Below, piece by piece: positions 1 to 64,000 of a DNA stretch of 64,000 nucleotides. The notes beneath the pieces are model-generated. The model made no database searches and was not told where the DNA came from. It saw only the letters and a list, made by a program, of their open reading frames with translations. Origin of the DNA: Affinundibacterium flavidum (GTDB lineage Bacteria > Pseudomonadota > Gammaproteobacteria > Burkholderiales > Burkholderiaceae_D); NCBI RefSeq assembly GCF_014284175.1, contig NZ_JACOGA010000018.1, positions 1-64,000 on the forward strand, written 5' to 3'. A program made the translations under genes and the position numbers. Each line of letters starts with the position of its first letter. Positions within the stretch are counted from its first letter, which is position 1.

Positions 1-107
1 TGAACCTAAGGGCGGGTACGGCATCCAGTTGCTCGTTTCTGATATGCCTATCAAAAACTGTTAAAACATCGAGTCCGTGAAAATACCGACTCTTCATTCA
101 TAATACA

Positions 108-240
108 AGGGCGGGTGCAACCCGCGCTGTAAATCAATCTTAATGACGTATTGTTCAAATATTCGTTTAAGTATTTGCTCTCGCTTCAAATTGCCACCGC
201 GATATTTTGAAAATTCTGGCGGCGCGGGTTGCACCGCCCT
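108..240. repeat. REP-type inverted pair, family A, copy 1
   Basis: The left arm at 108-127 (agggcgggtgcaacccgcgc) is matched on the other strand by 222-240 with one base missing. Each arm is itself a small hairpin (gcgggt-gca-acccgc). The same termini recur at 60765-60846 around a different, shorter core. The rest of 1-250 holds no gene I can support. It lies just downstream of serB on the minus strand, so the hairpins could also affect the serB 3' end. I see no transposase nearby. Confidence 0.7.
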
Positions 241-250
241 ATAAATTTGA

Positions 251-1123
251 CTAGCTAGGCGAGCCCGTCAAAATATTTAAAACTCCATCCAAGCCGACAA
301 AATTCAAAGCCACATTCGCTTGCGCACGTACAACAGGCTTCGCGCGGAATGCAACGGATAAGCCAGCAATGCCCATCATCTTCAAATCGTTCGCACCGTC
401 GCCCATGACGATAGTTTGTTGTGGATTGATACCAAGTTCGGCGCACACTTTTTCAACCGTGCGTTTCTTTTCGTCGGCGTCAACGATGGTGCCGATGACT
501 TTGCCAGTCAGTTTATCGTCAACGATTTCGAGTACATTGGCATGGGTATAGTCAAGATTCAAGCGCGACTTCATTCTATCGGTGAAAAAGGTAAATCCGC
601 CTGATACTAATAGAGTTTTCAAGCCCGCCGCTTGTACTTGCTTGAGCATATTCTCCGCGCCCAGCGATAAATGCAGGCGTTGATCGTAAACTTTCTGTAG
701 CGCCGATGCTTCTAAGCCTTTCAGTAAACCGACACGACGGATTAAGCTTTCTTGAAATTCAATTTCACCACGCATAGCGGCTTCAGTGATTTCTGCGACT
801 TGTGGCTTCAGACCTTGCATGTCGGCGATTTCGTCTATGCATTCTATGGTGATTAAAGTCGAATCCATATCCATCGCGACCAGCTTAAAGTCACTGAGTT
901 GACGGGTTTGTCCGTGATACACATCAAGCTGCTCGACCAAGCATAACTCTTGAATTGCTTGCAGGATTTTTGTATCGCATTGCACGTTTTCCAGTCGAAC
1001 TGCCTTGGCATTAATCGGTACGATTTTCTCTGCGCCTGACATCTGGGCGATGCTTTGTATAGTTGCTGCTTGCTGCGCTAAGACAGCATTTAAACCTTGT
1101 ATGATCAGATTCATGTTTTGCAT
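251..1123 (-). CDS. serB: Phosphoserine phosphatase SerB
   Basis: Hydrolyses O-phosphoserine to serine, the last step of the phosphorylated serine pathway, in the cytoplasm. HAD-superfamily motifs are clear in the 290 residues: motif I DMDST with nucleophile Asp85 and acid/base Asp87, motif II LLVSGGF in the middle, a conserved Lys region (KKRTVEKVC), and motif IV GDGANDLKMM near residue 243. The first ~80 residues form the variable N-terminal region seen in longer SerB proteins. The family is usually 210-320 residues, so this looks complete. It lies 22 bp after mfd on the same strand and could be co-transcribed with it. Confidence 0.95.
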   Translation of the reverse strand: MQNMNLIIQGLNAVLAQQAATIQSIAQMSGAEKIVPINAKAVRLENVQCDTKILQAIQELCLVEQLDVYHGQTRQLSDFKLVAMDMDSTLITIECIDEIADMQGLKPQVAEITEAAMRGEIEFQESLIRRVGLLKGLEASALQKVYDQRLHLSLGAENMLKQVQAAGLKTLLVSGGFTFFTDRMKSRLNLDYTHANVLEIVDDKLTGKVIGTIVDADEKKRTVEKVCAELGINPQQTIVMGDGANDLKMMGIAGLSVAFRAKPVVRAQANVALNFVGLDGVLNILTGSPS

Positions 1124-1145
1124 GTTGAAGTGTAGTGACGGACGA

Positions 1146-4100
1146 TTAGTGCAGGGCTTTCATCGTGCTCTTAATTTGGGCTACGCGTGCGGCCAGATCG
1201 GGCATGTTGGCGCTGATGCGTAACTTGTCTTGTCCGTTGAGTTTGATGTGTTTGTTTTTCTGAACCAATTCGATAATGCGCATCGCATCGATCGGTGGTT
1301 GTGGTTCAAATTGCAGTGTTGCGGCTTCGCTGTGCGCATCAATCTTGATAATGCCCAGCGGCTTGGCGGCAACCCGCAGCCGGTGTGTTTCTAAGAGTGA
1401 TTTGACGGGTTCTGGCAACTTGCCAAAACGATCTATCATTTCTTCTTGTAAGTCATCAATGGCATCAAGCTTATTGCAATTTGCCAAGCGTTTATAGATA
1501 GATAAGCGCTCGTGTACATCACCACAAAAATCGCTGGGTAAGAGAGCGGGGATGTGAAGATTAATTTCGGTCGTGGTGGAGAGTGGTGCTGCTAGATCCG
1601 GCTCTTTGCCGTTCTTTAAACTGCGTACGGCTTCACTCAACATGTCTGAATACATCTGGAAGCCAATCTCGTGCATTTCACCCGACTGATTGTCTCCCAA
1701 AACTTCGCCTGCTCCACGAATTTCTAAATCATGCATGGCGAGGTAGAAACCGCTACCAAGTTCTTCCATTTGTTGAATTGCTTCTAAACGACGATTCGCT
1801 TGTTTGGTTAAGCCTTGCACATCGTGCACCAGTAGATAAGCGTAGGCTTGATGATGTGAGCGACCGACGCGGCCACGTAATTGATGTAGTTGTGCCAAAC
1901 CGAATTTATCGGCTCTGTGCATGATGATGGTGTTGGCACTTGGAACGTCGATACCGGTTTCAATAATCGTCGTGCAAAGTAAGATGTTGTAGCGCTGTGC
2001 AACGAAATCGCGCATGACTTTTTCCAAGTCGCGCTCATTCATCTGACCATGACCGACTGCGATGCGTGCTTCTGGCAACAAGACTTCGAGCATGGCTTTA
2101 CGATTTTCTATGGTCTCGACTTCATTGTGTAAAAAATAGACCTGACCGCCGCGTTTAAGTTCACGTAAGCACGCCTCACGAATCACCGAATCGCCTTCAC
2201 TGCGCACGAAAGTTTTAATAGCTAAACGTTTTTGCGGGGCGGTGGCGATGATAGAGAAGTCACGTAATCCTTCAAGCGCCATACCTAAAGTGCGTGGAAT
2301 TGGCGTTGCTGTTAAGGTCAGTACATCGACTTCTGCACGCAGGGCTTTGAGTGTTTCTTTTTGACGCACACCGAAGCGATGTTCTTCGTCGATAATCACC
2401 AAACCTAGGCGAGAAAATTTGACGTCTTCGGATAAAAGTTTGTGTGTGCCGATGACGATGTCGACCGTGCCATCACCCATGCCTTTGATTGCTTGTGCGA
2501 TTTCTTTGCCACTTCTGAAACGCGATAATTCGGCGATTTTCACTGGCCAATTGGCGAAACGATCGGTGAAGGTTTGTGCGTGTTGTTCTGCCAGCAGCGT
2601 GGTGGGTGCGAGAATCGCGACTTGCTTACCGCCCATCACCGCGACGAAAGCAGCTCGTAAAGCGACTTCCGTTTTACCAAAACCGACGTCACCGCAAATC
2701 AACCTGTCCATCGGTTTGCCCGAAGTCATATCACCTATCACTGCGGTAATCGCTGCCGCTTGATCTGGTGTTTCATCGAAACCAAAACTGTCGGCAAAGG
2801 CCGCGTAATCGTGCGCAGAATATTCAAAGGCATGACCTTGGCGCAAGGCGCGGCGAGCGTACAGATTGAGTAGCTCGGCCGCCGTGTCTCGAATTTGTTG
2901 TGCGGCTTTGCGTTTGGCTTTTTCCCACTGTCCCGATCCTAACGCATGCAAAGGCGCATCATCGGGCGAAGCACCGGAATAACGTGAGATCACATGTAAC
3001 TGCGATACGGGCACGTAGAGCTTGGTGTCTTTCGCATATTCTAGATGCAGGAATTCGGTTTCACCTTCACCCAAATCCATGCTAATCAGTCCCATGTAGC
3101 GACCGATACCATGGTTGCTATGGACGACGGGATCACCAATTTTCAATTCAGACAAATCGCGCACCATGTGCTCGACTTGCGTCACGGCTTCTTGTTTTTT
3201 GCGACCTACGCGTTTGCCAGAGCCAGCGTATAACTCGGTTTCAGTAATGAAGGCGATGTCGTGCGCCTGGAATCCTGCATGTAACGGTGCTACACCTAAG
3301 ACCAGTTTGGGGCTGCTGGTGATGAAGTCGGTGTAATCTTCGCTGATGCTAATTTTGAGATCGAAATCACGGAAATATTGTTGCAAGGTTTCACGTCGAC
3401 CTGCAGTTTCTGCACAGATGAAGATGCGCTTATCGGTTTGCAATAAATACGAGCGCAAATTTGTTAGTGGATCATCGGCACGACGATTGACAGCGATATC
3501 CGGTAAAAAGCTAGAGACTTCAGAGGCCGCGCCACCATTTTGTATGATCCAGCGAGACTCCGATTTCAGCGTCGCAAAGAAATCCTCGTCGCGTAAGAAG
3601 ATGGTTTCTGGCGGCAGGACAGGGCGTTCTCTGTCGGATTTTAAAAACTGGTAACGCGAGCGTGTATCAACCCAAAAGCGTTGTATCGCTTCCTCGATAT
3701 CGCCAATCAAAACGTAATGGGTGTTTTGCGGCAGGTAATCGAAAAGTGTCGCTGTCGATTCAAAAAATAAGGGCAGATAATATTCGATACCAGCTGATGC
3801 AATGCCATTGCCGATGTCTTTATACACGGTAGAACGCGAAGGATCGCCTTCAAATTGTTCGCGCCAACGATTACGGAAAGCGCTACGCCCAGCTTCGTCC
3901 ATAGGGAATTCACGACCCGGCAGCAAGCGAACTTCTTTCACCGGATACAGCGAGCGCTGAGTGTCCGCATCGAAGGTGCGTATGGTTTCTATGCTATCGC
4001 CGAACAGATCAAGACGATAGGGCAGCACAGAGCCCATAGGAAACAAATCAATCAAGCCACCGCGCACGGAATACTCACCCGGCGACATAACTTGGGAGAC

Positions 4101-4565
4101 GTGGGTGTAACCAGCTAATGTTAATTGCGTTTTGAGTTTAGCTTCGTTGAGCGTTTCACCAACTTTAAAGAAGAAAGTATAAGCCGCTAAAAATGACGGC
4201 GGCGCCATACGGACCAAGGCCGTGGTAGCAGGGACGATTAAGACATCGCAATTGCCGCTATTGATTTCATATAAAGTCGCTAGACGTTCAGATACCAGAT
4301 CCTGATGCGGTGAAAAAGCGTCATATGGCAGCGTTTCCCAATCAGGTAATAAATGGCAGCGTAGATCTGGTGCGAACCATGGTAATTCACTGAGTAAGCG
4401 TTGCGCATCTGCTGGGCTAGCAACGAAGATTGTCAGAAACCTTTGTTCAGCTTTTAAGGCGACAGCGGCTTGTGCAATGGCATAAGCATCGGCTGAGCCG
4501 TGAGTAGACGGTAGCACGAATCGGTGACCAGCTTTGGGTAGCGCTTTGATGAAATCGAAAGACAT
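1146..4565 (-). CDS. mfd: Transcription-repair coupling factor Mfd
   Basis: ATP-dependent translocase that removes RNA polymerase stalled at lesions and recruits UvrA. The chosen start at 4565 gives 1,139 residues beginning MSFDFIKALP, close to the 1,148 of E. coli Mfd. The frame stays open 47 codons further upstream, but that would run into the ispD region and matches nothing conserved. An N-terminal UvrB-like module is followed by the RNAP-interacting domain (GDPVVHSNHGIGRY). The RecG-type helicase motor follows: Walker A GDVGFGKT near residue 625, DEEH box near 725, TATPIPRT, and QLRGRVGR. The C-terminal TRCF domain is also present. Divergent from ispD, with about 130 bp between the starts. 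Confidence 0.95.
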   Translation of the reverse strand: MSFDFIKALPKAGHRFVLPSTHGSADAYAIAQAAVALKAEQRFLTIFVASPADAQRLLSELPWFAPDLRCHLLPDWETLPYDAFSPHQDLVSERLATLYEINSGNCDVLIVPATTALVRMAPPSFLAAYTFFFKVGETLNEAKLKTQLTLAGYTHVSQVMSPGEYSVRGGLIDLFPMGSVLPYRLDLFGDSIETIRTFDADTQRSLYPVKEVRLLPGREFPMDEAGRSAFRNRWREQFEGDPSRSTVYKDIGNGIASAGIEYYLPLFFESTATLFDYLPQNTHYVLIGDIEEAIQRFWVDTRSRYQFLKSDRERPVLPPETIFLRDEDFFATLKSESRWIIQNGGAASEVSSFLPDIAVNRRADDPLTNLRSYLLQTDKRIFICAETAGRRETLQQYFRDFDLKISISEDYTDFITSSPKLVLGVAPLHAGFQAHDIAFITETELYAGSGKRVGRKKQEAVTQVEHMVRDLSELKIGDPVVHSNHGIGRYMGLISMDLGEGETEFLHLEYAKDTKLYVPVSQLHVISRYSGASPDDAPLHALGSGQWEKAKRKAAQQIRDTAAELLNLYARRALRQGHAFEYSAHDYAAFADSFGFDETPDQAAAITAVIGDMTSGKPMDRLICGDVGFGKTEVALRAAFVAVMGGKQVAILAPTTLLAEQHAQTFTDRFANWPVKIAELSRFRSGKEIAQAIKGMGDGTVDIVIGTHKLLSEDVKFSRLGLVIIDEEHRFGVRQKETLKALRAEVDVLTLTATPIPRTLGMALEGLRDFSIIATAPQKRLAIKTFVRSEGDSVIREACLRELKRGGQVYFLHNEVETIENRKAMLEVLLPEARIAVGHGQMNERDLEKVMRDFVAQRYNILLCTTIIETGIDVPSANTIIMHRADKFGLAQLHQLRGRVGRSHHQAYAYLLVHDVQGLTKQANRRLEAIQQMEELGSGFYLAMHDLEIRGAGEVLGDNQSGEMHEIGFQMYSDMLSEAVRSLKNGKEPDLAAPLSTTTEINLHIPALLPSDFCGDVHERLSIYKRLANCNKLDAIDDLQEEMIDRFGKLPEPVKSLLETHRLRVAAKPLGIIKIDAHSEAATLQFEPQPPIDAMRIIELVQKNKHIKLNGQDKLRISANMPDLAARVAQIKSTMKALH

Positions 4566-4694
4566 TAGATGTAAAGCAAGGAGTTCTGCAAATTCGTGCG
4601 CTACGAGCGGGAAAAAGCCCAGAAGCAGGAATTGGCGGTTAAAATGAGGATCAATTATAAACGATGCACAAGCACAGCTACTTGTATCCTCGAA

Positions 4695-5432
4695 ATGACC
4701 CAACAATCTTCTGATTTATCGATTTTGCCCCGCGATGAGAACGGCGACTCGTCAAAAGACTTAGCGCCAAAATATATCGCTTTAATTCCAGCGGCGGGTG
4801 TGGGCGCTCGTATGGCTGCAAATGTACCTAAACAATACTTGGATTTGGCGGGGAAGAGCGTTTTGCAAAGAACAGTTGATTGTTTTCTTGCATGTCCGCA
4901 AATTGATCATATCTTTGTGGTTGTTAGCGCAGAAGATGCTTTTATCGATGAGGCTTTAGCAGCAAATAACAAGTTGACAGTGTTAAATTGCGGTGGCGCT
5001 ACACGGCGAGATACCGTACAAAACGGTTTGCAAGTGATCAGCAAATTCAGCCATTATCAAAATCACGATCAAGTTCTGGTACACGATGCGGCACGACCAG
5101 GTTTGACGCCCGTTTTGGTGGGAAAATTGATCGATGCCATTGGCAATGATGTAAATGGTGGCTTGTTGGCTTTACCAGTTGTCGATACCGTTAAGCGTAG
5201 TGTGGCGGGGCAAGTAGAAACGATAGACCGACTAAACTTATGGTTAGCACAGACGCCGCAGTTATTTAGTCTTGGATTATTGTCCCGTGCACTGGAGATG
5301 GCGATAGAGGTTACCGACGAAGCCAGTGCAATCGAGGCAATCGGTTATCACCCCAAGTTAGTCGAGGGAGCGCTCCGCAATTGCAAATTGACGGTACCGG
5401 AAGATTTAGAATTTTTGAAATTATTTTTTTAA
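4695..5432 (+). CDS. ispD: 2-C-methyl-D-erythritol 4-phosphate cytidylyltransferase IspD
   Basis: Transfers CMP from CTP to MEP in the non-mevalonate isoprenoid pathway. The nucleotide-binding signature IPAAGVGARM and the following PKQYL lie at residues 31-49. VHDAARP and the late TDEASAIEAIGY segment are also typical. The start at 4695 (MTQQSSDL) gives 245 residues. An in-frame start at 4596 would add 33 unconserved residues and is rejected. The N-terminal ~25 residues are longer than in E. coli IspD (236 aa). It lies 6 bp before ispF, the usual adjacent pair, so two steps of the same pathway are co-transcribed. Confidence 0.94.
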   Translation: MTQQSSDLSILPRDENGDSSKDLAPKYIALIPAAGVGARMAANVPKQYLDLAGKSVLQRTVDCFLACPQIDHIFVVVSAEDAFIDEALAANNKLTVLNCGGATRRDTVQNGLQVISKFSHYQNHDQVLVHDAARPGLTPVLVGKLIDAIGNDVNGGLLALPVVDTVKRSVAGQVETIDRLNLWLAQTPQLFSLGLLSRALEMAIEVTDEASAIEAIGYHPKLVEGALRNCKLTVPEDLEFLKLFF

Positions 5433-5438
5433 AGAGCT

Positions 5439-5957
5439 ATGAGTACAAGTGTAAAAAGTCAGCCTATAAGTTTGCCTTTGCCATTTCGAATCGGCCAAGG
5501 TTACGATTGCCATGCCTTGGTTGAAGGGCGCAAATTGATCATTGGCGGCGTTGATATTCCCCATAAAACCGGTTTGCTGGGACACTCTGACGCTGATGTT
5601 CTATTGCACGCGATTACCGACGCACTCTTAGGCGCTGCGGCGCTTGGCGATATTGGTAAATTGTTTCCTGATACCGATGTCAAATTTGCCGGTGCAGACT
5701 CACGTGTTTTGTTGCGAGAAGCAATGGCTCGTGTGCATGCGAGTGGTTATGTGTTGGGAAATCTGGATGCCACTATCATTGCGCAACAGCCTAAAATGGC
5801 ACCACATATTCCTAGCATGGTTCAACATATTGCCGAAGATTTGCAAGTAACGCTGGCACAGGTAAATATCAAAGCAAAAACCAATGAGAAGTTAGGTTAT
5901 TTGGGGCGCGAAGAAGGCATCGCTGCTGAAGCTGTGGTCTTACTTTTCAAGGCTTAG
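5439..5957 (+). CDS. ispF: 2-C-methyl-D-erythritol 2,4-cyclodiphosphate synthase IspF
   Basis: Cyclises CDP-ME 2-phosphate to MEcPP with loss of CMP. The family acts as a homotrimer with a metal at each subunit interface. The metal ligands are visible as Asp23 and His25 in GYDCHAL and His57 in [11 protein letters not shown]. The [11 protein letters not shown] and [15 protein letters not shown] segments are also diagnostic. At 172 residues it is slightly longer than the usual ~160 because of a 16-residue N-terminal lead. It starts 6 bp after the ispD stop, consistent with translational linkage. Confidence 0.95.
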
Positions 5958-6045
5958 TGCTACACTGAATCAAAGGGTGATTCAGAAAAATATGGCTGGA
6001 GTTTTTATCGTCGATATGTGATTGCCAGAAACAAGGAGAAAAAAT

Positions 6046-6318
6046 ATGAAACGCGATATGCTAAAAGGTTTGCTCAAACAATTGCAAGATGGCTTACATA
6101 GCACGGAGCAAGTTGACGCTGAGATGAAAGCCTTGCTACAAAACTTGCATCAAGACATTGAAACCGTATTGGCAAAAGAGGAAAGTCCCGATGACCCTTT
6201 GTATGTAGCACTAAGTGATCGTTCGCGAGCCATTTACGTCAAATTTGCCAGTAAACATCCGAAGTTAGAGCCTGCCTTACGTGAGCTTGGTAGTATGCTG
6301 GAAAAGATGGGAGTGTAG
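6046..6318 (+). CDS. Small DUF4404-like protein
   Basis: A 90-residue soluble, helix-forming protein. ATG 6046 is preferred over an in-frame TTG at 6022 because AAGGAG at 6033-6038 sits 7 bases before the ATG. The sequence (LLKQLQDGLHST..., LQNLHQDIETVLAKEES, ...HPKLEPALRELGSMLEKMGV) resembles the DUF4404 family of short gammaproteobacterial and betaproteobacterial proteins, whose function is unknown. It lies 88 bp after ispF on the same strand and just before a strong terminator, so it may be the last gene of that unit. The family name rests on pattern memory only. Confidence 0.7.
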   Translation: MKRDMLKGLLKQLQDGLHSTEQVDAEMKALLQNLHQDIETVLAKEESPDDPLYVALSDRSRAIYVKFASKHPKLEPALRELGSMLEKMGV

Positions 6319-6351
6319 ATTTTTTCCTGCCTTAGAAACAAGATTAGAAGC

Positions 6352-6382
6352 AAAAAAAGACGCCTAAAAGCGTCTTTTTTTG
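6352..6382. terminator. Bidirectional intrinsic terminator
   Basis: Arms aaaaaaagacgc and gcgtcttttttt enclose a short ctaaaa loop. The A-run and T-run give a U-tract for both strands, so it can end both the ispD-ispF-DUF4404 unit (plus) and the parvulin gene (minus), which converge here. Confidence 0.85.
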
Positions 6383-6405
6383 CGTCATAAGTCAGCGATC
6401 GTGAA

Positions 6406-7179
6406 TTACTTGATCACAGCAGCTTTGATCAGGGATTGTTGGTAAGCCTGAACTTTTTCTTGTACCAAGCTTTCACCGATCTGTTGTTTTACTTCATCCA
6501 AAGTTGGCAATTTCAAAGGACGAACGTCATCCAATTTGATGATGTGAAAACCAACTTCTGTTTTAACTGGTGTTTCTGTGAATTGGCCTTTTTTCAAAGA
6601 TGTCAACGCAGCAGCAAATGCTGGTGGAACATTAGCTTGAGAAACCCAATCCAAATCACCGCCTTTGCCAGCTGAACCTGTATCTTTAGATTGTTTAGCT
6701 AATTCTTCAAATTTAGCGCCGCCTTTCAATTTAGAAATGATGGCTTTCGCATCATCTTCTTTTTCTACCAAAATGTGGAAAGGATGGTATTCGTTGTCGC
6801 CGTTTTGTGTTTTCCATTTATCGTAAGCGGCTTTGACATCAGCTTCTGAAACTGGATTTTTTTCTACGTGAGCACGCATTAAAGATTGAATCAAAATTTG
6901 TTGGCGAGCCATTTCAATTTGAACTTTAACTTCTTCATTTTTGCCGTAACCAGCTTTTTCTGCTGCTTGCAACAATACTTCTGTACCAACCAAACGGTCT
7001 TTAATCATAGCGCGCAATTGTGGCGTGTCTTTTTGACCTTGTGCCAAAGCTTGCTTTACAAATGGTTCTGCTTTTGAAGCAGGGATTGCTTTTCCATTGA
7101 CCGTTGCCAAATTCTGCGCCATCGCAGGGAATGCGGTTACTAGAAGTACAACCAGCAAATGAGCGGGTTTAAAAGTCAT
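6406..7179 (-). CDS. Periplasmic peptidylprolyl isomerase (parvulin type)
   Basis: A 257-residue foldase of the SurA/PrsA/PpiC type. A signal peptide ends at about residue 21 (...FPAMAQ), so it should act in the periplasm. An N-terminal helical chaperone region follows, then the parvulin domain at about residues 130-225: a central Y-H-P-F-H-I-L-V stretch replaces the usual xRHIL, and the GGDLDWV and TEVGFHIIKLDD signatures follow. It is last in a minus-strand chain msrB-yciB-bolA-ppi, 51 bp beyond bolA. A single parvulin domain and modest length argue against SurA itself, which usually has two. Confidence 0.88.
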   Translation of the reverse strand: MTFKPAHLLVVLLVTAFPAMAQNLATVNGKAIPASKAEPFVKQALAQGQKDTPQLRAMIKDRLVGTEVLLQAAEKAGYGKNEEVKVQIEMARQQILIQSLMRAHVEKNPVSEADVKAAYDKWKTQNGDNEYHPFHILVEKEDDAKAIISKLKGGAKFEELAKQSKDTGSAGKGGDLDWVSQANVPPAFAAALTSLKKGQFTETPVKTEVGFHIIKLDDVRPLKLPTLDEVKQQIGESLVQEKVQAYQQSLIKAAVIK

Positions 7180-7230
7180 TATCTGTTCCTAAAATACAAA
7201 GTAAGTACAACAAAAACGGTTAATAAAATG

Positions 7231-7506
7231 TTATTTTGGTGTTTCAGAAGGACTTAAAGCCTGGATAACAAGTGCATGTATTTCCGTATGCATTAAATCG
7301 CCAACGGCATCATACACTAGTCGGTGGCGGGAAATACGATTTAAGCCTTCAAATTTTTCGCTAATAATTGTAACAGTGTAGTGTCCGGCACCACCTGCAG
7401 CACCGGCATGACCCTTATGCGCTGCGGAATCATCTTTTAGCTCGCACAAAATCGGCTCTAAAGCGGCTTGCAGCCTATGTTGTATGCGTTGAATGCGGTC
7501 ATTCAT
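7231..7506 (-). CDS. BolA family protein
   Basis: A 91-residue BolA-like protein. The family partners with monothiol glutaredoxins in iron-sulfur or iron trafficking. Typical features are the N-terminal RIQHRLQAALEP helix, HYTVTIISEKFEGLNRISRHRLVYDAVGDLM, and HALVIQALSP at the end. An Ala/Gly/His-rich insert (about residues 30-42, AHKGHAGAAGGAGH) contains the usual loop His. The start at 7506 overlaps the yciB stop as ATGA, which indicates translational coupling. The longer frame to 7689 lies inside yciB and is rejected. Confidence 0.92.
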   Translation of the reverse strand: MNDRIQRIQHRLQAALEPILCELKDDSAAHKGHAGAAGGAGHYTVTIISEKFEGLNRISRHRLVYDAVGDLMHTEIHALVIQALSPSETPK

Positions 7507-8123
7507 TTTGGTTCCTCTATATATTTCATGAGAAAAAATGTTTGCCCAATAACAAAAACAGGCAATGCAAAGAATGAATAGAATTTGTAGCTTACCCAAG
7601 TACTTTGAGCAAAATTGAGTGCTACATACAGATTGGCTGCTCCCATAATGACAAAGTAGGCTATCCAAGCGAGATTTAAACGACTCCATGCCTCTTCTGG
7701 CATAGATATTTCGCCGCCCATGCTTACTTTCAGAAAATTCTTTTTCAATACATAGAAACCGAATGCAAAGCCAATTGCGAACATCCAGTAAATAATAGTT
7801 ATTTTAATTCTAACGAAGGTGTCGTTTTGAAAGTAAATTGTGAGCCCACCAAATACACTGACAATGAAGAATGAAATCCATAGCATCAAATCTATTTTTC
7901 GCTTACGCAATAAAAGGTAAGTGATTTGCATAACTGATGCAATTACCGCAATGGCAGTTGCCAAGAGAATTGGCGCCATTTGTAATGACACCGCATTTCC
8001 AGAAGTCAATCCCGCTAGAAATTGATTTGCCAATTGATGTGAAACTGTCGGGTATTTCTCTGCCTGGTTATAGCTTAAGAAAAAGAGCAAGACTGGAAAA
8101 AGATCAAACAATAACTTCATCAT
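7503..8123 (-). CDS. yciB: Inner membrane septation protein A (YciB family)
   Basis: A 206-residue polytopic inner membrane protein of the IspZ/YciB family, linked in enterobacteria to cell-envelope and septation functions. It begins [18 protein letters not shown], the family hallmark. About five hydrophobic segments follow, with the WxRLNxAW-type motif ([14 protein letters not shown]) near residue 145. Both ends overlap neighbours by 4 bp: the msrB stop at 8120 and the bolA start at 7506. It is slightly longer than the usual ~180 residues. Confidence 0.9.
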
Positions 8124-8521
8124 AATTTGGTTGTAGCCTTAAAATTTAATGCTGCGGAATTAATACAGTATCGTAAGCGCGTCGGCGCTGGCCCATCGAG
8201 AAATACGTGACCTAAATGAGCGTCGCAGATATTACACACTATTTCGACCCGCGTCATGCCATGTGAGTGATCCGCAATTTCTCTCACGTGCTCGGGATTT
8301 AAAGCTTTAAAGTAGCTGGGCCAGCCACAGCCAGAATCAAATTTAGCATCCGATTCAAATAACGGCGTCTCACAACAAACACAAGTATAAATACCCGTTT
8401 CGTGATGATCCCAAAATTTACCGGTAAAAGCTCGTTCAGTGGCCGCATGTCGCGTCACTTGGTATTCCATGTCACTCAGTTGTTGACGCCATTCGGCATC
8501 TGTTTTCTTGATTTTATTCAT
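8120..8521 (-). CDS. msrB: Peptide-methionine (R)-S-oxide reductase MsrB
   Basis: Reduces methionine-R-sulfoxide in proteins. The 133 residues carry two zinc CxxC pairs (Cys47/Cys50 and Cys96/Cys99), the SGCGWPS segment with Cys65, and the catalytic Cys119 in [11 protein letters not shown]. There is no signal peptide, so it is cytoplasmic. It starts the coupled run msrB-yciB-bolA-ppi, with the stop overlapping yciB by ATGA. Lengths and motifs match the single-domain family. Confidence 0.95.
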
Positions 8522-8569
8522 GATAGTTCGCGTAAGTAGTGATGTCGGTCAAAGTATTATTGTGTCATT

Positions 8570-10057
8570 TTACGATGAACAGCTAACTGATAATTGACCA
8601 GCCCAATCAGGCGGCAGCTGAGCGTATTCCTTAAATTCGGGCTGTTCTGCAAATGGATTGGTTAATATTTTTAAGAGTTTTTCGATTTCACTAAAGTCTT
8701 TTTGCTCGGCCTTTTCTATCGCTTGTTGAGCCAAATAATTACGCAAAACATATTTGGGATTGATTTGGTTCATACGAATCTGGCGTTCTGCATCAATCGA
8801 ATTCCCTTGCTGTAAGCGCGAGCGATACGTTTGTAACCAAATATCTAAGCTTGCCCTATCAGCAAATAGATCACGCAACGCATTATCGTTAGGGCTGGGC
8901 TGTCGTTCAACCTGACTCAAATTTCTAAATGCCAGTGTGAAATCTGTTCGCGTGCTCGCCATTAAGTCTAGGTACGCTGCAAATAATTCGTCATCACCGG
9001 GCATTTGGTCGAGTAATCCGAATTTTTGTTGCATAAGTTTGTGATAGTGCGCTTCATAATGATCAACATAAGGCGATAAGGCTTCTTGCGTAGTTTCCAC
9101 GTCGCCAATTAATGGCAATAGGGCTTGTGCCAGTGCGTGACAATTCCATTGTCCTATGCGTGGTTGCATTTGGTAGGAATAACGTCCCTGATTATCACTA
9201 TGATTGCAAATATGCGCAGGGTCAAATCCGTCCATAAAACCAAATGGGCCATAATCCAGAGTCAAACCCAGAATAGACATATTGTCCGTGTTTAATACAC
9301 CATGCATGAATCCAACGGCCTGCCAATGCGCCACGAGCTGAGCGGTTTTGATGACGACTTCTTTCAACAAAGCTGGATAAGGATTCTCGGTATTCTGTAG
9401 GTGCGGATAGTAGTGCTGAATGACAAAGTCCGCCAATTGCTGCAATTGCTCAGGCTTTTCCTTGTAATACCAATGTTCAAATGATCCGAAACGAACAAAA
9501 CTAGGAGCGGTTCGAGTTACGACTGCCGTTTTCTCTGGCATTTCACGCATCGTATATTGATCTGAACCTGTAATGCAAAGTGCGCGTGATGTGGGAATTC
9601 CTAATCCTGCCATCGCTTCTGAACACAAAAATTCACGCACTGACGAGCGTAACACTGCGCGCCCATCGCCCATGCGAGAGTAGGGCGTCATACCTGCACC
9701 TTTGAGTTGAATTTCATGTCGTATATTATCTTGTCGCGTGGCGAGATCGCCCAGTAAAATGGCGCGCCCATCACCTAACTGTCCAGCCCAAACGCCAAAT
9801 TGATGCCCTGAATACACGGTAGCTAATGGGGCGCTACTTGAATGAACGCGATTTCCACTAAACACTTCAATCAATTCGGGCTCTCTGATTTGTTCATCGC
9901 TGATACCAAATTCACTTAGCATTTCCGGGCTGACTGCGATCAAATACGGGGACTTCAGTGGAGTTGGATGTTGGGGCGTGAAAAAGGCAGAGCCTAATTC
10001 AGCAAAGCAGTTTTGGAAATGAAGTGGTTTGTGAACTGGTGAATCAGGCTGGTTCAT
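8570..10057 (-). CDS. selO: Protein AMPylase SelO (YdiU/UPF0061 family)
   Basis: A pseudokinase-fold enzyme that transfers AMP from ATP to protein Ser/Thr/Tyr and is linked to redox homeostasis. The start at 10057 (MNQPDSP) gives 495 residues; E. coli SelO has 478. YSGHQFGVWAGQLGDGRA, HEIQLKGAGMTPYSRMGDGRAVLRSSVREFL, GVLNTDNMSILGLTLDYGPFGF and the late KYVLRNYLAQQAIEKA are family hallmarks. The C-terminus ends in VSCSS, preserving the Cys-Ser-Ser tail that in eukaryotic homologues carries selenocysteine. An upstream in-frame start would add 12 residues. Confidence 0.94.
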   Translation of the reverse strand: MNQPDSPVHKPLHFQNCFAELGSAFFTPQHPTPLKSPYLIAVSPEMLSEFGISDEQIREPELIEVFSGNRVHSSSAPLATVYSGHQFGVWAGQLGDGRAILLGDLATRQDNIRHEIQLKGAGMTPYSRMGDGRAVLRSSVREFLCSEAMAGLGIPTSRALCITGSDQYTMREMPEKTAVVTRTAPSFVRFGSFEHWYYKEKPEQLQQLADFVIQHYYPHLQNTENPYPALLKEVVIKTAQLVAHWQAVGFMHGVLNTDNMSILGLTLDYGPFGFMDGFDPAHICNHSDNQGRYSYQMQPRIGQWNCHALAQALLPLIGDVETTQEALSPYVDHYEAHYHKLMQQKFGLLDQMPGDDELFAAYLDLMASTRTDFTLAFRNLSQVERQPSPNDNALRDLFADRASLDIWLQTYRSRLQQGNSIDAERQIRMNQINPKYVLRNYLAQQAIEKAEQKDFSEIEKLLKILTNPFAEQPEFKEYAQLPPDWAGQLSVSCSS

Positions 10058-10127
10058 GAATAGGTACGATGTGGAGATCAAATATAGGAACACTATTTTG
10101 ACAGAGAACCAGAATTCATGTTGAAAC

Positions 10128-10155
10128 GGCGGCAGACTTCTCAGTCTGCCGCCGC
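10128..10155. terminator. Strong hairpin between cheA and selO
   Basis: A perfect 12-bp stem (cggcggcagact / agtctgccgccg) with a tctc loop lies between the cheA stop and the selO start. The T-run on the minus strand is weak (gtttcaac), so it could be a terminator after cheA or an mRNA-stabilising structure. Confidence 0.55.
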
Positions 10156-10177
10156 TTTAGCATATATATAAACACCG

Positions 10178-10197
10178 ATAGCTATTTTTAGCTATCT
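10178..10197. terminator. Second small hairpin after cheA
   Basis: gatagcta-tttt-tagctatc is a perfect 8-bp stem immediately beyond the cheA stop (10209, minus strand), with no clear U-tract. It may act together with the larger hairpin at 10128-10155. Confidence 0.35.
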
Positions 10198-10208
10198 ATT
10201 TCGAAGAG

Positions 10209-12017
10209 TTAAGTACCGTGACGCTCAACGACTTTGCAGCCATCTAGTAAGAACGACAAGCTAATTACCAATACCAATTCACCTTCGGCGGACCGCGCTG
10301 TTCCGGTAATGCCTGGTGTAGAAATGCAAGTCAATGGTTTGATCACCAAGTCAGATGTGCCATCAACAGAGTCGACCGAAATGATATAAGGATTCGGTGC
10401 GGCAATCACGATGCCGACACGTTCTGTACTCTTTTCATAGCCCAAGACTTGACCAAGCGAGCGGATTGGCAGTGGTCTGCCTAAGTCGCGCAAGACGGGC
10501 TGGCCACCAACACTTTCAAAGGTTTCTGGCAATTCAACGACGCGCTGGACGGTTGACATAGGCAATGCCAGCGATGCGCCGGCGGTACGCACTAACATGG
10601 TTGGAACAATTGATAACTCGATAGGCAAGCGGATAATGAAGGTCGTGCCTTTGCCTAAGTGAGAATTAATACGAATCGCACCGCGATGCCGTTCAACCGC
10701 AGTTTTCACGACGTCCATACCCACACCACGACCAGAAACGCTGGAAGCGACTTCTTTGGTCGAAAAGCCCGGCAAGAAGACCAATTGGAATGCCTCATCG
10801 TCCGTGCGCGCTTCATGAGCATTAATCAAGCCTTTTGAAATTGCTTTTTCACGCAGGCGATTCGCATCCATGCCTTTACCATCGTCGGTCACTTCAATCA
10901 TGACGCTGCTCGCTTCTTGCCAAGCTTTGAGCAAAATCTTTGCGCGGGCTGGTTTCGTCGTCGCAGCTCGTTCTTCTGCGGATTCAATACCGTGATCCAA
11001 CGAGTTACGTAACATGTGAACTAACGGGTCGTACAAACTATCCACGACGACACGATCAACCTCAGTTTCTGCTCCTGAAATTTCCAAATCAACTTCTTTA
11101 CCTAAGTCTTTCGCCAACTCACGAATTAATCGTGGAAATTTTTGGAATAAGCGGCCAACCGGTTGCATGCGCGTAGCTAAAGTAGCGCGTTGCAATTCTG
11201 TGGAATAGCGCGAGGCACGGTTTAAGGTTTCTGTCAGTGCTGACATCAATGGAGCGGCATCACCATCGAACGGAAATTGCGATAGTTTTTCCAATAAAAC
11301 AGCGGCTTGGTTGGCAGCCTGAACTGATTCCCCGGCAACTTCCAACAAGACATCGAGCTTAACCGCGTCAATACGTATACTTTCTTCTTTGACGGGAGCG
11401 TTTTGCTTTATTTCATTACTTGCCAGAGATGTTTTAACTGCTTCCTGTTCTTGCTTAATAACTGGATTAACTGGCGGAGCATCTGGCAAGGTTCCAGCCG
11501 GAACGACCGCACGATAATAAGCATCCCAAGGCACTTCACCTTCGGCGACTACGGTAGGGGCAACAGTTTGAATAACATCGCTACTTGATGGTTTTGCGCT
11601 GGTTGCTTTGGTGGCAGGCGCTGCAGAAGAAGATTTACCCTCGATCGCATCGTTCAGCAATTGTTCTAGCGCAGCCGGCATTGTCGATAACTGATCTGGA
11701 TCGGTGCCATTTGACAGTGCAGTCAATTGATCGGACACAAAGCCACTTGCTTCGAGTGCGGCTTCAATCGCAATAGGAGTGACGGGGGATTTACCCGTGC
11801 GTAATGCATCAAATAAATTTTCTGTCAGATGGCATGCAGAGACCATCGCAGACAGATTCATGAAACCCGCGCCACCTTTGATGGTGTGGAAGGATCTAAA
11901 CACGGCGTTGAGTGTGTTCATATCTTCGGGGTTACGCTGCAGTGAGAGCAGATGCTCTTCTACATTGACCGCGAGATCTAAAGCCTCAACGACAAATTCT
12001 TTGAGCATATCATCCAT
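10209..12017 (-). CDS. cheA: Chemotaxis histidine kinase CheA
   Basis: Autophosphorylating kinase of a chemosensory array. The 602 residues show an Hpt (P1) domain with phospho-acceptor His44 in FRSFHTIKGGAGF and an Ala/Ser/Pro-rich linker. These are followed by a P3 dimerisation helix pair (RIDAVKLDVLLEVAGESVQ) and an ATPase domain with N-box HMLRNSLDHGIE, G1 DDGKGMD, an F-box-like FLPGFST and G2 GRGVGMDVV. A C-terminal CheW-like P5 domain completes it. I see no P2 (CheY/CheB-binding) domain between P1 and P3, so the protein is shorter than E. coli CheA (654). It starts directly after cheZ, without overlap. Confidence 0.93.
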   Translation of the reverse strand: MDDMLKEFVVEALDLAVNVEEHLLSLQRNPEDMNTLNAVFRSFHTIKGGAGFMNLSAMVSACHLTENLFDALRTGKSPVTPIAIEAALEASGFVSDQLTALSNGTDPDQLSTMPAALEQLLNDAIEGKSSSAAPATKATSAKPSSSDVIQTVAPTVVAEGEVPWDAYYRAVVPAGTLPDAPPVNPVIKQEQEAVKTSLASNEIKQNAPVKEESIRIDAVKLDVLLEVAGESVQAANQAAVLLEKLSQFPFDGDAAPLMSALTETLNRASRYSTELQRATLATRMQPVGRLFQKFPRLIRELAKDLGKEVDLEISGAETEVDRVVVDSLYDPLVHMLRNSLDHGIESAEERAATTKPARAKILLKAWQEASSVMIEVTDDGKGMDANRLREKAISKGLINAHEARTDDEAFQLVFLPGFSTKEVASSVSGRGVGMDVVKTAVERHRGAIRINSHLGKGTTFIIRLPIELSIVPTMLVRTAGASLALPMSTVQRVVELPETFESVGGQPVLRDLGRPLPIRSLGQVLGYEKSTERVGIVIAAPNPYIISVDSVDGTSDLVIKPLTCISTPGITGTARSAEGELVLVISLSFLLDGCKVVERHGT

Positions 12018-12770
12018 TTAGAAACCCAGACTATCAAGTAGGTTATCTACATCGTCCTGCTCTAACGCAGCATTTGGAACGGACGGACCTTCCATTAATT
12101 CAATGGCTTTTTCTTTGAGTTCAGTTGGTGCATTGTCGAGCAGAATTTGCGCCAACTCGTGTTCAACTGCCTGCGTGATAATGAGTACTTTTTTGATAAG
12201 TTGGCCTGTAAGATCTTGGAAATCTTGCGCCATCATAATGTCTAACAGACGTGCTTTTTCTGCATCAGTAGAAGCGAGCACTTTGTTCGCAAAGGATTTT
12301 GAGTCAGAAGCCAGTAGTTTAAAGTCATCGACGCTCATTTTCCCACTGAAAAGGGTCGCCCAACGCTCATCGATATCTTTTGCATTCTTTCCTAAAACAT
12401 CTTGTTCCGGGATGCCGGCATCGGTCGCATTTAATACTTTGTTGGCTGCTTGTTCAGTCAAAGATGCGACATACTCAAGACGCCCCTGCGCATCAGCTAT
12501 CTGCGACGCCACATCGGAAAGTGAGCGGTCATAGCCGAGTTCACGCATAGAATCATGCATCATGCGAACTAAGTTTCCTAGTCGATCAAACATCGGTTTG
12601 GATGCACTATCGCTATCAAGACTTAAGGATAGTTTGCCATGAGAGCTTTCGGCTACAGGCTCTGGTGCCGTGGCAGCTGCCGTGGCAACTTCAACTGCTG
12701 GCGAACTGCTATCTCGTTGATTGGACATCTCTTCAAATAATGCATCTAGATCATCTGCTGAATCTGTCAT
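12018..12770 (-). CDS. cheZ: Chemotaxis phosphatase CheZ
   Basis: Accelerates dephosphorylation of CheY-P. The 250 residues have an acidic/Ala-rich N-terminus, a long helical hairpin region, and the active-site motif AQDFQDLTGQ, with Asp186 and Gln190 matching the catalytic Asp/Gln of E. coli CheZ. The C-terminal tail QDDVDNLLDSLGF is the CheY-binding helix. It is followed at once by cheA. No cheY, cheW, receptor or flagellar gene is adjacent inside the window, so the pair must work with components elsewhere. The 224 bp upstream (12771-12994) hold no gene or clear signal I can support. Confidence 0.93.
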   Translation of the reverse strand: MTDSADDLDALFEEMSNQRDSSSPAVEVATAAATAPEPVAESSHGKLSLSLDSDSASKPMFDRLGNLVRMMHDSMRELGYDRSLSDVASQIADAQGRLEYVASLTEQAANKVLNATDAGIPEQDVLGKNAKDIDERWATLFSGKMSVDDFKLLASDSKSFANKVLASTDAEKARLLDIMMAQDFQDLTGQLIKKVLIITQAVEHELAQILLDNAPTELKEKAIELMEGPSVPNAALEQDDVDNLLDSLGF

Positions 12771-12994
12771 AATCTTTTTCTCTCCTAATCGCCAAACATT
12801 TGTGTGCGAACTTACATTGAATGCTGTTGTTATTGATAATAAGAATTCAGTATAGGCTCTGGGGTAGGCTTCAGTAATTGCATAAATATAATTTCATCGA
12901 AATATTTACCTACAGAAACCTAACTAGCATGTTGTAAGGATAACCCTGTGCAACAAAATTTGTCATCACTTTATTGTGCATTTAATGAATTTAG

Positions 12995-13441
12995 TTACAA
13001 AGCTTGCGCTTTTGCAACTAGTCTGGCTGTAAATTTTTCAGGCGTTTCAATGATGAATAAATTTAGATTTTGTATTTTTCTAGCTAATTTTAGTAAAGCC
13101 TTATCTTTTGTGACAAGAATCTGAGCATCGGCGTCACGACAAATTTCTAAAAATTTTTGATCGTCCTTATCGCTACATGCCGGGAGTTTTATGGTTTTCG
13201 GTGGGTTTTCTTCGATTGTGATGTAATGATCAAAAGTTGATACAATCTGCGCCCGATTGTCGTCGTCTACCGGTAAGTGTGGATAGTGCAATACTGCTAG
13301 CCACTCATTCCGACAATCTTCCCTCGTAATTGCGTTTAGCTCCTTACTATCCAGAGCTTGCAAAATCATTTGCCAGCGAGGGTCTTTAAAGGCAAATAAA
13401 TCTAAACAAACATTGGTATCTAAGACTATTTTTATGGACAT
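12995..13441 (-). CDS. PIN-domain protein (putative toxin-like nuclease)
   Basis: A 148-residue PIN-fold protein, closest in layout to the putative toxin family often annotated PIN_3 (COG1569). Acidic active-site residues are visible: Asp8 in VLDTNVCLDLF, the CRNEW glutamate, and DADAQILVTKDKALL toward the C-terminus. Family members are Mg2+-dependent ribonucleases. No antitoxin-like gene lies on either side, with only 112 bp to yaaA and 224 bp to cheZ, so calling it a toxin of a TA pair is not supported by context. Confidence 0.8.
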   Translation of the reverse strand: MSIKIVLDTNVCLDLFAFKDPRWQMILQALDSKELNAITREDCRNEWLAVLHYPHLPVDDDNRAQIVSTFDHYITIEENPPKTIKLPACSDKDDQKFLEICRDADAQILVTKDKALLKLARKIQNLNLFIIETPEKFTARLVAKAQAL

Positions 13442-13553
13442 ATTGGGGACCCTTGAATCATGCGTATTGTTTTACGTAGAGTTCTTAGTCTTCCTTTCGT
13501 TTGATATTCAATTTTCTGTGGCTAAGTTTGTTGCTTAATTTCTTGTAAAACCT

Positions 13554-14330
13554 ATGTTGATATTGCTGTCCCCCGCGAAAAGCCTTGATTTCACTACCCC
13601 AGCGTTAGTTCGCACCTCGAGTCAAATTCAATTTTCAAACGAAGTTGACTATCTTGCTGGAATTGCGTCTCAACTTAGCAGCGCAGATTTGCAAGAGAAA
13701 ATGAAAATCTCTCCCGCCCTGGCGCAATTAAATGTGGAGCGATTTGCAGACTTGGTAAGTCTAGCGGCAAAGAAAAAAGAAAGACAAGCAGTATTTGTTT
13801 TTGATGGCGATGTCTATAGTGGTTTGCAAGCGAGGCATTTAGCCAAGAAGGAAGTAACGTACTTGCAAAAGCACCTTCGCATTTTATCTGGCTTATATGG
13901 AATATTACGCCCTTTAGATTTAATCCAAGCTTATCGTTTAGAAATGGGAACCACATTGAAGACGATGATGGGCAATACACTTTACGCCTATTGGTCAGAG
14001 AAAGTTACCGCGCAAGTAATCGCCGATATTGAGCAAAATAAGGCGAAAACCCTAGTGAACCTAGCTTCGGAAGAGTATGCCAAGGTGGTTAAGCTCAAAT
14101 CTCTTCCCGTTCCTGTGATTCAACCGATATTTCAAGATTACTCTGCAGGTAAATTCAAGGTTGTATCTTTCTTTGCCAAGAAGGCGAGGGGAAGCATGGT
14201 TCGATATTGCGCGCAGAATCACATTAAGAAAGCCTCTGAGCTAAAGAATTTTAACTATGATGGATATCGCTATATTGAGGAGGAATCAGATCCCAATCAT
14301 TGGATTTTTCGCCGCAAAGTCTCCGACTAG
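13554..14330 (+). CDS. yaaA: Peroxide stress protein YaaA
   Basis: Member of the YaaA/DUF328 family. In E. coli it limits intracellular iron during H2O2 stress and binds DNA. The 258 residues begin MLILLSPAKSLDF and contain the typical VFDGDVYSGL, SGLYGILRPLDLIQAYRLEMGT, LVNLASEEYAKVV and VVSFFAKKARGSMVRY segments. It is monocistronic by position, ended by a strong hairpin at 14335-14368. Confidence 0.93.
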   Translation: MLILLSPAKSLDFTTPALVRTSSQIQFSNEVDYLAGIASQLSSADLQEKMKISPALAQLNVERFADLVSLAAKKKERQAVFVFDGDVYSGLQARHLAKKEVTYLQKHLRILSGLYGILRPLDLIQAYRLEMGTTLKTMMGNTLYAYWSEKVTAQVIADIEQNKAKTLVNLASEEYAKVVKLKSLPVPVIQPIFQDYSAGKFKVVSFFAKKARGSMVRYCAQNHIKKASELKNFNYDGYRYIEEESDPNHWIFRRKVSD

Positions 14331-14334
14331 AAAC

Positions 14335-14368
14335 ACAAAAGCCTCGAACTGATGTTAGAGGCTTTTGT
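14335..14368. terminator. Bidirectional terminator between yaaA and bamD
   Basis: An 11-bp perfect stem, acaaaagcctc / gaggcttttgt, with a 12-base loop. The A/T tracts within the arms suit termination of convergent yaaA (plus) and bamD (minus). Confidence 0.75.
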
Positions 14369-14444
14369 AGATGTTGGTGCTCAGTTTTCTTGGAGGCCAA
14401 ACTTTTCAATCAAGCTTGCTCAGACTTTGGTAGTAACTCTGAGC

Positions 14445-15242
14445 TTAACTCCAAAATTTCCACCATGATTTTTTTGAGCCATATGTGTCTAGTAATGTAC
14501 TCTTAGGGAAATTGCTGGTGAAGACACGTTTGGCATCGTCTCTCAGCTCAATCATGCCCATGCCATCGTAAGCTTTGATAAGAACCACTAAGGCTTCTTC
14601 AATAGCCGGCGCATCTGGGTATTCTTTAATGGCAGACTGCGCGCGATTAGCTGCAGCAACGAAAGCATTTCTACGTAAATAGTATTTTGCTACGTGTAGA
14701 TCATACTGTGCCAGAGAATTTACTAAATACTTCATGCGTGCAATCGCATCTGGCGTATACTTGCTGTCTGGGAATCGAGTGACCAATTCCTTGAAAGCAT
14801 CAAATGAATCACGTGTCGCTTTTGGATCGCGCTCAGTAATATCCTGATTTGCGATAAAGCTGAAGAAGCCCATGTCATCATTAAAGTTGATTAAACCACG
14901 TAAGTAATACATGTAATCAACATTGGCATGATTGGGATGCAATTTAATAAAGCGATCAACCGCAGCCAAAGCTTGTGCCTGGTCGCCTTGTTTATAATGA
15001 GCATAAGCAATTTCGAGCTGTGCTTGTTGTGCATAAGCACCAAATGGGAAGCGGGATTCAAGCTTTTCAAACAATTGAACTGAGCGCTCATAAGATCCTG
15101 CAGCTAATTCATCTTTTGCTTCAGCGTATAATTTTTCTGCGGACCAGTTTTTACTTTCTTCAATTTTATCGCCGAAAATACCGCAGCCAGCAAGTGAGAT
15201 GGATAGTGCGAGACCTAACAATTTTATGTATTTAATGTGCAT
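14445..15242 (-). CDS. bamD: Outer membrane assembly lipoprotein BamD
   Basis: Essential lipoprotein of the BAM complex, which inserts beta-barrel proteins into the outer membrane. The N-terminal signal ends in the lipobox LAGC with lipidated Cys20. Five TPR-like repeats follow (AKDELAAGSYERSVQLFEKLESRFPFG, DQAQALAAVDRFIKLHP and so on), and the signature YYLRRNAFVAAANRAQ is present. At 265 residues it matches the family. Divergent from rluD, with only 42 bp between the starts, the conserved arrangement in many proteobacteria (bamD-rluD-pgeF). Confidence 0.95.
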   Translation of the reverse strand: MHIKYIKLLGLALSISLAGCGIFGDKIEESKNWSAEKLYAEAKDELAAGSYERSVQLFEKLESRFPFGAYAQQAQLEIAYAHYKQGDQAQALAAVDRFIKLHPNHANVDYMYYLRGLINFNDDMGFFSFIANQDITERDPKATRDSFDAFKELVTRFPDSKYTPDAIARMKYLVNSLAQYDLHVAKYYLRRNAFVAAANRAQSAIKEYPDAPAIEEALVVLIKAYDGMGMIELRDDAKRVFTSNFPKSTLLDTYGSKKSWWKFWS

Positions 15243-15284
15243 GAGCTTTGCAAGTGCATGAGAATAATTGACGGATTATAGCCG

Positions 15285-16313
15285 ATGGTAATTAATGTGA
15301 CACCAAATGACAAAATGATTTTAACCGATAGTGAGCTAGATCTCGATGAAATTGATCAGGATACTCAGATAAAGGTAGCTGAAGAGGCTGAACCGATCGA
15401 ATTGATATTGCCAGATAGTATTTGTGGTGATCGTTTGGATAAGGTTTTGTCCAAGTTGGTCCCACAGTATTCACGTGGTCGCATTCAGCAATGGATAGAA
15501 GAAGGTCACGTACTGGTTGATGGCAAACCTTCAAAAATTAAGACGACAATGCTTGGTGATGAGCGCATTACCATTATTCCTCAGGCAGCTGCCGAGGATA
15601 ACGCCTATACCGCAGAAGACATTCCGCTCAATATCATTTATGAAGATGACGCGATTATTGTTCTGAATAAGCCCGCTGGATTGGTTGTTCATCCAGCTGC
15701 AGGTAATTGGTCAGGAACCTTGTTGAATGGTTTGCTATTTCATCGTCCTTTGCTGGCGGCGGTGCCACGCGCGGGAATTGTGCACCGACTCGACAAGGAT
15801 ACCTCTGGCTTGATGGTAGTCGCCAAAACCTTAACAGCACAAACGGAATTAGTCCGCCAGTTACAAGCAAGAACTGTCAAGCGCGAATACGCTGCGATGG
15901 TGTGGGGCACACCTAATGCATCCGGAACGGTAGACGCGGCAATGGCTAGACATTCACGTGATCGTTTAAAAATGTCTGTTTCTCACAGTGTTTTGGCAAA
16001 ACCAGCAATCACGCACTTCCAAAGAATTTCTACTGGCATGTTGGAACGCTTTCCGGTGAGCTTGGTTGGCTGTCAATTAGAAACAGGCCGCACTCACCAA
16101 ATTCGTGTGCACATGCTGTCGTTGGGCTTTCCTTTGGTGGGAGACACGCTCTACGGTAAGCAACATTTGGCGCGGTTTTTCCCACGTCAAGCTTTGCAAG
16201 CACGTAAGTTAGGTCTGATCCATCCTGTCAGTAACTTGCCAGTTGAATGGAGTATTCCTTTAGAAGCAGATTTCATGGATTTACTTGAGCGCGCAGGCAT
16301 GGCCCAGCTATGA
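15285..16313 (+). CDS. rluD: 23S rRNA pseudouridine synthase RluD
   Basis: Makes pseudouridines in helix 69 of 23S rRNA. An acidic N-terminal extension of about 40 residues precedes an S4 RNA-binding domain (GDRLDKVLSKLVPQYSRGRIQQWIEEGHV). The RluA-type catalytic domain follows, with nucleophile Asp170 in HRLDKDTSG and the ETGRTHQIRVHM motif. The 342 residues are slightly longer than E. coli RluD (326). The stop overlaps the pgeF start by ATGA at 16310-16313, so the two are translationally coupled. Confidence 0.93.
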   Translation: MVINVTPNDKMILTDSELDLDEIDQDTQIKVAEEAEPIELILPDSICGDRLDKVLSKLVPQYSRGRIQQWIEEGHVLVDGKPSKIKTTMLGDERITIIPQAAAEDNAYTAEDIPLNIIYEDDAIIVLNKPAGLVVHPAAGNWSGTLLNGLLFHRPLLAAVPRAGIVHRLDKDTSGLMVVAKTLTAQTELVRQLQARTVKREYAAMVWGTPNASGTVDAAMARHSRDRLKMSVSHSVLAKPAITHFQRISTGMLERFPVSLVGCQLETGRTHQIRVHMLSLGFPLVGDTLYGKQHLARFFPRQALQARKLGLIHPVSNLPVEWSIPLEADFMDLLERAGMAQL

Positions 16314-17095
16314 GTTTTATTCGTGATGATGATACTGGCTTAGTGCTAATTAAGCCCGATTGGCCAGATTGTCCTGCAAACGTTCGCGCTTATTCCAGCA
16401 CGCGTATCGGTGGTGTCAGTGTAGCGCCGTATGGTGATGTCGATGGCGACAATGGATTGAACCTAGCCAATCATGTTGGCGATGATGTCAACGCTGTTCG
16501 CATGAATCGCGATTGCATATCTGATTTTTTTCCTAAGGATGTCACATTCTTATCACAAATTCATGGCATTCTGGCAGTTGATGCAGCGAACATCCAAGAT
16601 GGGCAAATTGTAGAAGCTGACGCTTGCTATACCAAACTATCAAAAGTCCCTTGTGCGATATTGACCGCGGATTGTTTGCCGATTTTGTTGGCATCAACTG
16701 ATGGTCGGTGTGTGGCTGCGGTGCACGCTGGTTGGCGCGGTCTTGCTGCAGGCGTAGTTGAAGCCGCAGTGTTGCAAATGCGTAAAAATAGTGGGCATGA
16801 AATTACCGCTTGGTTGGGGCCAGCAATTGGTGCGTCGGCATTTGAAGTTGGAGCTGATGTGGTGAATGCATTTACGCAAAAAATGCCACAACAAAAAGTT
16901 CATTTTAAGCCGCTTGATCGCGACGCTAAATTTCTCGCTGATATGTATGGATTGGCTCGTACGATATTACAAGGTGTGGGAATTAATAGTATTTCAGGTG
17001 GCGAACATTGCACCTTCACCGAAGATGCGCTTTTTTACTCTTATCGTCGGGATGGGGTGACAGGCCGGATGGCTAGTTGGATTTGGTTTGAGTAG
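16310..17095 (+). CDS. pgeF: Purine nucleoside phosphorylase / laccase-domain protein (YfiH/PgeF)
   Basis: Member of the DUF152 family (YfiH), reported to act as purine nucleoside phosphorylase and as peptidoglycan editing factor. In the 261 residues the metal site is visible: a His in SQIHG, the Cys of ILTADCLPILL and the His of VAAVHAGWRGLAAG. The GPAIGASAFEVG and C-terminal DALFYSYRRDGVTGRMASWIW segments are diagnostic. Coupled to rluD by a 4-bp overlap. Its last 23 bp overlap the 3' end of the convergent small membrane protein gene. Confidence 0.92.
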   Translation: MSFIRDDDTGLVLIKPDWPDCPANVRAYSSTRIGGVSVAPYGDVDGDNGLNLANHVGDDVNAVRMNRDCISDFFPKDVTFLSQIHGILAVDAANIQDGQIVEADACYTKLSKVPCAILTADCLPILLASTDGRCVAAVHAGWRGLAAGVVEAAVLQMRKNSGHEITAWLGPAIGASAFEVGADVVNAFTQKMPQQKVHFKPLDRDAKFLADMYGLARTILQGVGINSISGGEHCTFTEDALFYSYRRDGVTGRMASWIWFE

Positions 17096-17321
17096 TTTCG
17101 TCTTGCTGTCGTTGTTGTCGATGTTGTTCCAGGCGGTCTTGTTCAGCTTGTTTGATTCGACGTTTGCGCGCTGGTGAACTGAGTATGTACAACACAAGCC
17201 CGAGTGGGATGATGCAGTAAAAAATGAAAGTCATAACGCCTGCAAGTATTGATGACTCTGCTAAAGACATCAAGAGAACGACATAAATCCACGCGATTGC
17301 GATAAGATACAAGAAGGCCAT
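17073..17321 (-). CDS. Small two-TM membrane protein
   Basis: 82 residues: two hydrophobic segments at about 2-20 and 24-48, then a strongly charged Arg/Gln/Glu-rich tail that should lie in the cytoplasm (KRRIKQAEQDRLEQHRQQRQQ). I do not recognise a named family. The ribosome binding site is weak, and the last 23 bp overlap the end of pgeF on the other strand, so its expression is less certain than its neighbours'. The clean membrane/charged-tail pattern argues that it is real. Confidence 0.6.
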   Translation of the reverse strand: MAFLYLIAIAWIYVVLLMSLAESSILAGVMTFIFYCIIPLGLVLYILSSPARKRRIKQAEQDRLEQHRQQRQQDETTQTKSN

Positions 17322-17349
17322 AATATTTCAAATTAGGATGCTAAGTTAA

Positions 17350-17391
17350 TTAGCAAAAGTTGGTTAGCAAAAGTAGTTTAGCAATACTTGA
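17350..17391 (+). repeat. Three tandem 14-bp repeats upstream of phaC
   Basis: Three consecutive 14-base units start ttagcaaaagttgg, ttagcaaaagtagt and ttagcaatacttga. They share TTAGCAAAAGT, with decay in the third unit. They lie 65-106 bp upstream of the phaC start, where a promoter or a regulator site would be expected. Confidence 0.6.
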
Positions 17392-17455
17392 TTTATTGAC
17401 GCCAAAATTTAGATCAGCATTTGTGACAATACTCTAAAACTAGGAAAATTGCATA

Positions 17456-19213
17456 ATGAGTGACAACTCTCAGACGATGTACGCAAATTGGTTACAGCAA
17501 ATAATGCAACAAATGACGCAACAAATGACCCAGCAAAATCCCCTGCAAGAGTGGATGAAAGCAGGGAGTATGGGCCTCAATAATCCTTTTGCGCAAGACT
17601 CTTCCATGTTAACCATGCTGAAAGAATATGGCGCAGAAATTGACCCTGCAGTTTTAAGTCGCTTGCAGTCAGAATATTTTTCTGAGTTAGGCAATTTATG
17701 GAAAGATTTTATATCTTCTAAATTACCGCAAATAAATGATCGACGATTTTCATCGACTGATTGGCATCAACAAACAACGCATGCTTATAACGTTGCTGTC
17801 TACCTGCTGAACGCGCGATTCCTGAGTTTATTGGCGGAATCAGTGCAAGCGCCAGAAAAGAAAAAACAAAAAATTCGCTTTGCCGTTCAACAAATGGTCG
17901 ACGCCATGTCACCAGCCAATTTTTTGGCGACCAACCCCGAAGCACAAGCCAAGCTCGTAGAAACTGGAGGCGAAAGCCTTATGAAGGGCATTACTCAAAT
18001 GCTCGAAGATATGCAGAAGGGAAGAATTTCTCTGACAGATGAATCTGCATTTGAAGTGGGTAAAAATGTCGCGACTACGGAAGGTTCGGTCGTCTTTGAG
18101 AATCGCCTATTTCAGTTGATTCAATACAAACCGCTGAATAAAACTGTGCATCAACGTCCTTTATTGATGGTGCCACCTTGTATCAATAAATTTTATATCC
18201 TCGATCTACAACCTGAAAATTCCTTAGTTCGTTATGCAGTGGAGCAGGGGCATACCGTGTTCTTGGTGTCGTGGGCGAATCCGGATCAAAGCATGTCAGA
18301 TGTGACTTGGGATGACTATATTGAACATGGTGCAATTAAAGCGCTTGAAGTCGTACAAGAGATCAGCAAGCAAGATAAATTGAATGTCTTTGGTTTTTGC
18401 GTTGGCGGCACGATAGTGTCAACCGCTCTAGCAGTGTTAGCAGATCGTGGCGTTTATCCTGCGAGTAGCTTGACGCTATTAACCACCTTATTAGACTTCA
18501 CAAATACGGGCGTCTTGGACGTTTTTGTTGATGAGTTGCAAGTCAGTTTGCGCGAACAAACTTTAGGACACGGTGGACTAATGCCTGGTCGCGATCTGGC
18601 CAGCACCTTTTCTAGTTTGCGCCCAAATGATTTGGTATGGAACTATGTCCAATCAAATTATCTGAAAGGTCAAAAACCCCCAGCATTTGATCTTTTATAT
18701 TGGAATTCCGATAGTACAAATTTACCAGGACCGATGTTTTGCTGGTATTTACGCAACACCTATCTTGAAAATAGTTTGAAAGAAGCTGGCAAATTGACCG
18801 TAGCTGGGAATAAAGTTGACCTATCCAAGATCGATGCGCCTGTTTTCATCTATGGCTCTAAAGAAGATCACATCGTACCTTGGCAGGCGGCTTTTGCATC
18901 AACAGAAATTCTTAATCCTAAAAAGAAAAGTCGAAATCGATTTGTCTTAGGCGCATCTGGACATATCGCAGGTGTAATTAATCCAGCATCAAAAAACAAG
19001 CGTAGCTATTGGATTAATGACAAATTAACTCACGACTCTCAAGCTTGGTTGGACGCGGCGACTGAGTGTCCGGGTAGCTGGTGGCCTGAATGGGCAACAT
19101 TTTTGGCTGAACATGGTGGAAAAATGGTAAAAGCACCCGCAAAACCAGGTGCATTAGGTTATAGTGAGTTAGAGCCTGCACCTGGACGCTATGTCAAGGT
19201 TCGCGCCGATTAA
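17456..19213 (+). CDS. phaC: Class I poly(3-hydroxyalkanoate) synthase PhaC
   Basis: Polymerises (R)-3-hydroxyacyl-CoA to PHB at the granule surface. The 585 residues fit class I synthases. The lipase-like box GFCVGGT holds catalytic Cys315, with Asp471 (KEDHIVPW) and His503 (ASGHIAG) as partners. The N-terminus is Gln/Met-rich with a short internal repeat (QQMTQQM). AGGAAA precedes the ATG at a good distance. It is followed by phaB after 66 bp and phaR further on. The usual beta-ketothiolase gene phaA is not in the cluster. Confidence 0.96.
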   Translation: MSDNSQTMYANWLQQIMQQMTQQMTQQNPLQEWMKAGSMGLNNPFAQDSSMLTMLKEYGAEIDPAVLSRLQSEYFSELGNLWKDFISSKLPQINDRRFSSTDWHQQTTHAYNVAVYLLNARFLSLLAESVQAPEKKKQKIRFAVQQMVDAMSPANFLATNPEAQAKLVETGGESLMKGITQMLEDMQKGRISLTDESAFEVGKNVATTEGSVVFENRLFQLIQYKPLNKTVHQRPLLMVPPCINKFYILDLQPENSLVRYAVEQGHTVFLVSWANPDQSMSDVTWDDYIEHGAIKALEVVQEISKQDKLNVFGFCVGGTIVSTALAVLADRGVYPASSLTLLTTLLDFTNTGVLDVFVDELQVSLREQTLGHGGLMPGRDLASTFSSLRPNDLVWNYVQSNYLKGQKPPAFDLLYWNSDSTNLPGPMFCWYLRNTYLENSLKEAGKLTVAGNKVDLSKIDAPVFIYGSKEDHIVPWQAAFASTEILNPKKKSRNRFVLGASGHIAGVINPASKNKRSYWINDKLTHDSQAWLDAATECPGSWWPEWATFLAEHGGKMVKAPAKPGALGYSELEPAPGRYVKVRAD

Positions 19214-19279
19214 TTGATGTTAAGTGCATGTAATTGTTAAGTTTAGTAGTGCCTTTTATTGAAACTCTGGAGATTAAGT

Positions 19280-20020
19280 ATGTCAAAGCGAATTGCTTAT
19301 GTAACAGGTGGTATGGGTGGTATTGGAACTCCAATTTGCAAACGTTTATGCAAAGATGGCTATACGGTAGTAGCAGGCTGTGGCCCCAATTCACCACGCA
19401 AAGATAAATGGCTGGCCGATATGCGTGCAGAAGGATTTGATGTTCACGCTTCTGAAGGCAATGTCTCTGATTGGGAATCCACGCGCGCGGCCTTTGAAAA
19501 AGTCCGTACCGAAATTGGTGAAGTCGACGTTTTGGTCAACAATGCCGGTATTACGCGTGACGGTCAATTCCGCAAAATGAGCAAGGCTGATTGGGACGCG
19601 GTTATCGATACGAACTTAAATTCCTTGTTCAATGTAACGAAACAAGTGATTGAGAGCATGGTTGATCGGGGTTGGGGTCGTATTATCAATATTTCTTCTG
19701 TGAATGGTCAAAAAGGCCAGTTCGGTCAAACTAACTATTCCACTGCAAAAGCAGGTATTCACGGCTTTAGTATGGCGTTAGCGCAAGAAGTTGCGACTAA
19801 GGGCGTTACTGTGAATACGGTGTCTCCTGGCTATGTAGGGACAGACATGGTGCGCGCAATTCGTCCAGATGTATTAGAGAAAATCGTATCGGGTATTCCA
19901 GTTAAACGCCTAGCAGAACCAGAAGAAATTGCATCTATCGTGGCCTGGATTGCATCCGATGAAGGTGGATATGCAACAGGCTCTGATTTCTCTATCAATG
20001 GTGGTTTGCACATGGGCTAA
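19280..20020 (+). CDS. phaB: Acetoacetyl-CoA reductase PhaB
   Basis: NADPH-dependent short-chain dehydrogenase that makes (R)-3-hydroxybutyryl-CoA for PhaC. The start at 19280 (MSKRIAYVTGG), 6 bases after a GGAGA site, gives 246 residues. An in-frame start 21 bp upstream is rejected. The cofactor loop TGGMGGIGTPI, NNAGITRD, catalytic Ser in NISSVNGQKGQFGQ, and YSTAK with the Tyr/Lys pair are present. The C-terminal NGGLHMG matches the PhaB family exactly. Confidence 0.95.
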   Translation: MSKRIAYVTGGMGGIGTPICKRLCKDGYTVVAGCGPNSPRKDKWLADMRAEGFDVHASEGNVSDWESTRAAFEKVRTEIGEVDVLVNNAGITRDGQFRKMSKADWDAVIDTNLNSLFNVTKQVIESMVDRGWGRIINISSVNGQKGQFGQTNYSTAKAGIHGFSMALAQEVATKGVTVNTVSPGYVGTDMVRAIRPDVLEKIVSGIPVKRLAEPEEIASIVAWIASDEGGYATGSDFSINGGLHMG

Positions 20021-20220
20021 TCGTTCGATTTTATTCGAATGAACTATTCCCAAGAATTTTGCACTAAGTATAATGCTGTGCTGCAATAAGAGATGCTAAA
20101 AGCCTCATAGCGACACAGAGACATGCGTAGTGCAAAATTCGATTGAAATGCTTACATTGGAGACGGTAAATCGTAAGTATTTTGGCTTTATTTTTAATGT
20201 AGTTTTTGAATGAGAATGCA

Positions 20221-20772
20221 ATGAACAGCACAAAAAAAATAAGCAAGCATTTGATTAAGAAATACCCAAATCGTCGCTTATACGACACCCAGACCAGCAG
20301 CTATATTACCTTGGTCGACGTCAAGCAATTCGTGATGGAAAATGATGATTTTGCAGTGGTGGATGCCAAAACCGGTGAAGATTTGACACGCAGTATTTTG
20401 TTGCAGATCATTTTAGAAGCCGAAGCAGGTGGTGCGCCTATGTTCTCCAGTGTCGCCTTGGCACAAATCATTCGTTATTACGGTCATGCAATGCAAGGCA
20501 TGATGGGCTCGTATCTTGAAAAAAATATTCAGGCATTTATCGATATTCAAAACAAACTGACCGAGGGTGCTAGTGGTAACGTTGAAGGCAAACCATTTAG
20601 CCCAGAAATGTGGACACAGTTTATGAATGTGCAAGGACCTATGATGCAAGGCATGATGGGCAATTACATCGATCAGAGCAAAAATTTATTTGTACAAATG
20701 CAAGAACAGATGCAAAGTCAATCGAAAAATATGTTCGGCTTCCCATTTGTACCGGATGATAAGAAAAAGTAA
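20221..20772 (+). CDS. phaR: PHB synthesis repressor PhaR
   Basis: A regulator that binds PHB and controls phasin and PHB genes. The N-terminal DNA-binding domain (LIKKYPNRRLYDTQTSSYITLVDV) is the family signature. The PHB-accumulation domain follows with EAEAGGAPMFSSVALAQIIRYYGH. The C-terminal part is Met/Gln-rich with MQGMMG repeats. ATG 20221 gives 183 residues; a TTG five codons upstream is possible but less likely. The 200 bp between phaB and phaR contain a TATAAT-like box at 20069-20074 but no convincing -35. Confidence 0.93.
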   Translation: MNSTKKISKHLIKKYPNRRLYDTQTSSYITLVDVKQFVMENDDFAVVDAKTGEDLTRSILLQIILEAEAGGAPMFSSVALAQIIRYYGHAMQGMMGSYLEKNIQAFIDIQNKLTEGASGNVEGKPFSPEMWTQFMNVQGPMMQGMMGNYIDQSKNLFVQMQEQMQSQSKNMFGFPFVPDDKKK

Positions 20773-20871
20773 TAAATTCAATTGCTTGCAGCGTATTTAA
20801 AGCAGCGAAGGCTGTCGTAAGAAGTCTAGAAAAGGGTACAATAGCGAATTGCTTTGTATCCTTTTTTTATT

Positions 20872-22254
20872 ATGCCTAACGAAACTCTCATTCCCGCATC
20901 CACGCAAGTCGCACCAAAAGTTGGCTTCGTTTCACTTGGTTGCCCAAAAGCTTTGGTCGATTCAGAACAAATCCTCACACAATTACGTGCAGAAGGTTAC
21001 GAAACGGCAAAGTCTTACGATGGCGCGGATTTGGTGGTGGTCAATACTTGCGGTTTTATCGATGCTGCTGTGCAGGAATCTTTAGATGCAATTGCCGAAG
21101 CACTCAATGAAAATGGTAAAGTTATCGTCACTGGCTGTTTGGGCGCGAAAAAAGATGCTGATGGCAATGACCTGATTAAAAGCATACACCCGAAAGTCTT
21201 GGCGGTTACAGGTCCACACGCATTGACGGAAGTGATGAGCGCGGTGCATTTGCATTTACCAAAGCCACACGAGCCTTTCATCGATTTAGTTCCAGCCCAA
21301 GGCGTTAAGCTCACACCAAAACATTTTGCTTACTTAAAAATTTCTGAAGGTTGCAACCATCGTTGTAGCTTCTGTATTATTCCATCGATGCGCGGCGATC
21401 TGGTGTCTCGCCCGATTGGTGAAGTCATGGTAGAAGCGGAGAATTTATTCAAAGCTGGCGTTAAAGAATTACTGGTCATTTCTCAAGATACCAGTGCATA
21501 CGGTGTCGATGTGAAATTCCGTACGGGTTTCTGGGATGGTAAGCCAGTCAAGACGCACATGACCCAATTGGTCGAAGCCTTAGGTGAACTCGCTAAACGT
21601 TATGACGCTTGGGTGCGTCTCCATTATGTTTATCCTTACCCGCACGTCGATCAAATCATTCCATTTATGAACAATGGACATGTTCTGCCTTACCTCGATG
21701 TACCTTTGCAGCATGCGCACCCGGACGTGTTGAAGCGTATGAAGCGCCCAGCCAGTGGCGAAAAAAATATTGAACGTATCAAAGCTTGGCGTGAAATGTG
21801 CCCAGAAATTACGATACGTTCCACTTTTATCGCTGGTTTCCCGGGTGAGACAGAAGAAGAGTTTGAATATCTTTTGGACTTCTTAAAAGAAGCTGAAATT
21901 GATCGTTTGGGCTGCTTTGCTTATTCGCCCGTGGATGGTGCCACAGCCAATGAACTGGCTAATCAATTGCCAGACGAAGTGCGTGAAGATCGTCGTCGTC
22001 GTGTAATGGAATTGCAAGAAACGATTTCTAAAAAGCGTCTGCAAGCGAAAGTTGGCAAGACTATGCGTGTATTAGTTGATAGTCTGGATCGCAGTGGCGG
22101 CGTTGGGCGTAGTTCGGCTGATGCGCCAGAGATTGATGGCGTGGTGTATGTGAAGCCGCCATTTGAACCGCATCGTAAATTGAAAGTCGGTGAATTTGTT
22201 GAAGTGAAAATCACCGCTGCCGACGCGCATGATTTGTGGGGCGAGGCAATTTAA
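20872..22254 (+). CDS. rimO: Ribosomal protein S12 methylthiotransferase RimO
   Basis: Radical-SAM enzyme that beta-methylthiolates Asp88 of S12. The N-terminal MTTase domain has three Cys ([21 protein letters not shown]). The radical SAM core has the CNHRCSFC triad, and a C-terminal TRAM domain follows ([12 protein letters not shown] to the end). ATG 20872 gives 460 residues; an in-frame start 18 bp earlier is less likely. RimO is distinguished from MiaB by [12 protein letters not shown] and [10 protein letters not shown]. It ends 20 bp before a strong terminator. Confidence 0.95.
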
Positions 22255-22275
22255 ACCAGATGTTGTAAGAATGAG

Positions 22276-22303
22276 AGGGGCGATTTTTCGCCCCTATTTT
22301 TTA
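22276..22303 (+). terminator. Intrinsic terminator after rimO
   Basis: An 8-bp stem (aggggcga / tcgcccct) with a tttt loop, followed by attttttat, gives a classical plus-strand terminator. Confidence 0.85.
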
Positions 22304-22328
22304 TCTGTTTTGATTTGTTTTTTTGTAT

Positions 22329-22458
22329 GCGACCTCTGCACAACTGTCGCGAGTGGTCGAAGTTTGAATTGAGAAGCGCATCTGTGCAAGTGCACAGGGA
22401 CGCATTTGCAAATAGCAGATTCAAAATTCGACCGCGTAGTAGGTTGTGCATAGGTCGC
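22329..22458. mobile_element. 130-bp MITE-like palindromic element, family C
   Basis: Terminal inverted repeats gcgacctctgcacaac (22329-22344) and its near-perfect complement (22443-22458, one mismatch) enclose sub-terminal arms ggtcgaa..tttgaat / attcaaa..ttcgacc and a central tgtgca-ag-tgcaca. The whole unit can fold into one long hairpin. Both ends abut TGTAT (22324-22328 and 22459-22463), which looks like a 5-bp target duplication. It has no coding capacity. The parent transposase is not in the window. Confidence 0.75.
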
Positions 22459-22499
22459 TGTATTTGAATTCAATAACGACCTTATTGTGACCACTTAAT

Positions 22500-23669
22500 A
22501 TGACTAACTTATCGCAAGGCCCAAGTACCGCGATTGTTCATCCTGATTATCAAGCTCCAGATGGATTTTCTGCTTTTCCAACCGCAATCCATCATGCATC
22601 GACTGTTTTGTTTAAAGATGTTAATGCAATGCGCGCACGTAGTTGGTTGAATAAATGGACTTACACCTATGGCTTACACGGCACGCCAACCAGCTTCCAA
22701 TTAGAAGGCGAGATCGCTCAAATCGAAGGCGGTGATCATTGTGTATTAACACCTAGCGGATTGGCTGCGATCACCTTAGTGAATATGGCCTTTCTCGAAA
22801 CTGGTGATGATGTCTTAGTGCCAGATAACGCCTACGGCCCCAATAAAGAATTAGGGACGTGGTTAAGGAATAGTTTTGGTATCAGCGTGCGTTTTTACGA
22901 TCCTATGATAGGTAGCGGAATCACTGACTTGATCTTGCCAAACACCAAGCTTATTTGGACTGAGGCACCTGGTTCGGTATCGATGGAAGTGGCTGACGTG
23001 CCTGCAATCTGTGCGGCTGCGCATAGCAAAGGCGTGTTGGTCGCGTTGGATAATACCTGGTCCGCAGGTCTCGCCTTTAAACCCTTTGAGCACGGCGTCG
23101 ATATTTCCATGCAAGCATTGACGAAATATCAGAGCGGTGGCTCTGACGTGTTGATGGGAGCGGTCATCACGAATGATGTCGAGCTAAATAATCGCTTATT
23201 GATGGCACACATGCGCTTAGGTTTGGGCGTAGGTATGGACGATGTGTACTTGGTATTGCGCGGCTTACAAAGCATGAAATTGCGTTTTGAAGCGCATGAT
23301 GCCGCAGCCCGCAAAGTTGCAGCATGGTTGAAGAACCGCCCAGAAATCGCGAAAGTATTACATCCGGCGTGGGAAGATTGCCCAGGACATGATGTTTGGA
23401 AACGTGATTTTACTGGAGCAGGTGGATTGTTTTCCGTGTTGTTTGACGCAAAATATACAGAAGCACAAACCGACCAATTCGTGAACCAATTGAAGCTCTT
23501 CAAGATTGGTTTTAGTTGGGGTGGCTCGCATAGTTTATGCGTTCCGTATCGCATAGAAACCATGCGTCAAACCTGGAACGACAAGGGCATTCTGGTGCGT
23601 TTCAATATTGGTTTAGAAGATCCGGAAGATTTGATTGCCGACATAGCGCAATCTTTAAATACATTTTAA
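22500..23669 (+). CDS. metC: Cystathionine beta-lyase MetC (PLP-dependent)
   Basis: Cys/Met-metabolism PLP enzyme. MetC cleaves cystathionine to homocysteine. The 389 residues show the tyrosine-rich YTYGLHGTPTSFQLE region, GGDHCVLTPSGLAAI, and VALDNTWSAGLAFKPFEHGVDIS. The Schiff-base Lys sits in QALTKYQSGGSDVLMG, and SWGGSHSLCVPY marks the C-terminal domain. The WSAGLAFKP and SGGSDVLMG wording resembles cystathionine beta-lyase more than gamma-synthase, but biochemical identity within this family is inferred. The gene starts 42 bp after the MITE-like element. Confidence 0.88.
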   Translation: MTNLSQGPSTAIVHPDYQAPDGFSAFPTAIHHASTVLFKDVNAMRARSWLNKWTYTYGLHGTPTSFQLEGEIAQIEGGDHCVLTPSGLAAITLVNMAFLETGDDVLVPDNAYGPNKELGTWLRNSFGISVRFYDPMIGSGITDLILPNTKLIWTEAPGSVSMEVADVPAICAAAHSKGVLVALDNTWSAGLAFKPFEHGVDISMQALTKYQSGGSDVLMGAVITNDVELNNRLLMAHMRLGLGVGMDDVYLVLRGLQSMKLRFEAHDAAARKVAAWLKNRPEIAKVLHPAWEDCPGHDVWKRDFTGAGGLFSVLFDAKYTEAQTDQFVNQLKLFKIGFSWGGSHSLCVPYRIETMRQTWNDKGILVRFNIGLEDPEDLIADIAQSLNTF

Positions 23670-23695
23670 TTATTTGAAAATCGTAGAGGTTCATT

Positions 23696-24175
23696 TTGTT
23701 ACTCAGTATTCGCAAAGCAATACCAGCAGATGCTGCCACCATTCACGGCTTTATTGTTGAACTAGCTGTCTATGAAAAAGCAGAGCATGAAGTCAAGGCG
23801 AGCATCGCAGAGATAGAAAGCAGCATTTTCTCCACCGATTCACCCGCCAAAGCGTTGATTTGTGAATTGAATGGCGAAGCAATTGGCTTTGCAGTTTATT
23901 TCTATAATTATTCGACCTGGCAGGGGAAGAAGGGCCTGTATCTGGAAGATCTCTACGTATCGCTAAAACATCGTGGTCTAGGCGCAGGTAAATTTTTGCT
24001 GCGTCATCTGGCGCAAATTGCGGTGGAAGAGGGTTGTGGTCGTTTCGAATGGAGTGTCTTGGATTGGAATCAACCAGCAATTGATTTTTATGATTCCGTT
24101 GGTGCTAAGGCGCAGGCGGAATGGGTTAAATATCGTTTGGCTGGAGATGACTTACTGAATTTTGCGAACACGTAG
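23696..24175 (+). CDS. GNAT family N-acetyltransferase
   Basis: A 159-residue acetyl-CoA-dependent acetyltransferase. Motif A is visible as LYLEDLYVSLKHRGLGAGKFLLRHLA, where RGLGAG binds the CoA pyrophosphate. WSVLDWNQPAIDFYDSVGA is motif B. The GKKGLYLEDLYV pattern is the one seen in the spermidine/diamine acetyltransferase-like subgroup, though the substrate is not proven. It begins with TTG at 23696, supported by AGAGG 6 bases upstream and no nearby ATG in frame. It lies 26 bp after metC and probably shares its transcript. Confidence 0.85.
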   Translation: MLLSIRKAIPADAATIHGFIVELAVYEKAEHEVKASIAEIESSIFSTDSPAKALICELNGEAIGFAVYFYNYSTWQGKKGLYLEDLYVSLKHRGLGAGKFLLRHLAQIAVEEGCGRFEWSVLDWNQPAIDFYDSVGAKAQAEWVKYRLAGDDLLNFANT

Positions 24176-24233
24176 ACGGAAAAATGCCTGTAAAGCTTTC
24201 TTATTCCGAATTTGAAAGTACCAGAAAAACAAG

Positions 24234-24267
24234 AGCCAGGCTTCTTTACTGAAGCCTGGCTTTTGTC
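24234..24267. terminator. Terminator after the GNAT gene
   Basis: An 11-bp perfect stem, agccaggcttc / gaagcctggct, with a tttact loop and a following tttgtctt. It lies between convergent GNAT (plus) and the Ala-rich small protein gene (minus). Confidence 0.8.
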
Positions 24268-24293
24268 TTATTGAATTGCGCTAACGCTATTGA

Positions 24294-24563
24294 TTATTTG
24301 CTTGCTGATGCAGAAGCTGCCGCTGGATTTGCTTCAGCTACTGGAGTTGAAGGCGCAGATGCTGTCGATGCTGCAGCGTCAACGACTGGCGCAGGTACAG
24401 GTGTACTTGCCGCCGCAGATGCAGCAGGCGCTGATACATGTTCAGAAGCTGCGCCAGCATGTGCGCCAGCTTCTCCCTGCATGTCCATCTTGTCACCAGC
24501 TTTAAAAATAAAGAACAAAGCGATTGCTGCAAAAACTAAAAAACCTACTAGTGCTTTCCACAT
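24294..24563 (-). CDS. Small membrane-anchored Ala/Pro-rich protein
   Basis: 89 residues: one N-terminal membrane segment (ALVGFLVFAAIALFFIF), then a low-complexity tail made almost only of Ala, Ser, Pro, Thr and Val. The start is supported by AGAGGAG 8 bases before the ATG. I do not recognise a family. The tail would lie in the periplasm if the N-terminus is cytoplasmic. A plus-strand frame over the same DNA (24271-24588) is also Ala-rich, but it has no ribosome binding site and is taken as a shadow. Confidence 0.65.
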   Translation of the reverse strand: MWKALVGFLVFAAIALFFIFKAGDKMDMQGEAGAHAGAASEHVSAPAASAAASTPVPAPVVDAAASTASAPSTPVAEANPAAASASASK

Positions 24564-24661
24564 ACAGACTCCTCTTTTACTAAGTTAGAAAAACAAAAAA
24601 AATCGAAATAATCTCAAATACTAAAACACTGGTGTTATTGCCGTTTGATGACCTTGGCTAC

Positions 24662-25066
24662 TTAATTTTGTGAATGACGCGGATCTGCGCCATTCATTGT
24701 GCCTTCGCCAGGCGTAATAAATAAAATCGTGCAGTTATTCTTAACCAAAGCGGTGTGCCAAGTGCCTTTAGGAATAATCACAAAGCTTCCCGGCACATTA
24801 AATTCAATTTGACTCTCTACACCACCAGAGTACAAAAGTAGGGTGGCATCACCTGAAATAAGATAAAGAGTTTCATCTCCGTTAGGGTGCATTTCCCATG
24901 ATGACCAATCGGAAGAAAATGTGTATTCGGCGATCAGTAAACATCCTTTGAACTGATCAAATTTCGCATCAAGTTCTTCGTAGATGCCGGGCGTCACCGG
25001 AATTTCAGTTGCCGCTTGTTTGGTGTCTAGAACAATGAAGTTGGAGGCTAGTTTGGGTTGTGACAT
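24662..25066 (-). CDS. Cupin-domain protein
   Basis: A 134-residue single-domain cupin. Motif 1 is degenerate (WEMHPNGDETLYLISGDATLLL), with one His and Glu of the usual metal set. Motif 2 is GSFVIIPKGTWHTAL. Such proteins range from isomerases to metal-binding regulators; nothing here fixes the substrate. It has no signal peptide. It stands alone, with 382 bp to the next gene upstream. Confidence 0.75.
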   Translation of the reverse strand: MSQPKLASNFIVLDTKQAATEIPVTPGIYEELDAKFDQFKGCLLIAEYTFSSDWSSWEMHPNGDETLYLISGDATLLLYSGGVESQIEFNVPGSFVIIPKGTWHTALVKNNCTILFITPGEGTMNGADPRHSQN

Positions 25067-25247
25067 GTTCGGGCGCCGTATCTTAGTCTGGTAAAAGGAG
25101 AAGAAATAAACGATTCTTAGGAAATCATAAAGCTAGTGTGAAACCCTAAGCACAAAATATCCAACGACGTATTTACTTAAATATTACCACCGTATTTGTG
25201 CTTGCTCTTGTGGATTATCAAAGTTATGTCTGTACCAGATTCTGCTA

Positions 25248-25407
25248 CGTAGGTGCGATTAGCGTAGCGTAATCACACGTATGAAAAAAAGCTGGAAATC
25301 TCAAGTATGCTTCAAATCTTATTGAAATAGAGTGCATTTTTTCGAACTTCAAAGTTGTTTACAATGATTTACATGCGTGCGATTACGCTACGCTAATCGC
25401 ACCTACG
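25248..25407. repeat. REP-type inverted pair, family B
   Basis: A 32-base unit at 25248-25279 and its inverted copy at 25376-25407 (one mismatch) flank 96 bp of unrelated sequence. The unit is itself a hairpin: gcgatta-gcgtagcg-taatcgc. It fills most of the 383-bp gene-free stretch 25067-25449 between the cupin and HEPN-like genes. I see no other gene there. Confidence 0.75.
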
Positions 25408-25449
25408 AGCTCTAAGTCAATTAATTCGCGTGGACAATGCACTCTTCCC

Positions 25450-25911
25450 CTAACGGATTATTGACTCAGCGAAGGAAACTAAAATCCTTGTTCCTTCTAA
25501 CATCGCTTTTTGATCTGGTAAAACTATGGCATGAAATCCAAGTGGATAGCGAAGATGAAATGGGTTGTCATACACACGATTAAGTTGGCTTATCCAATCA
25601 GGTCGTGGATTTATTAGATTGAATCCAGAGCGTTCAGTTTCATCCCATAACTTTAAGAGGTCGTGGCCATAAGGTCGCCTACTGAGAGTACGTGCGATTA
25701 TTCCGTTGTAGGCCAATAATGATTTTAGTGCTGCCTCACATGCGTGTCCGCATAATAACGTTAATGCGAAATTCGGAATCGGTAGAATTTCCCCCAACGG
25801 CCTTGCTCCGGCGAGCATGCCCTGTGCCGCAATAAGGTAGCCTTGGGCTTCAGTAGGTTGAGCTATGAAATCATCAGCAAGTACTGTCATAAATTGATCG
25901 TCCAATGCCAT
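25450..25911 (-). CDS. HEPN-like helical protein
   Basis: A 153-residue all-helical protein. The start at 25911 (MALDDQF) follows AGGAG at a good distance; a longer frame to 25977 overlaps the upstream gene. LTLLCGHACEAALKSLLAYNGI followed by YGHDLLKLWDE resembles the HEPN fold, where a first long helix with H-x-x-E-x-x-L-K-x-L-L is followed by GHDL. The RRPYGH segment could give an R-x4-H pair, but its position is not that of the catalytic HEPN RNases. Function unknown. Co-directional with the 71-residue gene 13 bp upstream. Confidence 0.65.
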   Translation of the reverse strand: MALDDQFMTVLADDFIAQPTEAQGYLIAAQGMLAGARPLGEILPIPNFALTLLCGHACEAALKSLLAYNGIIARTLSRRPYGHDLLKLWDETERSGFNLINPRPDWISQLNRVYDNPFHLRYPLGFHAIVLPDQKAMLEGTRILVSFAESIIR

Positions 25912-25924
25912 ATTAACTCCTGAA

Positions 25925-26140
25925 TTAGCAGATTCTGTATATTGTTTCTTCTGAGAGTACAAGTTGAAGGCTCTCAAAATTATTATCGATAATATTTACA
26001 TCCTTGCCGCAAGAGGTTTTCAGCTCTACACTTCCATCAAGTAGCCTTCCATTATGGCTTATTTGTCTAGTGTATTTTTTGACTTCAAATCGTGTCCCAG
26101 TAACTTTATTTTGATAAAGCCCGAGTAATTCAATTTTCAT
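25925..26140 (-). CDS. Small orphan protein upstream of the HEPN-like gene
   Basis: 71 residues with alternating short strands (KIELLGLYQNKVTGTRFEVKKYTRQIS, SVELKTSCGKDVN, LQLVLSEETIYRI). It resembles a family of short uncharacterised proteobacterial proteins that contain TGTxFEV and L.TS.G..V. It has no signal or membrane segment. The Shine-Dalgarno match is weak. It forms a two-gene unit with the HEPN-like gene. Confidence 0.55.
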   Translation of the reverse strand: MKIELLGLYQNKVTGTRFEVKKYTRQISHNGRLLDGSVELKTSCGKDVNIIDNNFESLQLVLSEETIYRIC

Positions 26141-26261
26141 TTTAGGAGCCTTTTTGATTTGTTTGTAAGAGGATCAGCTACATCTAATACCTGTCGACGC
26201 GAGTTTCATCCGTGCTACAAATTTGTTCTCAATACCTTTTCTCACTGCCACACAAGAAAAA

Positions 26262-26290
26262 AGGGACGAAACCCAAAAGCTTCGTCCCCT
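26262..26290 (-). terminator. Terminator after acnA
   Basis: The stem gggacgaa / ttcgtccc with a 10-base loop is followed on the minus strand by TTTTTTCTTG. It lies just beyond the acnA stop. Confidence 0.85.
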
Positions 26291-26314
26291 ATTCATCTTA
26301 CTAGCAATCCTTGA

Positions 26315-29050
26315 TTACGCAGCTAACAACTGACGCAACACGAATGGCAAGATGCCGCCGTGTTTGTAGTAATCAACTTCGATCGGTGTATCGATGCGCA
26401 ATAAGACTTTGACTTCTTGTTTGCTACCATCGGCACGATTGATGACTAGAGTCACTTCTTGTTGTGGTTTGATATCGTTTTCGATACCTTTCAAGTCGAA
26501 AGATTCATTGCCAGTGATGCCCAAAGAATCAACGCCGTCTGTGCCGATGAATTGCAAAGGCAATACACCCATACCAACTAAGTTAGAACGGTGGATACGT
26601 TCAAACGACTTAGCGATAACGGCTTTTACGCCCAACAATTGTGTGCCTTTCGCAGCCCAGTCACGGGAGGAGCCTGTGCCGTATTCTTCACCACCGAAGA
26701 TCATGGTTGGCGTACCTTCTGCAACGTATTTCATCGCTGCATCGTAGATTGCCATAGGCTCGCCGGTTGGTTGGAATAAAGTTTCGCCGCCTTCGACGCG
26801 GGAACCATCTTCCTTCGCTGGGATCATCAAATTCTTGATACGTACGTTAGCAAATGTACCGCGCATCATGATTTCGTGGTTACCACGACGTGAACCGTAG
26901 GAGTTGAAATCGGCTTTCAATACGCCGTTTTCTTTCAACCATTTACCGGCAGGGCTAGATTCTTTGATCGAGCCAGCAGGGGAGATGTGATCGGTTGTGA
27001 TGGAGTCACCAAATACGCCCAAAGCACGTGCGCCAGTGATGCCTGTCGCTGCTGCTTTTGGTTCCATCGTGAAGTCAGCGAAGAACGGTGGCTCAGCGAT
27101 GTAAGTAGAACTTGGCCAGTCGTAGACTTGACCTTCAGCCACGCCTTTGATGTCTTCCCACAATTTACCTGGAGCGCCCTTAACATCAGCATAGTTCTCT
27201 TTGAACGTTTTGGAATTCATCGCGAACTTCATCAACTTGTTGATCTCTGCACTAGTTGGCCAGATATCGCCCAAGAAGATGTCTTTGCCTTTGACGCGAC
27301 CAACAGGTTCCGTCATCAAATCTTTGTTCATGTTGCCAGCGATCGCGTAAGCGACTACTAACGGAGGCGATGCCAAGAAGTTGGAACGAATGTTCGGGTG
27401 AATACGTGCTTCGAAGTTCCGGTTGCCGGACAATACCGCCGCCGCAACGATGTCGTTCGCAACAATCGCTTCGTTCATCGCTGGTGTCAAATCACCTGCG
27501 TTACCGATACAAGTTGTACAGCCGTATGCTGTTACGCCGAAGCCGAGTTTTTCCAAGTATGGCAACAAGCCAGCAGCTTCGAGATACTTAGTCACAACAC
27601 GGGATCCAGGCGCTAAGGATGTTTTGATGTGCGGAGATACTTTTAAACCAGCCTCAACCGCTTTTTTCGCTAACAAGCCTGCCGCCAACAAAACGCTAGG
27701 ATTGGAAGTGTTAGTGCAAGAAGTGATCGCAGCGATCAAGATATCGCCGTTTTTCACTTTGACGCCATCGGTATTGGTGTACACCGCTGTCAAATCTTCT
27801 GCTTTTTTGTTGAAGCCGCTTTCTGAAGTTGGCTTGCTGAACAGATCTGCAAAAGTAGATTTGACGTTGCCGATTTCGATACGATCTTGTGGACGTTTTG
27901 GACCAGCCAAAGATGGTGCAACCGTTGACAAGTCTAATGACAATTCTGTCGTGTAATCGATGTCGCCTTTTTTCGGAATACCGAACATTTTCTGCGCTTT
28001 GAAATAGCCTTCGAATGCGTCGATTTCTGCTTTAGTACGGCCTGTACCTTTGAAGTAATCGATCGTTGCTTCATCAACTGGGAAGAAGCCCATCGTCGCG
28101 CCGTATTCTGGTGCCATGTTAGCGATGGTTGCGCGGTCTGTCAGAGATAAAGTACGTGTACCTTCGCCGAAGAATTCGACAAACTTACCAACAACTTTTG
28201 CTTTACGCAGCATTTCTGTGATTGTCAACACCAGATCAGTTGCGGTACAACCTTCACGCAATGCGCCTGTCAAATTCACGCCAACAACGTCAGGTGTCAA
28301 GAAGTAAACTGGTTGACCGAGCATGCCCGCTTCCGCTTCGATACCACCCACGCCCCAACCAACTACGCCGATACCGTTAATCATGGTGGTGTGAGAATCT
28401 GTACCAACCAAAGTATCTGGGTAATACACATCGTTTTTCTTCGCATCAGATGCTTTATGTACGCCACGCGCCAAGTACTCAAGATTGACTTGATGCACAA
28501 TACCAAAGCCTGGAGGAACCACGCCAAAAGTATCAAAGGCTTGCATGCCCCATTTCATGAACTGGTAACGCTCGTTATTGCGTTGGAATTCCAGTTTCAT
28601 GTTCAAATCGAGGGCTTTCTTTTCACGGAAATGATCGATTTGTACGGAGTGATCAACGACCAGATCAACCGGCACTAATGGTTCGATATTTTTTGGATTC
28701 TTACCTTGTTTTGCTGCCACGTTACGCATCGCAGCTAAGTCGGCCAACAAAGGAACACCAGTGAAATCTTGCAATACCACGCGCGAAACGACGAATGGAA
28801 TTTCATCGGTACGCGCTGCAGTTGCACCCCAGTTTGCCAATTGTTTGACGTGTTCTTCAGTGACTTTTTTACCGTCGCAGTTACGCAAAACGGATTCCAA
28901 CACGATACGGATAGAAATCGGCAAACGTGATACTTTCACGCCCAGATTTTTTTCCAGTGCTGGCAAAGAAAAGAATTTACCTTTCTTAGTGTCAGTGATT
29001 TTAAAATCTTTCAGCGTTTTAAACGCGTCTTGATAGTTGGTTTGGCTCAT
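26315..29050 (-). CDS. acnA: Aconitate hydratase AcnA
   Basis: Isomerises citrate to isocitrate in the TCA cycle with a [4Fe-4S] cluster. The 911 residues match AcnA/IRP-type aconitases (about 890). Cluster Cys occur in [13 protein letters not shown] and [13 protein letters not shown]. The substrate region [22 protein letters not shown], the swivel domain [14 protein letters not shown] and [17 protein letters not shown] are all present. It is read away from the MliC-like gene, with about 150 bp between. AT-rich sequence upstream could hold its promoter, but I cannot place it. Confidence 0.96.
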
Positions 29051-29202
29051 GGCTGTTCCTTATTTTCGATGATGAACAATGAAGTGAGGTGATACGGATT
29101 TAAAACTAATCTTACAAATTCTTGAAATGCTTTTGTGTCGATGAATCTCGGCCAAATTTAGCTTAATTCAGCTTATTTGTGCTTGCCGGTACTTGCTTTT
29201 TC

Positions 29203-29703
29203 TTATTTAACTTCTATCTCGGTGACTTTCATGAGTGCAACTTTCGTGCTCTTACATTCATTCGCCAATTGATGGCCACGATGTGTGTCAAGTAACATGC
29301 CTTTGGAAGGAATGTTAATCCACATCAAGCCGACTTTTTGATTTTCAAATCGATGCGCACCCGTGGATGTTTCCACACGGGTTAATTTGTACAGGCGATT
29401 TCTCCAACGCATTGCCAAGCTCTGATCATCTTCCGGACGGGAGTACATCACCAAGGAGTTACCGAGCTCACACTTATATTCTGTATCTGCGCTTTGTTCG
29501 ATATTCGGCTCTGGTTCGTTCGTATCAACATCAGTTTTTTTACTATCGGCTTTGGCAATTTTTGTCGTTTTTGCTTTAGTTGATTTTTTGCCAGTGGGGC
29601 CACTGGTAGTATCAGCCGCAATGGCAGATACGGTTAAGCTGCCTGCGCATAAAGTAATGAGTAACTTTGCCAGTAGCTGTGGTGTTGGTCGTAATGATTT
29701 CAT
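29203..29703 (-). CDS. Exported protein with MliC-like C-terminal domain
   Basis: 166 residues. A signal peptide ends at about residue 29 (...VSAIAA). A Lys/Thr-rich linker of about 40 residues follows, then a C-terminal domain YKCELGNSLVMYSRPE...GAHRFENQKVGLMWINIPSKGMLLD...NECKS. The pattern Y-x-C, a Gly-containing turn, and a closing Cys resembles the MliC/C-type lysozyme inhibitor fold, with the pair of Cys likely forming a disulfide. The resemblance is modest. Located in the minus-strand arm of the TCA region between acnA and the CitE-like gene. Confidence 0.6.
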   Translation of the reverse strand: MKSLRPTPQLLAKLLITLCAGSLTVSAIAADTTSGPTGKKSTKAKTTKIAKADSKKTDVDTNEPEPNIEQSADTEYKCELGNSLVMYSRPEDDQSLAMRWRNRLYKLTRVETSTGAHRFENQKVGLMWINIPSKGMLLDTHRGHQLANECKSTKVALMKVTEIEVK

Positions 29704-29809
29704 GATGCCCCCAGTGATTCAAATTTGATTCAAAACTACATTCAATTTCTATTCGATTTCTAACGTCCTACTTACTTGCCTACTTACTACTTTGCTTAGC
29801 TAAGCTAAG

Positions 29810-30802
29810 CTAGACCAAGTATTGTGCACCTTCAGGCAAGTTGACGCCACTCATACTTGCTTTCTTTAAGACTGTCCAGTAATAGCGATAACTGGCTCGG
29901 TCATGCAGGCGGCCGTGCACTTCTATCGGCCCCCATTGACTTTCTTGTGCTGCACTCAAAATCGCAACTGCTTCATTAATCTCTGCACTGCGCGGTGCCA
30001 TTGCTTTAATAATTGGTTTGATTTGGCTAGGATGTATGCTCCACATCCTGGTGTATCCAAACTCCTGACCCGCTCTGGTCGCATCGCTGATGGTTACCGA
30101 TGGATCTTTAAAATCGGTAGTGACATTGTGTGATGGTACTTTGCCATGTAAATGACAAGCCGCTGCGATTTCCAGTTTGGCGCGTATCACTAATGGATGG
30201 GTGAATTGGGCTGGCGAGCGCATCGCACTCGCTGGGATTGCCCCCCAATGCGATGATACGAAATCCATAATTCCGAAGGAGAGACATTCAACTTGAGGAA
30301 TTGCTGCCAAGGCTTGTACATGTGCTAGTGCAGCTTGCGTTTCAATTAGCAGATGTAGTGGAATGGATTTGCGATCATGGCATTGCGATAATTGGTTGAT
30401 GGTATCAATCGCTATGTTGACTTCATCTACCGTATTTATTTTTGGAAGCACAATGTAAGCCAGTTTTTCACAGGCTACACGATTGCTTAAAAGCTGTTGA
30501 ATATCTTGTTGAAACGCAGGGTGATCGAGATGGTGAACGCGCACCCCGATGCGATTAAATTGATTACTGTCGGACGCGATCATCTGCGTCAACATGTGTA
30601 TGTGCGCCAACTCATTGCCAACCGCCGCGCCATCTTCACAGTCGAAAGTAATATCAAATACGGGCCCGAGCTCATTTTGCAGGCTCAAGGATTTGAGCAT
30701 CAATTTTTCTGAACCAGCATAGTGATCACATACCGGTAAAAAAATTGGCGCTGCCTGATCTTGAAATAATGCCTGAGAGGGATGCATCGGCGCTGATGTC
30801 AT
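29810..30802 (-). CDS. CitE-like CoA ester lyase (HpcH/HpaI aldolase family)
   Basis: A 330-residue TIM-barrel protein of the citrate lyase beta-subunit-like group. FDCEDGAAVG carries the metal-binding acidic pair, LLIETQAALAHV the conserved Glu, and LSFGIMDFVSSHW the Asp. YTRMWSIHPSQIKPI closes the barrel. No citD or citF partner is present, so it is not part of a citrate lyase complex. Stand-alone relatives act on malyl-CoA, citramalyl-CoA or related esters. Being next to mdh suggests a link to C4 acid metabolism, but the substrate is undetermined. Confidence 0.85.
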   Translation of the reverse strand: MTSAPMHPSQALFQDQAAPIFLPVCDHYAGSEKLMLKSLSLQNELGPVFDITFDCEDGAAVGNELAHIHMLTQMIASDSNQFNRIGVRVHHLDHPAFQQDIQQLLSNRVACEKLAYIVLPKINTVDEVNIAIDTINQLSQCHDRKSIPLHLLIETQAALAHVQALAAIPQVECLSFGIMDFVSSHWGAIPASAMRSPAQFTHPLVIRAKLEIAAACHLHGKVPSHNVTTDFKDPSVTISDATRAGQEFGYTRMWSIHPSQIKPIIKAMAPRSAEINEAVAILSAAQESQWGPIEVHGRLHDRASYRYYWTVLKKASMSGVNLPEGAQYLV

Positions 30803-30890
30803 TGATAAATATGGTAGTAAATCGTCGGGCGGTAAATCGGATTACAAATGCACTATTTTTAGACCAAATACAAATAGAGTACAAATTAAA

Positions 30891-30914
30891 GGGCTTGCCC
30901 TGATAGGCAAGCCC
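30891..30914 (-). terminator. Terminator after mdh
   Basis: A 9-bp perfect stem, gggcttgcc / ggcaagccc, lies 13 bp past the mdh stop, with TTTAATTT on the minus strand after it. Confidence 0.75.
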
Positions 30915-30927
30915 AGTTTTAGGTCAA

Positions 30928-31917
30928 TTAGCCGACCAAGTGTTTTACGCCATCACGCTCTTCTTGCAATTCTTTGAGAGTGACGTTGATACGTTCACGA
31001 GAGAATTCATCGATTTCTAAACCTTGAACAATCGTGTATTCGCCGTTTTCTGTTGTAACAGGGAAGCCAAACATCGTGCCTTCTGGGATGCCATAAGAAC
31101 CATCCGATGGAATGCCCATCGTTGTCCATTTACCACTTGTGCCAAGTACCCAGTCACGAACGTGATCAATTGCTGCATTCGCTGCAGAAGCTGCAGAAGA
31201 CAAGCCACGTGCTTCAATGATTGCCGCGCCGCGTTTGCCGACTGTTGGCAAGAACACGTCTTTGTTCCATTCTTGATCATTGATCATGTCTTTAACAGAT
31301 GCGCCTGCTACCGTTGCGAAACGGTAGTCAGCGTACATCGTCGGAGAGTGGTTACCCCAAACGCACAATTTTTCAATATCAGCAACTGCTTTGCCAGTTT
31401 TCGCAGCAACTTGTGACAAAGCACGGTTGTGATCCAAGCGCAACATCGCTGTGAAGTTTTTAGATGGCAGGTTTGGTGCAGATTTCATGGCGATGTAAGC
31501 ATTGGTATTGGCTGGATTACCTACAACCAATACTTTGACATTGCGTGATGCAACCGCATCTAATGCCTTACCTTGCACTGTGAAAATCTGTGCATTTGCT
31601 TCGAGCAAATCTTTACGTTCCATACCTGGACCACGTGGACGTGCACCAACCAACAAAGCTACGTCAATATCTTTAAACGCTGTCATTGGGTCACTATGTG
31701 CAGTCATGCCGGCCAACAATGGGAATGCGCAATCGTCGATTTCCATCATTACGCCTTTGAGCGCTTTTTGTGCTTTTTCATCAGGGATTTCCAATAATTG
31801 TAAAATCACTGGTTGATCTTTGCCCAGCATGTCGCCGTTAGCGATTCTAAACAAGAGGGAATAGCCGATTTGGCCAGCTGCGCCAGTAACAGCAACGCGC
31901 ATAGGGGATTTAGACAT
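30928..31917 (-). CDS. mdh: Malate dehydrogenase Mdh
   Basis: Oxidises malate to oxaloacetate with NAD. The 329 residues show the Rossmann motif [16 protein letters not shown], substrate arginines in [24 protein letters not shown], and catalytic His in [13 protein letters not shown]. This is the about 328-residue class common in Burkholderiales rather than the shorter E. coli type. Divergent from gntR across 373 bp. Confidence 0.96.
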
Positions 31918-32213
31918 GGTATTTCTCCGCAGTGGTGTAAAAATAATATTGTAAAGCTTTAATCCAAGAATTAGATTGAAACGTCTTTTGAAATGTTCCT
32001 TGGATCGTCTATTTCATCAGTTTTGTCAAAATCACGCCAAATGAAATGAGCGGCTGAAATGATAACGCCGAATGATACTGACGGGCGATTGAATTTCTTG
32101 TTTTTCAGTTTGTTTTACTTCGGAAAGATCAAAAAAATTCATTAACATTGCGCTAGATCATCATAATTGTTGCGAGTTTATTGCGCCCCTCTGTTTGTGT
32201 CAATCGATATCTT

Positions 32214-32231
32214 ATGTCTTATATAAGACAT
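32214..32231. promoter_or_regulatory. Perfect 18-bp palindrome, likely GntR operator
   Basis: atgtcttat-ataagacat is a perfect palindrome 60 bp before the gntR start, in the 373-bp mdh-gntR intergenic region. It overlaps a plausible -10 (TATATA-like), with TTGTGT upstream at 32195-32200. The size and symmetry suit a GntR-family dimer, so autoregulation of gntR and perhaps the sdh genes is inferred. The rest of 31918-32290 contains no gene I can support. Confidence 0.65.
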
Positions 32232-32290
32232 GATAAGTTTTTTACTTTTCTCTAGACTTATTGACTGCTTTTGTGGTGAAATTGCGGACT

Positions 32291-33091
32291 ATGAATCCAA
32301 CGGTATCATCAACTATGCAGCCTAATGAGTCGAAAAGTTTGCCAGCTTCCGATACGGATTCGTATTCTTCCGCAGCGCCTACGTTCAGTCCTCTGTATCA
32401 ACAGATCAAAGGTTTGATTACGCAAAGCCTGCAATCTGGCGAATGGAAACCGGGCGAATTAATTCCCAGTGAAATCGAATTGGCTGCACGCTTTAAGGTT
32501 AGCCAAGGTACGGTGCGCAAAGCAATTGATGAATTGTCTGCTGAAAATTTAGTGGTACGCAGACAAGGGAAGGGCACGTTTGTTGCGACGCATCACGAAG
32601 CGCGATCTCAATTTCGCTTTTTGCGCTTAGTCCCTGATAACGGCGAGCGCTCCTATCCAGAAAATAAAATCATTGAAGTTAAACGCTTGCGCGCACCAGC
32701 AGAGGTGGCGCGTCTTTTGGAAATGAAGGCCGGTGAGTCAGTCGTTTTTTTAAAGCGTGTACAATCTTTTTCTGGCGTACCAACAATTTTGGAAGAGCTT
32801 TGGCTGCCGGGTTCTATTTTCAAGGGTTTGACTATTGAGCGCTTGAACGAATATAAGGGGCCAATGTATGCCTTGTTTGAGTCGGAGTTCGGTACGCACA
32901 TGATTCGTGCGCAAGAGGAAATTCGTGCCATTTGCGCTGAAGAAGATACCGCAGATTTATTGCAAGTGGCAATTGGAACGCCACTGTTAAGTGTCGAGCG
33001 AATTTCATTTACCTATGGCGATAAAGCAGTGGAATTGCGACGTGGCTTGTACTTAACGAATGCGCATCATTATCGAAATGAATTAAGTTGA
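32291..33091 (+). CDS. GntR-family regulator (HutC/UTRA type)
   Basis: A 266-residue repressor-type regulator. A Ser/Pro-rich N-terminal segment of about 30 residues precedes the GntR winged helix (LYQQIKGLITQSLQSGEWKPGELIPSEIELAARFKVSQGTVRKAIDELSAENLVVRRQGKGTFVA). The C-terminal UTRA-type ligand-binding domain follows (VVFLKRVQSFSGVPTILEELWLPGSIFKGL). The ATG at 32291 is preferred over an upstream TTG; a Met 24 bp further on is also possible. It lies directly upstream of sdhCDAB, a position that suggests control of succinate dehydrogenase by a metabolite. Confidence 0.9.
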   Translation: MNPTVSSTMQPNESKSLPASDTDSYSSAAPTFSPLYQQIKGLITQSLQSGEWKPGELIPSEIELAARFKVSQGTVRKAIDELSAENLVVRRQGKGTFVATHHEARSQFRFLRLVPDNGERSYPENKIIEVKRLRAPAEVARLLEMKAGESVVFLKRVQSFSGVPTILEELWLPGSIFKGLTIERLNEYKGPMYALFESEFGTHMIRAQEEIRAICAEEDTADLLQVAIGTPLLSVERISFTYGDKAVELRRGLYLTNAHHYRNELS

Positions 33092-33249
33092 ATTTGAAGT
33101 TTAAGTAGGCATGAACCAGAATTTTTGCTTAATTCTTGATCAAATTGAAGAATAATTCTCAGAAAACCATCAAATCAGTTGGTGCAATGCATCAAAATAG
33201 GCGAAAATTATAAAGTTGTAGTGCTGAGTTATTTTGGGGGAGTTAATTT

Positions 33250-33663
33250 ATGTCTGAAGTTGTTAAAAACAAGAAGCGTTTTGGTGTGATGCGCCTTTCT
33301 GATGCAGTCTTTGGCGGCTATCGACTACCGCTAGCAGGATTTGTATCGATTCTGCATCGTATTAGTGGCATGTTGATGTGTTTGCTGTTGCCATTCGCAT
33401 TGTATTTACTGGATCAAAGTCTTCGCTCTGAAGTGTCATTCGCCATGTTGCATGTTTTCTTCGCATCGATACCAGTCAAGCTCGTTGTGTTGGCTTTGGT
33501 GTGGGCGTACTTGCATCATTTTTCTGCAGGCGTGCGTCACTTGTTGATGGATTTTCATCTTGGTTTAGATAAAGACAGTGGTCGTCAATCAGCGGTCGCG
33601 GTGTTGTTCGTGAGCTTGGGCTTGACGGCTCTCGTTGCATTGAAATTGTTTGGAGTATTCTAA
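33250..33663 (+). CDS. sdhC: Succinate dehydrogenase cytochrome b556 subunit SdhC
   Basis: Membrane anchor of complex II that binds heme b and quinone with SdhD. The 137 residues have three membrane helices. The signatures are GGYRLPLAGFVSILHRISG near the N-terminus and HHFSAGVRHLLMDFHLG, which contains the likely heme-ligand His. It opens the sdhCDAB run, 2 bp before sdhD. A GGGGG-rich ribosome site (ttttgggggagtt) precedes the ATG. Confidence 0.93.
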   Translation: MSEVVKNKKRFGVMRLSDAVFGGYRLPLAGFVSILHRISGMLMCLLLPFALYLLDQSLRSEVSFAMLHVFFASIPVKLVVLALVWAYLHHFSAGVRHLLMDFHLGLDKDSGRQSAVAVLFVSLGLTALVALKLFGVF

Positions 33664-33665
33664 AA

Positions 33666-34034
33666 ATGGCGAATAATAATATTGGATCAAAACGCCTGGT
33701 TGTTGGCGCAGGATATGGTATGCGCGATTGGTTGGCTCAACGCGTAACCGCAATTTTAATGGCGGTTTATACCGTCGTATTGTTGGTTTTGTTTTTAACT
33801 TCGAATGAGTCGAGCTACGTCGCTTGGAGTGGTATTTTTGCGATGCAATGGTTCAAGCTGTTGACGTTCGCAGTTGTCGTCGCTTTGCTCTATCACGTAT
33901 GGATAGGCATGCGTGACGTTTGGATGGATTATGTGACGCATTCAGTGGTATTGCGTTTGGTATTTCAGGTCGGCACGATAGTGTGGCTGATCGCTTGTGC
34001 TGGCTACGCCGCACAGATTTTGTGGAGAGTGTAA
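33666..34034 (+). CDS. sdhD: Succinate dehydrogenase membrane anchor SdhD
   Basis: The second membrane anchor of complex II. The 122 residues have three hydrophobic segments. [24 protein letters not shown] leads the protein, and [18 protein letters not shown] holds the heme-side His and conserved Asp/Tyr. It starts 2 bp after sdhC and ends 2 bp before the GTG of sdhA, so the four sdh genes are tightly packed. Confidence 0.93.
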
Positions 34035-34036
34035 TC

Positions 34037-35824
34037 GTGGCTGCGACAAATTTTGGAATAAAGTCTGCAATCCCTTCGCGTCGTTTTGATGCGGTAATCG
34101 TCGGTGCCGGTGGATCTGGCATGCGTGCATCTTTGCAATTGGCAGAAGCTGGCCTCAACGTGGCTGTGCTGTCAAAAGTTTTTCCTACCCGCTCTCATAC
34201 TGTTGCTGCCCAAGGTGGTATCGGTGCATCTTTGGGCAATATGTCTGAAGACAACTGGTTCTGGCACATGTTTGACACCGTTAAAGGTGGTGATTACCTC
34301 GGTGATCAAGATGCGATCGAATTCATGTGTCGCGAAGCACCGAAAGTCGTTTATGAATTAGAGCATTTTGGTATGCCATTTGACCGTAATGCGGATGGCA
34401 CTATTTATCAACGTCCATTTGGTGGTCACACTGCGAATTTCGGTGAAAAGCCAGTTCAACGCGCTTGCGCGGCAGCAGATCGTACTGGTCATGCATTGCT
34501 GCATACACTGTATCAGCGTAATGTCCGCGCACGCACTCATTTCTTCGTTGAATGGATGGCGATTGATTTGATTCGTGATGCCTCTGGTGACGTTTTGGGT
34601 GTGGTTGCACTTGAAATGGAAACTGGCGAAGTGATGATGCTGGAAGCAAAAACGACAATGTTCGCAACAGGTGGTGCAGGTCGTATTTTTGCTGCTTCAA
34701 CTAATGCATTTATCAATACCGGTGACGGTATGGGTATGGCTGCACGTGCTGGCTTACCTTTGCAAGATATGGAATTCTGGCAGTTCCACCCAACGGGTGT
34801 GGCCGGTGCTGGCGTTTTGATTACAGAGGGTGTGCGCGGTGAAGGCGGTATCTTGGTCAATAGCCAGGGTGAGCGTTTCATGGAGCGTTATGCGCCAACA
34901 TTGAAAGACTTGGCGCCACGTGACTTCGTTTCCCGTTCTATGGATCAGGAAATCAAAGAAGGTCGTGGTTGCGGTCCAAATAAAGATCACGTTATGCTCG
35001 ATTTGCGTCATATCGGCGCGGATACGATTCAAAAACGTTTGCCATCGATTTTGGAAATTGGTCATAAGTTTGCGAACGTTGATGCAACTAAAGAACCTAT
35101 CCCAGTCGTTCCAACCATTCACTACCAAATGGGCGGTATTCCGACCAATATTCACGGCCAAGTCGTCACGACTAAAAATGGCGTGAATGAAGTCGTGAAT
35201 GGCTTGTACGCTATCGGTGAATGCGCTTGCGTATCTGTTCATGGTGCGAATCGCTTGGGCACTAACTCCTTGTTAGATTTGATCGTATTCGGTCGCGCTG
35301 CTGGTAATCACGTTGTTGCAAGTAATCTCAAAGCACGTAGTAATAAAGATTTGCCGAAAGATGCGGCTGATTTGGCGATGTCACGTTTGTCTAAACTGGA
35401 AAACAGCACAGGCACAGAGCGCGTACAAGACGTAGCGAATGCGATTCGTAGCACGATGCAACAATATTGCGGTGTATTCCGTACTGATGAATTGTTGCAA
35501 ACAGGATTGGGCAAGATTATGGAATTGGATGAACGTCGTAAGCACGTTTCTTTCAAAGATAAATCGAAAGTATTCAACACGGCACGCGTAGAAGCTTTGG
35601 AATTAGATAACTTGATCGAAACGGCAAAATCGACGATTACTTCTGCAAATGCACGTAAAGAATCGCGTGGCGCACATGCGCACCGCGATTACGAAAAACG
35701 TGATGATGAAAACTGGATGAAGCACACATTGTGGTATTCAGAGGGTAATCGCTTAGATTACAAACCAGTTGTGACTAAGCCGCTCACGGTGGAAACCTTC
35801 CAACCTAAAGCACGTACATTCTAA
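34037..35824 (+). CDS. sdhA: Succinate dehydrogenase flavoprotein SdhA
   Basis: Oxidises succinate to fumarate with covalently bound FAD. A GTG start at 34037, right after the sdhD stop and 8 bases after GGAGAG, gives 595 residues; a longer frame from 33920 runs inside sdhD and is rejected. Present are the dinucleotide fold [17 protein letters not shown], the FAD-attachment region [13 protein letters not shown], the active-site segment [23 protein letters not shown], and [21 protein letters not shown]. Lengths fit the family (588-600). Confidence 0.96.
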
Positions 35825-35834
35825 AGAGATCACT

Positions 35835-36545
35835 ATGGCACGTACATTAAAATTTAAAATCTATCGCTACGATCCGGACAAGGATGCAAAGCCTTACATG
35901 CAAGACCTGACGGTGGAATTGCAAGACACAGACAAGATGTTGCTCGATGCTCTGCAGCGTATCAAGGCTGACGTCGATGATTCTTTGGCGCTGCGTCGTT
36001 CATGCCGAGAAGGTGTATGCGGCTCTGATGCGATGAACATCAACGGCAAGAATGGCTTGGCTTGCACTACCAATTTGAATGAGTTGTCTGAACCTATCAT
36101 CTTGCGCCCATTACCAGGTTTGCCTGTAATTCGCGACTTGATCGTGGACATGACGCAATTCTTCAAGCAATACAATTCGATCAAACCGTACCTGATCAAC
36201 GACAGCATTCCGCCTGAAAAAGAACGTCTGCAATCGCCGACAGAACGTGAAGAATTGGACGGTTTGTACGAATGTATTTTGTGTGCATGCTGCTCTACAT
36301 CATGCCCGTCATTCTGGTGGAACCCAGATAAATTCGTTGGACCAGCTGGCCTATTGCAAGCCTATCGTTTTATCGCTGATTCACGCGACGAAGCGACTGG
36401 CGCGCGTTTGGATAATCTGGAAGATCCATACCGTTTATTCCGCTGCCACACGATTATGAACTGTGTTGACGTTTGTCCTAAAGGCCTCAATCCTACCCGT
36501 GCTATCGGTAAGATTAAAGAGTTGATGGTAAGACGTGCGGTGTAA
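35835..36545 (+). CDS. sdhB: Succinate dehydrogenase iron-sulfur subunit SdhB
   Basis: Carries the electron chain from FAD to quinone. The 236 residues show the [2Fe-2S] ligands in [22 protein letters not shown], the [4Fe-4S] ligands in [12 protein letters not shown], and the [3Fe-4S] ligands in [17 protein letters not shown]. The quinone-site Trp pair (FWWNPDKF) is present. It starts 10 bp after sdhA. Confidence 0.96.
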
Positions 36546-36601
36546 GTAGTTTCAATGTATCGCGTTAATGATTAAAGATTAGCGCATTGAAGTACTCTGT
36601 G

Positions 36602-36635
36602 CCAGATTGACCAGGTTTTATACCTGTCAATCTGG
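36602..36635 (+). other. Intercistronic hairpin between sdhB and sdhE
   Basis: A long stem, ccagattga + caggt / acctg + tcaatctgg, with one bulged C and a ttttat loop. No U-tract follows, so it is unlikely to be a simple terminator. It lies 24 bp before the sdhE start and could set the relative level or stability of the sdhB and sdhE messages. Confidence 0.5.
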
Positions 36636-36659
36636 TCAGTAAAAGAGATAGGAAAAATC

Positions 36660-36941
36660 ATGTCAGGTGTTATGTCTGGCTTGCATCAAAGTGACCCAGT
36701 GAATCGGGCGCGTTTACGCTGGCGTGCGCGCCGCGGCTTATTAGAAAATGATTTGATACTCACGCGCTTTTTAGATGCGCATGAAGAAACCATGTCGGAT
36801 GAAGAGGTGGATGCGTTTAGTCGCCTGATGGACATCTCCGACAATGCATTAATGGATTTGTTGATGGGGAAAAACGAGCCTGAAGATCAGCTTGATTTAC
36901 CTCATGTCAAAGCATTGCTGACGCGTCTGCGCGCAGCATAA
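36660..36941 (+). CDS. sdhE: FAD assembly factor SdhE
   Basis: Promotes covalent flavinylation of SdhA. A 93-residue protein with the family motif RARRGLLENDLILTRFLDAH (the RGxxE flavinylation motif appears as RGLLE) and a C-terminal helical half. ATG 36660 is used; an internal Met at codon 5 is an alternative. It is correctly placed between sdhB and gltA, as in many Burkholderiales. Confidence 0.93.
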   Translation: MSGVMSGLHQSDPVNRARLRWRARRGLLENDLILTRFLDAHEETMSDEEVDAFSRLMDISDNALMDLLMGKNEPEDQLDLPHVKALLTRLRAA

Positions 36942-37015
36942 AATTTTTGTACTTTTTGATCATATTTTTTGATCGCATTTTTCACTAACGACTCACCTGC
37001 AACGAAGGAAGAGCC

Positions 37016-38320
37016 ATGACTAACTCTGAAACAAAAGCAACGCTATCATTTTCTGATGGCTCCCCATCGATCGAGATGCCTATTTACAAAGGTTCTATTG
37101 GACCTGATGTAATCGATATCCGTAAGTTGTATGGCGCCACGGGCAAATTCACCTACGATCCGGGATTCATGTCGACTGCGGCGTGTAACTCTTCTATTAC
37201 CTACATCGATGGTGATAAAGGTGAGTTGTTGTATCGCGGCTACCCGATTGAGCAATTGGCTCAAAATGGCGGCGACTTCTTGGAATCTTGCTACTTGTTG
37301 TTGAATGGCGAATTGCCAAATGCAGAACAAAAGCAAAAGTTTGTGGACACCGTAACTAAACACACGATGGTGCACGAACAGATGCAATTCTTCTTCCGCG
37401 GTTTCCGTCGTGATGCGCATCCTATGTCCGTATTGGTGGGTACAGTAGGTGCTTTGGCTTCTTTCTATCATGATTCTTTGGATATTAATGATGCCCATCA
37501 TCGCGAAGTTTCCGCAATTCGTTTGATCGCGAAAATGCCAACCTTGGTAGCGATGGCATATAAATATTCTATCGGCCAGCCATTCGTGTATCCACGCAAT
37601 GATTTGTCGTACAGCGCGAACTTCATGTACATGATGTTCTCGAATCCGTGTGAGCCATACAAAGTCAATGAAGTTTTGGTGCGCGCATTGGATCGTATTT
37701 TGATTTTGCATGCAGATCACGAACAAAATGCCTCTACGTCCACAGTCCGTTTGGCTGGTTCATCTGGTGCGAATCCATTTGCTTGTATCGCTGCTGGTAT
37801 TGCCTGCTTGTGGGGTCCTGCTCACGGTGGTGCGAACGAAGCGGCCTTGAGTATGTTGGAAGAAATCGGCTCAGTCGATAACATTCCTCATTTCATCGAA
37901 CAAGTCAAAGATAAAAACTCTGGCGTGAAATTGATGGGCTTTGGTCATCGCGTTTACAAAAACTACGACCCACGTGCGAAATTGATGCGCGAAACTTGCT
38001 ATGAAGTCTTGAATGAACTCGGCCTGCAAGATGATCCACTGTTCAAATTAGCAATGGCATTAGAAAAAATCGCCTTGGAAGACGAATACTTCGTATCCCG
38101 TAAATTGTATCCAAACGTTGATTTCTACTCTGGTATCGTGCAACGTGCATTGGGTATTCCGACCGCTTTGTTTACAGGTATTTTCGCCTTGGCGCGCACA
38201 GTAGGTTGGGTCGCGCAGTGGAAAGAAATGATTTCTGATCCAGAGCAAAAAATTGGTCGTCCACGTCAATTGTTTGTTGGCTCACCAAAACGTGATGTGC
38301 CAGCGATTGATAAGCGATAG
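37016..38320 (+). CDS. gltA: Type II citrate synthase GltA
   Basis: Condenses oxaloacetate and acetyl-CoA. The 434 residues fit the hexameric type II class. Catalytic residues are visible as His in [20 protein letters not shown], His in [15 protein letters not shown] and Asp in VDFYSGIV. The [12 protein letters not shown] loop is canonical. AAGGAAG precedes the ATG. It ends about 80 bp before a strong terminator, which closes the gntR-sdh-gltA block. Confidence 0.96.
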
Positions 38321-38401
38321 GCGAGAACAATAGAATGAAGTAACAGGCGATAATCAAAAACAGCCATATTCAATATTTAGTAAATTAAATATATTTTATA
38401 A

Positions 38402-38430
38402 AAGCGAGTAAAAATTACTCGCTTTTTTTA
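38402..38430 (+). terminator. Terminator after gltA
   Basis: A 10-bp perfect stem, aagcgagtaa / ttactcgctt, with an aaa loop, followed by tttttta. Confidence 0.88.
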
Positions 38431-38579
38431 TGGCGAAATATGTTATTCTCGCGTTTGATGTTGAAAGTCAATATTCCTCCTGTCAGTTTGAAGTGGTATT
38501 TGTTTTCCTACCGTATCAAAGTCTGGGTTGAAAATAGAATTTCGAATGAGTCCTTCCCCACAACTTGATGTGCAATCCG

Positions 38580-38648
38580 CTAACCGGTCAGGCCGTGTCG
38601 CGGAAGGTTAGATTAACCCGCTAATCTCGCGAAGCGCGAAGAAAGGTG
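38580..38648 (+). ncRNA. Structured odhA/sucA leader (sucA RNA-motif candidate)
   Basis: Three consecutive hairpins sit right before the start: ctaacc / ggttag around a 20-base interior, gatta-acccgc-taatc, and tcgcg-aag-cgcga, ending at the AAAGGTG ribosome site. A conserved cis-regulatory RNA called the sucA motif has been described in the 5' UTR of sucA in Burkholderiales. The position, the taxon and a Shine-Dalgarno next to the last stem all fit, but I could not run the covariance model. The rest of the 334-bp gap 38321-38654 holds the gltA terminator and presumably the odhA promoter. Confidence 0.65.
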
Positions 38649-38654
38649 AGCAAT

Positions 38655-41510
38655 ATGATGCAACAATATAACGCTAACTCGTATCTGTTCGGCGGCAATG
38701 CGCCGTATGTTGAAGAACTATATGAAGCGTATCTAAACAATCCTGGCTCCGTCCCGGATAACTGGCGTGCGTATTTCGACGCTATGCAACACGTTCCTGC
38801 TGTTGATGGTTCTGCCAAGCCTGACGTCGCACATGCGCCGGTCATCGCTTCTTTTGCAGAGCGTGCAAAACAAGGTCCTATTCGCACTGTAAGTGCTGCT
38901 GGCGATGCTGAAATGGGACGCAAACGTGTCGCCGCTCAGCAATTAATCGCTGCATATCGCTTTTTGGGTAGCCGCTGGGCAAATTTAGACCCGCTGCAAC
39001 GCCAAGAACGCCCACCATTGCCAGAGTTAGAGCCAGGTTTTTACGGTTTAACTGACGCTGACATGGACACCCAGTTCAATATCAGCAACACCTATTTTGG
39101 ATCAGAGACCGCCTCTTTACGCGATCTGCTCAATTCTCTACGTGATACTTACTGCCGTTCTATCGGTGCTGAGTTCATGTATATCAGTGATCCAGCCGAA
39201 AAGCGCTGGATGCAAGAAAAACTCGAATCTATCCGCTCCACACCAAGCTTTACAGCCGAAAAGAAAAAACACATTCTGGATCGCTTGACTGCAGCCGAAG
39301 GTTTGGAACGCTATTTACATACACGCTACGTTGGTCAAAAACGTTTCTCATTAGAAGGTGGCGAAAGCTTTATCGCTTCTATCGATGAGACTATTCAACG
39401 CGCGGGTGAACGTGGCGTCGAAGAAATCGTTATCGGTATGGCGCATCGCGGTCGTTTGAATGTATTGGTCAATACCTTGGGCAAAATGCCACAAGATTTG
39501 TTTGCTGAATTTGAAGGTAAACATGGCGATGACCTGCCAGCTGGTGACGTCAAGTACCACCAAGGTTTCTCCTCTGATGTTTCGACGCCAGGCGGCCCAG
39601 TTCACCTGTCTTTAGCATTTAATCCATCCCATTTGGAAATCGTTAATCCAGTGGTAGAAGGTTCTGTTAAAGCACGTATGGAACGTCGTGGTGACAAAGA
39701 TGGCGCGCAAGTTTTGCCTATCTTGGTTCACGGCGATGCCGCATTTGCAGGCCAAGGTGTCGTCATGGAGACCTTGAATCTGGCACAAACACGTGGCTAC
39801 GGTACAGGTGGCACAGTGCATATCGTCATCAATAATCAGATCGGTTTCACCACTTCTGATCCACGTGATGCACGTTCAACTTTGTATTGCTCTGACGTCG
39901 TTAAGATGATCGAAGCACCGGTATTGCATGTCAACGCAGATGATCCAGAAGCGGTCGTGTTGGCAACGCAAATTGCGCTTGATTATCGAATGATTTTCAA
40001 GAAAGACGTTGTTGTCGACATTATCTGCTACCGTAAATTGGGTCATAACGAACAAGATACGCCAGCATTGACACAACCATTGATGTACAAAAAAATCGCG
40101 CAACATCCAGGTACGCGTAAGATGTACGCCGACAAATTAGCGGCACAAGGTACGATCGCTGCTGACGGCGGCGATGAGATGGTGAAAGCCTTCCGTGATG
40201 CTATGGATGCTGGCAAACATACCGTTGATCCTGTTATTTCTAACTTCAAGAATAAATTCGCAGTTGACTGGATTCCATTCCTGAACAAGAAATGGACAGA
40301 TGCTGCTGACACAGCAGTGCCAACCACTGAATTAAAACGCTTAGCTGAACGCATTACGAGCATTCCTGCAGATTTCAAACCACATAGTTTGGTTGAAAAA
40401 GTCTTGGGTGACCGTGCTGCCATGGGGCGTGGTGAAATGAATCTGGACTGGGGTATGGGCGAACATTTAGCATTCGCTTCTTTGGTTTCTTCTGGTTATG
40501 CAATCCGTTTAACCGGTCAGGATGCTGGCCGCGGTACTTTCGTTCATCGTCATGCGGTATTGCATGATCAAAAACGTGAGCGTTGGGATGCGGGTACGTA
40601 TATTCCTTTGCAAAACATCTCCGATAAACAAGCACCGTTCACTGTGATCGATTCTGTCTTGTCTGAAGAGGCAGTGTTAGCGTTTGAATATGGTTATTCC
40701 AGCGCAGAACCGAATACCTTAACGATTTGGGAAGCGCAATTCGGCGATTTCGCGAATGGTGCACAAGTTGTAATCGATCAATTCATTAGCTCAGGTGAAG
40801 TGAAGTGGGGTCGTGCTTGTGGTCTGGTCATGATGCTGCCACACGGCTATGAAGGTCAGGGTCCAGAGCATTCTTCTGCTCGTCCAGAACGTTTCTTGCA
40901 ATTGTGTGCTGATAACAATATGCAAGTGGTGCAACCAACGACAGCGTCACAGATTTTCCATCTGTTGCGTCGTCAAATGATCCGCCAATTCCGTAAGCCT
41001 TTGGTCATCATGACGCCAAAATCTTTGCTGCGTAATAAGGATGCGGGTTCACCTTTGTCTGAATTGGCAAAAGGTAATTTCCATACCGTGATTGGTGAAG
41101 TTGATGAATCTATCGATGCGAAAAAAGTAAAACGTGTAGTCGCTTGCTCCGGCAAGGTTTACTATGATCTGGTCAATGCTCGCAAAGAACGCGGTCAATC
41201 TGATACAGCGATCATTCGTATCGAACAACTCTACCCATTCCCACATAAGAGTTTTGTGGCGGAATTGAAAAAATTCCCGAATATGGTGGAATTGGTTTGG
41301 GCGCAGGACGAACCGCAAAATCAAGGTCCATGGTTCCAGATTCAACACAATATCTTTGAAAGTTTGGATGAAGGTCAGAAGCTCGCTTACGCAGGCCGCC
41401 CTGCTAGTGCATCACCTGCTGTCGGTTACTACGACAAGCACTATGCACAACAAAAAGCATTGCTTGATGCAGCCTTTTCGAAACTTAAAGGTTATATCCT
41501 GACTAAATAA
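38655..41510 (+). CDS. sucA: 2-oxoglutarate dehydrogenase E1 component
   Basis: Thiamine-dependent decarboxylase of the 2-oxoglutarate dehydrogenase complex. ATG 38655 gives 951 residues beginning [31 protein letters not shown] at 38646 lies inside the ribosome site and is less likely. [37 protein letters not shown] and [17 protein letters not shown] are the TPP and substrate segments. The [23 protein letters not shown] transketolase-like part is complete. Also called odhA. Leads the odhA-odhB-PspC-odhL run. Confidence 0.96.
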
Positions 41511-41578
41511 TCTTAGGTGGTGCCGCCAATAATAAATATAGTGCGGCACCAAATAGACATCCTACACGGAGAAAAAAC

Positions 41579-42826
41579 ATGGCAATTATCGAAGTAAAAG
41601 TTCCTCAGTTATCTGAATCCGTCGCCGAAGCGACTTTACTGTCTTGGCACAAAAAAGTAGGCGAAGCAGTCACTCGCGATGAAAATCTCGTGGACGTAGA
41701 AACTGATAAAGTGGTGTTGGAGTTACCGGCACCAGCAGCTGGCGTCATCACACAAATTATTAGCGGTGATGGTAGCACTGTGGTTGCAGGTCAAGTGATC
41801 GCGATGTTGGATACGGAAGCGTCGGCTGGCACAGTTGCCAGTGCTCCGGCAGCGGCTGCAGCGGTAGCAGCACCAGCCGCTGCGGCGGCAACTGCGAGTT
41901 CAGCAGCAGGTATCGCAATGCCAGCAGCAGCGAAAATTTTGGCAGAAAACAATTTGTCGGCAGGTGCAATTGATGGCACAGGCAAAGATGGTCGCGTGAC
42001 TAAGGGTGATGCATTGGCAGCCGTGGCGAACAAATCTGCACCAGCTGTTGCGCCTTTGGCAGCTCCAGTTGCAGCAAAACCAGCATTGCAACAAGTATCT
42101 GCACCGGCAGTAGCCAACCTTGGTGATCGTCCAGAAGAGCGCGTTCCTATGAGCCGTTTGCGCGCACGTATCGCTGAACGTCTGGTGCAATCTCAATCTA
42201 CTAATGCGATTTTGACGACCTTCAATGAAGTCAACATGGCGCCAGTGATGGAGTTGCGCAACAAGTACAAAGATAAGTTTGAAAAAGAACACGGCGTGAA
42301 ATTAGGTTTCATGTCTTTCTTCGTCAAAGCTGCAGTTGCGGCATTGAAAAAATACCCAATCATCAATGCTTCCGTTGATGGCAATGACATCGTGTACCAC
42401 GGTTATTTCGACATCGGTATTGCGGTCGGTTCACCACGCGGTTTAGTTGTGCCTATCTTGCGCAATGCAGATCAAATGTCTATCGCTGAAATCGAGAAGA
42501 AAATCGGCGAATTCGGCGCGAAAGCGAAAGACGGTAAATTGACTTTGGATGATTTGACTGGCGGTACTTTCTCCATTTCTAATGGCGGTACTTTCGGTTC
42601 TATGTTGTCAACACCGATTATCAACCCACCACAATCTGCAATTTTGGGCGTACATGCGACTAAAGATCGTGCAGTAGTTGAAAATGGTCAAATCGTGATT
42701 CGTCCTATGAACTACCTAGCAATGTCTTACGATCACCGTATCATTGACGGTCGTGAAGCGGTGTTAGGTTTGGTCGCAATGAAAGAAGCACTGGAAGATC
42801 CAGCTCGTTTGTTGTTGGATCTGTAA
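41579..42826 (+). CDS. sucB: Dihydrolipoyllysine succinyltransferase E2
   Basis: Core of the 2-oxoglutarate dehydrogenase complex. The single lipoyl domain at residues 1-75 carries Lys44 in [14 protein letters not shown]. An Ala/Pro-rich hinge follows, then a peripheral-subunit-binding domain ([30 protein letters not shown]). A second Ala-rich hinge leads to the catalytic domain with [13 protein letters not shown] (His/Asp). At 415 residues it is a one-lipoyl OdhB type. GGAG precedes the ATG closely. It lies 68 bp after sucA. Confidence 0.96.
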
Positions 42827-42853
42827 TCTTAACAATTACTATCACACCAAAAT

Positions 42854-43192
42854 ATGAATATTGCTGACGAAATTAAACGTCTGCACGAATTGCATCAGTC
42901 AGGCGCATTGACTGATGCAGAATTCGCTCAGGCTAAAGAGAAGTTACTTGCATCCTTGAATGCGAATGCTTCGCAAGCAGGTGCAAATGGTGAAAACCCA
43001 TTTGCCCATATTAATCAATTGCGTCGCTCAAAAAACGATCAATGGATAGGTGGCGTTTGCGGTGGTTTGGGTAAATTTACAGGCATGGAATCCTGGGTTT
43101 GGCGCCTGATGTTCTTTTTGTTTGTGGCATGTTTTGGATTTGGTGTTATCGCGTATTTGCTGGCCTGGATTTTCATCCCTGAGGAAGCATAA
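42854..43192 (+). CDS. SHOCT + PspC domain membrane protein
   Basis: 112 residues in two modules. A SHOCT-like helical pair comes first (IADEIKRLHELHQSGALTDAEFAQAKEKLLASL, residues 3-37), then a linker. The PspC module follows (QWIGGVCGGLGKFTGMESWVWRLMFFLF...IAYLLAWIFIPEEA), with one to two membrane segments. PspC proteins belong to the phage-shock/envelope-stress group, but the domain also occurs in many unrelated settings. It is inserted between sucB and lpdA with gaps of 27 and 100 bp, so it is probably co-transcribed with the complex. Confidence 0.85.
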   Translation: MNIADEIKRLHELHQSGALTDAEFAQAKEKLLASLNANASQAGANGENPFAHINQLRRSKNDQWIGGVCGGLGKFTGMESWVWRLMFFLFVACFGFGVIAYLLAWIFIPEEA

Positions 43193-43292
43193 AACAGCAA
43201 TATTTTTGAGCGCAGGCAATGGTCATTACGATTAATTGTTGCGCTCATTTTTCATTTATTTTTATTTACAGTGAACCTGGCAAGGTAAGACT

Positions 43293-44720
43293 ATGAGCAA
43301 ACAATTTGATGTCGTCGTGATCGGCGGCGGTCCTGGCGGTTATATCGCCGCAATTCGTGCGGCACAATTGGGTTTTTCTACTGCGTGTATTGATGCGTGG
43401 ACGAATGAAAAAGGTGGTCCTGCACCAGGTGGCACTTGCACGAATGTAGGTTGCATTCCATCTAAAGCTTTATTGCAATCCTCTGAACACTATGAACACG
43501 CGGGTCATGCATTTGCGGATCACGGTATCAACGTCAGTGGTTTGGAATTAGACGTTGCGAAAATGCTTAAGCGTAAAGACACGATTGTTAAGCAAAATAA
43601 CGACGGTATCATTTACCTGTTCAAAAAGAATAAAGTCACTTTCTTCCACGGTCATGGTTCTTTCGTTAAAGCTGCTGATGGCGCGTATGAAATCAAAGTC
43701 GTTGGTAAAGCGGAAGAAACTATCACTGGTAAACATATTGTTGTAGCAACTGGCTCAAATGCACGTGCATTGCCAGGCGCAGCATTTGATGAAGAATTGA
43801 TTTTGTCGAATGATGGCGCATTGAAAGTTGGCGCTGTTCCTAAGAAGTTGGGTGTGATTGGCGCTGGTGTTATTGGTCTGGAAATGGGTAGCGTTTGGCG
43901 TCGTTGCGGTGCTGAAGTTACCGTCTTAGAAGCATTACCAACTTTCCTTGGCGCAGTCGATGAACAAATCGCTAAAGAAGCGCACAAACTGTTTGTAAAA
44001 CAAGGCTTATCTATCAACCTCGGCGTGAAAATTGGCGAAATCGTCAAAGGTGCGAATGATGTCACAGTCAATTACACCGATGACAAAGGCGCTGAACACA
44101 AAGCGGTTTTCGACAAACTGATTATCTCTATCGGTCGTACACCAAATACCAATGGTTTGAATGCAGAAGCTGTAGGATTGGCTTTGGACGAGCGTGGCTT
44201 CGTCGCAGTGGATGGCGATTGCAAAACGAACTTGCCTAACGTCTGGGCGGTTGGTGACGTCGTACGCGGACCTATGCTGGCGCACAAAGCAGAAGAAGAG
44301 GGCGTCGCCGTCGCTGAACGTATCGCCGGTCAACATGGCCACGTGAACTTCAACACGATTCCTTGGGTGATCTACACTTCACCAGAGATCGCTTGGGTTG
44401 GTCGCACTGAACAGCAACTGAAGGCTGATGGCGTAGCATACAAAGCGGGTACGTTCCCGTTTATGGCAAATGGTCGCGCACGTGCTTTAGGTGATACATC
44501 AGGTATGGTGAAATTCTTAGCCGATGCGACCACGGATGAAATCTTGGGCGTTCACATCGTCGGTCCTATGGCTTCTGAGTTGATTTCTGAAGCTGTCGTC
44601 GCGATGGAATTCCGTGCATCATCCGAAGATATCGCTAGGATCTGCCACGCGCATCCATCTTTGTCTGAAGCGACAAAAGAAGCAGCTCTCGCAGTCGATA
44701 AGCGTTCTTTGAACTTCTGA
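43293..44720 (+). CDS. lpdA: Dihydrolipoyl dehydrogenase E3
   Basis: Reoxidises the lipoyl group and reduces NAD. FAD fold [21 protein letters not shown], redox-active disulfide Cys49/Cys54 in [19 protein letters not shown] fold [16 protein letters not shown], and the C-terminal His-Glu pair in [16 protein letters not shown]. 475 residues is normal. Its place after sucB and the PspC gene marks it as the E3 dedicated to 2-oxoglutarate dehydrogenase (odhL/lpdA), although other complexes may share it. Confidence 0.95.
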
Positions 44721-44746
44721 TTGACAAGTTCATAGCTCGACGCAAG

Positions 44747-44784
44747 AAGCGGAGTAGATTATCGATGATCTATTCCGCTTTTAA
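44747..44784 (+). terminator. Terminator after lpdA
   Basis: A 13-bp stem, aagcggagtagat / atctattccgctt, with one G-T pair and an 8-base loop, followed by tttaatt. It ends the odh operon. Confidence 0.85.
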
Positions 44785-44785
44785 T

Positions 44786-44890
44786 TAGGACTTACGAAAA
44801 ACAGATGCTGGCGTCGTTGTTATCGCCTTGTCGTACAGTTGTACTGTCTTCGGCGACACGCTTGGTTAGCACAATCTTGCGTAAGTCCTA
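44786..44890. mobile_element. 105-bp MITE-like element, family D
   Basis: An 11-bp terminal repeat taggacttacg (44786-44796) is exactly inverted at 44880-44890. A small internal hairpin (acagt-tgt-actgt) lies near the middle. The ends carry TA, which may be a TA target duplication if the true repeat is ggacttacg. No coding potential. Fills most of the gap between lpdA and zapE. Confidence 0.65.
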
Positions 44891-44986
44891 TAAGTTTGTA
44901 AGCCAGTCCTACTGAGTATCACTCATCACGACAGCCACATCGCAATCACCTTCGCTTCACACTTTCACCATAACTAATACGCAAGC

Positions 44987-46099
44987 ATGAATGTTCACGA
45001 GTTTTATCAAGAAGCAATTACTAAACGTGGCTTTCAAGTCGATGCTGCACAAAAACGTGCGGTTGACCGGCTACAACAGGCGTATGACGATTGGGTAATA
45101 TATAAATCAAAGCGCTCGAATCGCCTGGTGCGCCTGATCAGTCGCCCCGAAGTTCCACGCGGCGTTTATATGTGGGGTGGCGTTGGTCGCGGCAAATCGT
45201 TTTTGATGGACAGCTTTTATTCCGTCGTGCCTGTGGTTCGTAAGACCCGATTGCACTTTCACGAATTCATGCGCGCAGTGCATCGTGAATTGGATGAACT
45301 CAAAGGCGTAGCGGATCCCCTCGATGAAGTCGCAGCGCGTATCGCGAAGAAATATCGATTGATTTGCTTTGACGAGTTCCATGTGTCCGATGTGGCCGAC
45401 GCCATGTTGTTGTATAACTTGATGAAAGCACTGTTCGACAACGGTGTGTCCTTCGTCATGACTTCAAACTATCAACCAGATACGCTCTATCCTGACGGTT
45501 TGCATCGTGATCGCATGTTGCCGACAATCGCACTAATTAAAGAGCGTATGGATGTGATGAACGTCGATTCTGGCAACGATTACCGCAAGCGCGCACTGGA
45601 GCAAGTAGATGCCTATTTGACACCACTCGGTGCCCACACCGATCAATTATTGCGTGATGCATTTAGTCGATTGGCCGAGACCAAAGAAGAAGATCATCAA
45701 GTTGACATAGAAGGGCGTCGCCTGAAATCTTTGCGCCGGGCGGGGACTACCATCTGGTTTGATTTTGCAACACTGTGTGGTGGGCCGCGCTCACAAAATG
45801 ATTACCTTGAAATTGCTAGCCGTTTTCATACAGTGATTCTGTCATCAATACCGCAGATGTCGGCAGGCATGTCCTCCGAAGCACGTCGCTTTACCTGGTT
45901 AATTGATGTCTTTTATGATAATAAAGTAAAACTAATTATGTCGGCCGAAGTGGCACCGGAATTACTCTATATGCAAGGTACTTTATCGAATGAATTCCAT
46001 CGCACCGTCTCCCGCATTATAGAAATGCAATCACAAGAATATATGAATGCAGATCAAAGAGAGATAGTCTCTATGCTGAACCATACACATTCAAACTAA
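44987..46099 (+). CDS. zapE: Cell division ATPase ZapE (AFG1 family)
   Basis: A 370-residue AFG1/LACE1-type ATPase linked in E. coli to Z-ring constriction. Walker A GGVGRGKSFLMD at about residue 63, Walker B LICFDEFHVSDVADAM, sensor MTSNYQPDTLYPDGLHRDRMLP, and LCGGPRSQNDYLEIASRFHTV near the end. It is single-copy in most proteobacteria and fits in length (E. coli 375). It follows the MITE-like element by about 95 bp. Confidence 0.94.
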   Translation: MNVHEFYQEAITKRGFQVDAAQKRAVDRLQQAYDDWVIYKSKRSNRLVRLISRPEVPRGVYMWGGVGRGKSFLMDSFYSVVPVVRKTRLHFHEFMRAVHRELDELKGVADPLDEVAARIAKKYRLICFDEFHVSDVADAMLLYNLMKALFDNGVSFVMTSNYQPDTLYPDGLHRDRMLPTIALIKERMDVMNVDSGNDYRKRALEQVDAYLTPLGAHTDQLLRDAFSRLAETKEEDHQVDIEGRRLKSLRRAGTTIWFDFATLCGGPRSQNDYLEIASRFHTVILSSIPQMSAGMSSEARRFTWLIDVFYDNKVKLIMSAEVAPELLYMQGTLSNEFHRTVSRIIEMQSQEYMNADQREIVSMLNHTHSN

Positions 46100-46106
46100 T
46101 ACGACT

Positions 46107-46547
46107 ATGAATATTAAGCATGAAGGACTGGCGATAGGGAACAAGCTGGTATTGATTTGCCTGTTGCTGTGCGTCGCCTGCTCATCGACAGCGGCTCAAT
46201 CAACTAGAAACGCAGACGCCAACGCAGATACCAACATAGATAAAGCATCGATTGATGCCATCGTAGCGGAACTGGATAAAGAATTTGCACGAGGCTCCAT
46301 TGCGACAACGGAATTGGCAGAATTGGCATTGAGCAAGTTGGAATTAGTGCAAAGCCAAGTGCAAAGTCATTTACAGGCTAAAGAAGTCGCCTGTCACGAA
46401 AACTTCTTTACCAATTCCTGTCTGCTCGACGTACGTCTAAAGAAACGTCAATTGCAAGAAATACTGCGTCAAATCAGTATTGAAGCCAAATCCTTCCTTA
46501 GACGATCCCGCGTCGCGAAGTCTCAAGAGCAAGCCGACAAAAACTAG
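46107..46547 (+). CDS. Small exported protein after zapE
   Basis: 146 residues. The N-terminal signal (LVLICLLLCVACSSTAA) could be a lipoprotein signal with a poor lipobox (C-V-A-C) or an ordinary one cut near residue 30. The mature part is helical, with KEVACHENFFTNSCLLDVRLKKRQLQEILRQISIEA. This C-x4-FF-x-N-x-CL-x3-R layout recurs in small exported proteins of Burkholderiales (pattern memory, function unknown); the two Cys probably pair. It starts 7 bp after zapE and overlaps the 3' end of the aminotransferase gene by 4 bp on the other strand. Confidence 0.7.
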   Translation: MNIKHEGLAIGNKLVLICLLLCVACSSTAAQSTRNADANADTNIDKASIDAIVAELDKEFARGSIATTELAELALSKLELVQSQVQSHLQAKEVACHENFFTNSCLLDVRLKKRQLQEILRQISIEAKSFLRRSRVAKSQEQADKN

Positions 46548-47710
46548 ATCTTTAAGAGACGTTCTAAGGCCGCATCCAAGGTTTTTTCTTGTTTCGCAAA
46601 ACAAAAACGCACCAACCGGTTTTGTGTTTGCTCTCGATAAAACGCCGAAACCGGGATCGCTGCCACACCTATCTCTTGCGTTAACCAGGTTGCAAAGTTA
46701 ATTTCCGATTCGTCTGAGATAGCAGAGTAATCGACGCATTGAAAATAAGTCCCGCTAACAGGCAAAAGTTGAAATCGGGAATCTGCCAATGCATGACGAA
46801 AATAATCGCGCTTCGCTTGATAGAAATGCGGCAAGTTTAAATGGTGCTCAGCATTTTGCATGTAATTGGCGATGCCTAATTGCATTGGTGTATTGACTGT
46901 AAATACATTGAATTGATGAACTTTTCGAAATTCGGTCGTCAAGGCTTTCGGTGCCAAAACATAGCCAACTTTCCATCCCGTCACATGATAGGTTTTCCCA
47001 AAACTGGAAATAATAAAGCTACGTTGAGCTAGCTCTGGATGCGAGGCGATGGATAAATGAGCTTTCCCATCAAACACCATGTGCTCATAGACTTCATCCG
47101 AAATTAATAATATTTTGGTATTTCTAATTAAATTCGCCAACATCTCAAAATCATTCGACGTGAGCGACATTCCAGTTGGGTTGTGTGGTGAATTAATTAA
47201 TATTAAACGTGTTTTAGGATTAATTTTTGTCGCTAATAAATCCCAATCTATAGAAAATTGTGCATTTTCCAATTTCATTCCAACTAACACCGGAATCCCA
47301 CCCGCCAATTCTATCGTTGGGATATAGCTATCATAAGCTGGCTCAATTACGATCACTTCATCGCCTGGATGAACGCAGGCAAGAATACTCGTCATGATCG
47401 CTTGTGTGGCACCGGCCGTTACCGTAATTTCAGTGTCTACATCATACTTTGCATGATATAAATTTAATACTTTCTCTGCGATCGCTTGCCTCAAGGCAGG
47501 CACACCTGTCATAGGGGGATATTGATTATGCCCGGCAAGCATCGCCTGGTTCACATATTCTATAAGCGAGCTATCACAACTAAAATCAGGGAAGCCTTGG
47601 CCGAGATTGATCGCCTGATGTTTCTGCGCCAACGTTGACATTGTGGCGAATATCGTTGTTTTAACTTGGGGTAATTTTGATTCAATCAAATACTCGTTGT
47701 TGATAGTCAT
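46544..47710 (-). CDS. Methionine aminotransferase-like PLP enzyme
   Basis: Class I aminotransferase of 388 residues, of the YbdL-like methionine aminotransferase type. NLGQGFPDFSCD, VTAGATQAI, LILINSPHNPTG, LLISDEVYEHMVFDGK, PLP Lys in SFGKTYHVTGWKVGY, and the substrate Arg in NRLVRFCFAKQ are present. The start at 47710 is an ATG; a TTG five codons earlier is rejected. Amino-donor preference for methionine or glutamine is inferred from the FPDFSCD and FGKTYHVTGWK pattern. Confidence 0.88.
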   Translation of the reverse strand: MTINNEYLIESKLPQVKTTIFATMSTLAQKHQAINLGQGFPDFSCDSSLIEYVNQAMLAGHNQYPPMTGVPALRQAIAEKVLNLYHAKYDVDTEITVTAGATQAIMTSILACVHPGDEVIVIEPAYDSYIPTIELAGGIPVLVGMKLENAQFSIDWDLLATKINPKTRLILINSPHNPTGMSLTSNDFEMLANLIRNTKILLISDEVYEHMVFDGKAHLSIASHPELAQRSFIISSFGKTYHVTGWKVGYVLAPKALTTEFRKVHQFNVFTVNTPMQLGIANYMQNAEHHLNLPHFYQAKRDYFRHALADSRFQLLPVSGTYFQCVDYSAISDESEINFATWLTQEIGVAAIPVSAFYREQTQNRLVRFCFAKQEKTLDAALERLLKI

Positions 47711-47944
47711 AGATAGCGCACGCAATGTAGAGATAAAGCTGAGGATTTTACTTGCAATTTCGGTATCGAAGCAGATTCTACTTAGATATTCTCTTCATAA
47801 ACTCATATTGAGCTTATGTAGTCCTTATCGTGCAATACAGTCCGCACTAGCAATTTTTGATAAAGCACCGAATTGCGGGCTTTTTCCCGTTCTGCTTCTG
47901 ACTTCGTTTTAAATTCTTTCGTTGATAATTCAAGCTACATAAAT

Positions 47945-47979
47945 CTCAATGTAAAGCGCATAGCGGGTTTCACATTGAG
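47945..47979. promoter_or_regulatory. Inverted repeat upstream of the giant coiled-coil gene
   Basis: Perfect 8-bp arms ctcaatgt (47945-47952) and acattgag (47972-47979) flank 19 bp, ending 31 bp before the start codon at 48011. It may be an operator or a leader hairpin. The surrounding 300-bp divergent region (47711-48010) shows no other gene I can support. Confidence 0.4.
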
Positions 47980-48010
47980 GATTTGGAACTACTCAACCAT
48001 GAGGTGTGCA

Positions 48011-51000
48011 ATGAATGACAATCAAATGATACTTAACCGACTCTCAATGGGCGCAATGGCGATTGACGACCATCACAATGAGGCGTTCGATTTGGTCAAT
48101 GATGACAGTCTTGCCTCGCACGCACGGATAGATATTAAGGGAATCCGTGCAGCCATCGCCAAAGTTGAAGCTGCCGAGGCGCAGATAGCACAGATAGAAG
48201 ATACAAACAGACCCGCAACGACGATAGCGGATTCTGTTGAGGACTTAGCCCCGACGGAAATTCAAGAAATAGCCAGTGCAGAAGAGCACAATTTACTCAA
48301 GCAAGAAGCCAAGTTTCAAGCTGGATTGCGTTTCAAGAACGAACAAAATGCAAAAGATTTAGTGATAGAACAAATCAAAATTGACACTCAGCTTAATTTC
48401 AAAGCGAAAGTGGATGCAGAACAACTCGCGGTTGAAGCAGAAAATGCCAAACAATGGGCTGCGGAACGTGCCGCTGCATCTTATGCCGCCAAACAGGAAG
48501 CTATAGAACGTGCCAGAGTCGATGCACGCATTGCCGAACAAGCCAGAGAACGTGAACGTCAAGACCGCGAAGCCCGTTTGAATGCCGAACGTCTGGCAAA
48601 GGTGCGTAATGAATCGCAACAAATCAATCGTGAACGCGATCAAGCAGAAGCAATCGCCCTCGAAGTGTCTTTAAGCCGTACTCCACTAGAAATCAGAGCG
48701 CGCGAAGAAGCACGTGGACGCGCCGTTTTAGAGCGCGAATATGAAGCGATCGCTCAAGCACGCGTTGATTCCGAAAAGCGTGCTGCCGATGCGATTCAAC
48801 TTCGCTTACAAGCCGAAGAAGCCTTGTTAGCCGCAGCAAACCGTCGTGAACAAGCTGAAAAAATTGCAGCAGAAGCAGCGTTGGCACGCAGTGAAGCCGA
48901 AGAAAAAATTCGCTATGCGACCGAATCACGGATAGAAGCAGAAAAGGAATTGCAATCAAAAGCCTTAATGCGGGTTGAAACAGAACAATATGCAGATGCC
49001 AATGCACGAGCCCGTTTAGAGGCGGAAGAACAAGCTAACGAAGAGGCAAAACGTCGCCGCCAAACGGAGTTAGAAGCCGCACAAATGGCAAGACAACGTC
49101 GCGAAGAAGAAGAACGCGCTGAAAAATACGCGAAAGAAAAAGCCACATTGGAACGTGAAGCAGTTCAACTCGCCAAAGAAAAAGCGGATGCAGAGCAGAA
49201 AGCACTCGCTGCCATTGCGATGCAAACCGAATATCTCAAACGTGCTAATCAAGCAGCGAACTCTAAGGCGAAAAGCGTCATTGAATTAGCTAAAGCAGAA
49301 AAATTGCGCGCAGAAGCAGAACAGCGCGCTGCCAATGCGATTCAAGCTAAAGTCTTAGTCGAGAAAAAAGTCACAGAAGAAGCGGAGACTATCGCGAAGG
49401 TAGAAGAAACGCAGGTCGAAGTTTTGAATATGAAGCATCAAGCGCAACAGGCAATCCGTATTGCGCAAGAAACAAAGGTAGTCGCCGAAAAAATTGCGCT
49501 GGAAAATACAGTCGAAAATGTGAAATTGGGCCAGCAATTAGCGATGATTGCGATTCAAAAAAATCAAGATACGCAAGCTCTACTGGAAACACAGCAAGCA
49601 CGCGTTGATGCTGAAGGTAGAGCACTTGAATTGATTCAAGAAAAGTTAATGCTTGAAAAGCGTCGTGCAGAATCTGCAGAAAAACTCTTATTGGCGTCGC
49701 AAGAAAAACTCGCCAGCGAGAAAGATGCAGAACAAGCTGCCGTGGCAAGATTAAAAGCCGAAGAGGAAGCCATTGCATTAGCTGCGCAAAAAGAAGAGTT
49801 AGAGCGCCAACAGCAACAAGCTTTAGAAGCAAGTACTGAAGCTGAACGTCAAGCCATCGAGCAGGCGCAAGTACAAGCAGAATTGCAATGCAAGGCCGCA
49901 GCCTTGACACTATTGAAAGCGCGTCAAGTCGTCGAAATGACTAAGGCGGAACAATTGCGTTTAGAAGCAGAACGCAATGCAGCCTTAGCGAATCAAGAAA
50001 AATTAGAAGCAGAACGTCAAGCCGCAGAGCAAGTGTTAGCGCGCGCAAAAGCAGACCGTGAGCACGCGCAGATGCTGTTCGCTCGTCAAGAAAAAGAAAA
50101 AGAATCGAAGCTCGCCCGCCAGCAATTGCTGCAAGCCGAGCAACTACGCCTGCAGAAAATGACTGAGCACGCCGAATTACAAAGGCAAACTGCGACAGTT
50201 GCTAAATCCAAAGCGACTGAGGCGGTCGAATTGACTAAATTGATGCGTCAACGCGAGCAAGAAGAATTGCGTAAATTGGCGTTGATCGAAGAGAAAAAAG
50301 CTGTAGAGAAAAAAATGATCGCAGAGATCGCGGCGAAATCTGAAGCAGAACAAAATGAAGTTCGCTTAAATCAAGAGCGTTTAGAATCTGAACAAAAAAT
50401 GCGTCAGCTCGCTGAAGAAAAGGCAGTCGCTGAGCAAGCATTGATCGCACAAAATCAAGCAAAAATTCAACTCGAACAACAGATAAAAGAGGCGACAGAA
50501 TTGCGTGCTAAACGCGCATACGAGTTGACAGAAATTGAAAAAACAAAATTACAAGCGCAACATACAGCCTTAAAATCCCTGGAAGAAATCACTGCTTTAG
50601 AACTGCAACAAAAAGAAGCCGCTCAACAAGAAGCGCAATTAAAACAGCAACGCCTGGAACAAGAGCGTTTGAGCGCCGCAGATACAGAAGAAAAACTGGC
50701 ATTAGAAAAACAAAATTCAATCTTAGTTGAAGAGCGTGCGCGGATCGAATCAGAAGCGAAGCGCCTGGAGCAAGAGAAACTACAAGAAGAACAAGAGTTG
50801 CACGCCAAAGCAAAAGCCTATGCCGACTTGCAGGATCATGCACGCCAAGTGCTCATTCAAAAGAAACAGCGCATCGCAGAGTTAGAAAAAGTAGCACAAG
50901 ATCGCTGTGCTGCCGATCAAGCATTGTTGTCAACAACCAATGAGAAAATCAGTTTAGAACAAACAACACTGCAAACCTTGTGCGAACAACAAAGCCTTGA

Positions 51001-53104
51001 ACAACAAGCTTTGCGTAATGCCACGATCAACGAGGAAAAAACACAACAGGCAAAACGAGATGCAGAATTTGCTTTAAGTAAAGAGTTGGCATTGCATGAA
51101 GCACTCGCTGCCAATGCCGACGCACAACATCTTTTCGCAAGCTTCATGCAAGAGCGTGTAGAGCAAGAATTGAACTTGCATCGATTGCACGAAGAACGCA
51201 TAGAAAAAGAAAAAGAAGCTTTGAGCGCATTAGCCTTTTCTCAAACCGCAGAAAAAAATGCGCTAGACGAGGCAACAAAGTTAATCGCGACCGAAGAAGA
51301 AAAAATGCACCTGGCAATCCAACGCCAAAAATTAGATGAACAAGCCCGCATTGAACTTGAAAAACTTAATCTTGAAGAAGCGAGCTATTTGACCTTGGCT
51401 GAAAAAGAAGCCTGTGCACGTCAGCAAGCCAGTGCGTCTTTGGAGCAAAAAAATCAATCCTTGATCAACTCAATTGCGGTCGCAGAGGAATCCTCTCGCG
51501 TCGAAGCCCAACTCAACGCCGCCATACAACAAAAAATCGAAGACGAACAACGTGCCATGTTCGCCTTAAACGAGAGATTGCGTATTGAATCGATGTTGGC
51601 GGAAACTGAACGCCAACGTGCAGAAGATGAAGTGTTGGCAGCTGAGATCACGCAAGCCAAATTTGCCACAGAAAACGCATTATTGGCCAGTTCACGCGAA
51701 CATACAGCGGCTCAAAAGACGGCACTCAGCTTGGTTGAGGCTAGATTAGCCCAGTCACAAGAACTGCAACAATATGAAGAACAAAGAATCGCCTTTGAAA
51801 CGCAGGAGTTGCAGTTGCTGCAGCAAAAAGCGATCGCCGAAAAATATCTCGCCGATGAGACGCAAAAACGCATAGTCGCAGAGCAAGCCTATTTGCAAGA
51901 ATGCGAAAGTCGCGTGATGGCCGAACAAGAAGCGAGAATTGCAATTCAAAATCGTTTTGCTGCCGAAAATGAAGCCAGAGTACTGGCTGAACAGCAAACA
52001 CAATTGGAATATGAATTAACCGCAACTGCACAGACCCTTGCCAACCAACTGTTGAGCCTGCAACAGGAACAAATGACCCGTTTGGAATTGGAAACTGCCG
52101 CAACGACTAAGGCACAAGAACAATTATTGGTAGAGCAAGAATTGGCCGCCTTACATCAATCCACTTTGTTAGATATTGAAATGAAGTTGGAAGCCGAGAC
52201 TTTAATTTTGGCCGAATCTAAACGCCGTGCTGATTTAGAACATCAGGCTTTGGTGCAGGCGCAAGAGCGTTTGGCCGCAGAACGTCAGGCGGCAACGATT
52301 GAACAACAAAAATTTGAAACAGAATTAGCGTTGACGCTAGCGATTAGTGCAAAAGCAGAACAAGATGATTTGCAGTCCAATGCAAATCAACAAAACCGTA
52401 TTCAGCAAGAGCAATTGGCAGATATGGAAAGCGACAATGTGGAAGTAGAAAAGCATATCGCTGCATTGTTAGCTGAACAAATCGTGGAAGCGCAACATGT
52501 ACGTCAAATGAATGCAGAGCGTTTGGAGCGTGAACAGCAAGCTCAAAAATTAATGCAAGAGCGTTTGCAACAAGAACAAAATGCCTTGGCTGTGGCAAAT
52601 GCAAAGTGCGCAGAAGAACAAGCCTTGCTAGAAAAATCAGCAGCACTCACGGCAAAATTGCAACACGAAGTAGAAATGCACAAAGAGATTCAAAAGGAAA
52701 ATTCTATCGCCTTACAACAGCAAATAGAAGCTGAAAAACGCGCCGCTGAAGAGTTGACTAAACAATTATTAGATCGTCTAACGCTAGAGCAGGGCAGTCA
52801 TCAACAATGGTGCAATCGTGCAAAAGAAGTGCTGCAAGCATCACCCGTACCTGTTCCTTTGAAAGCTTTAACAATTTTAAAGAAAAACCGTTCATTACGC
52901 TCACCAGTTTTGTTTAGCGTACTAATGAGTATTGGCATGGTTGGTGCAGCAAGTTGGGGTATGTTGCAAGCACAAGCAAGCAATATTGCGAGCACTGGTT
53001 TAGTTGCACAAAAATCGACTCCACAAAAAGTCGCATCAGTCCAGCAAGTGAACAGTGTTCAAAACAATATGCGTATGACTTATCAGTTGGGGAACAAGAA
53101 CTAG
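48011..53104 (+). CDS. Giant coiled-coil protein with C-terminal membrane anchor
   Basis: 1,697 residues. The start at 48011 follows GAGGTG; in-frame ATGs at 47999 and 47873 lack a site. After an unusual ~90-residue head, the body is one long helix-forming run of Ala, Glu, Gln, Lys, Arg and Leu. Between Gly536 and Gly1595 I see no Gly or Pro. A 14-residue unit recurs in register, for example RLEAEEQANEEAKR and RAEAEQRAANAIQA: Arg/Lys at 1, small or hydrophobic at 4, 8 and 11, Glu at 5. That is two heptads with a charged first core position. One membrane segment lies at about 1632-1653 after basic LKKNRSLRS, predicting a cytoplasmic rod and a periplasmic 44-residue tail. I recognise no family; function unknown. 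Confidence 0.85.
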   Translation: MNDNQMILNRLSMGAMAIDDHHNEAFDLVNDDSLASHARIDIKGIRAAIAKVEAAEAQIAQIEDTNRPATTIADSVEDLAPTEIQEIASAEEHNLLKQEAKFQAGLRFKNEQNAKDLVIEQIKIDTQLNFKAKVDAEQLAVEAENAKQWAAERAAASYAAKQEAIERARVDARIAEQARERERQDREARLNAERLAKVRNESQQINRERDQAEAIALEVSLSRTPLEIRAREEARGRAVLEREYEAIAQARVDSEKRAADAIQLRLQAEEALLAAANRREQAEKIAAEAALARSEAEEKIRYATESRIEAEKELQSKALMRVETEQYADANARARLEAEEQANEEAKRRRQTELEAAQMARQRREEEERAEKYAKEKATLEREAVQLAKEKADAEQKALAAIAMQTEYLKRANQAANSKAKSVIELAKAEKLRAEAEQRAANAIQAKVLVEKKVTEEAETIAKVEETQVEVLNMKHQAQQAIRIAQETKVVAEKIALENTVENVKLGQQLAMIAIQKNQDTQALLETQQARVDAEGRALELIQEKLMLEKRRAESAEKLLLASQEKLASEKDAEQAAVARLKAEEEAIALAAQKEELERQQQQALEASTEAERQAIEQAQVQAELQCKAAALTLLKARQVVEMTKAEQLRLEAERNAALANQEKLEAERQAAEQVLARAKADREHAQMLFARQEKEKESKLARQQLLQAEQLRLQKMTEHAELQRQTATVAKSKATEAVELTKLMRQREQEELRKLALIEEKKAVEKKMIAEIAAKSEAEQNEVRLNQERLESEQKMRQLAEEKAVAEQALIAQNQAKIQLEQQIKEATELRAKRAYELTEIEKTKLQAQHTALKSLEEITALELQQKEAAQQEAQLKQQRLEQERLSAADTEEKLALEKQNSILVEERARIESEAKRLEQEKLQEEQELHAKAKAYADLQDHARQVLIQKKQRIAELEKVAQDRCAADQALLSTTNEKISLEQTTLQTLCEQQSLEQQALRNATINEEKTQQAKRDAEFALSKELALHEALAANADAQHLFASFMQERVEQELNLHRLHEERIEKEKEALSALAFSQTAEKNALDEATKLIATEEEKMHLAIQRQKLDEQARIELEKLNLEEASYLTLAEKEACARQQASASLEQKNQSLINSIAVAEESSRVEAQLNAAIQQKIEDEQRAMFALNERLRIESMLAETERQRAEDEVLAAEITQAKFATENALLASSREHTAAQKTALSLVEARLAQSQELQQYEEQRIAFETQELQLLQQKAIAEKYLADETQKRIVAEQAYLQECESRVMAEQEARIAIQNRFAAENEARVLAEQQTQLEYELTATAQTLANQLLSLQQEQMTRLELETAATTKAQEQLLVEQELAALHQSTLLDIEMKLEAETLILAESKRRADLEHQALVQAQERLAAERQAATIEQQKFETELALTLAISAKAEQDDLQSNANQQNRIQQEQLADMESDNVEVEKHIAALLAEQIVEAQHVRQMNAERLEREQQAQKLMQERLQQEQNALAVANAKCAEEQALLEKSAALTAKLQHEVEMHKEIQKENSIALQQQIEAEKRAAEELTKQLLDRLTLEQGSHQQWCNRAKEVLQASPVPVPLKALTILKKNRSLRSPVLFSVLMSIGMVGAASWGMLQAQASNIASTGLVAQKSTPQKVASVQQVNSVQNNMRMTYQLGNKN

Positions 53105-53151
53105 TGCGTTCTGTGAGATTGCTCGAGATTAACGTTATTTATTTGTGTGAT

Positions 53152-53838
53152 TTACAATTTTTTCGTAAGAATCATTTGCTGTCCTTCTCGTACCATACTT
53201 ACTCGTTTAAGAAATGACATTCCAAGTAAGCAGATGCCGAGATCATTTTCTTGGACTGAGGCATCGACTTGAAATAATTCTATGTCGCCGATTTTGATGG
53301 AATCGAGTCTGACCAAATAGGTTGGAACAATTCCATTAGCGGTACTGGTTCGAGAAGGTGTTCCTTTTTTGTAATCAATTCCCAAGCGTCGGGCATCGTT
53401 GGCCGACATCGATACAAAACTCGCACCTGTATCAACCAGCATACGAATATTACTACCGCCGTTGATTTTTCCTTCTGTGAAAAAATGCCCGTTTTCGCTA
53501 GCTTGTAAAGTGACGCTGCTATTCTTATTAGGTTCACTGCGGAGCACCGCATGTCCCAAAAACACCGTTTGCTTTTTCCCATCTACTTCAATGGTAGCGC
53601 TATTGCTATTCGTTGAAATTAGCTTACTGGTCGCGGTGATCATGCTTCCTACCGCATACATCTTGGGTAGCTTGTCGTCGACGACCAGCATGGCTTTGCC
53701 GTTGCTTAATGCGACCAAACTAAATTCACTCGCCTGAGCACCTTCTGATGATAGCAAATTGCCGAAAGACGCAAGACTGAACAGCAATACAGATCGAATA
53801 GTAGTTGCCGACAAAGTGTTGAATATTTTATCGTTCAT
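53152..53838 (-). CDS. Periplasmic retropepsin-like aspartic protease
   Basis: 228 residues. A signal peptide ends near residue 36 (...EGAQAS). The C-terminal half is a single-lobe clan AA protease: active site RMLVDTGASFVSMSANDARRLGI, flap region and LLGMSFLKRVSMVREG. It resembles the TIGR02281 family, which acts as a homodimer. The N-terminal ~90 residues are a small beta-rich domain (ALSNGKAMLVVDDKLPKMYAVGSMI) of unclear role. Convergent with the giant coiled-coil gene, 47 bp apart. Confidence 0.85.
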   Translation of the reverse strand: MNDKIFNTLSATTIRSVLLFSLASFGNLLSSEGAQASEFSLVALSNGKAMLVVDDKLPKMYAVGSMITATSKLISTNSNSATIEVDGKKQTVFLGHAVLRSEPNKNSSVTLQASENGHFFTEGKINGGSNIRMLVDTGASFVSMSANDARRLGIDYKKGTPSRTSTANGIVPTYLVRLDSIKIGDIELFQVDASVQENDLGICLLGMSFLKRVSMVREGQQMILTKKL

Positions 53839-53966
53839 TATTCAGATCCGTAAGCTGAAATCCATGAGATGCAACGTCTATAGGAAAACCAAGTTGTCGC
53901 GTGTGCTAAAGCTACCATCCACTAAGTTTTCCATATACCGTTCACTAAGATACGTGCTCGATTGGA

Positions 53967-54458
53967 TTAATCGCGGAAATTATTAAATTCCAGTGGCAAG
54001 TCTTTAATCTCTTTGCGCAACATTGCCATCGCAGCTTGTAAATCGTCACGCTTAGCACCAGTAACGCGAACTGCGTCGCCTTGTATGCTCGCTTGAACTT
54101 TCATTTTGCTGTCTTTAATGACTTTGACGATCTTCTTTGCATCTTCAGTTTGTATGCCGTTTTTGACCTTGATCACTTTCTTTACTTTGTCACCGCCGAT
54201 CTTTTGTACATCGCCGATGTCAAGAAAACGTACATCAACGCCGCGTTTCCCCATGGTTTGTGTGACTTCGATCATGATTTGATCAAGGTGAAAGTCGGAG
54301 TCGCCAAAAATCGTAATTTCGCGCTCTTTGTCTTTCAATTCAACTTTGGCACTGGTACCTTTTAAATCAAAGCGATTCGTCACAACCTTATTGGTTTGTG
54401 TGATCGCGTTTTTGACCTCTTCCATATTGGCTTCAGAGACAGTATCAAATGATGGCAT
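53967..54458 (-). CDS. YajQ family nucleotide-binding protein
   Basis: A 163-residue member of the YajQ/UPF0234 family. Relatives bind cyclic di-GMP (Xanthomonas) or nucleic acids. [19 protein letters not shown] at the start, [11 protein letters not shown], and the C-terminal [31 protein letters not shown] are family signatures. The start at 54458 follows AGGAAA; the frame extends 19 codons further but has no site there. About 195 bp separate its start from the murB start, read in the opposite direction. Confidence 0.92.
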
Positions 54459-54653
54459 GGGTTTTCCTAACTGATTAATTGAAGATTTTGAATATTGCTC
54501 GCACCAGATGTGCACTGGCGCGAAGGAAATAAGGTGAAACGATCCATTTTCCTTACAGTGACGCTATTTTAACAAAAACTAACACTGACTTTACAGGCAA
54601 TTTGCGCTGAAACTAAAGGGAATTCGCTTATTCCCGACTATAATCTTGTCTCT

Positions 54654-55694
54654 ATGAAACCTGAATTTACACTACAGCAAGATGTCTCACTGCATAGCTT
54701 AAATAGCTTTGGAATTAACGCTCGCGCGCATCGGTTTGTGCGTATTGAAAACCTCGCACAATTGCAAGCTTTGCGCACGCAAATTCTTGCAGATACGTTG
54801 CTCGGTAGCTTGCCGCGTTTTGTGCTCGGCGGCGGGAGCAATGTTATTTTGTCCGATCGCTTGCCACATCTAGTGATTCAAATGGCAATCATGGGGCGCG
54901 AAATGGTCTGTGAGACGGATGAAAATTATATTATTCGCTCCGGCGCCGGTGAAAATTGGCATGCCTTTGTGCTTTGGACATTAACGCAAGGCTATGGCGG
55001 CCTAGAAAATCTCTCTTTAATTCCCGGAACAGTTGGCGCTTCACCGATACAAAACATCGGTGCCTACGGCCTCGAGATGCAAGACTATTTTTATAGCCTG
55101 ACTGCTTTTGATTTTGTAAGCGGTGAACTAAAGACGTTTCTAAAGCAAGATTGCGCTTTCGGTTATCGCGATAGTATTTTCAAAAGCGGCGAGCAAGATC
55201 GTTATGTGATCATCGACGTGAGTTTTGCTTTGCCTAAACAATGGCAGCCGCGTTTGAGTTATGGCGATGTAGCGAAATTTTTGCACGATCGTGATATCGC
55301 AACACCAGCGCCGATCGATGTCAGCAATGCGATTATCGCCATACGTCAGAGCAAATTGCCAGATCCAGCGGTGATCGGGAACGCCGGAAGTTTTTTTAAA
55401 AACCCTATCGTGCCTGCCGAACTACGAAATCAACTCTTGCAGCAATATCCTGATTGCGTCAGTTATCCGCAAACCAATGGCGACTTCAAATTGGCGGCAG
55501 GTTGGTTGATCGATCAATGTGGTTGGAAAGGTCATTCTGGCGAGACCGTTGGCGTTTACGAAAAACAGGCTTTGGTACTGATCAATCTTGGCGGCGCAAC
55601 TGGTGCTGCGGTCAGAGCTTTGGCGCAAGAAATTCAAGCAGACGTATTCAAAAAATTTAGTGTTAATCTCGAAGTTGAGCCTGTGTTTGTGTAG
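54654..55694 (+). CDS. murB: UDP-N-acetylenolpyruvoylglucosamine reductase MurB
   Basis: Reduces the enolpyruvyl group to make UDP-MurNAc. NSFGIN at the start, LGGGSNVILSDR (FAD), GGLENLSLIPGTVGASPIQNIGAYGLEM, YRDSIFK (catalytic-region Tyr/Arg), GSFFKNP with catalytic Ser, and the late Glu in VNLEVEPVFV. At 346 residues it is the type I form with the extra loop and C-terminal segment. Complete. Confidence 0.95.
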   Translation: MKPEFTLQQDVSLHSLNSFGINARAHRFVRIENLAQLQALRTQILADTLLGSLPRFVLGGGSNVILSDRLPHLVIQMAIMGREMVCETDENYIIRSGAGENWHAFVLWTLTQGYGGLENLSLIPGTVGASPIQNIGAYGLEMQDYFYSLTAFDFVSGELKTFLKQDCAFGYRDSIFKSGEQDRYVIIDVSFALPKQWQPRLSYGDVAKFLHDRDIATPAPIDVSNAIIAIRQSKLPDPAVIGNAGSFFKNPIVPAELRNQLLQQYPDCVSYPQTNGDFKLAAGWLIDQCGWKGHSGETVGVYEKQALVLINLGGATGAAVRALAQEIQADVFKKFSVNLEVEPVFV

Positions 55695-55794
55695 ACATTT
55701 GGTTCCATTTAAATTGCGCTCAATATAGAAATAAAATTCGACGTCAAAATGTAGAAAACGATGTGGATTCATCCCATCCAAGAAAAAAGAAACA

Positions 55795-58700
55795 ATGAAA
55801 TCTGATGCCAATATTTTGTACGGACAAGTACAGCCAGAATTAATTAAAGCGGAATGTTTAGCCGATCTGCTCGAAGCCACCATCCTAGCGTCTCCAGAAA
55901 AAATCGCGCTGTCCAGCGACAGCGAGCAAATCACTTATGCTGATCTTGGTGCGCGTGCCGATTTGGTAGCGAGTCACTTGATCAATGCAGGAATCAAACC
56001 AGGAGATATTCTGGGCTTATGGCTGCCGCGTGGAGTCGAACTGTTAGTGATGCAAGCGGGCATTGCCAAATCAGGTGCGGCCTGGTTGCCATTTGATGCG
56101 GAAGTGCCAGTCGATCGCATAGCGGTTTGTTTGGAAGACGCACAAGCGGTTGGCTTGATCACAGTCGAAGAATTCTTGCCGCAGCTTGAACAATTAACTC
56201 AGCCGATTTTTACTTCTGCAAGTCTATCTAGTGCTTTAGTGGGTGGGTTACAGAGACGTAGTGCCGTCAATGTAAATGATCCTGCCTATGTTATTTATAC
56301 ATCTGGTTCAACTGGTAAGCCAAAAGGCATCGTCATTAATCAAGGCAGTATTTGCCATTTTTTACGCAGTGAAAATAGCGTCTTAGGAATTACAGGTAAT
56401 GATCGCGTTTACCAGGGTTTTTCAGTGGCATTCGATATGTCATTTGAAGAAATCTGGATTAGTTACTTAGTCGGCGCAACTTTATGGATAGCGCCAAAAG
56501 AAGTTGCACTCGATCCTGATGCCTTGCCACGTGCGCTAATCGCCAATCAAATTACAGTGTTACATGCAGTGCCTACGCTGCTGGCCTTGTTCAGCATTGA
56601 CGTGCCTTGCCTGCGTTTGATTAATCTCGGTGGTGAGATGTGTCCGGCTAGTCTGGTGGATCGATGGGCGGTCAATGGTCGTCAAATGTTTAATACCTAT
56701 GGCCCGACTGAAGCAACGGTGTCTGCCAGTTTGGCACCATTGCATGCAGGTGAGCCAGTGACGATAGGTATTCCATTGCCGAATTATGGTTTGTTGGTGA
56801 TTGATCCTGAAGTTGATAAGGGCTTGCGTTTATTAGCACGTGGTGAGACAGGTGAGCTTTGTATTTTTGGACCGGGTGTTTCGGCGGGCTACCTTGGACG
56901 ACCTGATTTGACCGCAGAAAAATTCTTGGCCAATCCTTGGGCAAATGATCCTATTAACGGCAAAATTTATCGCACTGGTGATTTGGCCAAAATCGGCGAA
57001 GATGGCACGGTGCAATGTCTGGGACGTGCTGATGATCAAGTAAAGATACGCGGTTTTCGAGTCGAGTTGGGCGAAATCGAAGCGGTGTTAGCACAGCAAA
57101 ATGGTGTGGGTACGGTCGCAGTGATTTTGCGTTCAGAGCAGGGTATCGATCAATTGATTGCCTTCATCGTTCGTGAAATTGGTGCTGATCTGGAAGCGGT
57201 CAACGGCAGCAACTTGCGTCAAGCATTGGCGCAAAGTTTGCCAGCCTACATGGTGCCAACCCGCTATGAATTTTTAGAAGAAATGCCACGCCTAAGTTCA
57301 GGCAAAATTGATCGTAAGACTTTGAAAGCACAGGAGCTAGCGGTACAGGCGTCATCGTCGGAAAGTGATTTGCCAGAAACCGAAGCGGAGTCTTGCTTGT
57401 TTGAGGCTATGACGCGCTTATTCCCTGGTCAGGCAATTCGTCGTGACGCTGATTTTTTTACTGATCTCGGCGGACACTCATTAATGGCGGCACGCTTAGT
57501 GTCATCCTTGCGCTTGGATGCCCGCTTTGCCTACTTTAAAATCAGTGATATCTACCAACAACGCAGATTGGGGCAAATCGCCACCGTGATGCAAGAAGGT
57601 TTGATTAAAGCAACGGACCAAACTCAAGCCGCCGAATCATGGGAGCCACCATCGTCGGTCAAACGTTGGGTATGTGGCCTTGCGCAAGCGACGATGATAC
57701 CGTGTCTGGTTGCCTTCCGTATGCTGCAATGGTTGACGCCATTTTTTGCCTATCACTTCTTTACTGGTGACAGCGAAGATTCGATTCCACGTGCGGTAGC
57801 GCTTTCACTCGGATGTTTTTTGTTGGTGACTGTTGCCGAATTCTTTCTGGCGATTGGCGCGAAGTGGTTGATACTCGGGCGCTTAACGCCGGGCAAATAT
57901 CCTTTGTGGGGAATGACTTATTTCCGTTGGTGGCTAGTTGACAGAGTGATTGAAGCTGCGCCTGCGTATATGCTCAGCGGTTCATCGATTTACACCTGGT
58001 GGTTAAGAGCATTGGGTGCAAAAATTGGTGATGAGGTATTGATTGGTTCTATCACTTTACGTGCCGCTGATCTATTGAAAATTGAAGATGGCGTCAGCAT
58101 AGGTAATGCCTGTAATTTTGAAAACGCGCGCGTCGAAAAAGGCTACTTACATTTAGGCCGAATTGATATCGGTGCAAATGCCTACGTTGGTTCGTATGCT
58201 GTCGTTGAGGGCGGTACTTGTATCGAGCAGCAGGCACATCTGGCCGGGCAATCTTGTTTGGTGGATGGGCAAAAGATCCCAGAAAATCGCATGTGGGAAG
58301 GCTCTCCAGCGCGTGATGTCGGCATGTTTGATCCTCAAGCTTTACCGCCGCGCCCAGTGGTCAGTCGCCTGCGCCAAACCGGTGAAGCAATGTTTTTTAT
58401 CTTGGGCAGCTTGAGTATTTCTGCCTTGTTTTTCCTGCCTGTTTTCCCGACGTTTATTCTGATTGATTGGTTAGATACTTTGGAGTTGTTACCGAGTACG
58501 CAGAATGCAGACGTGGCTTTGCAGTTAAGCGAATATTTCGTTTTTGCATTTCCGGCAACCGCAGTGTTGATCGTTTGTACGGCGATCTTGTCGGCAGGAA
58601 TACGTTGGGGATTGCTACCGAAAATGGTACCAGGACGTTATGCCGTCCACAGTAACGTGTACTGTGGAAAATGGCTTGTGAATCAAATTCAGGAATCAAG

Positions 58701-59796
58701 TCTGAATGTCTTGCACGGCGTCTACGCAACGATTTATTCGCCATTTTGGTACCGCATGTTGGGTGCGAAAGTCGGTAAGGGGGCAGAAGTTTCTACTGCC
58801 CTTGGCGTGGTGCCAGATATGCTCACTTTGGGTGACGAATGCTTTATCGCCGATGCAGTCATGCTAGGAGATGAAGAGATAGATCAAGGCTGGATGTCGG
58901 TGCAAGCGACTGAAGTGTCACGCCGTAGTTTTGTTGGCAATGGTGCGTATATTCCTGATGGAACTGTGATCCCGGAAAACGTCTTGATTGGCGTCCATAC
59001 AAGTGCGCCAGCGAATGGCGCAATGCGTAGCGGCAATACGTGGATAGGTTCACCAGCCATGAATTTACCAGCGCGTGAAGAAGTCAAAGGCTTTGCCGAA
59101 AACCTGACCTTTAAGCCGTCCTTATGGCGACGCATCGCGCGCGGCCTAATCGAAGCATTCCGCATCATCGCACCACATGCATTGGTGATCGCGATTGGTT
59201 ATACGATTGTGCTGGATCTGATGCCGCTAGCGGCAGAAGAACGTTGGTTAGAAGTTCTGTACTACCTGGTCATTTCTGGCTTGTCGTATGGCGCAGGTTG
59301 CTTCGTATTTATCTTCTTGGCGAAATGGATTTTGATTGGTCGTTACAAGAAAAGCAGTCATCCTATGTGGACTTGGTTTGTCTGGTCATCAGAAGCGATT
59401 ACCAATCTTTACGAAGGTATCGCTGTTCCAAACTTTATGCGCTATCTGAAAGGTACGCCTTGGTTACCTCTGGCCTTCAATTTGTTAGGTGCCAAAATCG
59501 GTAAGGGTGTGTATTTGGATACCACCGACATCACCGAATTCGATTGCGTGACTATAGGTGCGTATAGCGAAATCAATGCGGCGGCGTGTCCGCAAACGCA
59601 TTTGTTTGAAGATCGCGTCATGAAAGTTGATCACGTGCTGATCGGTGAACGTGTGTACCTCGGTCCGCGCAGCTTTGTTCTCTATAGCGCAGTGGTTGGT
59701 GACGATGCCAAACTAGGCGCATTAACGTTGGTAATGAAGGGGGAATTTATTCCGGCGAACTCGAGTTGGCGCGGTTGTCCGGCCTCAGTTGCTTGA
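55795..59796 (+). CDS. Pls/PosA-type membrane NRPS-like synthetase
   Basis: 1,333 residues. The adenylation domain (about 25-520) shows YTSGSTGKPKG, FDMSFEEIW, NTYGPTEAT, GETGELCIFGPGVSAGYLG, YRTGDLAKI and the GKIDR lysine. The thiolation domain (about 535-610) carries Ser562 in GGHSLMAARL. The rest alternates membrane helices with three soluble hexapeptide-repeat modules (about 730-840, 970-1080 and 1200-1330). This is the layout of epsilon-poly-lysine synthetase Pls (about 1,319 residues), where the soluble modules join amino acids. There is no condensation or thioesterase domain. The pocket has Asp214, Met215 and Glu218; substrate unknown. A phosphopantetheinyl transferase gene follows. 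Confidence 0.9.
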   Translation: MKSDANILYGQVQPELIKAECLADLLEATILASPEKIALSSDSEQITYADLGARADLVASHLINAGIKPGDILGLWLPRGVELLVMQAGIAKSGAAWLPFDAEVPVDRIAVCLEDAQAVGLITVEEFLPQLEQLTQPIFTSASLSSALVGGLQRRSAVNVNDPAYVIYTSGSTGKPKGIVINQGSICHFLRSENSVLGITGNDRVYQGFSVAFDMSFEEIWISYLVGATLWIAPKEVALDPDALPRALIANQITVLHAVPTLLALFSIDVPCLRLINLGGEMCPASLVDRWAVNGRQMFNTYGPTEATVSASLAPLHAGEPVTIGIPLPNYGLLVIDPEVDKGLRLLARGETGELCIFGPGVSAGYLGRPDLTAEKFLANPWANDPINGKIYRTGDLAKIGEDGTVQCLGRADDQVKIRGFRVELGEIEAVLAQQNGVGTVAVILRSEQGIDQLIAFIVREIGADLEAVNGSNLRQALAQSLPAYMVPTRYEFLEEMPRLSSGKIDRKTLKAQELAVQASSSESDLPETEAESCLFEAMTRLFPGQAIRRDADFFTDLGGHSLMAARLVSSLRLDARFAYFKISDIYQQRRLGQIATVMQEGLIKATDQTQAAESWEPPSSVKRWVCGLAQATMIPCLVAFRMLQWLTPFFAYHFFTGDSEDSIPRAVALSLGCFLLVTVAEFFLAIGAKWLILGRLTPGKYPLWGMTYFRWWLVDRVIEAAPAYMLSGSSIYTWWLRALGAKIGDEVLIGSITLRAADLLKIEDGVSIGNACNFENARVEKGYLHLGRIDIGANAYVGSYAVVEGGTCIEQQAHLAGQSCLVDGQKIPENRMWEGSPARDVGMFDPQALPPRPVVSRLRQTGEAMFFILGSLSISALFFLPVFPTFILIDWLDTLELLPSTQNADVALQLSEYFVFAFPATAVLIVCTAILSAGIRWGLLPKMVPGRYAVHSNVYCGKWLVNQIQESSLNVLHGVYATIYSPFWYRMLGAKVGKGAEVSTALGVVPDMLTLGDECFIADAVMLGDEEIDQGWMSVQATEVSRRSFVGNGAYIPDGTVIPENVLIGVHTSAPANGAMRSGNTWIGSPAMNLPAREEVKGFAENLTFKPSLWRRIARGLIEAFRIIAPHALVIAIGYTIVLDLMPLAAEERWLEVLYYLVISGLSYGAGCFVFIFLAKWILIGRYKKSSHPMWTWFVWSSEAITNLYEGIAVPNFMRYLKGTPWLPLAFNLLGAKIGKGVYLDTTDITEFDCVTIGAYSEINAAACPQTHLFEDRVMKVDHVLIGERVYLGPRSFVLYSAVVGDDAKLGALTLVMKGEFIPANSSWRGCPASVA

Positions 59797-59829
59797 CCAA
59801 TTGCCTAAGCTTTCAGAAAAGCCTGCACC

Positions 59830-60483
59830 ATGTTGATTTATCGCTTACCTGATCAATTGGCGCTGGCCTGCGAGCAACTGCAACAAAATGGTCTGACTGT
59901 AATTAGTGTCGACATTGCGCAGAACAGTGCGCGTGATGATGCTCGCTTACAAATCCGGCAGGCGGTGAGTGCAGTGTTTGCGACTGCATTGAATATTAAC
60001 AAGGACAATATTCGCATTCACGCAGAAAAAGGGCAGGCACCGTATGCCGAAATTGGTGTTGGTGATCAGCGTCGCTATTATTCTTTATCGATTGCGCATG
60101 AGGATAAATATGCGATGGCAGCGATTGGTGGCATATTGGGCGCAAGTCGTATAGGGCTTGATCTCGTGAAAGTTGCCAGTCCCTTTGAATGGATAGATAC
60201 GGCAAATCTCTATCTTGGAAATGTCACTTCTAAAAGCATCTTGGCAAAACCCAGTGAGCAGCAATTTGACCACTTCTTGCAAGCCTGGGCTAGTCATGAA
60301 GCACGTCTAAAATGTCTTGGACTAGGTTTGCAAGAGTGGAGCGAGAAACTGGAGCAGCGATTGTACTCAGTTCGCAGTGAAGTCGGCTATGTAAGTTGGG
60401 ATACAACTTACATAGCGGCACTTGCTAGGCTACAAAGTGACAAACATAATCCAGCAATTCTGAAGTCTCAATTTCAAAACTAG
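59830..60483 (+). CDS. 4'-phosphopantetheinyl transferase (divergent Sfp type)
   Basis: 217 residues. [15 protein letters not shown] matches the conserved S-x-S-H block. [11 protein letters not shown] matches the G-x-D-x-E motif, but the second acid is Val. [12 protein letters not shown] matches W-x-x-K-E-A-x-x-K with the first Lys replaced by His. The fold and order are those of Sfp/AcpS-type enzymes that load the thiolation Ser. It starts 33 bp after the NRPS-like gene and probably shares its transcript. The two changed residues leave catalytic competence open. The last 59 bp overlap ppnP on the opposite strand. Confidence 0.78.
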
Positions 60484-60742
60484 AATTTGCTGGCACATGA
60501 AATTCTTTTCCTGCACCATAGCTCTGCCATTCGCTATTTCCTGCTAAACGAATGCGGCATAGACCCGCATTGATTTCCATAATTTCTGCTGCAGCGGTAT
60601 TGAAAACGAGAGATGATGGAAAAATCACGCCTATCGTTTTCTTGCTGCCGTCAGCAAATAAAACAGTGTGAGAAATACATTTGCCATCGAAATAAACGTT
60701 AGCTTTTTTGATGACGCTGACTTGATCGAATTGTGTGCTCAT
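60425..60742 (-). CDS. ppnP: Pyrimidine/purine nucleoside phosphorylase PpnP
   Basis: A 105-residue cupin-like enzyme (YaiE/UPF0345) that phosphorolyses several nucleosides. [48 protein letters not shown] and [13 protein letters not shown] are the family blocks. E. coli PpnP has 94 residues; this one is slightly longer at both ends. It converges on the phosphopantetheinyl transferase gene with a 59-bp overlap. The reading frame of each is supported by conserved motifs, so both appear real. Confidence 0.92.
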
Positions 60743-60764
60743 GATGACATAATTAGGTGGAGGA

Positions 60765-60846
60765 GTAGGGAGGGTGTAACCCGCGCCGACAAAACGTGGT
60801 GCGCGCGAAATCGACCTATGAACCGCGCGAGTTGCACCCGCCCTAC
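60765..60846. repeat. REP-type inverted pair, family A, copy 2
   Basis: Arms at 60765-60786 and 60825-60846 are inverted copies (gtagggagggtgtaacccgc / gcgcgagttgcacccgccct) and match the termini at 108-240 with a few changes. The 38-bp core differs from that of copy 1. It lies in the 139-bp gap between ppnP and argG. Confidence 0.7.
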
Positions 60847-60881
60847 AATTTTTAGAACTGCTTTTGCAATGGATTTATTAA

Positions 60882-62111
60882 TTAACCGCGCTTCAATTTT
60901 GCATTCGCTGCGATGCGCATACGCAAGGCATTGAGCTTAATGAAGCCACCTGCATCAGCTTGATTGTAAGCGCCGCCATCTTCATCGAATGTCGCAATAT
61001 TCATGTCGAATAAAGAGTCTGTTTTTGAATCACGCGATACGGTAATCACATTGCCTTTGTACAGCTTGACGCGTACCCAGCCATTTACATTTTGCTGCGT
61101 GTGATCGATCAAAGTTTGCAATGCCAAACGCTCTGGTGACCACCAGTAGCCGTTGTAAATCAAGCTGGCGTAACGTGGCATCAAGTCATCTTTCAAATGC
61201 GCGACTTCACGATCTAAGGTGATGGATTCGATCGCACGATGTGCGCGCAACATGATGGTGCCGCCAGGTGTTTCGTAGCAGCCACGTGACTTCATACCAA
61301 CAAAACGATTTTCAACCAGATCCAAACGACCGATACCGTGCTTGCCACCGAGGCGGTTCAATTCAGTCAGCACCGTTGCTGGTGACATGCGCACGCCGTT
61401 CAATGCTACGATATCGCCTTTTTCGTATTCGATATCGAGGTATTCAGCTTGATCCGGTGCCGCTTCTGGGCTGACGGTCCAACGCCACATCGATTCTTCT
61501 GCTTCAGCACTTGGGTTTTCCAAATGACGACCTTCAAAACTGATGTGCAGCAAGTTGGCATCCATGGAGTAGGGCGCGCCACCATTTTTGTGTTTTTGAT
61601 CGATTTCTATGCCAGCATCTTCGGCATATTTCATCAATTTTTCACGCGACAATAAATCCCATTCACGCCATGGCGCGATCACTTTGACATTAGGCATCAG
61701 AGCGTAAGCACCGAGTTCGAAACGAACCTGATCATTGCCCTTACCGGTCGCGCCGTGAGATATCGTATCAGCGCCAGTTTGACGTGCGATTTCGATCAAA
61801 CGTTTGGCGATCAATGGACGTGCAATTGAAGTGCCCAATAAGTATTCACCTTCATACACAGTGTTTGCACGGAACATAGGGAAAACGAAATCACGCACAA
61901 ATTCTTCGCGTACGTCGTCGATGAAAATGTTCTCAGGCTTAATACCAAATTTCAAAGCTTTGGCACGTGCTGGTTCAAGCTCTTCACCCTGACCTAAATC
62001 GGCAGTGAAGGTGACGATCTCGCACTTATAGTTGTCTTGCAACCACTTCAAAATCACGGAAGTATCCAGACCACCGGAATACGCTAAAACTACTTTTTTG
62101 ACGTCGCTCAT
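60882..62111 (-). CDS. argG: Argininosuccinate synthase ArgG
   Basis: Joins citrulline and aspartate with ATP in arginine synthesis. [16 protein letters not shown] (PP-loop ATP site), [37 protein letters not shown] and [23 protein letters not shown]. At 409 residues it belongs to the common ~400-residue class rather than the longer E. coli type. It is minus strand, as are argF and argD, but separated from argF by about 255 bp that hold a repeat element, so a separate promoter is likely. Confidence 0.96.
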
Positions 62112-62211
62112 AATGTGCTTTCTATTTGCTAAAAGTATGTAAAACGAAAATTTCTATTTTGGGTATTTAAGTTAAATAATCGCAACTATTCAGTCACTAC
62201 AAAAAAGTTTA

Positions 62212-62323
62212 AAACCTCTCAACGTCGAGACGCAGAGGCGCGGAGATACGAGGAGAAAATCAGTAAAATCTTCGCTTTTCTCTGCGCCCCTCGGCGCCTC
62301 TGCGTCTCGGCGTTGAGGGGTTT
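62212..62323. repeat. 112-bp inverted-repeat element, family E
   Basis: Arms of 30 bp at 62212-62241 and 62294-62323 (aaacctctcaacgtcgagac at the left) are inverted with two mismatches. The core is about 52 bp with no coding potential. Between argF and argG; the element could form a long hairpin in a read-through transcript. Confidence 0.7.
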
Positions 62324-62365
62324 GGTTTTTTACTCTTATCAATGAAATTGAATAGTCACAAATAT

Positions 62366-63283
62366 TCAATTATTGACTTTGCCGATGACTAAATATTCAA
62401 GCAAAGCTTTTTGTACGTGCAAGCGATTCTCAGCTTCATCCCAGACCACAGATTGCGGTCCGTCAATCACGCCAGCGGAAACTTCTTCACCACGATGCGC
62501 TGGCAAACAGTGCATAAAAATCGCCTCAGGATTGGCGCGAGCCATTTTTGCTTCATCCACAATCCAGCCATCAAAGGCTTTGAGACGGGCTTGATTTTCA
62601 GCCTCGTAACCCATGCTGGTCCAGACATCGGTATTGACTGCATCAACGCCAACGCAGGCATCGGATGGATTATCGAACACCGTGTAGTGTTCAGCTTCCA
62701 CCGTCACACAAGCAGGATCAATGTCATAACCTTTAGGTGTAGAAATATGCAGATGGAAACCAAAAACTTTCGCCGCCTGCATCCATGAATACAGCATATT
62801 GTTGGCATCGCCTATCCACGCCACTTTTTTGCCCGCGATAGAACCGCGATGTTCAATGAAAGTGAACACATCGGCAAATACTTGGCATGGGTGATGCTGA
62901 TTGGTTAAACCATTGATGACAGGCACACGGGAATTCGCGGCAAATTTTTCTATCATCTCTTGTTCAAAAGTACGGATCATGATGACGTCACACATGCGTG
63001 ACATAACTTGACCCGCGTCTTCGACAGGCTCGCCACGACCGAGTTGGCTGTCACGGGTATTCAAATAAATCGCCGCACCACCGAGTTGGTGCATGCCCGC
63101 TTCAAAACTCAAACGCGTACGGGTGGAATTTTTTTCAAATACCATGACCAGCGTTCTGTCTAAGAGTGGATGATAAGGTTCGTATTTCTTAAAACGATCT
63201 TTAATGATACGAGCTCTCTGCATCAGATAATCGTATTCATCGAGAGTCAGGTCGGAGACCTGTAAATAATGTTTGATAGCCAT
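62366..63283 (-). CDS. argF: Ornithine carbamoyltransferase ArgF
   Basis: Makes citrulline from ornithine and carbamoyl phosphate. STRTRLSFE (carbamoyl phosphate site), NQHHPCQVFADV, VNTDVWTSMG and MHCLPAHRGEEV (ornithine side Cys). 305 residues is normal. It lies 26 bp after argD on the minus strand, so argD-argF form an operon. Confidence 0.96.
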   Translation of the reverse strand: MAIKHYLQVSDLTLDEYDYLMQRARIIKDRFKKYEPYHPLLDRTLVMVFEKNSTRTRLSFEAGMHQLGGAAIYLNTRDSQLGRGEPVEDAGQVMSRMCDVIMIRTFEQEMIEKFAANSRVPVINGLTNQHHPCQVFADVFTFIEHRGSIAGKKVAWIGDANNMLYSWMQAAKVFGFHLHISTPKGYDIDPACVTVEAEHYTVFDNPSDACVGVDAVNTDVWTSMGYEAENQARLKAFDGWIVDEAKMARANPEAIFMHCLPAHRGEEVSAGVIDGPQSVVWDEAENRLHVQKALLEYLVIGKVNN

Positions 63284-63309
63284 TTTAAATTTTTACTGAG
63301 ATTGTCGTT

Positions 63310-64000
63310 TTATGATGCCGTCGATGCTGCTGCTTTTTCGTCTATCACCTGTTGGATGACTTTGCTCAACATAGAAATCATGGTGTCGATTTCTTCGTAG
63401 CTGACGTTCAGTGCTGGCATAAAACGGAGTAAATTAGGGCGCGGAGAATTAATCAATAAGCCAATCGGTTCCATATCACGTGCGACTTCAACTAAACGTG
63501 GACCAATGTCGCTGCCTAATTTCAGCGCACGTAATAGGCCTTCGCCGCGTTCGCCTTCCATGCCGAATTGTTCGGAAAGTTTATTGAGCGCTTGACTTAA
63601 GTAGGCTGACTTGGCTTTCACTTCATCGAGAAAGCCCGGTGCGGTTAAGGCCTTTAATACAGCGAGACCGACCGCCGTCATTAGTGGAGCACCGTTGTAT
63701 GTGCCACCTTGATCACCTGGAACAAAGCACGAGACTTCTTCTTTCGCTAGCAAAGCAGCGAGTGGAACACCACCGCCTATGCCTTTGCCCAAAGTCATGA
63801 TGTCTGGTTCGATACCAGAAAGCTGATAGCCGAACAATTCACCGGTACGTCCCATGCCAGTTTGGACTTCATCGACGATTAATAAAATATTGTGTTGCTT
63901 AGTGAGCGCACGCAAAGCTTGCATGAATTCGCGACTTGCAGGAATCACGCCGCCTTCACCTTGAACAGGCTCCAGCATTACCGCCACTGTTTTATCGTTG
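63310..64000 (-). CDS. argD: Acetylornithine aminotransferase ArgD (C-terminal part, cut by window edge)
   Basis: The frame is open to the right edge, so the true start lies beyond 64000; the Met at 63987 is internal. The visible 230 residues carry MLEPVQGEGGVIPAS, LLIVDEVQTGMGRTGELFGYQ, and the PLP Lys in DIMTLGKGIGGGVPLAALLAKEE. GTYNGAPLMTAVGLAVL and the C-terminal LLINSPRPNLLRFMPALNVSYEEID follow. Class III aminotransferase of arginine synthesis, upstream of argF. Confidence 0.92.
   Translation of the reverse strand, partial: NDKTVAVMLEPVQGEGGVIPASREFMQALRALTKQHNILLIVDEVQTGMGRTGELFGYQLSGIEPDIMTLGKGIGGGVPLAALLAKEEVSCFVPGDQGGTYNGAPLMTAVGLAVLKALTAPGFLDEVKAKSAYLSQALNKLSEQFGMEGERGEGLLRALKLGSDIGPRLVEVARDMEPIGLLINSPRPNLLRFMPALNVSYEEIDTMISMLSKVIQQVIDEKAAASTAS

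Follow-up and report, generated by a model that had tools for sequence, protein, structure and literature searches.

The window, by which we mean the whole stretch of 64,000 nucleotides analyzed here, contains an open reading frame (ORF) at 48011..53104 on the + strand, exactly where the first-pass annotation had placed it: the ATG starts at 48011, the stop codon ends at 53104, and the product is 1,697 aa long. The assignment of this ORF as a gene for a tail-anchored coiled-coil rod is based on the frame itself and on the dN/dS values of close family pairs (see below), and a Shine-Dalgarno-like GAGG (48001..48004, +) lies 6 nt 5′ of the ATG. Judging from its sequence, the encoded protein belongs to an undescribed family of predicted tail-anchored rods and is among its long forms. 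From the N-terminus to the C-terminus, a short head leads into a heptad coiled coil of ~1,450 residues, which is followed by a basic patch, a single segment predicted to lie in the membrane, and a short tail. Its composition is extreme, with Ala, Glu, Gln, and Leu accounting for 56% of the residues. Glycine is found at position 536 and then at 1595, and proline at 225 and then at 1612, leaving residues 537–1594 free of both, as had been read from the translation.

Several elements of this layout could be delimited precisely, all on the + strand. The head starts with a short helix (residues 3–12; 48017..48046), which is predicted by AlphaFold and kept within the genus with the consensus MDxNQxLLNRLSLG, followed by a motif of conserved columns, RIDxKGIRxAIAxVEA (residues 39–55; 48125..48175), in which R39, I40, D41, G44, I45, A48, I49, A50, and E53 are invariant in 16 rows and of which a related form occurs in other genera. 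The rod proper (residues 144–1594; 48440..52792) is defined as a heptad coiled coil with a 14-residue modulation by sequence periodicity and a partial AlphaFold model. It is followed by a juxtamembrane block (52793..52870), in which W1600 and L1608 do not vary among 16 rows and P1612 hardly does. The predicted transmembrane segment (residues 1633–1651; 52907..52963), preceded by a K/R-rich stretch, is the most hydrophobic 19-mer of the protein, with a mean Kyte-Doolittle value of 1.70 as compared to 0.76 for the best 19-mer before residue 1600, which bears out the proposal of a single C-terminal hydrophobic segment located between a basic patch and a short tail. Because the basic patch precedes the membrane segment, the tail (residues 1652–1697; 52964..53101) is predicted to be periplasmic. 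The tail contains a conserved motif, MRMTYQL (family form LxMSYxL; residues 1687–1693; 53069..53089), which is internal; the very end, GNKN in the window protein, varies among members.

AlphaFold was run on two single-chain segments, residues 1–300 and 1540–1697. The first model consists of the short helix 3–12, a helix spanning residues 42–64, and a single helix covering residues 85–299, with block pLDDT values of 86–98 for residues 101 to 290. In the second, a helix extends over residues 1541–1610 and stops just before the membrane region, which is modeled at a pLDDT of about 50–56, and no structure is predicted for the tail.

The periodicity of the rod supports the description of a giant coiled coil given in the first-pass annotation and qualifies that of its repeat unit. 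Position-specific composition yields z scores of 32.5, 29.8, 19.0, and 18.2 at periods 7, 14, 21, and 28, respectively, and no higher than 4.1 at all remaining periods from 5 to 30; therefore, the heptad is the basic unit, with a two-heptad modulation superimposed on it. The suggested autocorrelation check did not abolish the 14-residue signal: identity peaks at lags 14, 28, 42, and 56 (z of 9.7, 9.3, 10.7, and 7.3, respectively; 200 shuffles), and the phase information at period 14 amounts to 3.86 bits versus 1.36 ± 0.11 in 500 shuffles. At the DNA level, the autocorrelation of the gene peaks at 126, 84, and 42 bp, the last being the periodicity that had been predicted. The claim of a 14-residue unit in constant register was only partly sustained. 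Across 33 leave-out windows of 84 residues each, the best fit was obtained at a shift of 0 or 7 in 32, and at a shift of 6 in one (start 1110); shift 0 is best in 9 of the 10 windows starting at 144–522 and in all 5 at 1152–1320, shift 7 in all 8 at 564–858 and all 4 at 1362–1488, and the shifts are mixed for starts 900–1068, with poor fits (score ≤ 0) at 942, 984, and 1068. Thus, the heptad phase of the rod is constant and the 14-residue phase is not, slipping by 7 between blocks. When jumps were penalized by 12 bits, a Viterbi fit preferred a single unbroken 14-residue block, and therefore these slips are modest.

The positions of charged residues within the repeat are maintained across the genus. 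Between residues 144 and 1470, 291 of the 1,327 columns are near-invariant, i.e., identical in at least 26 of 28 aligned genus members. The near-invariant Glu residues are concentrated at one heptad position (54 of 78) and the near-invariant Arg/Lys residues at another (42 of 55), with a near-invariant Glu four residues after 27 of the 55 Arg/Lys. The pattern originally noticed in a single sequence, Arg/Lys at position 1 and Glu at position 5, has therefore been conserved by evolution.

No characterized family was recovered for the window protein in profile databases: there were no matches in Pfam and NCBIfam (to E of 0.1) or in PHROGs (to 0.001), none of the 16 genus members examined matched a Pfam family, and five proteins from other genera (one of them partial) matched no NCBIfam family. 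Neither the window protein nor the full-length profile (A1) matched any PDB chain. In the PDB, the head profile (A6) had four matches, all to designed antiparallel coiled coils and the best at 4.7e-6 across 33 positions, which we attribute to a general likeness among coiled coils. A phage tape-measure protein was considered and rejected, given the lack of PHROGs matches and the neighbors, which by eye are chromosomal housekeeping genes. The open-licence literature yielded no description of such a protein under Undibacterium or Oxalobacteraceae coiled coils, membrane-anchored coiled-coil-rich proteins, or 14-residue repeats. This is a new protein family within the broad kind of structural coiled-coil proteins. 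The earlier remark that no family with this layout is known accordingly holds for Pfam, NCBIfam, PHROGs, and the PDB, but not for the layout as such, which is known from golgins and KASH proteins (discussed below).

Within the genus of this freshwater bacterium, the gene is nearly universal. Matches without internal stops are present in 34 of 36 Undibacterium genomes (the source genome included), and the two genomes without a match have completeness values of 65% and 89%. Among the named genomes scanned, 31 loci were found: 24 are labeled Undibacterium, and the remaining 7 belong to metagenome bins labeled Oxalobacteraceae, Burkholderiaceae, or Burkholderiales. Of the 36 loci extracted, 8 were left out before alignment (7 because they were fragments or truncated genes, and one because it came from another family). 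Among the 28 full-length members aligned, the rod segment corresponding to residues 144–1470 (48440..52420) is exactly 1,327 residues long in 26, the window protein included, and the other 25 equal-length members are 41–81% identical to it over this segment. The exceptions are L014 (1,282 residues; −45) and L026 (1,570; +243). MAFFT places no gaps within 144–1470 in these 26 of 28 rows, although under a lenient pairwise gap penalty small compensating gaps appear in 13 of 14 comparisons; therefore, what we claim is equal length rather than freedom from compensating indels. The head linkers and the tail vary, whereas the rod segment keeps its length. Conservation is uneven along the protein, the mean column identity being 0.78–0.79 at residues 151–300 versus 0.43–0.54 at 1351–1600. 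In L026, as well as in the incomplete L024, part of the rod is duplicated in tandem; the two internal copies are offset by 243 residues, which breaks the heptad register. The idea that the 14-residue unit could be proven by indels in multiples of 14 was abandoned, considering that the net length of the rod hardly changes inside 144–1470 and that the sole large duplication, of 243 residues, is not a multiple of 7.

The extreme composition might suggest a spurious low-complexity ORF, and in one genome (G014; L019:4346-8773) the rod gene stops early, after the position equivalent to residue 1471 of a 99% identical relative (L021), with no membrane segment or tail found within the fetched region, as could be expected of a decaying gene. 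However, the gene has its own putative promoter region and Shine-Dalgarno sequence and belongs to a family that extends across genera. Of ten pairs tested, seven had a usable overall dS, and in these seven close pairs dN/dS is 0.033–0.125. The rod gene is thus under strong purifying selection, which, along with the stop-free matches in the genus genomes, refutes the possibility of a spurious or decaying ORF and leaves it with virtually no chance of being correct.

Beyond the genus, 195 genomes were sampled from the taxonomic family, and 111 of them matched the full-length profile (E of 1e-8); these carriers fall into 23 of the 44 genera in the sample. Of the 22 genera with a match besides that of the window, 20 were inspected, with one region per genus. 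All 20 contain the head motif. Fifteen have a hydrophobic segment (mean hydropathy 1.46–2.43) located 47–118 residues from the end, and all 15 anchored representatives continue, by eye, with a variable linker and then an LxMSYxL-like tail peptide, the fifth position of which is aromatic in 12. The other five genera have a short form, with open frames of 767–824 aa lacking both the membrane segment and the tail peptide; therefore, anchoring is dispensable somewhere in the family. The marks of the family are the head motif, IxxAIxRVExEA, and the heptad rod, to which the anchored form adds the W block, the membrane segment, and the LxMSYxL-like tail, and the window protein fits this description. 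Open frames delimited from stop to stop around the full-length profile matches have lengths of 821–837 in 12 genomes of g162, 1,249–1,281 in 9 of g176, and 1,332–1,352 in 3 of g193 (two further g193 matches resemble fragments), a broad range of 1,044–1,744 in g177, and two classes, 767–811 and 1,094–1,111, plus one of 505, in g31. Rod lengths are thus mostly genus-specific, are not fixed across genera, and clearly differ within two genera.

Across the order, a 57-position head profile searched against 399 genomes detected four genus genomes and one weak match (E of 0.004). A wider head profile (24 rows) detected 31 of the 399 genomes, representing 13 of 158 genera; it missed the source genome, the subclade of which has altered that stretch, and picked up a carrier (G091) missed by the full-length profile. 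Eight regions were fetched from the matches to the wider profile. Two proteins from other families, of 1,139 (L170) and 1,193 aa (L175), combine a head motif and a rod with a hydrophobic segment near the C-terminus and a tail peptide of related sequence. In L177, the rod and the segment occur with neither the head nor the tail motif, L176, from the same taxonomic family as the window, has no C-terminal segment, L171 and L172 are cut at contig ends, and no ORF passing the composition filter was found in L173 and L174. At an unlinked locus (G000:C18:262058-264778; L157:7059-9782), the source genome also encodes another rod protein, a relative of 907 aa with a C-terminal hydrophobic segment, a short tail, and different end motifs, which has strong matches (E below 1e-90) in only 9 of the 36 genus genomes.

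The region upstream of the rod gene is also conserved. We compared 33 upstream regions, 18 from Undibacterium and 15 from anchored members in other genera, leaving out the five short forms. GATAAT, resembling a −10 box, was found 65–87 nt 5′ of the ATG in 24 of the 33 (searched from −55 to −95), and these 24 align with a near-fixed geometry: GAAWTR..TTTTCC..TTCTnCTC, ~26 nt, YGATAAT, 6 nt, TAAGAAnTTCCGG. The information content of the upstream part is 36.7 bits versus 7.9 ± 0.6 in shuffles, which ignore kinship, with 16 of the 24 rows coming from one genus. In the window, the upstream part of this putative promoter region reads GAATTGnGGG..TTTTTCCC..TTCTGCTTC (47871..47898, +), as recognized from the sequence and the fixed-spacing alignment, and GATAAT (47924..47929, +) lies 87 nt before the ATG; TTCCGG is absent. 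The region is kept while the gene neighbors differ between genera. Using a search pattern that represents one part of the genus (the promoters of the window and of G016 do not fit it), the downstream promoter part was located at the rod gene in 9 of 10 Undibacterium genomes, in eight with 0 mismatches and in one with 1. A shared regulon controlled through this element was rejected, as just three other sites were found, with 3 mismatches each, against four for the reversed-pattern control.

In many Undibacterium loci, the rod gene is preceded, by eye, by genes for lipoamide dehydrogenase (OdhL), a ZapE-like ATPase, a small secreted protein, and an opposite-strand aminotransferase. A two-component pair lies 3′ of it in 7 of 8 clustered Undibacterium loci, not including the window, in which a retropepsin-like gene and then a YajQ-like gene are located downstream. 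The former (53152-53838, −) encodes a retropepsin-like aspartyl protease (PF13975); it converges on the rod gene, and 47 nt separate the two. Further downstream, a large NRPS-like protein (55795-59796, +; by eye), in which membrane and acyltransferase-like repeats come after an adenylation domain, is adjoined by a phosphopantetheinyl-transferase-like gene (by eye). In other genera, a TPR protein and a YkuD L,D-transpeptidase are encoded 3′ of the rod gene on the same strand in L142, L143, L146, and L147 (in L142, both carry Cds6_C domains according to Pfam), and a hybrid sensor kinase gene precedes it in three genera (L142, L143, and L147). No constant neighbor was found among the Undibacterium and other-genus loci compared; therefore, the rod gene looks stand-alone.

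Some neighbors raise the prospect that the protein is a polar landmark for the flagellum or the chemotaxis array, working like TipN or HubP. In three of the 20 genera inspected (L137, L140, and L145; flhD confirmed by Pfam in L140 only), flhC/flhD are neighbors of the rod gene and lie on the opposite strand, and in one (L144) the rod gene is adjoined by an MCP gene, with cheZ another two ORFs away. In the sample of the taxonomic family, FlhC is encoded by 107 of the 111 carriers, the four without it being genomes under 90% complete; among good genomes it is present in 99 of 99 carriers versus 58 of 75 without a rod call, a comparison that is uncorrected for phylogeny and in which the full-length profile missed at least one carrier (G091). 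However, the three flhDC cases may represent one ancestral arrangement, and the loci of Undibacterium and of most other genera lack such neighbors. Nor is there a general FliA-type promoter: of 52 upstream regions scored with the FliA-type consensus, just L138 and L141, both short forms, stood out, at the 1% and 5% levels of shuffles, respectively. HubP/FimV and TipN resemble the rod protein in being large bacterial membrane proteins with cytoplasmic scaffolding parts. HubP is described as having a periplasmic LysM domain, acidic repeats, and TPR (PMC8789113), whereas no FimV core, LysM, or TPR model of Pfam or NCBIfam matches the window protein, and FimV (TIGR03505), a HubP-type protein, is encoded separately in the same genome, by a different open frame of 942 aa. 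The link of the family to motility is only suggestive, and we regard a landmark function as distinctly improbable.

The closest parallels in layout come from eukaryotes. The design of a tail-anchored rod that bridges a distance is known mainly from eukaryotic membranes, and the KASH proteins (nesprins, ANC-1) have a giant cytoplasmic part and a C-terminal membrane segment. In KASH proteins, a short conserved peptide with a conserved Tyr resides between the two membranes (PMC6527376), so that the resemblance to the rod family extends, in layout only, to the short conserved peptide beyond the membrane; unlike the window protein, with its internal motif and GNKN end, nesprins have spectrin repeats and a peptide that ends in PPPX and binds a SUN domain. 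In golgins, rod length is reported to be conserved more than sequence, and giantin has a C-terminal membrane segment (PMC5082667). The rod family shares with them, again in layout only, a very long coiled-coil rod kept in length and a giantin-type anchor. However, there is no detectable sequence relation (no Pfam or PDB match), the rod is bacterial, with no vesicles to tether, and, unlike golgins, it continues beyond the membrane into a conserved peptide.

With these parallels in mind, we propose, with moderate confidence, that the rod protein is a length-calibrated spacer or scaffold tethered to the membrane, with a mode of action similar to that of golgins or KASH proteins. From the observed anatomy, its conservation, and the selection acting on it, we infer the following steps. 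The rod would form a parallel homo-oligomer in the cytoplasm with a length of at most ~215 nm (1,456 residues × 0.148 nm); the tail peptide would dock on an envelope partner in the periplasm, fixing the position of the rod; and the conserved head, together with the first third of the rod, would bind a partner in the cytoplasm, at a defined distance from the anchor. An exact rod length combined with a drifting sequence argues for a spacer, being a mark of one according to PMC5082667. The identity is highest near the head, which suggests binding there and a spacer behind, and retention of the LxMSYxL-like peptide despite a variable linker is the pattern of a docking peptide. Together, the tail anchor and the conserved tail peptide suggest periplasmic docking, similar to that of KASH peptides (PMC6527376). 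The single continuous helix predicted for residues 85–299 and another for 1541–1610 lend the spacer or tether further, model-based support. Against it, we count that the short forms lack the membrane segment and tail, that rod length is not fixed across genera and clearly differs within two of them, that L014 and L026 differ within the genus, that small gaps arise under lenient pairwise alignment, that the 14-residue register slips by 7, and that the 243-residue duplication disrupts the heptad register, as well as the structureless tail, the low pLDDT in the membrane region, and the lack of a conserved neighbor pointing to a partner. The first-pass annotation had guessed at a scaffold, spacer, or filament at the envelope or the cell poles, which fits the evidence; the fixed rod length strengthens the spacer option, and for the poles the evidence consists of the flagellar-gene associations, which point weakly in that direction.

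The main rival to the spacer, followed by the polar or flagellar landmark, is a filament. Under this scenario, the protein would be intermediate filament (IF)-like, with rods lying side by side in register and forming a filament or sheet under the inner membrane that stiffens or shapes the cell in the manner of crescentin and other coiled-coil-rich proteins. To our knowledge, the crescentin design does not include a tail anchor with a conserved periplasmic peptide, and the rod protein is presumably longer than crescentin and bacterial coiled-coil-rich proteins. Crescentin, CfpA, Ccrp, FilP, and RsmP are described as bacterial proteins that are nearly all coiled coil, have no catalytic domain, and, as IF-like proteins, share little sequence (PMC3296230), so that the lack of a match says little against a protein of this kind. 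The rod protein resembles them in being a heptad coiled coil over most of its length with no enzyme domain matched, and differs in being tail-anchored, in having its own head and tail motifs, and in the absence of a sequence match, including among PDB chains for the window protein and the full-length profile. The lack of any net length change across the 1,327-residue segment, seen in 26 of 28 members, and the strict heptad pattern of Glu and Arg/Lys charges would suit in-register packing, but R(i)–E(i+4) pairs equally stabilize a single helix, and the divergence of the C-terminal third is not favored by packing. On balance, we consider a filament a serious possibility, though less likely than the spacer.

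The spacer reading may be extended to the order as a whole. More tentatively, and with a fairly low probability, the family could consist of order-wide KASH-like envelope linkers, in which a length-calibrated cytoplasmic rod, passing through the inner membrane with its tail and docked by the short periplasmic peptide on a wall or outer-membrane partner, would keep a structure in the cytoplasm at a distance, set by lineage, from one fixed site in the envelope. If the spacer reading is correct, these bacteria measure or bridge ~100–200 nm of cytoplasm by means of a tail-anchored rod. Rod lengths that are different but mostly set by genus, with some rods being anchorless, provide natural variants with which the question of spacer length can be addressed.
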